Assembly: GCA_016934295.1 (NCBI GenBank)
Contig: JAFGTD010000300.1
Location: forward strand, 1-35,537
Reading direction: 5' to 3'
Source: Acidobacteriota bacterium
Lineage (GTDB): Bacteria > Acidobacteriota > UBA6911
DNA length: 35,537 nt
A program made the position numbers and the translations under genes. Below the pieces are notes generated by a model. It did not search any database, was not told where the DNA came from, and was given only the letters and a program-made list of their open reading frames with translations. Positions 1 through 35,537 of this stretch are shown here, piece by piece (the first letter of the stretch is position 1; each line of letters starts with the position of its first letter).

Positions 1-2
1 AG

Positions 3-158
3 ATCCAACAGGCGATTTCATATAATGAACGCTGCCTGGAGATAATTGCGGCGGCGCCGAAAGGTTCTTACGAAACCGCGTTCATCTACGAAGAGGCGAT
101 TGTCCGCCTGCGGAGCGCTCTCGCGGCTAAATCAAACAACTCCGGAAACGACGTGTAG
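3..158 (+). CDS. C-terminal part of a hypothetical protein, truncated by the window edge
   Basis: Frame 3 is open from the window start to TAG at 156-158 (IQQAISYNERCLEIIAAAPKGSYETAFIYEEAIVRLRSALAAKSNNSGNDV*). Confidence 0.4.
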   Translation: MQQAISYNERCLEIIAAAPKGSYETAFIYEEAIVRLRSALAAKSNNSGNDV

Positions 159-755
159 ATTGCGGATCTGACGGACGAAGAAAAGCTTATTGAAAAACTC
201 AGGCTGATAGAAGCGCTCTTCTCCGGCGCGGCCACCGTCGGTGAACAGGATGCCGCGGCGCGGGCTCGAGAACGCATCCTGGAACGCCTCGCGCGATTCG
301 AAGAAGAAGACCCGCCCCTGGAATACCGGTTCTCCATGGGAGATATGTGATCGCGAAAAGTGTTCGTCGCGCTCCTGCGCCGCTACGGCGTCAAACCCTA
401 TCGTTATACGCGCCAGCGCCACACCACAGTGATGGCCAGGGTATCGAAACGATTTGTCGATGAAACGCTGTGGCCGGAGTTCAGGGAGATATCCGATACA
501 TTGATGAGCTACCTGTCCGAGGTGACCGACCGGGTTGTGTCCGGGGTGATCCACCAGGACAGTTCCGAGGCTGAAGTGGTGGGCGATCCGTTACAGCTTC
601 CGGCAGGCACGATACCGCCGCCGGCGGATCACGAGCCGGAAAAGCCGGCCGAATCCCCGCCGCAAACAAATCGTGAAGCAGTCCCTGCACCGGCGAACGG
701 ACAGTCGTCAAAGAAGCGCAAAAGAAGGAAACGGAGTAAAAAGAGAAAGCGGTGA
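159..755 (+). pseudogene. Small conserved hypothetical protein split by an in-frame TGA (348-350) and lacking a standard start codon
   Basis: Frame 3 reads (ATT)ADLTDEEKLIEKLRLIEALFSGAATVGEQDAAARARERILERLARFEEEDPPLEYRFSMGDM-TGA-SRKVFVALLRRYGVKPYRYTRQRHTTVMARVSKRFVDETLWPEF... Both halves lie in the same frame and read as one protein. Confidence 0.5.
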
Positions 756-882
756 AAGGTATATCAAACCCGGTGCGCGACGTACGCCCGCTCTGTTGTT
801 GCCGAATTCGTTTTGTTAAGGACCAAACCATTGATCCGGACTCGTTCCCGGCATGATCTTATAAAGTTACTCCCACAGGTGC

Positions 883-2349
883 TTATTTGGCTTGCGCCTG
901 GCGTTTAAGCGACGATTGGAAAAATTTCAACATTCTATTGATGTCCGGCAAGTCGAACTTGTCGGGGTTGAATGTGCCGCCCGCCCATGCAAGCATTTCC
1001 GCGTATTCCGGATGACGAGGATTTCGAATTGTCTTTAAAAAATCAGTATAACCCCACACCCCGCCGACATCCTCCGGAGGACAGGCGTGTTGACCGTCCA
1101 GACAGAGCGGGTGGCGCACTCCTTTTTCAGCCGGCAGAATCTCCTCGACGATGATGTCGTGCTCCCAACTATCGCCGAAATCGTAGAGGTAGACAAAACG
1201 GTCCGCTACCGCCGGCGCAATTTGATTCAACGGTATGGAGCGGTAGTCCGTGATGGGAAAGTCATCATCCGGCGACGGCTCGGCAAAAACTCGTTTGCCG
1301 ACCTGGAATAAATGCAGATGCGAGTTCGTCCAACCCATCGCCAGTTGCAGGACGCCGTGCAAATGAGGAAGCAGAATCGTATCGGCGACCTGAATCCGGC
1401 GCCAAATCGCAGGATGACTGTCACGCAGTGTCACCCTGAGTCGATAGATCGACGCGGGATCGGTAATTCCGGCGATGGACGGCGACTTGGGCTTCCTTTT
1501 CGATAGGGGCATCTGATCCCGCAATTGCTGTATCAAACTCCCGATCATCAGCTCTGAATCGTCGCGTCCGGCATATACCAGACCGTTGCGCTCGAGTTTT
1601 CTCGCCAGTTCCGGTTCCCACAAATCGCGCGTCCAGATCTCCCTTAACGGGTCGGGGGGTACTGGAAATTTGTACAGTCCGATTACGAGCAAATGCGAAC
1701 TCATTTGCCAATCAGGGACGTCCGTTGAAGATCTGCGAAAGCGCTCGAGCGCGGCCTGGACTATTTGCCGGTTGCGTGCGGCAATCGCCGCCTCATCGCG
1801 CGACGCGCGTGTCTGAAACTCGATGGCGTACAAGCGAGCTTCGCCGTCAATCACGCGAACGATCAGCGCGTCGCCCGGTTTGGCATGCAGCGATTCAAAC
1901 CACTCCCGGAATTCCGGTGTAGCGCGAGTCCCCCAGTGTGCCTCGTGCAAATGGACGAGCGGGAGATGCGTGGTTGTGCCATCCGGCAATTTCATGTGGA
2001 CCGGCCCGCGGTCGTTATATTCCCGGCCGGCAAAAAAAGCGGGATAAAGCGCCTCGCGCAGCTCTCCGGTGTATTCAATCACCTCGCCCCGGCAATCCGA
2101 TTCCGACAGGGTGAGACGAAGCACGGAATCATTGACGATGCGGAGCTTCCATCCATAGCGTCCATTGCCTACGTTCACGATCAGATGGCTTCGGCTGATT
2201 GCGCCGCGAATCGTTCCTTTCGGATTCCTGGTTGTGATGGGTGCGATGGCATTGACTCGCTGCATGATTTCAGCAAAGGACAACGGCTCGCGTGATTCCC
2301 GTACCACCCTATGCGTCAGGGCTGTATAACTTATTTTCGACGACGGCAT
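883..2349 (-). CDS. pRiA4b ORF-3-like domain protein with an extra N-terminal winged-helix-like region
   Basis: 488-aa ORF. C-terminal half has YRLRVTLRDSHPAIWRRIQV...LHGVLQLAMGWTNSHLHLF...YLYDFGDSWEHDI...CPPEDVGGVWGY, typical of the pRiA4b ORF-3 family. GGAGG-type RBS upstream of ATG. Confidence 0.85.
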   Translation of the reverse strand: MPSSKISYTALTHRVVRESREPLSFAEIMQRVNAIAPITTRNPKGTIRGAISRSHLIVNVGNGRYGWKLRIVNDSVLRLTLSESDCRGEVIEYTGELREALYPAFFAGREYNDRGPVHMKLPDGTTTHLPLVHLHEAHWGTRATPEFREWFESLHAKPGDALIVRVIDGEARLYAIEFQTRASRDEAAIAARNRQIVQAALERFRRSSTDVPDWQMSSHLLVIGLYKFPVPPDPLREIWTRDLWEPELARKLERNGLVYAGRDDSELMIGSLIQQLRDQMPLSKRKPKSPSIAGITDPASIYRLRVTLRDSHPAIWRRIQVADTILLPHLHGVLQLAMGWTNSHLHLFQVGKRVFAEPSPDDDFPITDYRSIPLNQIAPAVADRFVYLYDFGDSWEHDIIVEEILPAEKGVRHPLCLDGQHACPPEDVGGVWGYTDFLKTIRNPRHPEYAEMLAWAGGTFNPDKFDLPDINRMLKFFQSSLKRQAQAK

Positions 2350-2376
2350 GGGCCCCCCTCCTTCTCGTTCTCGCGA

Positions 2377-2565
2377 CTAGGTGCAGACAGTATACGGGAT
2401 TCTACTCTTTTCCGAACGGGCTTTCTCGAGCAATCGCTCTGCGCAACACCTGAGCCCTCCTTCCCGAGAAGGATAGCCTGATTGCCTGGGGCCTAAAATG
2501 GCGGCAACAGGGAAATCTGCTATTTTCTCAGAAAGGATGGCTTGGTCTATTTTGCGTGTAATCAT
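2377..2565 (-). pseudogene. N-terminal remnant of an AAA_14/DUF4143-type ATPase, broken inside the P-loop
   Basis: MITRKIDQAILSEKIADFPVAAILGPRQSG matches the family N-terminus; the reading then diverges (YPSREGGLRCC...) where GKT(T/S) is expected. Confidence 0.6.
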
Positions 2566-2670
2566 GGGAAAATGACATATTTATCGTATTGAAAATTCAA
2601 ACAATAAAGATGATATTTCAATGTATATCTTTTAGCTGATTGAAAGCGGAATTAATACTAAATCAAGGAT

Positions 2671-3840
2671 TCAGGCAACCAACATCCCGATCGGGTCGTG
2701 AACGGCGCTGATCGGGATAACGGTGACCCTTTCATGCAGCCGATAGATTTCGCTTCCGGGATAAACGACCCAGAGATGATCGAGTCGGAGGTCCTGCAAC
2801 GCCACGTGCATGGAGCGTGTCAGGGCCGGTGCATCCGCGAATTTGAACTCGAATCCGAACCGCTTGCCGGATGCAAAAATCAGCAGGTCGAGCTCTGCGC
2901 CTCCGTGGGTTGCCCAGTAGTATGCGTCTCTCGTATTGACAGTGCTCAGCACATGCTCGAGCGCAAAGCCTTCCCAGGAGGCGCCCAGCTTTGGGTGACC
3001 GAGGATGGCCTGCAGGGAGGCGAGTTGGAGCAGAGCGTGCAGGATTCCACTGTCGCGAATGTAGATCTTTGGAGCCTTGATCTGCCGTTTCTTGAGATTC
3101 TCAAACCACGGTGGGAGCACGCGGACCATGTACGCGCCCTTGAGGATGTCCAGGTAGCGGCGTGCGGTGTTCTCGGAAGCACCGAGCGAACGGGCGAACT
3201 CCGCGGCGTTCCAGACTTGCCCGTGGTAGTGCGCTACCATGGTCCAGAAGCGGCGGAGGGTCTCGGACGGAATGGTAATACCCAATTGGGGAATATCCCG
3301 CTCTAGAAATGTCCGAACGAATCCCTGGCGCCAATCACCGCTTGCGGCATCGTCCGGCGCAAGAAAAGACCTTGGAAATCCTCCACGGCTCCACAGGCGA
3401 TCGCGTTCGTCTTCGCCGACTTCGCCCAGTGTGAAGCCGGACAGATCCACAAAGCCGACCCGTCCAGCCAGTGATTCCAAGGTTCCTTTCACCAACTCGG
3501 GCGAGGCGCTGCCGAGGACGAGAAACCGAGCCGCGTTGTCTGTCCGGTCGACAAGGACTCTCAGAATCTCGTAAAGCTCCGGCTGACGTTGGATTTCGTC
3601 GATGATGACGAGCCCCTCGAGGCGCTCTAACGCAGCCATGGGGGCTGTGAGTTGTTGGCGTCCCACCGGACTTTCGAGATCGAACGTTGTGTTTACCTGG
3701 TGCTCGGCCAGCATACGGGCCAGCGTTGTCTTCCCGCATTGGCGGGGGCCCAGGAGAGCGGCAACGGGATGAATCCGAAACACACTTCTGATTTGTTCAA
3801 GATAGCCGGGCCGATTGATCATGTTGAAAGCATAAAACAT
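2671..3840 (-). CDS. ATP-binding protein, AAA_14 + DUF4143
   Basis: Walker A GPRQCGKTT, Walker B LVIIDEIQRQPEL, LVLGSASPEL, C-terminal HGGAELDLLIFASGKRFGFEFKF. ATG at 3840 with GAGG upstream is preferred to the TTG at 3852. Confidence 0.9.
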   Translation of the reverse strand: MFYAFNMINRPGYLEQIRSVFRIHPVAALLGPRQCGKTTLARMLAEHQVNTTFDLESPVGRQQLTAPMAALERLEGLVIIDEIQRQPELYEILRVLVDRTDNAARFLVLGSASPELVKGTLESLAGRVGFVDLSGFTLGEVGEDERDRLWSRGGFPRSFLAPDDAASGDWRQGFVRTFLERDIPQLGITIPSETLRRFWTMVAHYHGQVWNAAEFARSLGASENTARRYLDILKGAYMVRVLPPWFENLKKRQIKAPKIYIRDSGILHALLQLASLQAILGHPKLGASWEGFALEHVLSTVNTRDAYYWATHGGAELDLLIFASGKRFGFEFKFADAPALTRSMHVALQDLRLDHLWVVYPGSEIYRLHERVTVIPISAVHDPIGMLVA

Positions 3841-4129
3841 GAAAATCCTCAAGTCAATTGAGGAAATACCTTAATCTAACATTCGAAACAGGTAGAACTA
3901 GTGCTTGTCCCTGCTAATAAATCCATCTGAAGGAAAAAAGACTGGATCAGACAAGCAGTTTCAGATGGTTGGAAGCCCTGGATTTGCTGAATGTTGACCA
4001 CCACGATCCAAGGGAAAGATTGCCTCGAAGCGGAGGTAAACGCCCGCTCATACAAATATTCAGAGGGTATAAGCAAAATGCACAACTGGGGACAGAAAGT
4101 GCGTGATCAGGCGGCTCATCGCTCGTAGC

Positions 4130-4297
4130 ATTGGCTGGCTTGAGGTCTCGGTGAATGACTCCCTTTTCGTGCGCCGCCTCCAGTCCTTCCTCTATCTGGC
4201 GGCATAAGGCCAGAGCGTCTTCAAGAGGCGACGCCCCTTTACTCAGTCTTGCCTGAAGTGTTTCGCCCTCAACATACTCCAGCACCAGGAATACGAC
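4130..4297 (-). pseudogene. Fragment of a Hanks-type Ser/Thr protein kinase
   Basis: VVFLVLEYVEGETLQARLSKGASPLEDALALCRQIEEGLEAAHEKGVIHRDLKPAN is a kinase hinge-to-catalytic-loop segment. No P-loop upstream and no DFG/APE downstream. Confidence 0.7.
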
Positions 4298-4427
4298 CGT
4301 TCCGCACTTTTTCTCACCCCCAGTTTTCTCCAACGTTTGCCGATTGTTTGCCGATTCCGTTGAGTGAAAGAGGCCCAAGCAGATGGTGACCGGTCAGATA
4401 TTAATCACAGACAATAGGAAAGGATTA

Positions 4428-7391
4428 TTATTCGGAAATACTTTTAAGCAACTCATTTGCGATATGGGCGCTTTCGATGCGCATGACGCTTTCTTCGGCA
4501 TTGCCGTAACTTAGGTAATTGATGCTGCCGTACCAGACAATTTTCTGATCCATGATTGCGAATTTCTGGTGGATATTGGGTTTCAGTACTACGTGCATTT
4601 CGTTCTTTTTGAACAAGTCCAGGCTTTCACGCAGGGCGCCTTGATCCGCCGGTTTGTATTCATCTAAGGGGCGGGTAACGACCGCTACACGGACACTATT
4701 GGACATTGCGGTTTTCAGCTGTTGCATCATCTGTATGGTGCGCCGTTTTCTGACAAAAGGGCTGACGATGAGGATTTCCTTCTTTGCGGCAGCGATATCG
4801 TTGATGAAAACCGGGAGAAAGCTCTCCCTATTATAAATGATATCCATTGGTACGGATGAAATGTCATCGCCTATGGCCTTGTAACCCATCGCGGCATACC
4901 CGTTCAGCCGTCTCTGGTACATTCTTTCCAGCATGCCCACCTGGACATCCACATAATCGTAAATGCGAACTTCCTTTTTAGTCCGGTACAGGCGATGAAG
5001 GCGCCCGGCATATTGCTGCAGTGTGCCCTTCCACGATATCGGCATGGTGAGAAACAGCGTGTCGAGCCGCGGTTCGTCAAAACCTTCCCCGATGAAATGG
5101 CCGGTTGCCACCAATATCATCTTCCTTTCTTCGGGGATTTCAGAGATGCGCTGGAAGACTTCCCGGGTTGTTTTCGGTCCCATTCCTCCCGTCAGTGTGA
5201 TGACGTCCGAATCGGTAACCACCTCCCGCAATTTATCGGCAAGATTTTCGACGTGGGCGGTACGCAAAGAGAGAACGATGCAGTTTCTGCCAAGTTCGTA
5301 ATTTGCAAGGACATCGTCCACGATCTGCTGGTTCCGGGTTTCACTGTCAATAATTTCAGCGTACAAGTCCTGAATGAATGCTTCCTTTTCTTCGGTCTCG
5401 TACGGGATCCTCAAAGACGTAAAGCGCGGAACGACAAAATGGTCGAAAGGCCTTTGCTCGGCCTGTTTTTGTGGATTGTCCCGGTATCGGATCGGGCCGC
5501 AATGCATAAAAAAAATAGGATGATGTCCGTCCTTGCGCGTCGGTGTGGCGGTCAAGCCGTAAATGTATTTTGCCCGGGCGGATTTCAGAATGCTTTCATA
5601 AGTAAAGGCGGATGCATGATGGCATTCATCGGCGATAATCATCCCATAGTCATGGATGCATTCTTTGACCTCGCCTTTCCTGCTCAATGACTGCATGATC
5701 GCAATGTCCACTATACCGTTCAGGGTGTTCCGTCCTGAGCCTAGCTGGCCGACTTGGCTGATTTTCTTTTTGCTTCCGCGTTTCTTGACGACACCGTCGA
5801 CCTGATCCGGCTGCGTTTCATTAATAATCAGGAACTCTGAAATCTTCTTCTTCCATTGCGAAAGCAGACTGACCCTGTCGACCAGGATGAGCGTGTTTAC
5901 TTTCCTTTCGGCGATCAGCTTGAGAGCCACAACTGTTTTCCCGAAAGCGGTTGTTCCTGAAAGAATGCCGGTTTCGTGTCTCAGCAAATTTTCGAGGGCC
6001 AGGGATTGCTCCTCTCTCAGCTCCCCCTTGAATTCCACATCGATGCTTCTGCCGGCCCAGGTTTTATCCGTGAATCGATAATGGACTCCAATCTCCCCAA
6101 GTTCCTTCGATAGATCCTCTCTGCACTCTCTCGGCAGACATATATAGTTTTCTGTTTCATCCGTGCATGAGATTACTCTGGGATGTCCATAAGTCGGCAG
6201 GCGCATGGCCTGCTGCCTGAAAAACATCGGATTCTTGAAAGACGCGAGTCTCTTAATACGATTGAGTCCTCTTTGAGAGATCCCGGCCTTTGGGATAAAG
6301 AGCATATTTGCGCGAACTATTTCGATCCGGTCTGGGAAGTCGTTTTTCGAAAGCGCGATTCTGCGGATCTCCCAGGGCTTTTCGGCTCCCTCTTCATCCT
6401 CTTCATGGTCGATTTTAAGTTCCCCCAGTTCGTGACCGGGGCAGAGCTTCGATATCAGGTGTTCGACGCTTTCTTCGGAAAGCTTCCGGATGGTGGACAG
6501 AAAAGCCCATTGGTCGGGATATGAGTGGAAATTTTCATCCACGAATTCGCTGTTGTTGTTCTCCCGTGCTGATTTCTGCAGAGGAAGGGCAATCAGATTC
6601 CCGAATCCGCCTTTGGGGAGGGTGTCCTGGCTGGGAAAAAGGCGATCGTAGGATTTGAATCGGATCTCGTGCCTTCTGTTCATGGAATATGTCAGTAGAG
6701 CGGTTCCGAGTTTTCTTGCCAGTGCTGCCGATATTCGATTTTCAAAGAAAAACCAGACGTGGCCGCCGTTGCCGGATCGGGATCGCTCCACGGTATAAGG
6801 AATTGCATATTCCTCACAAATCTTTCTCAATGTGTGGATGTCTTTTTGCCAGTCCGCTTCGTCAAAGTCGATTGCTAAAAAACAGCAACTTTCATCCGGA
6901 AAAAGTGGATAAATACCGGCAACAATGTTTCCTCTGAGATGGTTTTCGATGACCGCCTCATCCAGGATTGCATAGGATTTATGGGCGCACCTGGAACAGG
7001 GAGATTTCGGTTTGCCACATACTCCAACAATCCATTCGTTCAGGCATACGGGTGAATATCCGGATGTTCCTTTCTTTCTGTTCTCCCACCTCTTGGCGTA
7101 CACATCGTCCCTGCCTTTAAAAAGAGTCATGAACAACTTGATTTTTTCAGACGAATCGGTTGTGTTGGAAATGATCGAATCGGAAATGTCGTTGGTTGTT
7201 TCCGCATCATGGTTGCTTTTCTCCGGGTTAGACGCCGGTAATGAACTTTGTGAAATCTCAAGATTCCCAAGTTCAAGCTTCTCTTTTAACTGCCTGTTTT
7301 CATTCTTTAAGCGGTCCAGTTCACGCAACAGCCGCCTGTTCTCTTCAAGCAGCGTTTCCCGGCTCTCCAGATTCTCCGGAATATTTGTCAT
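4428..7391 (-). CDS. TOTE-type AEP primase domain + SF2 helicase + C-terminal PLD-type phosphodiesterase domain
   Basis: 987 aa. N-terminal coiled coil; AEP-like CFLAIDFDEADW and VERSRSGNGGHVWFFF, plus DRLFPSQDTLPKGGFGNLIALPLQ; helicase GTTAFGKT, ADECHH, GLTATPTR, QYAGRLHR; C-terminal HQKFAIMDQKIVWYGSINYLSYG (HxK(x)4D...GS). Confidence 0.92.
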   Translation of the reverse strand: MTNIPENLESRETLLEENRRLLRELDRLKNENRQLKEKLELGNLEISQSSLPASNPEKSNHDAETTNDISDSIISNTTDSSEKIKLFMTLFKGRDDVYAKRWENRKKGTSGYSPVCLNEWIVGVCGKPKSPCSRCAHKSYAILDEAVIENHLRGNIVAGIYPLFPDESCCFLAIDFDEADWQKDIHTLRKICEEYAIPYTVERSRSGNGGHVWFFFENRISAALARKLGTALLTYSMNRRHEIRFKSYDRLFPSQDTLPKGGFGNLIALPLQKSARENNNSEFVDENFHSYPDQWAFLSTIRKLSEESVEHLISKLCPGHELGELKIDHEEDEEGAEKPWEIRRIALSKNDFPDRIEIVRANMLFIPKAGISQRGLNRIKRLASFKNPMFFRQQAMRLPTYGHPRVISCTDETENYICLPRECREDLSKELGEIGVHYRFTDKTWAGRSIDVEFKGELREEQSLALENLLRHETGILSGTTAFGKTVVALKLIAERKVNTLILVDRVSLLSQWKKKISEFLIINETQPDQVDGVVKKRGSKKKISQVGQLGSGRNTLNGIVDIAIMQSLSRKGEVKECIHDYGMIIADECHHASAFTYESILKSARAKYIYGLTATPTRKDGHHPIFFMHCGPIRYRDNPQKQAEQRPFDHFVVPRFTSLRIPYETEEKEAFIQDLYAEIIDSETRNQQIVDDVLANYELGRNCIVLSLRTAHVENLADKLREVVTDSDVITLTGGMGPKTTREVFQRISEIPEERKMILVATGHFIGEGFDEPRLDTLFLTMPISWKGTLQQYAGRLHRLYRTKKEVRIYDYVDVQVGMLERMYQRRLNGYAAMGYKAIGDDISSVPMDIIYNRESFLPVFINDIAAAKKEILIVSPFVRKRRTIQMMQQLKTAMSNSVRVAVVTRPLDEYKPADQGALRESLDLFKKNEMHVVLKPNIHQKFAIMDQKIVWYGSINYLSYGNAEESVMRIESAHIANELLKSISE

Positions 7392-7452
7392 GATGTTTTT
7401 CTATTGGATGGTAATAGTGGATTAAGAAAGCCCATTATTCCCGCAATTTATA

Positions 7453-7478
7453 CCTCAATTCCGATTGCAGAATTGAGG
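7453..7478. promoter_or_regulatory. Perfect inverted repeat CCTCAATTC-N8-GAATTGAGG upstream of the AEP-helicase gene
   Basis: Read directly: cctcaattccgattgcagaattgagg. 9-bp arms, in the AT-rich gap upstream of the 7391 start. Confidence 0.45.
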
Positions 7479-7653
7479 CTTAATACAGGTATTATGTTTC
7501 TAACGGTAATGATATCTTTTATTTCAATTTATTCAAAATTTGACCGTGGCCAATAACGATATTTCAGCTGAGCGGACGTATACCGAGTGATTTTCTGATT
7601 TGTGGAAACATTGATGAATCCGGCTCTTACAGGACACTGGCCGGGTTGTTGTT

Positions 7654-8931
7654 TCAGGTCCGCCGGTTGGAGAACGCTCCCAGTAAAAGAAAATCCGGGA
7701 TGGCCCAGATCTTTTCGGACAGCTGATCGAATTTGTGTCCCGGGTAGACAATATATGCTGCAGGAGTTTCGGAATCGTGGGCTTCAAGCCATGATCGCAA
7801 TCCCGATAAATCCCGTTTCCCCAGCCTTTTTTTGTATTTTATTTCGATCGGCACGTAATTCCCATGAAGTCTAAACACCAGGTCCACTTCCGAGCCGTCC
7901 TGGGTATGCCAGGTGAAGAAGTCGGGATAGATCGATTCATAATGGGCGCATTTCATTAATTCCGACACAATCCATGACTCATAGAGCGGTCCTATCGCTC
8001 CGGTGTTTTTTTGCAGCGTCAGGCTGCCGACATTGCCGTAACCGGTATTTATAAGGATAGGATCGATAACGTGGATCTTCGGTGACTTGACAAGTCGTTT
8101 GATCGGATTCAGGTAGAACTGAGGCAGTTCAAAACAAATCATCATTGCAGAAAAGTATTCAATATAATTTTTCACCGTTACCGAGCTGATGCCGCTTGGC
8201 GTCGCAATATCACTGTAGTTAAGCAGATTGGAAGTTCGCAGACACAGCTGGTAAAAAACCTTCTGAAAGGAGTGCTGTTTGCTTACACTGAAGAACTCAA
8301 CTGCCATCGGCAGAATGTAGGTATTGAAGTACTGGTTCGACCACTCCCTTAAAAACCCGGCATCCGACTTTTCCTGAATTTCAGGGAATCCTCCGAAGGT
8401 GAGTATGTTTTCCCGGCTTCGTTCGATCTCAATCCCGCCGATACCGGGCGTTTTATCAAATCGGATGGAATCGGGTTCGGTGAGATTTGCAACCAGGGAT
8501 TGAATGCCGCCGATGATTTCACTCCATGAGAGTGGATAGAGCTGGATTAAACCTACCCGCCCTGCCAAAGATTCTTTTATTCGCCTCATCAGAAGATAGT
8601 TCCCGCTGCTGGAAAGCAGGATTTTTGTCGGCACGGGATCTTCTTCATCTACAATGACTTTTACCGCTGAAAAAATCCCCGGGGATTTGGCGGCTTCGTC
8701 AATAACCAGAAGTCTGCCGCGTCTGCGATTCAGGCGCAGCCAGCCCAACGGATCCGCATTGGCCTCCTCGAGCACTTTTGGATCATCCAGTGTCCGATAT
8801 ACGCCGTCCCGGTCCTTACAGATTCGGGTGAGAAGATAGCTTTTCCCGACCTGCCGGGCGCCCGTCAGGGCGACACAACGAAAATCTTCCAGTGTTTTTA
8901 ATAATTTCTTTTCAATCCGGCGTTGAAACAT
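7654..8931 (-). CDS. ATP-binding protein, AAA_14 + DUF4143
   Basis: 425 aa. GARQVGKSYLL, LLVIDEAAKSPGIFS, LLSSSGNYLLMRRIKESLAGRVGLIQLYPLSW, C-terminal DGSEVDLVFRLHGNYVPIEIKYKK. Confidence 0.9.
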   Translation of the reverse strand: MFQRRIEKKLLKTLEDFRCVALTGARQVGKSYLLTRICKDRDGVYRTLDDPKVLEEANADPLGWLRLNRRRGRLLVIDEAAKSPGIFSAVKVIVDEEDPVPTKILLSSSGNYLLMRRIKESLAGRVGLIQLYPLSWSEIIGGIQSLVANLTEPDSIRFDKTPGIGGIEIERSRENILTFGGFPEIQEKSDAGFLREWSNQYFNTYILPMAVEFFSVSKQHSFQKVFYQLCLRTSNLLNYSDIATPSGISSVTVKNYIEYFSAMMICFELPQFYLNPIKRLVKSPKIHVIDPILINTGYGNVGSLTLQKNTGAIGPLYESWIVSELMKCAHYESIYPDFFTWHTQDGSEVDLVFRLHGNYVPIEIKYKKRLGKRDLSGLRSWLEAHDSETPAAYIVYPGHKFDQLSEKIWAIPDFLLLGAFSNRRT

Positions 8932-9490
8932 TTTGGAATCATAAATCAGTATACTTTAAAATTCAAGCTTGAATATTAAAATACGCCGATCTTAAACCTG
9001 AGGCCATGAACTCGATAGAATAGTCTGACAGGATACTTGTTTTCCTCTGTTTGAAGTTTGACCCGAATCAGACGTCTGCAGATCCAGGGCGCAATCCAGA
9101 ACCACCGTAACCTTTGCGAGCAGGCATTCAAGTGACTGACGCCGGCCGGGATCGTCCATAAACATGCTCCCCTGCGTGCTGCGGGATTCTATTTTCACGG
9201 CAGGCATTTCTCGCGAAAACCATTCCGCCACTTGATCCATGAAATCCTTGGCCCCTACGAATTAGCCCGAAGAGCGAAGCCTGATCTCGGGCATGCGATT
9301 CTCCAGTAGAGGTCGGTTACATGCGAAAGACTGTCTGTTAATGCTTTGTGAAACGGATGTTTATTATAAAGAGGATGAAGCGGATGGGGGAAGGAAAATC
9401 CCGGCATGGGATTGAGGGTGTTACACTTTTCGACCGCCACGTCTGGCATCTATCAACCGCCACTAACACTTTTTGAATCCAATGCAGCAC

Positions 9491-9679
9491 GCTCGGAACT
9501 CCAGCCTGCTTTATGGCTTCAAGAAACTGCGGTACCATACCGGGCAATCCGGCGTCTACCAGCACCGCTTCTTTCTGATCCCAAAACAGCGTCGGGTACA
9601 GGCTACCGGGACCATTCATCATTACAGCGGACAATTCAAGCATTTCAATTCCAGTTGCGACTTGCATAAGATTCTCCAT
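9491..9679 (-). pseudogene. N-terminal remnant of an MBL-fold metallo-hydrolase
   Basis: MQVATGIEMLELSAVMMNGPGSLYPTLFWDQKEAVLVDAGLPGMVPQFLEAIKQAGVPS resembles the start of MBL-fold enzymes. The HxHxDH region never appears. Confidence 0.5.
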
Positions 9680-9992
9680 TTTAAATGACGGCTCAAAAGA
9701 GAACAGTAAGCTTTGATTATACGAAACAAAAGAGGAGTAGGCTATATACTGCCCCTCTCTGAATTGAATGTTTTATGTCGAAATCGTAAGACAGAGCTTC
9801 GCCTATCATCATCTGCTGGTTGATTTTGGAACTCCAGCCTGCTCGCCTTGGTTCTGACTCGCAGGAAGGATGCAATTTTGCACTCGGATGTGACGGTAGC
9901 TATCCAACAAATCTGGCCCGTGAAAACCATCAAAAGCCTTGACCGGTTCGTTTCGGTACAAAGAGAGAGGTTGCGGTTGAGAATTTGATGCC

Positions 9993-10020
9993 TTGACATC
10001 AACTAAGATGATGCTATGAT
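9993..10020 (+). promoter_or_regulatory. Sigma70-like promoter (TTGACA-16-TATGAT) for the antitoxin-toxin pair
   Basis: ttgaca (9993-9998), 16-nt spacer, tatgat (10015-10020). Confidence 0.55.
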
Positions 10021-10026
10021 TCAAAC

Positions 10027-10272
10027 ATGCGAACAACTCTTTCCATCGATAATGATGTTTTGGAACGCGCCAGAACTGTTGCGGCAAAATTGAAAACACC
10101 GTTTAAAACGGTTGTCAATGAGGCGCTTCGTGTGGGTTTAAAATATGTCGAAAAACCCGCAAAGAGCCTTGCTTACAAGACCGAACCGCACCGAATGGGC
10201 CTTCGGGCGGGCCGCAGTTTGGATAACATCCAGGAACTGCTCTCCCAGATTGAAGGGGAGACTTCCCGATGA
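10027..10272 (+). CDS. VapB-like antitoxin (DUF2191-like)
   Basis: 81-aa MRTTLSIDNDVLERARTVAAKLKTPFKTVVNEALRVGL; overlaps the PIN-domain ORF by ATGA. Confidence 0.8.
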   Translation: MRTTLSIDNDVLERARTVAAKLKTPFKTVVNEALRVGLKYVEKPAKSLAYKTEPHRMGLRAGRSLDNIQELLSQIEGETSR

Positions 10273-10697
10273 TTCTGATCGACACGAACATTCTTCTTTA
10301 CGCGGAAGATTCGCTTCACCCGCGCAACGAACAGGTCCGCAACTGGTGGGATGACCGGCTTTCCGGAACGGATGCGGTTTGCCTGTGCTGGACGGTTTTA
10401 TCTGCCTTTATCCGTATTGCCACCAATCCCCGAGTTTTTGAATGTCCGCTATCCATGGAACAGGCATTGGCTCGTGTTCAGAGCTGGCTGGACCAACCTT
10501 GTACGCGAATCGTCCGTCCCACCGAACAACATTGGTCGATTTTCCAACAAATGCTTAACGACGGGCAGGCTGCCGCCAATCTGGTGGCAGACGCGCACCT
10601 GGCGGCACTCGCAATCGAACACGGCTGCGAACTGATTTCCACCGATTCCGATTTTGCCCGCTTCCCCAAACTGAAGTGGCGCAACCCATTTCATTAA
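10269..10697 (+). CDS. PIN-domain toxin, VapC-like
   Basis: MILIDTNILLYAED...NLVADAHLAALAIEHGCELISTDSDFARFPKLKWRNP, with the acidic PIN motifs. Confidence 0.88.
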   Translation: MILIDTNILLYAEDSLHPRNEQVRNWWDDRLSGTDAVCLCWTVLSAFIRIATNPRVFECPLSMEQALARVQSWLDQPCTRIVRPTEQHWSIFQQMLNDGQAAANLVADAHLAALAIEHGCELISTDSDFARFPKLKWRNPFH

Positions 10698-10846
10698 TCC
10701 GGTAATAAATTCGATGGATATGCCGGATCCTTCAATAGCGGAACGGAGAATCCAGCGTTTCCGGCGAGTGGCCCATACAGGCGCTCATAAAGATTGGGAG
10801 ACCCTTCCGGCGATTCCAGACAGGCCGCAAGACTGTTATCAGCAGG

Positions 10847-10867
10847 GAGCGAACCTTGTGTTCGCTC
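10847..10867. repeat. REP-like hairpin copy A (GAGCGAACCTTGTGTTCGCTC)
   Basis: 8-bp stem GAGCGAAC/GTTCGCTC; same core as 16179-16201. Confidence 0.6.
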
Positions 10868-10903
10868 ATTCTCCCAATTTTGCCAACGCTGCTCTTCATT
10901 ACC

Positions 10904-10925
10904 GGGCGAATACAAGGTTCGCCCC
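10904..10925. repeat. REP-like hairpin copy B, inverted relative to copy A
   Basis: gggcgaatacaaggttcgcccc is the near reverse complement of the 16179-16201 element. Confidence 0.6.
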
Positions 10926-11161
10926 TACTCTGTCGGATTGCCAATTACCACGACATATTGGGGTATAAAGAATATTTCCCCCAACTAATAGTTGTTTTTC
11001 CAGATTTTATTGATAAGATAGGACCGGCATTGGAAAGCATATCAATTAAGTAGCAATAGAGAGAATTGTCCTGTTAATGACTACGATTCTGAAATTGAAT
11101 TCGACTCAAATAGACGCTGATTTAAACCAATTTTTGCGCTACCGCGCTTACTTCTAATAAC

Positions 11162-11803
11162 TTGGACCTGCAACGAAAAAAACCGGTTGAAGACTCCCCC
11201 GAAGAGAACCGTTTAACGGAAAACCGGCTTTCTCGAGGATTGGAAGATGTTTCTCACCTGTTTCTATCGCAATCGCCCGACAAACCAACTGAAAAAGAGG
11301 TAACTCCTGACATTCCGCCGGTACAAGCTCCATCCGAACGGGCTCAATCCAGGACTCCTTTTCTATTGCACGATTCTCCGACTGTTAGTCGAGAGTTGAT
11401 TTTGGGATTTTTAAACGGGAGTGCGGCTGTTCTCGAAGATGGCTTGCACGCGATAGATGAAAACATTCCCTGCGAACCGTTTGGCTTCATCGATTTGGTG
11501 GCCGTGGATAGCCGGGATCAGCTTTGCATTGTAAACGTCGATGTAGCTCAGAAAGACGAATCTCTTCTCCGTGGAATGGCATATTTTGATTGGATCATCC
11601 GCAATACGCCGATTGTCAGGCGCATGTACCAGGGACGTGTAATAAACTTTTCCGCCCGGCCACGGTTGTTTCTTGTCGCCCCCGGTTTTTCACCATTGCT
11701 TAAATGTGTTGCCCAACGCAGCACGTCCCCGGAAGTTTGCTGCTTTGCTTACCGCGCCGTAGCTATGCCGGGGAGGGTTGGGATTCTCTTTGAGCGCGCA
11801 TAA
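11162..11803 (+). CDS. Hypothetical protein with a degenerate PD-(D/E)XK-like core, upstream of ParA
   Basis: 213 aa from TTG. GFIDLVAVDSRDQLCIVNVDVAQKDESLLRGMAYFDWI resembles nuclease-fold cores (IDLLxVD...VIELK), with ExK replaced. Confidence 0.6.
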   Translation: MDLQRKKPVEDSPEENRLTENRLSRGLEDVSHLFLSQSPDKPTEKEVTPDIPPVQAPSERAQSRTPFLLHDSPTVSRELILGFLNGSAAVLEDGLHAIDENIPCEPFGFIDLVAVDSRDQLCIVNVDVAQKDESLLRGMAYFDWIIRNTPIVRRMYQGRVINFSARPRLFLVAPGFSPLLKCVAQRSTSPEVCCFAYRAVAMPGRVGILFERA

Positions 11804-11910
11804 GAGATTTCATTGCAACATTCAGCGGGAAGCCGGGGTTGGGACGCGCTCATTATTATCCATTAACAGTTTTTAGTTTAATAAAAGTGGAAAGTAGAAA
11901 AGGAGATTGA

Positions 11911-12912
11911 ATGCGAATCATTGCGGTTGCGAATCAAAAGGGAGGATGTGGAAAAACCACTACAGCTATCAATCTTTCGTCTTGTCTGGCATTGAAAGGG
12001 AAAAAGGTACTGCTGGTCGACTTTGATCCCCAGTCCCACGCTACGATGGGACTCAACATAGAATGTGACCCGAAAAAAAACATATATCATGTGCTTGCTC
12101 CAACGCAATCAGATGCAGTAGGGCTCGATGATGTCATCGTTCCGGTCAAGGAGAACTTTGACATTGCGCCATCTGACACGCTGCTGTGCGCCATGGAGCA
12201 GGAGTTGGCGCTTGTGGATGGCAGGGAAAAGAGGCTTCTGGAAGCGATTGAGTGTCTGGAGAAATCCTACGATTTCATTATCATCGATTGTCCGCCCAGT
12301 ATCGGACACCTGAGCTTCAATGCGCTTCGTGCCAGTTCGGAGGCGATCATCCCCATCGACATGAGCCTCTTTTCACTTCGGGGAATTGCCAAGCTGACGG
12401 ATATGATGGTCATGATCGAAAACGCATCCGGCCATGTAATTACGCCCCGGGCACTTGTAACCATGTTCGACGCAAGGACGCGCTATTCTCAGGAAGTGCT
12501 GGAGAGAGTTCGGGAGAAATTTGAAGACAAGGTGTTCAATACGGTCATCCGCTACAATATTCGGCTCAGAGAGACCGTGGATCACGGATTGCCTGTTGGA
12601 GATTACGACAAGCACGCAATCGGTCAAAAGGATTATGAGGCACTGTCCGAAGAGGTTATGGGCGGTTTGCAGAAAGACACGGCTGTTGAAATCAAGGCTT
12701 CTTCCGGAGCGGAGGAGGTCTTGCGGACTACCAGGGAGTACTTCGATACCATGAAGCCGGTTCCCATGTCCGACATTGACTTGGAATCAGAGACAGAAGA
12801 TGTAGAGAGCTTCCCCTATCCAGCCCAGTCGAATTATTCGGCCATGATAAATACAATTGCCTGCGGTACCCTGGCCAACCAGTCGGATGAGAGCGAAGAG
12901 CCGGATAATTAG
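11911..12912 (+). CDS. ParA/Soj-family ATPase
   Basis: MRIIAVANQKGGCGKTTTAINLSSCLA...VLLVDFDPQSHATMGL...FIIIDCPPSIGHLSFNAL; purine-rich RBS. Confidence 0.93.
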   Translation: MRIIAVANQKGGCGKTTTAINLSSCLALKGKKVLLVDFDPQSHATMGLNIECDPKKNIYHVLAPTQSDAVGLDDVIVPVKENFDIAPSDTLLCAMEQELALVDGREKRLLEAIECLEKSYDFIIIDCPPSIGHLSFNALRASSEAIIPIDMSLFSLRGIAKLTDMMVMIENASGHVITPRALVTMFDARTRYSQEVLERVREKFEDKVFNTVIRYNIRLRETVDHGLPVGDYDKHAIGQKDYEALSEEVMGGLQKDTAVEIKASSGAEEVLRTTREYFDTMKPVPMSDIDLESETEDVESFPYPAQSNYSAMINTIACGTLANQSDESEEPDN

Positions 12913-13158
12913 AATCTTAAATATTTCCTGATTTTGCTGGGCACCGCCCCTACTCTCTGCCTTCGGAGATCAGGATACGAATATTACATTGGGCATCGAC
13001 CTCCGTAAATGCTTCGGCTGACAAGTCAGTGGGCAGTTCGCTAAACTTCAATCAATACCTTTAGGACTATATTTCGCGGCAAGTCAATTTTCAAGTTTTA
13101 CGTTTCCTGTGCGTCCATAAATGTAGGATCCCATGTAATTTGTTGGCGGCTGAACCTT

Positions 13159-13617
13159 CTAATTATCCGTTAATATGTAATCGTCATATTCAATCTCAAA
13201 CCTAAGCTTGTGTTTTGCCTCTTCCTGGGCAAGCTTGAGGAAGGTCTCTTTCAGATCGGAATCATCGGTCCGGGCGGCCAGATCCGAATAGAGCCGAAAG
13301 GCCGCCTTCTCCTCTTTCATGGCGACAATCAAGGCTTCCTGGTAGCTAAGATCATCCCTGGATGTATTGACCTCCACCAGGTAATCACCGATCTTCAGAT
13401 CCTGTAGCCCCTTTTTGGATACGGCCACAACACTTCCGCTCTTGATAGCTTCAAGCTTTTTCCTATGCCCTAGTTCCTCCCTGGAAAACTGTTCAAACAT
13501 TTGCCGGATCTCCTTGTTCCTGCTTCTGGTTGCCAGTCCTGCATATAGATCAGATGCCCGTTGTTCGTCCTTGATGGCAAATTCGAGCACGTCATCGATG
13601 GTATTGAATTGGGTCAT
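13159..13617 (-). CDS. Rubrerythrin-like ferritin-family protein
   Basis: MTQFNTIDDVLEFAIKDEQRASDLYAGLATRSRNKEIRQMFEQFSREELGHRKKLE...AMKEEKAAFRLYSDLAARTDDSDLKETFLKLAQEEAKHKLRFE shows duplicated E...ExxH pairs. AAAGGAG RBS supports this start over 13818. Confidence 0.85.
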   Translation of the reverse strand: MTQFNTIDDVLEFAIKDEQRASDLYAGLATRSRNKEIRQMFEQFSREELGHRKKLEAIKSGSVVAVSKKGLQDLKIGDYLVEVNTSRDDLSYQEALIVAMKEEKAAFRLYSDLAARTDDSDLKETFLKLAQEEAKHKLRFEIEYDDYILTDN

Positions 13618-14075
13618 ATGCTTCTCCTTTAAAACAAATGGTACAGCATCCGCTGCACAAACCACAAATTGAGAATATTTCAATAAAGAAAGGACAAAAT
13701 TAACGACACGATTCTTGCATAAGTATTCAGATACTATCCCATAGCGAGACTGGCCCCAAGGCTCGGATTTACCCGACCCTCCTCGAAAATTACATGGTCC
13801 GATTTTCTCGCGGATCATTGTCTGCCCATCATTAACCGGTGCCCGTCTTTCTCAGCCTTCCGGCAATATAGCCTCCTGCTAAACCGCCTGGAATTTTGGG
13901 CGTGTGGCCAATGACGGCCCATTGAAAATAATCTTGGTATTGTCCGCTAAAAAAGAAATGCCCGGATATGTTTTATCTTCAATTATAATCGAGGAATACA
14001 CCTGCATTTCAGAGGTGATGGTTAGCGTAAAATTCAATGAAATAAATGGAATATAGAAAAAGGAGGCGGGAATTC

Positions 14076-14480
14076 ATGAAAAAGAGAATGTGTCTGATCG
14101 GCGCTGTAATTCTGGGGATGTTTGTCGTGTCGGCATGGGCAGTCAACGTTACAGGAAAATGGATCGCCCAGGCCCCGAGCGGCCAGGAAACTTCCGAAAT
14201 CACATTGATTTTCAAGGTGGATGGGGCAACTCTGACGGGAACGCTGGACAATTCTGCGATGCCCGAAGCGATTGAAATCAAAGACGGCAAGATTCAGGAC
14301 AATGACATCTCTTTCCATGTTCTGCGCTCATTTGGTGAAAACGAAATGAAAGTAGTCTGGAAGGGTACAGTTGCCGGAGACGAGATCCGGTTTACGCGCG
14401 GAATAGAGGGCGGCATGATGGGCGGTGGCCCCGGCGGCGGAGCTGCTGAAACAGAGATTATTGCCAAAAGAGCAGAGTAA
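14076..14480 (+). CDS. Small secreted protein of unknown function
   Basis: AGGAGG RBS, signal peptide MKKRMCLIGAVILGMFVVSAWA, then a beta-rich repeat-like region GKWIAQ..ITLIFKVDGATLTGTL. Confidence 0.75.
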   Translation: MKKRMCLIGAVILGMFVVSAWAVNVTGKWIAQAPSGQETSEITLIFKVDGATLTGTLDNSAMPEAIEIKDGKIQDNDISFHVLRSFGENEMKVVWKGTVAGDEIRFTRGIEGGMMGGGPGGGAAETEIIAKRAE

Positions 14481-14929
14481 AAATGCTATGGATGCACCAG
14501 CAATCCTCAGTCCGATGCTACGGGCTGCGGATTGCCATTTTGGCACCCGGAATTTTCCTGAAATCACGGCCTCTTGCAAATGGTGCCACTGTGAGAGTAC
14601 CAGTGCATCAAACATCACATCGCGGCCCGGATGATCTTTGCGCTGATTAAGGTTCCAGCAGCCCGCGGTAAAAGTACAATAGGCCGACCCGGAGAGCGGC
14701 CGTTAGGAGAAGAACATTAAGAATGTGGCGTAAGGCACCATGGTCTCCTTCCGGCTTGATTGGCATCCCTTTTGATATTGTCGAGTATACACCGGTACAA
14801 CAAGATACAACTGGAGCTAATTTACTTTGATAAGTCGAATCCGGCCGCTTGCCATATTCCTGTCGGATCCACTCGTGAACTCATAGAAATAGTTCATATA
14901 GCCAAAATGTTAGGAGAGGCTTTACGGCA

Positions 14930-14959
14930 TTAGGGGAGGGGGAATTTCCCCTCCCCTAA
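14930..14959. terminator. Strong hairpin 3' of the minus-strand lipoprotein gene
   Basis: TTAGGGGAGGGG-gaattt-CCCCTCCCCTAA, 12-bp perfect stem; no clear U-tract. Confidence 0.5.
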
Positions 14960-14995
14960 CGTGCGTGTTTGGCAATCCCGGTCGTCCCGGCTGAA

Positions 14996-16021
14996 CTATT
15001 GTTTTGGTTTAGGAAAAACCGTTTCTTCAGCTTCCCAACCGGATTTGGTGCCATAGGGCAACATTGCTCCGGGGGCCTCTATTTCATAGAGTTCGCCGTT
15101 TCTGATTTTATAAATATGCACCGCGGCCAGGTTGAACTGCCCGTATGTGGTTTTGTTGTCCGTTCCCGGCTCTGCGTCCGGGGGCAGCCGTTTGGTGCCG
15201 TCATGGCGGAACATTGAAAAACCGACGGATATTCCTTTCTGCACGTCGGCGACCACCATGTGCGGTTTGATTTCCGTGATATACGAGAAAACGCCTGCGC
15301 TGAGTTGCCCTTCGCAATCTCTCGGAACACCCCCAAATCCTCCGGTGGGCATGGCGCTGTCGGAATCGGTTTTTGCTTTAGGTTTGGGCGGAGTGCCGCC
15401 GGCGGTCGTCATCCCGTTTTCGCGGCGTTCACATTTCGGGGAGAACGGCGCACGCGTGCCGTCTTCCGAGGTGAGTGCATCATAGTAGGAAAGCCCGATT
15501 CTGAGCAGATCCTCCCGCGTCATCCGTTCGGCCTCCGGTATGTCTTCCGCGAAACCGGGACGGGCCTTTTGCAGTGTAGGCATTTCGCTGTAGGGCATCT
15601 TGCTCATACCGCCGCCTCGAACCACCATGTGTTCGGCTTCGGTGATCTTGCCGTTTTCGAGTTTGATGCGCGCTCCGAGGATGATGTCCTTATTGTCTTC
15701 CTGCATAACCACGAGGCCGGCGGCTGCCTGGGCCTCTGGATCGGCGGCGTAAATCTGAAACTCCGTCGGGCCTGCCGTCGCGTTTTCCCACAACCCTTGT
15801 CCGATCTCCAGTAATTCCACGTCCTCCGCGGAGTTCTCGGTAAACTTTACCTCTTCGGCGAACGGCAAATTGCCGGGATCGTGAGTCGGAAGCGCCTCTA
15901 TATATTGTTGCATGAGATCGACCAGGCCCTGCCGGTCACGCTTCTTCGCGCAACCCATCGTCCCCAGCATGGCAAGCGAGGCGGTTAAAGTAAAAGCGAT
16001 TATCAATCGTTCTAGTTTCAT
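14996..16021 (-). CDS. DUF8021-like lipoprotein
   Basis: Signal peptide with lipobox TMGC; paralogous to 33900-34997 (HDPGNLPFAEEVKFTEN; MTREDLLRIGLSYYDAL; final GTKSGWEAEE). Confidence 0.75.
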   Translation of the reverse strand: MKLERLIIAFTLTASLAMLGTMGCAKKRDRQGLVDLMQQYIEALPTHDPGNLPFAEEVKFTENSAEDVELLEIGQGLWENATAGPTEFQIYAADPEAQAAAGLVVMQEDNKDIILGARIKLENGKITEAEHMVVRGGGMSKMPYSEMPTLQKARPGFAEDIPEAERMTREDLLRIGLSYYDALTSEDGTRAPFSPKCERRENGMTTAGGTPPKPKAKTDSDSAMPTGGFGGVPRDCEGQLSAGVFSYITEIKPHMVVADVQKGISVGFSMFRHDGTKRLPPDAEPGTDNKTTYGQFNLAAVHIYKIRNGELYEIEAPGAMLPYGTKSGWEAEETVFPKPKQ

Positions 16022-16178
16022 CCAGGTCCCCTTTCCTTGAAACCGTGAAATTTATTGATATGACAGCCTTGATGCCCGCATTGTAAAACAAACTCCGCGA
16101 GAATGGTTATAGGAAAGTAAAAAGGGAGGCCGGAATCCGGGCCCAATGTAGAGATATCATCAAATTCCAATTGACATT

Positions 16179-16201
16179 GGGGCGAACCTTGTGTTCGCCC
16201 C
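16179..16201. repeat. REP-like hairpin copy C (GGGGCGAACCTTGTGTTCGCCCC)
   Basis: Perfect 9-bp stem GGGGCGAAC/GTTCGCCCC with a CTTGT loop; related to 10847 and 10904. Confidence 0.65.
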
Positions 16202-16393
16202 TACAAGCAGTCTGCGCATTTCCTCAGAAAACAGTTGCTAGCCGGGGATATATGCCGCTATAAATAAACCACATTTTCCAGATTGGATTTTCGAACTGAA
16301 TAAGTTTAGAGGTTTTGAATCCGGCGGTTTGTATTTATTTCGCCGCAGTAAAACCTTCATGAATAATCCGGGTTAAGAAAGAGGATCATTACT

Positions 16394-16813
16394 ATGGAGA
16401 AGGAAAAAAAGCGTTCGGCAATAAAACGCAGGGATTTCCTGAAGGCCGGTGCCGCCGTCGGCGCGGCGGTTACCCTTAAAGGAACCGACAACATTGTCGA
16501 GGCAGCGGAAGATAAAAAGGAAAAAGTATACATTTTCCCCAATATCGCCACACCCAACAGGCCCGTAATTCGGAATCCCGAGATCTGCAACGGATGCAAC
16601 ACGTGCGTGGATGTCTGCCAGATCGACGTCTATATACCGAATCCGGAAAAAGGCAAACCCCCGATTACCCTGCATCCCGATGAATGCTGGTATTGCGGCT
16701 GTTGCGTGAATGAGTGTCCCCGTCTGAGTATGGGCGCCATCAAATTCAACTGGCCGCTGCAGCAGAGAGGGTTCTTCAAACGCAAGGAGACGGGTGAAAT
16801 CTTCCGGACCTGA
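16394..16813 (+). CDS. Tat-signal ferredoxin, two [4Fe-4S] motifs
   Basis: IKRRDFLKAGAAVGAAVTL Tat signal; CNGCNTCVDVC and CWYCGCCVNECP. Confidence 0.9.
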   Translation: MEKEKKRSAIKRRDFLKAGAAVGAAVTLKGTDNIVEAAEDKKEKVYIFPNIATPNRPVIRNPEICNGCNTCVDVCQIDVYIPNPEKGKPPITLHPDECWYCGCCVNECPRLSMGAIKFNWPLQQRGFFKRKETGEIFRT

Positions 16814-16909
16814 GGGTCGGTTCGGATTCAGCGAGGCTTGCAACCAGGTAACTGCGGTTTGTGAATACGCCCGGGCTGGTGAGTAAGGGGCTTAAGGGAG
16901 GCTGGAAAG

Positions 16910-18757
16910 ATGACTTCATGGCATGAATGGATGTTAAAGGAAGGGAATACGCCCGAGTGGCCGTATCCCGTACTCTATGAGCAGGAGCGGGAAGTTGAAA
17001 CGGATGTTCTGGTAATCGGCGGCGGTATTGCCGGGTGCTGGTCGGCCGTCAGCGCGGCCAGAAACAAGGGCGTGCGTGTTGCACTGATTGAAAAGGCGGC
17101 AACCATAAGAAGCGGCGCCGGGGGGCCGGGAGGCGATCACTGGGACTATCCCATGACCTGTCCCCTGATGAATGTGGAGCCTGATGTTCAGTGCCGGCGC
17201 ATTATCGACAGTATGGGCGGATACAGCAACGGGATCGGGCATCACATCGAATGCTGGGAGGGCTATGACGCATTCCTGGAAATGGAGCAGATGGGCGGAA
17301 AGATGCGGGATACCGACGATGAATACGTAGGCGCCCCGGGCCGGGACGACGCAACCAAGCTGATTGTAGGGTCCAGGTATCTGCCGGATAAATCGACTCT
17401 TCGCTTCTGGGGGACGACGGTCAAGCCCGCACTGAAAAAGGAGTGCGAGCGCCTGGGAGTCAAGATCTACGACAGGATCACGGGCACCAGCCTGCTGAAT
17501 GAAAGGGGCATCCAGGGCGCTCCTGTGGCGGGCGCCACCGGTTTGAACTGCAGAACGGGCGAATTCATGATTTTCAGGGCTAAGGCGGTTATTTTGTGCA
17601 CTGCCGGTATAGGATCGATCTGGGTTTTCAATACGGAACTGGCCGGAATCACCACCTTCAGGTCCCGCGCGGCATCGGGAGACGGGACGGTCATGGCCTA
17701 TAAGGCCGGCGCCGAAGTGACCATGATGGAAAAGTCCGGAATGCTTTTCCTGGGGACCGGCTACAAGCACAAGATCGATTCGGGCGGCAACGATCCCGTT
17801 TTCGAGCTTGTGCCCATGGTGGACGACAACGGCAAAACCATAAACTTTATGTCGGCATCCCGGGATGCCGTACTCAAAGGCGATGTGCAATTGCCCTTCT
17901 GGGGAGATTTTCCCGCCATGACGGACGGTGCCCGGAAGATCGATTGGGACCTGGGATACCGGGAAGAGTCGACGGCCCTCGCCATGCGGAGGGTTTATGA
18001 AAACGCGGGATACGATCCGAAGAAGGACCTGATGATGAACTACAATCATATCGAGGGGACCAGCCCGGCGCATTTCCGTTCGCCCGACAGCATGAATCAC
18101 AGGGGCGGCGTCGTTATTGACTGGGATCTGAAAACCACCGTGGACGGATTGTACGCCGCCGGAGAGCAGACATTTGCCCCGGCCGCCCACGGCTATTCGG
18201 CCACAACCGGCAGGTATGCCGGCAGAAAAGCGGCCCGCTATGCCCTGGAATCGGACCGGCCGGCAATATCAAGGGATCAGATCGCCCGGGAGAAGGCCCG
18301 CGTGTATGCTCCCGTAAAGCGGAAGAACGGAATCGAGTGGAAAGAGCTGCACGCCGGCATTGCGAAGACGATGCAGTACTTCTGCAGCGAATTCAAGACC
18401 GAAAGGCTCCTGAATATGGGACTGGACTCGCTCAACGACATTGAGGAAAACTGGGCGCCGAAACTCTATGCCCTCGATCCGCACAAGCTGCTGCGCAGCC
18501 TGGAGGATCTGAGCATTCTTAAATTTTCACAGCTCATTGTTCATGCTTCTCTGGCGCGCAAGGCAAGCTGCAGGCATCTGAACTTCGAGCGAGTAGATTA
18601 CCCGGAGCAGGATCCGCCCGAATGGAGGAAGTTCATTACTCTTAAGGAGGAAAACGGCAAGCCGAAGCTGGGAGATCTGCCGCTGGATTTCTGGGGCGAT
18701 CTTACGGAAAATTACCGGGCTCATAACAGGGACTATACCGGAGTCTACAAAGGATAA
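16910..18757 (+). CDS. FAD-dependent oxidoreductase, fumarate reductase/AprA-like flavoprotein
   Basis: TDVLVIGGGIAGCWSAVSAARNKGVRVALIEKAATIRSGAGGPGGDHW; YAAGEQTFAPAAHGYSATTGRYAGRKAARYA; C-terminal SDH-like helical region. Confidence 0.9.
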   Translation: MTSWHEWMLKEGNTPEWPYPVLYEQEREVETDVLVIGGGIAGCWSAVSAARNKGVRVALIEKAATIRSGAGGPGGDHWDYPMTCPLMNVEPDVQCRRIIDSMGGYSNGIGHHIECWEGYDAFLEMEQMGGKMRDTDDEYVGAPGRDDATKLIVGSRYLPDKSTLRFWGTTVKPALKKECERLGVKIYDRITGTSLLNERGIQGAPVAGATGLNCRTGEFMIFRAKAVILCTAGIGSIWVFNTELAGITTFRSRAASGDGTVMAYKAGAEVTMMEKSGMLFLGTGYKHKIDSGGNDPVFELVPMVDDNGKTINFMSASRDAVLKGDVQLPFWGDFPAMTDGARKIDWDLGYREESTALAMRRVYENAGYDPKKDLMMNYNHIEGTSPAHFRSPDSMNHRGGVVIDWDLKTTVDGLYAAGEQTFAPAAHGYSATTGRYAGRKAARYALESDRPAISRDQIAREKARVYAPVKRKNGIEWKELHAGIAKTMQYFCSEFKTERLLNMGLDSLNDIEENWAPKLYALDPHKLLRSLEDLSILKFSQLIVHASLARKASCRHLNFERVDYPEQDPPEWRKFITLKEENGKPKLGDLPLDFWGDLTENYRAHNRDYTGVYKG

Positions 18758-18758
18758 A

Positions 18759-18783
18759 AATTTCGGTGACAGTCACCGAAATT
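18759..18783. repeat. Perfect 25-nt palindrome, REP-like or terminator
   Basis: AATTTCGGTGAC-A-GTCACCGAAATT, beginning 2 nt after the flavoprotein stop. Confidence 0.65.
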
Positions 18784-18802
18784 ACGGTTCGCACGTGTCC
18801 AT

Positions 18803-19366
18803 TTATCCTTCTTTTATTTTAAAACCGATCTGATTTTGAGGTTTAGCTGGTGTTTCAATCATCTTTTTTACCATGGAATATACGGTGGCAAGTTGCTGCC
18901 CATATTTTTTCTGCTGGTACTCACGCTCCTCAATTTTAATCGCCAGGGCCTTATGTGTTGAGAGCATTTCTCGAAGTTTTATAAAAGCGCGGATTATAAG
19001 AATGTTCATCTGTATTGCATGTTGGCTGTTAAGAACCGATGACAGCATAGCGACACCATGTTCGGTAAAAGCATATGGGAGATAACGCCGGCCACCACGA
19101 CCGCTGTTGTTTGAGATCACAATTTGTGATCTCAAACAATCCTGCTCCTGCTTCGAGAGCTGGAACATAAAATCCTCAGGAAACCGGTTGGAATTGCGTT
19201 TAACAGCCTGGAGAAGCACGCGTGTTTCAACCCTATACAGTGCAGCTAAATCCTCATCGAGCATCACCTTTTGACCGCGAATCAGGAAAATGCGTCTTTC
19301 AATCATTTCCACAGGGATTGGACGTAGTCTGGTCACCCCTGAATTTGAGGGCTTTGATTTGACCAT
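18803..19366 (-). CDS. ORF6N domain protein
   Basis: IERRIFLIRGQKVMLDEDLAALYRVETRVLLQAVKRNSNRFPEDFMFQLSKQE...GGRRYLPYAFTEHGVAMLSSVLNS. Confidence 0.9.
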   Translation of the reverse strand: MVKSKPSNSGVTRLRPIPVEMIERRIFLIRGQKVMLDEDLAALYRVETRVLLQAVKRNSNRFPEDFMFQLSKQEQDCLRSQIVISNNSGRGGRRYLPYAFTEHGVAMLSSVLNSQHAIQMNILIIRAFIKLREMLSTHKALAIKIEEREYQQKKYGQQLATVYSMVKKMIETPAKPQNQIGFKIKEG

Positions 19367-19733
19367 AGGCTGGAATTTCTAAATCACCGCTGTTGTAAAT
19401 TCAGTATTTCTTTCTTTTATATTGTTTTATGTATCGCCGATTCATTTCAGTGATTTTTTAAAAGAGCATATGGGACTGTTTGCTGTAGCGGCAAGTCCGG
19501 ACCAAGCGTCGCCGCTGAGCTCAGACGTCAAGCTTCCAATAAAGTATAAACTTGAAACACCTGAAAGTATGGGCATTCATTTGAGGATGACTGCTTTTTA
19601 AAGACATCAGTGTTTTATAGAAAATTGATTATGGGCAATAGATAATCCTTTATTGCCGTATTATGGACTTTTCTTTTTGCTTGATCCCCGTATCTTCTGC
19701 AATTATGCTCGGCCGAAACGTCTTGGACAGACT

Positions 19734-21182
19734 ATGCAATACATTCGAACAGCGATCCTGCTCTCTGTTGCCTGGCTTCTTATCCCGGGAGACGCGGCGG
19801 TTTTAATTGCGGAAGAAAATCCATACTATTTCCGCTCCGACGGGGGCGTGGTTTCGCTTGAGGCTGGCTCGCTGCCGGAACGGCTAAGTTCCTCCGAAGG
19901 ACTCCGCTGGCGGACCGCAATCGACTCCGGGCACTCCACGCCGGCATTCTGCAGCGGCCGTATTTTTTTGACGACATACAATACGGCTTCCGAAGAGCTG
20001 GCCACTATGGCGCTCGCGGCCGATACGGGGCGCATTCTCTGGAAACGGATCGCCCCCGCTTCCGGCATCGAGGAGTACAGTCGGGATACTGGCAGCGCGG
20101 CCCAGGCTACACCGGCATGCGATGAAGAACGTATTTATGTGTTTTTCGGAAGCTACGGCCTGATCTGTTACGACCACCGGGGCACGCTGCTGTGGGAAAA
20201 GCGGATGGGGCCTTTTCAGGACGAATACGGTTCGGCAAGCTCGCCGGTACTGATAGACGATAAAATCATAATTCTACAGGACCACGACGTGGACAGCTTC
20301 CTGATGGCGCTGGATCGCAAGACCGGCAAGGTCCTGTGGAAGAGCGAACGGCAGGATGCGACGCGCAGCTATTCGACACCCGCCGTATGGACGCGTAACG
20401 GCCGAAAAGAACTTCTGGTCGCGGGCTCGCGCGAACTGGCGGGCTACGATCCGTCCGACGGCAAACGGCTGTGGTGGATACACGGGCTGGCCCGCATCGT
20501 CATCCCCACCCCCGTACCGGCCGGTGACCTGGTTTATATGGGCTCCTGGACGCCGGGCGGCGACAGTTCGCTGCTTATCCGCATGGAACCGTGGTCCGAG
20601 GCTCTGCGCAAAAGGGATGCAAACAACGACGGCAGGCTGACCAGGAACGAAGTAACCGACAAAATTATGAACGACCGGTTTTTCCCTATCGACCTCGATC
20701 AGGACGGAGAACTGATTCAGGCGGAATGGGAACGCTATGCCGACATATTCGCACACTCACAGAACGGAGTTCTGGCAATAAAGCCGTCCGGTGCAGGCGG
20801 CGAACAGATCGCGAGCGCCGTAATTTGGAAAAGCGTCCGTGGCGCTCCCTATGTCGCCACCCCGCTGCTCGATCGGGGGATTCTCTGGACAGTCAGGGAC
20901 GGCGGCATCGTTACCAGGTTCTCAGCCGCGGATGGGAAGATTTTGGAGATGAAACGTCTGACGGATGTGGGGAATTTTTATGCATCGCCGGTGAGTGCCG
21001 GCGGCAGGGTGTATATTGCCGGCCGGTCGGGTGTCGTTACCGTAATCGCCAACGATCCGGAATGGCGTGTGCTGTACACGCACGACTTTGAGGAGGGAAT
21101 ATACGCCACTCCGTTGATCGCGGAGGGGTGCCTCTTTATTCGCACCGAAAAGGCCCTTTATTGTTTCGGGAAAGGAAATTAG
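19734..21182 (+). CDS. Secreted PQQ-binding-like beta-propeller protein with EF-hand-like insertion
   Basis: Signal peptide from ATG 19734; propeller motifs (ALAADTGRILWKR, ALDRKTGKVLWKSE, YDPSDGKRLWW); EF-hand-like DANNDGRLTRNE and DLDQDGELIQAEW. Confidence 0.85.
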   Translation: MQYIRTAILLSVAWLLIPGDAAVLIAEENPYYFRSDGGVVSLEAGSLPERLSSSEGLRWRTAIDSGHSTPAFCSGRIFLTTYNTASEELATMALAADTGRILWKRIAPASGIEEYSRDTGSAAQATPACDEERIYVFFGSYGLICYDHRGTLLWEKRMGPFQDEYGSASSPVLIDDKIIILQDHDVDSFLMALDRKTGKVLWKSERQDATRSYSTPAVWTRNGRKELLVAGSRELAGYDPSDGKRLWWIHGLARIVIPTPVPAGDLVYMGSWTPGGDSSLLIRMEPWSEALRKRDANNDGRLTRNEVTDKIMNDRFFPIDLDQDGELIQAEWERYADIFAHSQNGVLAIKPSGAGGEQIASAVIWKSVRGAPYVATPLLDRGILWTVRDGGIVTRFSAADGKILEMKRLTDVGNFYASPVSAGGRVYIAGRSGVVTVIANDPEWRVLYTHDFEEGIYATPLIAEGCLFIRTEKALYCFGKGN

Positions 21183-21193
21183 ATAAACTCCCT

Positions 21194-21270
21194 GGAGTGC
21201 GGGAGCAATCTCCCGCCTTTGACTCATCATACACAAACGTAACAAAGGCGGCAGCTTGCTGCCGCACTCC
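21194..21270. repeat. Compound REP/BIME-like inverted repeat with 28-nt arms
   Basis: Arms 21194-21221 and 21243-21270 are inverted copies; each arm forms its own hairpin (GCGGGAG..CTCCCGC; GCGGCAGC..GCTGCCGC). Confidence 0.75.
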
Positions 21271-21291
21271 GGGGAATTGTGAGGATTGGTG

Positions 21292-23718
21292 ATGGCGGAC
21301 CAGACTCGACCATGGACATGGAAAATACCGGAATCCCACGAGAGGGTTAAAAAGGACATCGCACGCCAGGATGCGCATGTGAGAGTCTCCGGGAAGGCGG
21401 CCTTCACGAGAGATATTTCCCTGCCCGGAATGCTTTACGCCAAGATCCTCACTTCACCCTATGCCCATGCAAAAATCGTCCATATGGATACGAGCCGCGC
21501 GGAAGCGCTCCTGGGCGTGCGGGATATACTGAAATTCGACGATCCGGACATCGCCGAAGAGAACGGCAACGGAGCGGATACCGCCTATTATTACAATATT
21601 CTTGCACTTCCCGGAACCGGCGATTTCTTCCAGCACCCCATGGGTGTCGCCGTTGTGGCCGACAGCGAGGAGGTATGCGACCGGGCGCTGAGATTGATCG
21701 ATTTAGAATGGGAGGAACGCCCCTTCATCCTGGATATGGAAGATTCGGCAAAGACGGATGCCCCGAAGATCATGCCTGAAGTGGTACGCCAATCCCGGGG
21801 CGCCAGAGAGCCGAACGTCGTTACGATCGAGGAGCGGGAAATCGGCGATGTCGAGGCGGGATTCGCCGAAGCGGATACAATCATCGAATACAAAATTAAA
21901 AGGGCGATGAACTCCCCTGCCGGAGTCGAAGCCATGGTATGCGTGGCTCGATGGCAGGAGGATTTTCTCGATCTCTGGGTGCACGATCAGGGCAATCCGC
22001 AAGGCACTCTGAGCTCCAATCCTGTGTTGACGGGACAGTATGTGCCTTCCAGGGGAGGGCGTCCGTCGCTTGCATTCACCCACTGGTCCAAAATCAAAGT
22101 TCGATACCCCTATCAGGGCTCGTGGTTCGGGGGCATCTCCTGGCTGGCCTACACCGCTTTGTTTATTCGGATTGCCGCCATTCTGGCCAGAAGAGCGAAC
22201 GGAAGGCCGGTGAAGCTGCTGTATGACGAAAGCAGCTTCTATTGCGGCGGCGACGAAGCCGGTACGTATACCTGCAAAGTAGGCACCAAAAAGGACGGCA
22301 CAATAACCGCGTATCACTGGCATATGGTGGGAGTGCGGAATCCTGCCGTTGATAAAACCTACGAATGTACGGCAATCCCGAACATTCGCGGGACCCAAAC
22401 GTGGGCGCTTATCAACCGGGGCCACCAGGCGTGTTTCCGGCACGGCGCCGCCTCCTGCGTGCCCCACAACGTGATGTTCGATTCTGTTGCCGCGGCATGC
22501 AGTCTGGATCCGACCGAAGTCGCGCTGAAAAACGACGGCTGTCGCGGCCACGATTGGGATTGGGTTACGAACTATCAAAAAGAAAACGGTTTTCCCCAAC
22601 GGCAGAGCCTCAAGGAAGTCATTGAAAAAGGCAAGAAGGCCATCGACTGGGACCGGAAATGGCACGGTCCCGGGCAAAAGAGGCTGGCGAACGGGAAAAT
22701 GCACGGCCTTGGTTTCATGTCGGTAAACCAATGGCATTGGGGCGCCGGCGCGATGTCAATATTTCCCTCCCAGGCCTGTTTGTTCCTCAGGGACGGGAAA
22801 GTCACGATTGTTGGTGCACGCTGCGATATGGGAGTCGATGCCGAGAGCGCCTTTCGACAATGCGTCGCTTCCGAACTCGGCCTGAAATACGAGGATACGG
22901 TGTTACGGGAGCATAGTTCGGATAATGGTGCGTATTACCTCGCGCAGCCTTCCGGATCGAGCGGTACCGTCAATGCCACGCATCAGTTGATAGTCGCCGC
23001 GAGAGAATTAAAACAGCAGATCCTGCACGCCGCTGCTTCGCAACAGGGACAGGGATTTATGTTCGGCTCGAGTTCCCCCTTTGCAAACAGGAAATCGGAG
23101 GATCTCGATATACGGGACAGTTATATTTACGATAAAGCCAATCCCGATAAAAAAATGCCGTTACGCGACATCGGCGGCGGCTTCCTGGATGATAAATCTT
23201 TCATCTCCCACCCTAATACCCGCAATCAAGTAATAATGCCCATGTTCGGAAGGCAGGACAATCAACCGCTTGTTATGGCCAGGCAGGCCCACTTTATCGA
23301 AGCGGAAGTGGACACCGAAACCGGCCTGGTTGAAGTGACCAAAATTGTCTGTGTGAATGATGTCGGTCACGTTTTCAATCCCAGTGGGGCGATGGGACAA
23401 CAGTACGGCGGGGCCGTCATGGGGCTCGGCAGGAGCGCAACCGAAGAAAAAATCTATTGTCCTGCAACCGGAGTCGGGCTTAATTTCGATCACATCTACT
23501 ACCACCTGGGAACAATGAACGATTACCCGGTGGTCGACTGTATTCTTCACGAAAGCCATTTGGGTTATGCCCCATACGGCGCTTATGGAATCGGCGAGAA
23601 TATCGGCGCCGGCCTTTCCGGGATTACTTCGTCGGCTGTCTACAACGCGATCGGCAAATGGATCCTCGATTTTCCCATTACTCCGGATAAAGTCCTGAGA
23701 GCCTTAGGGAAGGCGTAG
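21292..23718 (+). CDS. Xanthine dehydrogenase/aldehyde oxidase-type molybdopterin-binding subunit
   Basis: VSGKAAFTRDISLPGMLYAKILTSPYAHAKI; QPSGSSGTVNATHQLIVAARELK; EAEVDTETGLVEVTKIVCVNDVGHVFNP; YGIGENIGAGLSGITSSAVYNAIG. GAGG RBS before ATG 21292. Confidence 0.9.
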   Translation: MADQTRPWTWKIPESHERVKKDIARQDAHVRVSGKAAFTRDISLPGMLYAKILTSPYAHAKIVHMDTSRAEALLGVRDILKFDDPDIAEENGNGADTAYYYNILALPGTGDFFQHPMGVAVVADSEEVCDRALRLIDLEWEERPFILDMEDSAKTDAPKIMPEVVRQSRGAREPNVVTIEEREIGDVEAGFAEADTIIEYKIKRAMNSPAGVEAMVCVARWQEDFLDLWVHDQGNPQGTLSSNPVLTGQYVPSRGGRPSLAFTHWSKIKVRYPYQGSWFGGISWLAYTALFIRIAAILARRANGRPVKLLYDESSFYCGGDEAGTYTCKVGTKKDGTITAYHWHMVGVRNPAVDKTYECTAIPNIRGTQTWALINRGHQACFRHGAASCVPHNVMFDSVAAACSLDPTEVALKNDGCRGHDWDWVTNYQKENGFPQRQSLKEVIEKGKKAIDWDRKWHGPGQKRLANGKMHGLGFMSVNQWHWGAGAMSIFPSQACLFLRDGKVTIVGARCDMGVDAESAFRQCVASELGLKYEDTVLREHSSDNGAYYLAQPSGSSGTVNATHQLIVAARELKQQILHAAASQQGQGFMFGSSSPFANRKSEDLDIRDSYIYDKANPDKKMPLRDIGGGFLDDKSFISHPNTRNQVIMPMFGRQDNQPLVMARQAHFIEAEVDTETGLVEVTKIVCVNDVGHVFNPSGAMGQQYGGAVMGLGRSATEEKIYCPATGVGLNFDHIYYHLGTMNDYPVVDCILHESHLGYAPYGAYGIGENIGAGLSGITSSAVYNAIGKWILDFPITPDKVLRALGKA

Positions 23719-23808
23719 AGGTCTTCTCCCCTAAATAAATTTATTTGCATAAAATTTAATATATCGTTATATTATAATATTATGATCTATTAATATAGTG
23801 GAGATAAA

Positions 23809-24132
23809 ATGAATTACGAAACAGCTCAGCGCATCGCGGAAGTCTTAAAGGCGGTGGCCCATCCCATTCGTTTGCAGATTCTGGAACTCCTGGAGCACGG
23901 GGAGCATTGTGTCGGAGATATAGTCGAAAAACTGGATGTGCCCCAATCGGTTGCCAGCCAACAGTTGGGCCTGATGAAAGACAAGCAGGTTCTGCAGTGT
24001 CGCAGGGACGGCACCCGGGCTTTTTACAGTGTTAAAAATCCAAATGTTGTTCCACTGCTTCACTGCGTATATCACAATTGCGAACGGAATCATGATTCGA
24101 ATCGGACGATCGGGGAAAGGAAGAAAGGATGA
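23809..24132 (+). CDS. ArsR-family transcriptional regulator
   Basis: RIAEVLKAVAHPIRLQILELLEHGEHCVGDIVEKLDVPQSVASQQLGLMKDKQVLQCRRDGTRAFYSV, an ArsR winged helix. Confidence 0.92.
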   Translation: MNYETAQRIAEVLKAVAHPIRLQILELLEHGEHCVGDIVEKLDVPQSVASQQLGLMKDKQVLQCRRDGTRAFYSVKNPNVVPLLHCVYHNCERNHDSNRTIGERKKG

Positions 24133-24617
24133 AAGTCAGGTCAAATATCTTAATAGCGGCGGGAATCGGGGTGTTGATCGGAGTATTGGCAACGGTGCTC
24201 GTACTCTTCGTTGCGATGCCCTCCATGATGATAAAAACGTATGAAACCAGCTACAGCTATGATGAAACAATCGAACGGCTTCAGGAACGGATCGACAACG
24301 CCGGGTGGGTGGTTTCGGGCATATCCAGGTTAAACGATTCCTTGTCCAAGCACGGCGTCGATTTAAAGCCGCGTGTGACGCTGTTAAGCCTGTGTCATCC
24401 GGAATATGCCAAAAGCGTACTCGCCACGGACCGCTATATATCGGTCATGATGCCCTGCAAGTTCAGCATCTGGGAAGGGGATGACGGAAAAGCATACCTG
24501 ACAAAAATGAATATGGGCCTGATGGGAAAACTGTTCGGCGGCAACATAGCCGAGGTCATGGGCGGTCGGGTTGCCGTGGATGAGGAACAGATACTGGAAG
24601 GTCTTCTGAAGAAATAG
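24129..24617 (+). CDS. DUF302-domain membrane-anchored protein
   Basis: N-terminal TM helix, then SYDETIERLQERIDNAGWVVSGISRLNDSLSKHG...SLCHPEYAKSVLATDRYISVMMPCKFSIWE. ATGA overlap with the ArsR gene. Confidence 0.8.
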   Translation: MKVRSNILIAAGIGVLIGVLATVLVLFVAMPSMMIKTYETSYSYDETIERLQERIDNAGWVVSGISRLNDSLSKHGVDLKPRVTLLSLCHPEYAKSVLATDRYISVMMPCKFSIWEGDDGKAYLTKMNMGLMGKLFGGNIAEVMGGRVAVDEEQILEGLLKK

Positions 24618-24660
24618 CGCCCTGCATAAAACTCCGGTTTTAAAATGCGGCGCTGTCAAA

Positions 24661-24699
24661 GACAAATAAGATCCGGATGGATTTCCGGATCTTATTGTC
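24661..24699. terminator. Bidirectional terminator-like hairpin between convergent genes
   Basis: GAC-a-AATAAGATCCGGA-tggatt-TCCGGATCTTATT-GTC, 13-bp perfect core stem between gene ends 24617(+) and 24723(-). Confidence 0.7.
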
Positions 24700-24722
24700 C
24701 GCATTTTCTGAATATAGCGTTT

Positions 24723-25415
24723 TTATTTCTTCTTGGGTGCACCAAAGGTCTTTAAGTTAGCGGGCCCTCCCCAATCAAATGTAGTCAAATCAAAGCCCGG
24801 GACGCGCGGTTCGCGATCCAGAGAAGGCCCCAGGTACAGCGCATGGAAGAGAACCGGCTTTCTGATTGCCCTGAAATTCAACGGGGCATGCTGGACGCCT
24901 TTAGGAATGAAGACGACGGTTGTCGAAGTGATGGTATGCTTCTCCATTTCCTCCCCCATCCAGAGATCTATCTCCGCATCGAAGCTGCTGCAGAGGTCCG
25001 GCAGTTCCGCGCCGAGGAAAATAAGGAATTCGTCATATTTGTGGATGTGGGGAGTTTCCCAGCAAACCGGCGCGGTGAACACCTGCCATCCTATCGTGGC
25101 GGTTGCGCCGGGCAGTGCCGAAGCGCCTCGAAAGTAAGTCTGGGGACTGGCTATTTCCGGAAATGGAGGGATACTGTTCAGACCGACGAAATCCATTTCT
25201 TTCGGCGGTTCGCCTTTGTCGCTCAGGAAGAATTTTCCGTATCTTGTTCCGTCGGTTGATTGGGTGTCCGCCGGAGCGGCCATCAACTCACTTTGATTGG
25301 GCGCTAATGCTTCCTGCAACGCGCTTGCGATAGCTATGCTGCCGGCGCCTGCCGCGATATTCTTAACAAATCCTCTGCGTGTCGTTCCTTTTTTCCCGTT
25401 GTTGTCAAGACCCAT
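24723..25415 (-). CDS. Tat-exported cupin-domain protein
   Basis: [23 protein letters not shown] Tat signal; [18 protein letters not shown] (HxHx3E) and [21 protein letters not shown] favours 25415 over 25439. Confidence 0.75.
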
Positions 25416-25680
25416 GGCCGTCTCTCCTTTTATATGCATTCTCTTCGCTGAAACCGATTGAGTTATTGTGCCATCTTAACACAATGCGGCCGAAGCGATG
25501 GAGTTGCAATTTTTATCGAAGCGGATCCGATGGCCGCGAATGTGTCCGCTTATTGAAAACGCGCACCAGCCTTTATGGGAAATACCTGTTATCGAAGACC
25601 TGAAATAATGGTTGTGAAAAGTGAATGGAAGCAATAACTCCATAAAGCATTTGGTTAAGGAACGTATTGAGAAATGCGGG

Positions 25681-28600
25681 CTAACGGGATTTTGATTTTT
25701 TCGATGTGAAAAAATCGTACAGTATGGGCAGCACCAGAAGCGTAAGGACGCCGGAACTGAGGATGCCGCCGAGCATGGTTATGCCGGCGCCGTTTCTCAT
25801 CTCTGCTCCGATCCCCCGGCCAAAGGCGAGAGGGAGCATTCCAAGAACCGCGGCGATCGTGATCATGACAACAGGGCGGAAACGTTCGCAGGCCGCTTCA
25901 ATCATCGCTTTGTGGCGCGGGACTCCTTCGCGGACGTGCACATTGAATTGATCCACGATCAGGATCGCATTATTGACCACGATGCCGATCATCATGACGA
26001 TCGACATGATTTCAAAAATGCCGAGGCTGTTGCCTGTCCAGAATAATCCCAAGAAGGTTCCGATCAGGGCCAGGGGTAAAGTAACGAGAATAAGGGCAGG
26101 CTGTTTGAAAGATTCCAGGATGGCCGCCAGCATAAGAACCACAAGCACAATAGAGATAATGCCTGCCTCCGCAAGGCCCTCCAATCCTTCGGCCATGACT
26201 TCGTAGCGTCCTCCGAACTGGTAATCGTACTGCGGGGGGAAATCGCCTTCGGCATCTATGGTTTCGCTGATCCGATCGACCGCGGTGCCGAGGGGCAATC
26301 CGGGACCCAGGTTTGCGTATAATTTCGAGACGCGCCGCTTGTCCTTGCGGGTCAGGAGCACGGGCGAGCGTCCCTCTTCGACAGATGCCAGGGTATTCAA
26401 AAGAACGGGCCGTCCGGGTTCTCCGGGGAGAAGAAAAGCATCAACCTGGTCCTTGCCGGTTTCTTCCTGCAATTTGACGACGATGTCGTAATTGCGCGCA
26501 TCTTTCTTGAAGGTGCCCGCGGTTACTCCCTCGAGATTGGCCCTCAAGTTCATGCCGACTTCTATTGCCGGAATTTTTCTGTCGGACAGGACCTCGCGTC
26601 GCGGCAGAATCCGAAGTTCCGGTTTTCCGGTTCGCACGGTAGTGTCGATATCCCGGACGCCTTCGAAGGGCGCGACCAGGTCGCCTACCTTCAGTGCAAG
26701 ACCGTCGAGCGTGTCATATTCCTCGCCGATGATTTCCAGTTCCACGTCGCTGCTCTGCCCGCCGATTATAGGGGGGATGTTTACCGTCGTTATGGCCCCG
26801 GGATAATCCGCGAAGCGCGATCGGACTTCGCTTATGATCGACTCCATTGTAAGATTGCGTTCATCCCTTTCGGAAAATTTCAGCAGCAGCTGGGCGAGGT
26901 GGACTCCCTCGGAAGTCTGTCCGACCGTACCTTCCACCTTGCCGATGGTGGTCAACGTGTGCTTCAGTTCCGGCACATCGCGCAACCTGCTTTCGGCTTC
27001 TTTGACGCGCTGCGTAGTCTTGGCCAGGTCATATTCGGTCGGAAACTCCAGCTTCACGAAGAGTTTTCCCTGGTCCGAATCGGTAACCATGCTTGTTCCC
27101 AGTCTGCCGGCCACGGAAAGGGAAAGCAGAAAAAGGCCGGCAACGATTAATAGAACGACAACGGCTGCCAGTCGATGCCGTTCGTTGAACTCGAGCAGCG
27201 CCCTGTACCATCGGATCAAGCCGTTGAAACCCAGGTTCCAGCCTCTTTCCATGCGAAGCAGCAGCGACCGGCTGTTTTTTTTCGGCGGCACCAGCAGGAT
27301 GGAGCAGAGAAGGGGCGTCAGGGTAAAGGAGACGAACAGCGACACCGCCGTCATGATCAGCATGGTTATAGCCAGCGCTTTGATAAAAAGCCCGATCATC
27401 GAATGCATCATGACAAGGGGAAACAGTACGACCACATTGGTGCCGACACTTGCCAGCACGGCAACCGTTGCTTCCGATGTTCCCAGGCGCGCCGCATCCC
27501 GGGCATTGCCCGTCCGGGAGAAGCGCTTTATGATCGCTTCGAGGACCACAATGGAGTTCGTGACCAGAATGCCGACGGACAGGCCGATGGCAATCATCGA
27601 AGAGACATTCAGCGTCAGGTTCGACAAATCCATGAAGAACAGGCCGATGATGATTGTCAACGGCATTGTAATGCCCACTACGAGCAAAGATCGTATATTG
27701 TACAGGAAAAGAAAAAGCACCAATGAGGTCAGGAGAATCCCCTGGATGACATTGATCCAGGCGCTGTTGTTCAATGCTTCGATAAAACCGCCGTCGTCCG
27801 CCACCCATACCAGCTCCAGGCCTCCGGGAAGGAATCTCTCCAGGTCCGTCATTGCCGCTCTTACGGCATGGACGACCTGAACGGCGTTCGCGTCGGATTT
27901 TTTAACAACCCTTATGGCTACACAAGGCCGGCCGGCAATGGAAGCCTGCTGCCGCATCTCTTCGGTGGCCATAACGACGGTGCCGATATCCTTGATCCGG
28001 GAGCGTTGCCCGTCGATATTGGCTATTTCAAGCTCCCCGATGTCTTCAATGTCTTCATAGTCGGCATCGAATTTAACGGAGTACTCCGTGCCGCCGTCCC
28101 GCAGATTCCCGGATGGAATTGTTCGTATGCCCTGTTGAATCGTTCGTACCACATCCATGCTGGACAGCCCGCGCGCCGCCAGTTTCTGACGGTCCAGCCT
28201 TATATGAACTTCTCTTTGGGCGCCGCCGACCAGTTGAACGTCCGCAACGCCCTGGATGGTCGTGATTCGATCCCGGAGGGTGTTGTCGGCGTAGTCATAG
28301 ATTTCGTCGATCGGAAGATCCCCGGCGAGGGCCAGGTTCACGATAGGCACCGCGTTGATGTCGAATTTCTGGATTATGGGATCTTCAACATCCTCCGGAA
28401 AATCCGCCTGGATCAGGTCGAGTTTTTCCCGGACATCGGTGGCGGCAATGTCGACGTCGACATCCAGGTAGAATTCCAGAAGGGTCTGGCACACATTCTC
28501 CATGGACGAGGATGTGACATGCTTCAGCCCGTCGACGGTAACCACGGCATCTTCGATGCGTTTGGCAATGTCGGTTTCGATCTCTTCGGGCGTCGCTCCG

Positions 28601-28755
28601 GGATACGCGGTGATTACGGTAATGTACGGCACATCGATTTTGGGCATTAGCTCCAGCCCGAGCTTTCGTGCGGAATTCAGCCCCAGGAGGGTGAGCATTA
28701 TGATGCAGGCACTCATTGCAATGGGTCTTTTTACCGAAGCTTCGGAAAGAAACAT
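25681..28755 (-). CDS. RND efflux permease, AcrB/HAE family
   Basis: 1024 aa; FLSEASVKRPIAMSACIIMLTLLGL..., PKIDVPYITVITAYPGATPEEIE, GIVVNNAILIVDQFN...RFRPVVMITIAAVLGMLPLAFG. Start overlaps the MFP stop (TAATG). Confidence 0.95.
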   Translation of the reverse strand: MFLSEASVKRPIAMSACIIMLTLLGLNSARKLGLELMPKIDVPYITVITAYPGATPEEIETDIAKRIEDAVVTVDGLKHVTSSSMENVCQTLLEFYLDVDVDIAATDVREKLDLIQADFPEDVEDPIIQKFDINAVPIVNLALAGDLPIDEIYDYADNTLRDRITTIQGVADVQLVGGAQREVHIRLDRQKLAARGLSSMDVVRTIQQGIRTIPSGNLRDGGTEYSVKFDADYEDIEDIGELEIANIDGQRSRIKDIGTVVMATEEMRQQASIAGRPCVAIRVVKKSDANAVQVVHAVRAAMTDLERFLPGGLELVWVADDGGFIEALNNSAWINVIQGILLTSLVLFLFLYNIRSLLVVGITMPLTIIIGLFFMDLSNLTLNVSSMIAIGLSVGILVTNSIVVLEAIIKRFSRTGNARDAARLGTSEATVAVLASVGTNVVVLFPLVMMHSMIGLFIKALAITMLIMTAVSLFVSFTLTPLLCSILLVPPKKNSRSLLLRMERGWNLGFNGLIRWYRALLEFNERHRLAAVVVLLIVAGLFLLSLSVAGRLGTSMVTDSDQGKLFVKLEFPTEYDLAKTTQRVKEAESRLRDVPELKHTLTTIGKVEGTVGQTSEGVHLAQLLLKFSERDERNLTMESIISEVRSRFADYPGAITTVNIPPIIGGQSSDVELEIIGEEYDTLDGLALKVGDLVAPFEGVRDIDTTVRTGKPELRILPRREVLSDRKIPAIEVGMNLRANLEGVTAGTFKKDARNYDIVVKLQEETGKDQVDAFLLPGEPGRPVLLNTLASVEEGRSPVLLTRKDKRRVSKLYANLGPGLPLGTAVDRISETIDAEGDFPPQYDYQFGGRYEVMAEGLEGLAEAGIISIVLVVLMLAAILESFKQPALILVTLPLALIGTFLGLFWTGNSLGIFEIMSIVMMIGIVVNNAILIVDQFNVHVREGVPRHKAMIEAACERFRPVVMITIAAVLGMLPLAFGRGIGAEMRNGAGITMLGGILSSGVLTLLVLPILYDFFTSKKSKSR

Positions 28756-29954
28756 TATCGATCCTTCCTGATGACCGCAATCCTGTCACCGTCCTGCAGT
28801 AAGTCCTTACCTGCCGTTACTACCCGGGAATCGATCCTGAGATCGCCCTCGAGTATTTCAATCCATCCGTTTGTTTCCAGGCCGGTCCGAACCGGAATCA
28901 TGCGTACCGTATCGCCGTCGCTGATAAAAATCTTGAGCCCGTCCGCCCGGACTACAATGGATTCTCTGGGCACACCCAGACCTTCCCGGCTCTCGAGTGT
29001 CACCTCCAACCTGGCGATCCTTCCCGGCACAATCCCCTCCGGAGGCCGCCTTATGTCGCACCGTATTTCAAAGGTTCTCAGATCCGAGCTGACTGTCGAG
29101 CTTTTATAGGAAATCGGTTGATTGCGCAGCTGCTTATCTCCAACGTCTATATGGACCTTTGTCTTGCCGGGTAGAACCCGGGCGTAGGCTTCCTCCGGCA
29201 GGTAAGCCGATATCTCCACGATCGACAAATCCACTATGCGCAGGACCGGAGTCCCCGCTGCCGCCATCTCGCCGGGTTCCATCATCCTTTCCGTTACCGC
29301 GCCGCTGATCGGCGCCTGAACCAGGGAATCCCTCAAGTCCTTCTCCGCAATTGCCAGATTCGCTCTTGCCTGTTCCTGTCTCTTCTGGGCGAGTTCGACG
29401 CTGATCTCCGCGTGCTTTTGGGCGGCCGATACCTGCAGGAATTGCGATTCTATTATTTCAAAAGCGTTTTTGGTTACGGCCTTGTCCTGTTCATAGAGTC
29501 GTTTATACCGTTCGTAGTCGAGTTTGACCTTATTGTAGTCGGCCTGGACCTGTTCCAGATTGGCCTGCCGTTCCAGGACCGTATATTCAGCGACTGCAAG
29601 ATCCTTTCTGGATGCTTCCACCGCTTTTCCGAGCTTCAGAGAGTCCGTCTGAAAAAGGTCCGTGTCTCCGGCGATTACGGTATCTCCTTCATCAACAAAT
29701 ATGCGATCCAGCGTGCCGGGGATGCGGGCTGAAACGTAGGCGCTGTTCTTCGCCTGTACGTTTCCCGAAGGGGAAAGGACGGACGCGAAAGTCATACGAC
29801 GGGCGGACTCCAGATAAACGGGCTTGCTTTCGGAAGATTCGCTTGTCGCCTCCGGCCCGGGTTCGTTCCCTTTATCGTTGCGGCATCCCGCAATGCAGGC
29901 GCATAAAATCAAAATAACTGTAATGTGTGCGCAATAGATTCCCTGCTTGAACAT
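28755..29954 (-). CDS. RND efflux periplasmic adaptor lipoprotein (MFP)
   Basis: Lipobox IAGC; SARIPGTLDRIFVDEGDTVIAGDTDLFQTD; coiled coil; LVQAPISGAVTERMMEPGEMAAAGTPVLRIVDLS. Confidence 0.93.
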   Translation of the reverse strand: MFKQGIYCAHITVILILCACIAGCRNDKGNEPGPEATSESSESKPVYLESARRMTFASVLSPSGNVQAKNSAYVSARIPGTLDRIFVDEGDTVIAGDTDLFQTDSLKLGKAVEASRKDLAVAEYTVLERQANLEQVQADYNKVKLDYERYKRLYEQDKAVTKNAFEIIESQFLQVSAAQKHAEISVELAQKRQEQARANLAIAEKDLRDSLVQAPISGAVTERMMEPGEMAAAGTPVLRIVDLSIVEISAYLPEEAYARVLPGKTKVHIDVGDKQLRNQPISYKSSTVSSDLRTFEIRCDIRRPPEGIVPGRIARLEVTLESREGLGVPRESIVVRADGLKIFISDGDTVRMIPVRTGLETNGWIEILEGDLRIDSRVVTAGKDLLQDGDRIAVIRKDR

Positions 29955-29956
29955 AA

Positions 29957-31366
29957 TTAGGGTTCCTTCTTGGTTCGGCCCAGTACATCGGCCAGTGTGG
30001 CCAGGGCAACCTGTTGCTGATATTTGACCACGGTAACCATGAAGCGGGCCTGATCTCTGTTTGTAACGTCTTCCAGTATCTCCGAAAGCTGCAGCAGTCC
30101 TTCATTCCACTGCGCTTGGGCCTCTCGAAAGCTCTCCTCGGCGGTCGCCGCATTCATAGTCGCGACCTGTAATTGATCGGATGCCTGTTCCGCCCTGTTG
30201 CGGGCGCTGAGCACCTCGAGCATGATCATCATGCAGGTCTGTTCCCGTTCGATGAAAGCCGCTTTTTCCCGTTCGCGGGCCGCCCGGTATCCGAATACAT
30301 TCTGAAAGCCGTCGAAGACGGTCATGATTGCCGAAACGCCGTATGACCACACGTTGGAATATCTTAAAAATGAATCACTGCCGTGGGAGAAGCTGCCGAT
30401 CCCGAAAATTTGCGGCAGGAAGGCCGCGATCGCGCTTCGGATTTCCTGCTTTCGGATTTCCAGCGTCCGATCGTCGATGTGAAGTTCCAGCCGGTTTATG
30501 AGCGCTTCCAGAACGTCCTCCGAAAGTTCCCGCTGTACTGCAGGTGCAAAGGGCATTTCCAGCTTCAGTTTAATGTCTGCAAAAGGAGACAGGCCCATCA
30601 CTTCCAGAAGGTTCGCCCTGTATTCCATTGAAATCCTATGGATGTTTTTTAACGAGAGCCGGCTTTCCAGCAGGAGCGTTTCCACTTCCCGGCGCTGAGA
30701 GGGCAAGACAAGTCCCTCCCGTTCAAAAGCTTTCGTTTCCCTCAGCAGCGCTTCTGCGCTGATCGTTGCTGTTTTTAGATAGGCTTCGGCTTCTTCCAGC
30801 GACAGGCAGGCAAAATACAGGCTGGTTACGTATAAAGAAATCTGCTGGCGGGTTCTTTGAAGGACCAGGTTGCTGATGTCTTCGCCTTTTTGGCGCATGT
30901 CGTACAGGTACCAGGCCTGGGGAAGGAATATCGGCTGCTGAAGCTCAATCGCCAGATTGGCCACTTCCTGGTCGGACATTTGAACCAGGCTCCCCCCTGC
31001 CTGTCGCAGTTGCGGCTTGTCCGTGGCCGAAAAGGAGAATCGAAGCCCGATATTGGGCAGGAAATTGCCGAAGGCGCTTTTTCGATCCAGCGAAGCCAGT
31101 CGTTTTTGAATCTCGAGGATTTGAAGATCCAGGTTGTTGGCCAAAGCTATATCGATGCATTCACCGAGGGTGATCGGCGTATCGGGCAGTGTATGGATCG
31201 TCTTTTCTGTTAGGCGGCCCGGAAAAGCACCGGCATGCTCCACCCTGGATATTCTGTGAGTGCATCCCGCTGTGAAAATTAGAGTGCCCAAAACCAGGAG
31301 CGCATTTATTAGAAGCAGCCGGTCAGCGCGATTCCTGGAGACAAATTTCTTGATAAATTTATTCAT
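29957..31366 (-). CDS. TolC-family outer-membrane lipoprotein
   Basis: Lipobox TAGC; TLGECIDIALANNLDLQILE; C-terminal AQWNEGLLQLSEILEDVTNRDQARFMVTVVKYQQQVALATLADVLG. Confidence 0.9.
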   Translation of the reverse strand: MNKFIKKFVSRNRADRLLLINALLVLGTLIFTAGCTHRISRVEHAGAFPGRLTEKTIHTLPDTPITLGECIDIALANNLDLQILEIQKRLASLDRKSAFGNFLPNIGLRFSFSATDKPQLRQAGGSLVQMSDQEVANLAIELQQPIFLPQAWYLYDMRQKGEDISNLVLQRTRQQISLYVTSLYFACLSLEEAEAYLKTATISAEALLRETKAFEREGLVLPSQRREVETLLLESRLSLKNIHRISMEYRANLLEVMGLSPFADIKLKLEMPFAPAVQRELSEDVLEALINRLELHIDDRTLEIRKQEIRSAIAAFLPQIFGIGSFSHGSDSFLRYSNVWSYGVSAIMTVFDGFQNVFGYRAAREREKAAFIEREQTCMMIMLEVLSARNRAEQASDQLQVATMNAATAEESFREAQAQWNEGLLQLSEILEDVTNRDQARFMVTVVKYQQQVALATLADVLGRTKKEP

Positions 31367-32016
31367 TCTGCGTCCATTGCGTGATCGAGATTGCTGACAT
31401 CCGCCAGGGCACCTCTTGTAAATAGGTTGAAAATGATTTCAGCCTTCAAGCCTTCCGGGTACTGCTCCGGATATTCCATGGAATGAAACAGGAAAGCCTG
31501 GCAAATACCCTGAAGCGTCAATGCCAGGTGGAAGGGATCGAGTTTGCGGAATATTTTCTTCTGAACACCCTCTTCCATCACGGAAGCGATCCTTTCATCG
31601 ATCTCATTCATTATCTTTCTTGCGTCATGACGGAGTCTGGACCTCAAGTTGTGGCTTTCTCCGCGGGTTTCCGCGAAAAAAATCCTGATAAAGGGAATGT
31701 GGTCTCCGAAAAATCGTATCGCGTTGTCAATAAATTCCCCGATTCTTTGCAGTACAGGTAAATCTTTATCCAGAGTCAGGAATTGAATCTCTGAAAATTC
31801 TTTAAGTTTTTCCAGAATCAGGGAGTGGTAAAGATCTTCCTTGTTTTTGAAAAAATTGTAGAGAGTGCCTATGGAGAATTCGGCCTTTTCGGCAATCTGG
31901 TTCATGGTGACATTGTGGTACCCGTTTGCCGTGAAGAGCTCCTGTGCTGCTTCCAGTATTTCTCTGTAATTACTGGCTTTCAGCCTTTCGCGACGGGAAA
32001 GCTTTTTCTCATTCAT
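31363..32016 (-). CDS. TetR-family regulator
   Basis: SNYREILEAAQELFTANGYHNVTMNQIAEKAEFSIGTLYNFFKNKEDLYHSLI. ATG 32016 is 8 nt from GGAGG; ATGA overlap with the TolC-like gene. Confidence 0.92.
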   Translation of the reverse strand: MNEKKLSRRERLKASNYREILEAAQELFTANGYHNVTMNQIAEKAEFSIGTLYNFFKNKEDLYHSLILEKLKEFSEIQFLTLDKDLPVLQRIGEFIDNAIRFFGDHIPFIRIFFAETRGESHNLRSRLRHDARKIMNEIDERIASVMEEGVQKKIFRKLDPFHLALTLQGICQAFLFHSMEYPEQYPEGLKAEIIFNLFTRGALADVSNLDHAMDAE

Positions 32017-32277
32017 CGTCATTACCTCCGTCAACGCTCTAATAAAGGCTTATCGACAATTACATGAACCAATCGTCATAAAATAAAACAATATTATATA
32101 AAATGAATATAATGTCAATATTTAATTGGGTATCCCGTCAACCGGAGGGGACGCATCCGTCCAACTTATTGTAGATGCAGGAAGTGTTCGTAAAAGCGGG
32201 GAATTGATTTCCCGACGGATCGCGGACGGACATCCCGCAGATACTGTAGTCGTTTCCCTCAGCGATGTCAGGCAGGC

Positions 32278-32406
32278 CGGCAACACCCTCAAATCAACGG
32301 CGAACCGATCGTTTGTGCGCCGCGGGACGCGATGCGCAACTTATACTCTTGCGGTATGGATGTCCTGTACCTCGGCGGTTTCCGATTGGCAAAGGGGCGG
32401 CCGTAG
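32278..32406 (+). pseudogene. C-terminal remnant of a NodU-type carbamoyltransferase
   Basis: Frame reads INGEPIVCAPRDAMRNLYSCGMDVLYLGGFRLAKGRP*, resembling the family C-terminal GEPIVCTPEDAxRxFxxTGMDxLxxGxFLLxK. No upstream body in frame. Confidence 0.45.
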
Positions 32407-32523
32407 TGCCGCCTCGCTGCAAAAACCCTTAAGAATCGCGGGCTAACGACTGCATCGGATCATCCATCTACGGAAGATTCCATAACCTGTGCGTCGGGAA
32501 GCTTAAATTCTAAGCCCGGGAGG

Positions 32524-33444
32524 TTACTCCTCCCATTGGTCCATTACTTCCCCTAAACCGAGCCCGCCGGGCATATCGCCCTCCATGATACTCATTTTTG
32601 CGTCGAGCACTTTGATCGGGCCCAGGAAAGTCAGCGGATCGTGGGGGCCGTCGAAGAACTGAACCGTGGCGAATCCCTTTGTGTCGTTCGCTCCGGGTCG
32701 CGCCACCAATGGGTCGCTGCTTTCCGGGAGGGCGCTGCCTTCCGGGATGCTGCAGCCGACACATACGATCTGGTTGAAAGACGGGGTTGAGAGCGAAGCC
32801 GGGGGGACGCGCCTGACCAGATAGACGGGGCCCATGTTGGGCCATTCGACTTCAGGGGTGTCTTCGGATATCGTATATTCGACTTTCATCAGTGGAATCC
32901 CGCCCTGGTCCTGCATCTTGTTGGCCGTGACCGTCCAGCCCGTCTCGGTCTGGGTCCAGTTTATTATCGCCATCTTCTTCGGCCATCCGTAGATTTCCCG
33001 TCCGGCGATAAGGCCCATATCGCTGTCGATATACTCGATCAGAGTAGTCTGACCGGCGTTGTCATTCCATCGGACAGGGGCATTGATTGCGATCTCGTGA
33101 ACGTTGTAGCCCTGTTTTTCCACATCCGGGGTCCAGGCCATCAGCAGGATAAACAGATCCCCGTCTTCTACCGGTTCCAGGGGCGGGGCAAGCGCCTGTT
33201 TGAACGCGCCCTTCGGAGCCCGGCATAGAATTTGAATGGTGTGAATGTCGCTGAAATGGTGCGGCAGCGGCGGATAGGGCGGGGAAAATATGGGGGAAGG
33301 AACAAAATCTTCCCGCGGCGCCTTCTCGTTATTGTCCAGCGCCGCCGTCTCGTTATTATCCGGAGGAGCGCACCCCAGCGTCGAGATTGCAAGAATTGCA
33401 CATATACCGGCTATAGCAATGAATAAAGCACTTCGTTTGATCAT
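32524..33444 (-). CDS. Acetoacetate-decarboxylase-fold lipoprotein
   Basis: Lipobox STLGC; ADC-like YIDSDMGLIAGREIYGWPKKMAIINW with a KK pair. Confidence 0.75.
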   Translation of the reverse strand: MIKRSALFIAIAGICAILAISTLGCAPPDNNETAALDNNEKAPREDFVPSPIFSPPYPPLPHHFSDIHTIQILCRAPKGAFKQALAPPLEPVEDGDLFILLMAWTPDVEKQGYNVHEIAINAPVRWNDNAGQTTLIEYIDSDMGLIAGREIYGWPKKMAIINWTQTETGWTVTANKMQDQGGIPLMKVEYTISEDTPEVEWPNMGPVYLVRRVPPASLSTPSFNQIVCVGCSIPEGSALPESSDPLVARPGANDTKGFATVQFFDGPHDPLTFLGPIKVLDAKMSIMEGDMPGGLGLGEVMDQWEE

Positions 33445-33531
33445 TCCGCCCTCCGTTCCTTTTACAGGTTTAGGTCATGAATCCGGCAATTGTGTAAAGC
33501 AGTTTCGTCCCCGAGGGTATCCGCGGTTGGT

Positions 33532-33552
33532 TGAGCCCCGCATCGGGGCTCA
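33532..33552. promoter_or_regulatory. Perfect hairpin TGAGCCCCG-CAT-CGGGGCTCA upstream of the ADC-like gene
   Basis: 9-bp perfect stem with 3-nt loop read directly. Confidence 0.5.
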
Positions 33553-33812
33553 GCGATTTAATATACTCCTCCGGTAAACGACGGATTTCTCCCGATGATT
33601 CTAATTTCGCTCGGAACACAGATATTGGGATTTCTTATGAAAACGCATCAGCGGAAAATATAATCTGTAAAACCATAATATAAAAGGAGAATGTGTCCGT
33701 ACTGAAAAATGCCGTTCCTGGAATCCGGAAGGGTACCGAAAAGAGCAATACGTGCCCGGAATAAATACCGACACACGGGTGGCTTTTTAAGAATAGGGTA
33801 TGGATTCTTTTC

Positions 33813-33857
33813 TTAGGGGCTGCACAAAATGTGAAGTTATTTTTGCGCAGCCCCTTA
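33813..33857. repeat. Stem-loop just upstream of the second DUF8021-like lipoprotein
   Basis: GGGGCTGC (33816-33823) pairs with GCAGCCCC (33847-33854). Confidence 0.45.
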
Positions 33858-33899
33858 TGGTACACTGGCGCTCTTCAGTTAAAAAAAAGGGGGATTACA

Positions 33900-34997
33900 A
33901 TGCAGAAGTTCTGGATACTTTTTGTAGTATTGCTGATGGGCGCCGCCATCCTGGCAGGCTGCTCTTCGGAGAGCGTTACCGAACAGATAAGCGCGGAACC
34001 CTGCGATCGGGCCTGTCTGGAAAATTTCGTTGAGCAGTATTTAGACGCGGCAATCGCGCACGACCCCGGTCTGCTGCCTCTTTCAGAAGACGTAAAATTC
34101 ACGGAAAACGGCGTGCAGCTGCCGCTTCCCGATGCCCATTGGAAAATTATGACCGGCAAGGGGAAATACCGTTTATTTGTCACGGATCCTGACGCCGGAC
34201 AAGTTGCCTGCATCGCCACAATCCGGGAAGAAGGACGAACGGAAGAGGGTGTGCATTCCCAGTTCGCCATCCGGTTGAGAGTCAAGAACCGACGGATAAC
34301 GGAAATCGAAACGCTGGTAGCCCGCCCCGATATGCCGATGGGACCTCCGGGCGCCGGTGCGGCTCCCCGGTTCCCCAGCGGGGCGGATCTTTACGAGGAA
34401 ATGGGCCAACCGCATCCTGTTTATCTTGAGGTCATACCTCCGGATGAGCGGATGTCCCGTGAAGACCTCATCAAGACGGCCAACATGTATTTTTCCGGAA
34501 TGGAGCAGAACGACGGCCAGGGCGAATATCCCTTTACGGATGACTGCGACCGCCTGGAGGGCGGCATGCAGACAACGAATGTTCCCCTGCGCGAGGGACA
34601 GACCATGCCGGATCCTGAAACCGCCACTATGTATTCGGCTAACTGGGGCTGCAGGGAGCAGTTCGAATCCGGATTGCTGCACTTTGTATGGCGGATTCGT
34701 GACCGCCGGTTTGTTGCCGTCGATCAGGAACGCGGATTGGTATTCAGTTTTGTCTTTTTCGACCATGCGCTCGGCGCAGACAGAACCTTCACGCTGCCGG
34801 ACGGACGGGAAATAACCGCCGGCCCGATGGAGCCCAACAGCTGGCAGATCGCCGAGCTGTTCAAAATCGAGAACGGTCTCATCCGCAGAATTGAAGCCCT
34901 GCTGATTCCTCCTCCATACGGAATGAACTCGGGATGGAGCAGTTACGAAGAGGGAATATCCAGTGAAGCCCGGGACGTAACCATGTCCGGTTATTGA
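33900..34997 (+). CDS. DUF8021-like lipoprotein, paralogue of 14996-16021
   Basis: Lipobox LAGC (MQKFWILFVVLLMGAAILAGCSS); HDPGLLPLSEDVKFTENG; MSREDLIKTANMYFSGM; PFTDDCDRLEGGMQTTN; YGMNSGWSSYEEG. Confidence 0.78.
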   Translation: MQKFWILFVVLLMGAAILAGCSSESVTEQISAEPCDRACLENFVEQYLDAAIAHDPGLLPLSEDVKFTENGVQLPLPDAHWKIMTGKGKYRLFVTDPDAGQVACIATIREEGRTEEGVHSQFAIRLRVKNRRITEIETLVARPDMPMGPPGAGAAPRFPSGADLYEEMGQPHPVYLEVIPPDERMSREDLIKTANMYFSGMEQNDGQGEYPFTDDCDRLEGGMQTTNVPLREGQTMPDPETATMYSANWGCREQFESGLLHFVWRIRDRRFVAVDQERGLVFSFVFFDHALGADRTFTLPDGREITAGPMEPNSWQIAELFKIENGLIRRIEALLIPPPYGMNSGWSSYEEGISSEARDVTMSGY

Positions 34998-35069
34998 CGG
35001 AGGATACAATATTCGTTTTAATTTGAAAATTAAATGGCACAGGTGCCGTTTGGGGATTCGTTGCAGAGA

Positions 35070-35537
35070 CTACGGATTTTCCCCTTTTGACAAGGCTTGT
35101 TGGAGTTGAAGGGCCCGTTTTCGAATATAGGCCCTGGGTATGGGCACGGGCTCGTCAGCCCTGCGGACCTTCCATATGTAAATGCGGGGCCCCGGACCTT
35201 TCAAATGAAAAGGAAGACAGGCGTCGAAGTCTCCGTCGTCTTCAATTGTTTGTACATGGGGCAAGCCGGCGCCGCGTGCAAGAATTTCAAAATTCACAAA
35301 TCCGGCGCCGGGAATCGGCTGATTCCCCGTCACCTCGTAAGTGCCGTTTTCGACAATCACCATGGTAAAATTATCCGCCGGATTTTGGGCGATCGTGATC
35401 AGCGTTCCCAGGCACATCAAGGTACTGCCGTCGCCGTTGAGCACAACGACGCGGCGCTCGGGCCGCGCCAGGGCGAGGCCGAGTGCAAAAGGAGGCGCCT
35501 GGCCCATGGAGCTTTCCACCATGGCGAAATCGAGGGG
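35070..35537 (-). CDS. TPP-dependent decarboxylase-like protein (C-terminal TPP-binding part), 5' truncated by the window edge
   Basis: GDGSTLMCLGTLITIAQNPADNFTMVIVENGTYEVTGNQ has the TPP GDG...N motif; frame stays open to the window end. Confidence 0.82.
   Translation of the reverse strand, partial: PLDFAMVESSMGQAPPFALGLALARPERRVVVLNGDGSTLMCLGTLITIAQNPADNFTMVIVENGTYEVTGNQPIPGAGFVNFEILARGAGLPHVQTIEDDGDFDACLPFHLKGPGPRIYIWKVRRADEPVPIPRAYIRKRALQLQQALSKGENP

Follow-up and report, generated by a model that had tools for sequence, protein, structure and literature searches.

An AEP primase-polymerase, SF2 helicase and PLD nuclease in one polypeptide: a candidate defence effector encoded in an Acidobacteriota genome

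Proteins that join an AEP primase-polymerase domain to an SF2 helicase are already known. The nearest characterised relative of the protein described here is CAPP, the CRISPR-associated Prim-Pol. In the CAPP of Marinitoga (MpCAPP), mutation of D177/D179 abolished both polymerase and primase activity, and AEP-helicase is the most prevalent architecture among the CAPP homologues that have no CRISPR link (Nat Commun 2021, PMC8211822). In Thermus, the AEP primase-polymerase Ppol of the element ICETh2 makes the cells take up less foreign DNA, and the element can replicate without it (PMC7693054). A third group, the TOTE conflict systems, takes its name from TPR, OB, TBP and Effector (Aravind et al. 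2022, as cited in PMC12458937).

Here we describe a protein in which the AEP-SF2 core is followed by a PLD nuclease. What is new is that the cutting domain (PLD or DUF559) is exchangeable, and that the genes of relatives frequently stand behind toxin-type genes. None of the papers searched describes an AEP-SF2-PLD fusion, an exchange of PLD for DUF559 or a pattern of upstream cassettes, an earlier mention of the architecture in AEP surveys being possible. We read the fusion protein, with a probability of roughly 0.55, as a single-chain, horizontally spread defence effector against foreign DNA. Its domains are assigned by sequence and structure prediction, and we infer the function in defence.

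A four-domain protein with conserved catalytic residues

The window, i.e. the whole stretch of DNA that was analysed, is an entire 35.5-kb contig from a 5.45-Mb draft genome. The ORF of the fusion protein starts with ATG and has no internal stop. Its parts, and the neighbouring genes that bear on its function, are as follows.

4428..7391, minus strand: AEP primase-polymerase/SF2 helicase/PLD nuclease fusion, 987 aa (full-length orthologues; tree)
7278..7370, minus strand: N-terminal coiled-coil helix, aa 8-38 (predicted helix)
6459..7148, minus strand: AEP primase-polymerase domain, aa 82-311, with DxD D175/D177 and H211 (Pfam PF22548 AEP-TOTE, E 1.1e-101; PDB 7nqd)
6987..7046, minus strand: four-cysteine module within the AEP domain, C116, C125, C132 and C135 (kept in 40-41 of 41 sequences)
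4989..6023, minus strand: XPB/UvsW-like SF2 helicase core, aa 457-801 (Pfam ResIII and Helicase_C; 6p4f; Foldseek)
4440..4805, minus strand: Nuc-type PLD nuclease domain, aa 863-984 (Pfam PLDc_2, E 1.2e-11; Foldseek Nuc)
4518..4571, minus strand: single HxKxxxxD...GSxN catalytic motif, aa 941-958 (invariant in 30 aligned PLD-type sequences)
7654..8931, minus strand: AAA_14-DUF4143 ATPase, same strand, 262 bp upstream (Pfam; PADLOC PDC-S01)
2671..3852, minus strand: second AAA_14-DUF4143 ATPase, downstream (Pfam; PADLOC PDC-S01)
11911-12912: ParA-like ATPase (Pfam)
883-2349: PRiA4_ORF3 plasmid-type protein (Pfam)

The initial annotation had read this single ORF as a coiled coil, an AEP domain with a Cys-rich part, an SF2 helicase and an HxKxxxxD/GS motif, and both Pfam and motif conservation agree. 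The families it had named (AEP-TOTE, ResIII/Helicase_C and PLDc_2) were all matched in Pfam, where the scores of all four domains of the fusion protein exceeded the curated cut-offs. A primase fold was also recovered. Full-length orthologues exist at 82% and about 65-70% identity, which excludes a fusion through chance or mis-assembly. The predicted full-length structure was of moderate confidence (mean pLDDT 72, pTM 0.41), and its Foldseek matches were XPB, UvsW and the Prim-Pol domain of MpCAPP (PDB 7nqd).

The latter structure matches the AEP domain by both sequence and fold (TMt 0.76-0.79), and the alignment pairs D175/D177 of the window protein with D177/D179 of MpCAPP. Among 41 aligned relatives, D175 and H211 are invariant and D177 is kept in 40. 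Of the four module cysteines, C116, C125 and C135 never vary and C132 hardly does. From this pattern, the module probably binds zinc; it falls outside the region that aligns with MpCAPP. In the helicase, Pfam matched ResIII at aa 457-619 (E 3.2e-22) and Helicase_C at aa 690-801 (E 6.3e-6), and the nearest solved structure by sequence was XPBII (6p4f, E 6e-20). SF2 motifs I, II, III and VI are present across two RecA-like domains, and GKT (484-486), DECHH (588-592) and QxxGRxxR (793-800) are invariant in the same 41 relatives.

In Nuc-type PLD enzymes, two HKD motifs together form a single active site. The fusion protein has one HKD motif per chain, with H941, K943, D948, G955, S956 and N958 invariant across 30 aligned PLD-type sequences, and it must therefore probably pair; our models are of monomers. 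When the C-terminal 165 aa were modelled alone (pTM 0.71), the best Foldseek match was Salmonella Nuc (1byr, E 2e-8), followed by Zucchini and Helicobacter NucT, all of the PLD family. PADLOC also matched the Mokosh proteins MkoB/MkoC. These matches were confined to the PLD region (aa 839-985) and did not extend to the whole protein, and Mokosh was rejected.

Compared with the nearest relative (L021, 82% identical), dN/dS was 0.135 in the AEP domain, 0.13 and 0.10 in the two helicase halves and 0.19 in the PLD domain. Judging by these ratios (0.10-0.19), purifying selection acts on each enzymatic domain. The N-terminal coil (aa 1-80) is weakly conserved in sequence, with a dN/dS of 0.58; from its predicted helix, it might be a dimerisation element.

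Relatives, horizontal spread and the exchangeable nuclease

The AEP-TOTE domain was present in 25 of 100 relatives. Full-length AEP-SF2-PLD orthologues (55-82% identity) came mostly from Desulfobacterota-type genomes, with a few members of the PLD clade from Bacteroidota, Firmicutes, Omnitrophota, Acidobacteria and other lineages. Among 396 genomes of the window's own phylum, few encode a PLD-type protein, and most matches end near aa 838, short of the PLD domain. In a tree of 67 proteins, every PLD-type sequence fell in one fully supported clade, where the window protein and L021 are nested within mainly Desulfobacterota sequences. This nesting suggests that the PLD-type gene was acquired by horizontal transfer. 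The sister clade (7 rows), also fully supported, has a different C-terminus, which is a DUF559 nuclease according to Pfam in the three members scanned. Plasmid and betaproteobacterial relatives have no C-terminal nuclease, and two other genomes of the window's genus (G004 and G006) carry the nuclease-less form instead. The nuclease slot is exchangeable on a constant core: one clade has filled it with PLD and another with DUF559, and elsewhere it is empty, as expected if selection favours the destruction of DNA.

Plasmid relatives were found in 247 plasmid records of PLSDB, many of them conjugative, and some plasmid or mobile relatives adjoin integrase or conjugation genes. No relative was found in the viral contigs searched, and the best phage matches were limited to the helicase part. 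Thus, a viral origin of the gene was rejected. In nine relatives (L023, L036, L048, L058, L063, L065, L068, L082 and L083), the AEP-helicase(-PLD) gene is broken into at least two ORFs, which suggests either recurrent decay, as often in defence genes, or assembly errors.

There are two explanations other than defence which intact enzymes under purifying selection would fit equally. The first is that the protein served a mobile element as its primase-helicase for replication or maintenance, priming and unwinding the DNA of that element, and was later captured by the chromosome; the nuclease would process ends or remove competitors. The plasmid relatives, those beside integrases or conjugation genes, and the ParA-like ATPase and PRiA4_ORF3 protein near the window gene all point this way. 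However, Pfam recognised no integrase, relaxase or replication initiator in the window, relatives are missing from the viral contigs searched, and the best phage matches cover the helicase part only. A nuclease fusion would be unexpected for a replication enzyme, and the Thermus Ppol can be dispensed with for replication (PMC7693054). We consider this explanation unlikely, although slightly less so than the other alternatives to defence.

The second is a host enzyme of DNA repair or replication restart on the damaged chromosome, combining PrimPol repriming, an XPB/UvsW-type motor and a nuclease that trims structures. The helicase is indeed closest to XPB and UvsW, the purifying selection is strong, and archaeal XPB partners the nuclease Bax1, to go by the titles of PDB entries. 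Against this, the gene is patchy and horizontally moved, with different forms in one genus, its relatives are plasmid-borne, its neighbours are of defence type, and the reading frame is split in several relatives. Repair seems somewhat less probable still than replication of an element.

Genes around and upstream of the fusion gene

According to the initial annotation, the surrounding minus-strand genes are defence-like. This holds in part: the two AAA_14-DUF4143 ATPases both matched the phage-defence candidate PDC-S01 in PADLOC, and a pair of VapB-like antitoxin and PIN toxin genes (10027-10697, plus strand) lies nearby; from about 13 kb onwards, the contig encodes mostly metabolism and efflux. 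A near-consensus promoter (TTGACA-16-TATGAT, 9993-10020) lies ahead of the VapB-like/PIN pair. Short, near-identical intergenic elements (GGGGCGAACCTTGTGTTCGCCC and variants) occur in both orientations at 10846-10865, 10904-10925 and 16179-16200, and resemble a small family of interspersed repeats. A 143-aa ORF at 3947-4378 (minus strand) matched no more than positions 72-129 of a protein-kinase family of 263 positions (E 2.6e-11) and is probably what is left of a kinase gene after decay. Another short ORF at 9338-9679 (minus strand) had no Pfam match; its start resembles the N-terminus of a larger enzyme, and it may be a gene fragment beside the island. Further along, an ORF6N-domain gene (phage-type regulator; 18803-19366, minus strand) stands alone amid metabolic genes, and an RND efflux operon (25681-32034, minus strand) encodes an AcrB-type pump, a membrane-fusion protein, an outer-membrane channel and a TetR regulator.

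The upstream ATPase is a possible partner of the fusion protein, although the link is weak here. The 262-bp gap between the two genes holds a promoter-like site. In the nearest relative (L021/G009, of the same genus as the window), the AEP gene is syntenic, as are backbone pieces on both sides, but several kb separate the AEP gene from the DUF4143 homologue. DNA identity with this relative (85% across 2987 bp) is confined to the gene. Considering the gap and the location of the homologue in L021, an operon with the window DUF4143 gene was rejected, and none is claimed at this locus.

Immediately upstream of the fusion gene, PLD-clade relatives often carry AbiEi/AbiEii, Fic or AAA_14-DUF4143, at a distance of -31 to 74 bp. 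Same-strand partners were found upstream at 16 of 37 loci (the window counted) and downstream at one of 37; the Fisher test gave P = 4e-5, which is optimistic because PLD-clade rows share ancestry and are not independent. Outside the PLD clade, the difference was not significant (5/40 upstream vs 1/39 downstream). The class of the partner changed at least five times on the tree among the 16 loci. For example, L022 and L023 encode nearly identical proteins, yet AbiE is upstream of the former and Fic upstream of the latter. At L024, L032 and L034, AbiEi alone is directly upstream. Among the top 25 families listed for the PLD-clade loci, genes within 2.5 kb repeatedly matched the AbiE, PDC-S01 and SoFic models, and genes more than 4.5 kb away gave mostly single, scattered matches. 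At L100, an AbiEi-like gene (7572-8174, plus strand) is directly downstream of the AEP-helicase gene, not upstream. At L041/L042 (about 6-8 kb), which represent one lineage, the same-strand row before the gene ends in a radical-SAM and a 6-pyruvoyl-tetrahydropterin-synthase-like gene. A link of these 7-deazaguanine-type (preQ0-type) genes to base modification is possible.

This arrangement raises the question of whether the fusion protein is the effector of an operon of toxin-antitoxin type, a sub-case of the defence reading in which the upstream AbiE, Fic or AAA_14-DUF4143 protein senses or restrains and the fusion protein executes. The upstream bias with its short gaps, and the repeated changes of partner class, including that between L022 and L023, speak for such an operon. 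The wide gap with its promoter-like site in the window and the distant DUF4143 gene of the nearest relative speak against it; moreover, about half of the PLD-clade loci have no partner, and islands accumulate toxin-antitoxin genes anyway. We regard this sub-case as improbable, to about the same degree as DNA repair. The word 'self-contained' in the initial annotation is uncertain: many PLD-clade relatives stand behind AbiE, Fic or AAA_14-DUF4143 genes, but in the window the link is weak.

Defence as the favoured function and comparison with known systems

The reading of the fusion protein as a defence effector is favoured because the catalytic residues are kept, purifying selection acts on the gene, its spread is patchy, its relatives occur on plasmids and its neighbours are of defence type. 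The anti-MGE effector of the initial annotation stays the most likely interpretation. The nearest experimental support, by analogy, would be the phenotype of the Thermus Ppol. In the papers searched, we found no activity or protection assay and no tested function for the exact AEP-SF2-PLD architecture.

A possible course of events can be proposed for such an effector. The AEP/zinc part would bind exposed ssDNA of invading or replicating elements, on which it may add short primers, or which it may mark. The SF2 motor would then use ATP to translocate along the DNA or remodel it, and the PLD domain would cut after the motor step. Two chains would have to pair for the PLD chemistry, perhaps via the N-terminal coiled coil. 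In many relatives, the upstream toxin/antitoxin-type gene may be coupled to expression or activity.

If the protein does act in defence, a single chain would couple priming to translocation along DNA and its cleavage. It would offer a direct route to why immune systems use primases, a question that is open for CAPPs and for the AEP proteins of mobile elements. The swaps of the nuclease domain and of the upstream toxin-type gene would be natural experiments that separate the sensing part from the killing part. More tentatively, and with the odds rather against it, these proteins might represent a class of DNA-targeting defence modules that has so far gone undescribed, with a conserved AEP and SF2 core, an exchangeable C-terminal nuclease (PLD, DUF559 or none) and, in the PLD clade, a place behind interchangeable cassettes of toxin/antitoxin type (AbiE, Fic or AAA_14-DUF4143) that may act as switch or guard. 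In that case, the same executor would work with a variety of sensors.

It is very improbable that the protein is a CRISPR-adaptation factor, i.e. a CAPP-helicase that makes or processes prespacers: its AEP domain is closest to MpCAPP in sequence and fold, the PADLOC model of CAS-associated PrimPol matches it (E 5e-96) and there is a single cas1 match in the genome, but that match is on another contig, neither a repeat array nor a cas gene was recognised on the 35.5-kb contig (whose ends bound the search), the NCBIfam model PrimPol_Msp gave 108.9 bits, far under its cut-off of 200, and the prevalent AEP-helicase homologues have no CRISPR link (PMC8211822). An association with CRISPR was thus rejected.

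The initial annotation also called the protein TOTE-type. This is right for the Pfam name of its AEP domain, which TOTE systems share, but our searches recovered no TPR, OB or TBP. TBP (PF00352) was detected neither in this genome (94% complete) nor in 99 relatives (a set of 100 genomes), the archaeal controls being positive, and Pfam matched no TPR or OB/cold-shock domain among the main ORFs of the window. The domain alone is insufficient for membership of a TOTE system, which we rejected, and the label should not be taken to mean it.

Compared with CAPP_A, the AEP-helicase type of CAPP (PMC8211822), the window protein has a homologous AEP domain with the same DxD and a helicase after it. It differs in its extra cysteine module and C-terminal PLD nuclease, in lacking the N-terminal TPR region, and in being encoded on a contig without recognised cas genes. 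The Thermus Ppol is likewise an AEP primase-polymerase, placed on a mobile element and with a defence-like phenotype. Unlike in the window fusion, the helicase of ICETh2 is a separate gene of another type and there is no nuclease, which makes the analogy loose. Nuc and NucT share the PLD fold and the single HKD motif with the window protein, but they are free-standing enzymes, whereas the PLD domain here is fused to a motor. The plasmid proteins annotated as 'DEAD/DEAH box helicase' in PLSDB have the AEP-SF2 core in common with the window protein (about 44% identity over aa 82-837), although they carry no C-terminal nuclease. Finally, the YprA-type helicases of Druantia III and ARMADA belong to another helicase family, and an AEP domain is not mentioned for them in PMC12458937, but they are SF2 enzymes whose C-terminal PLD or Vsr nuclease is exchangeable, like that on the core of the window protein.
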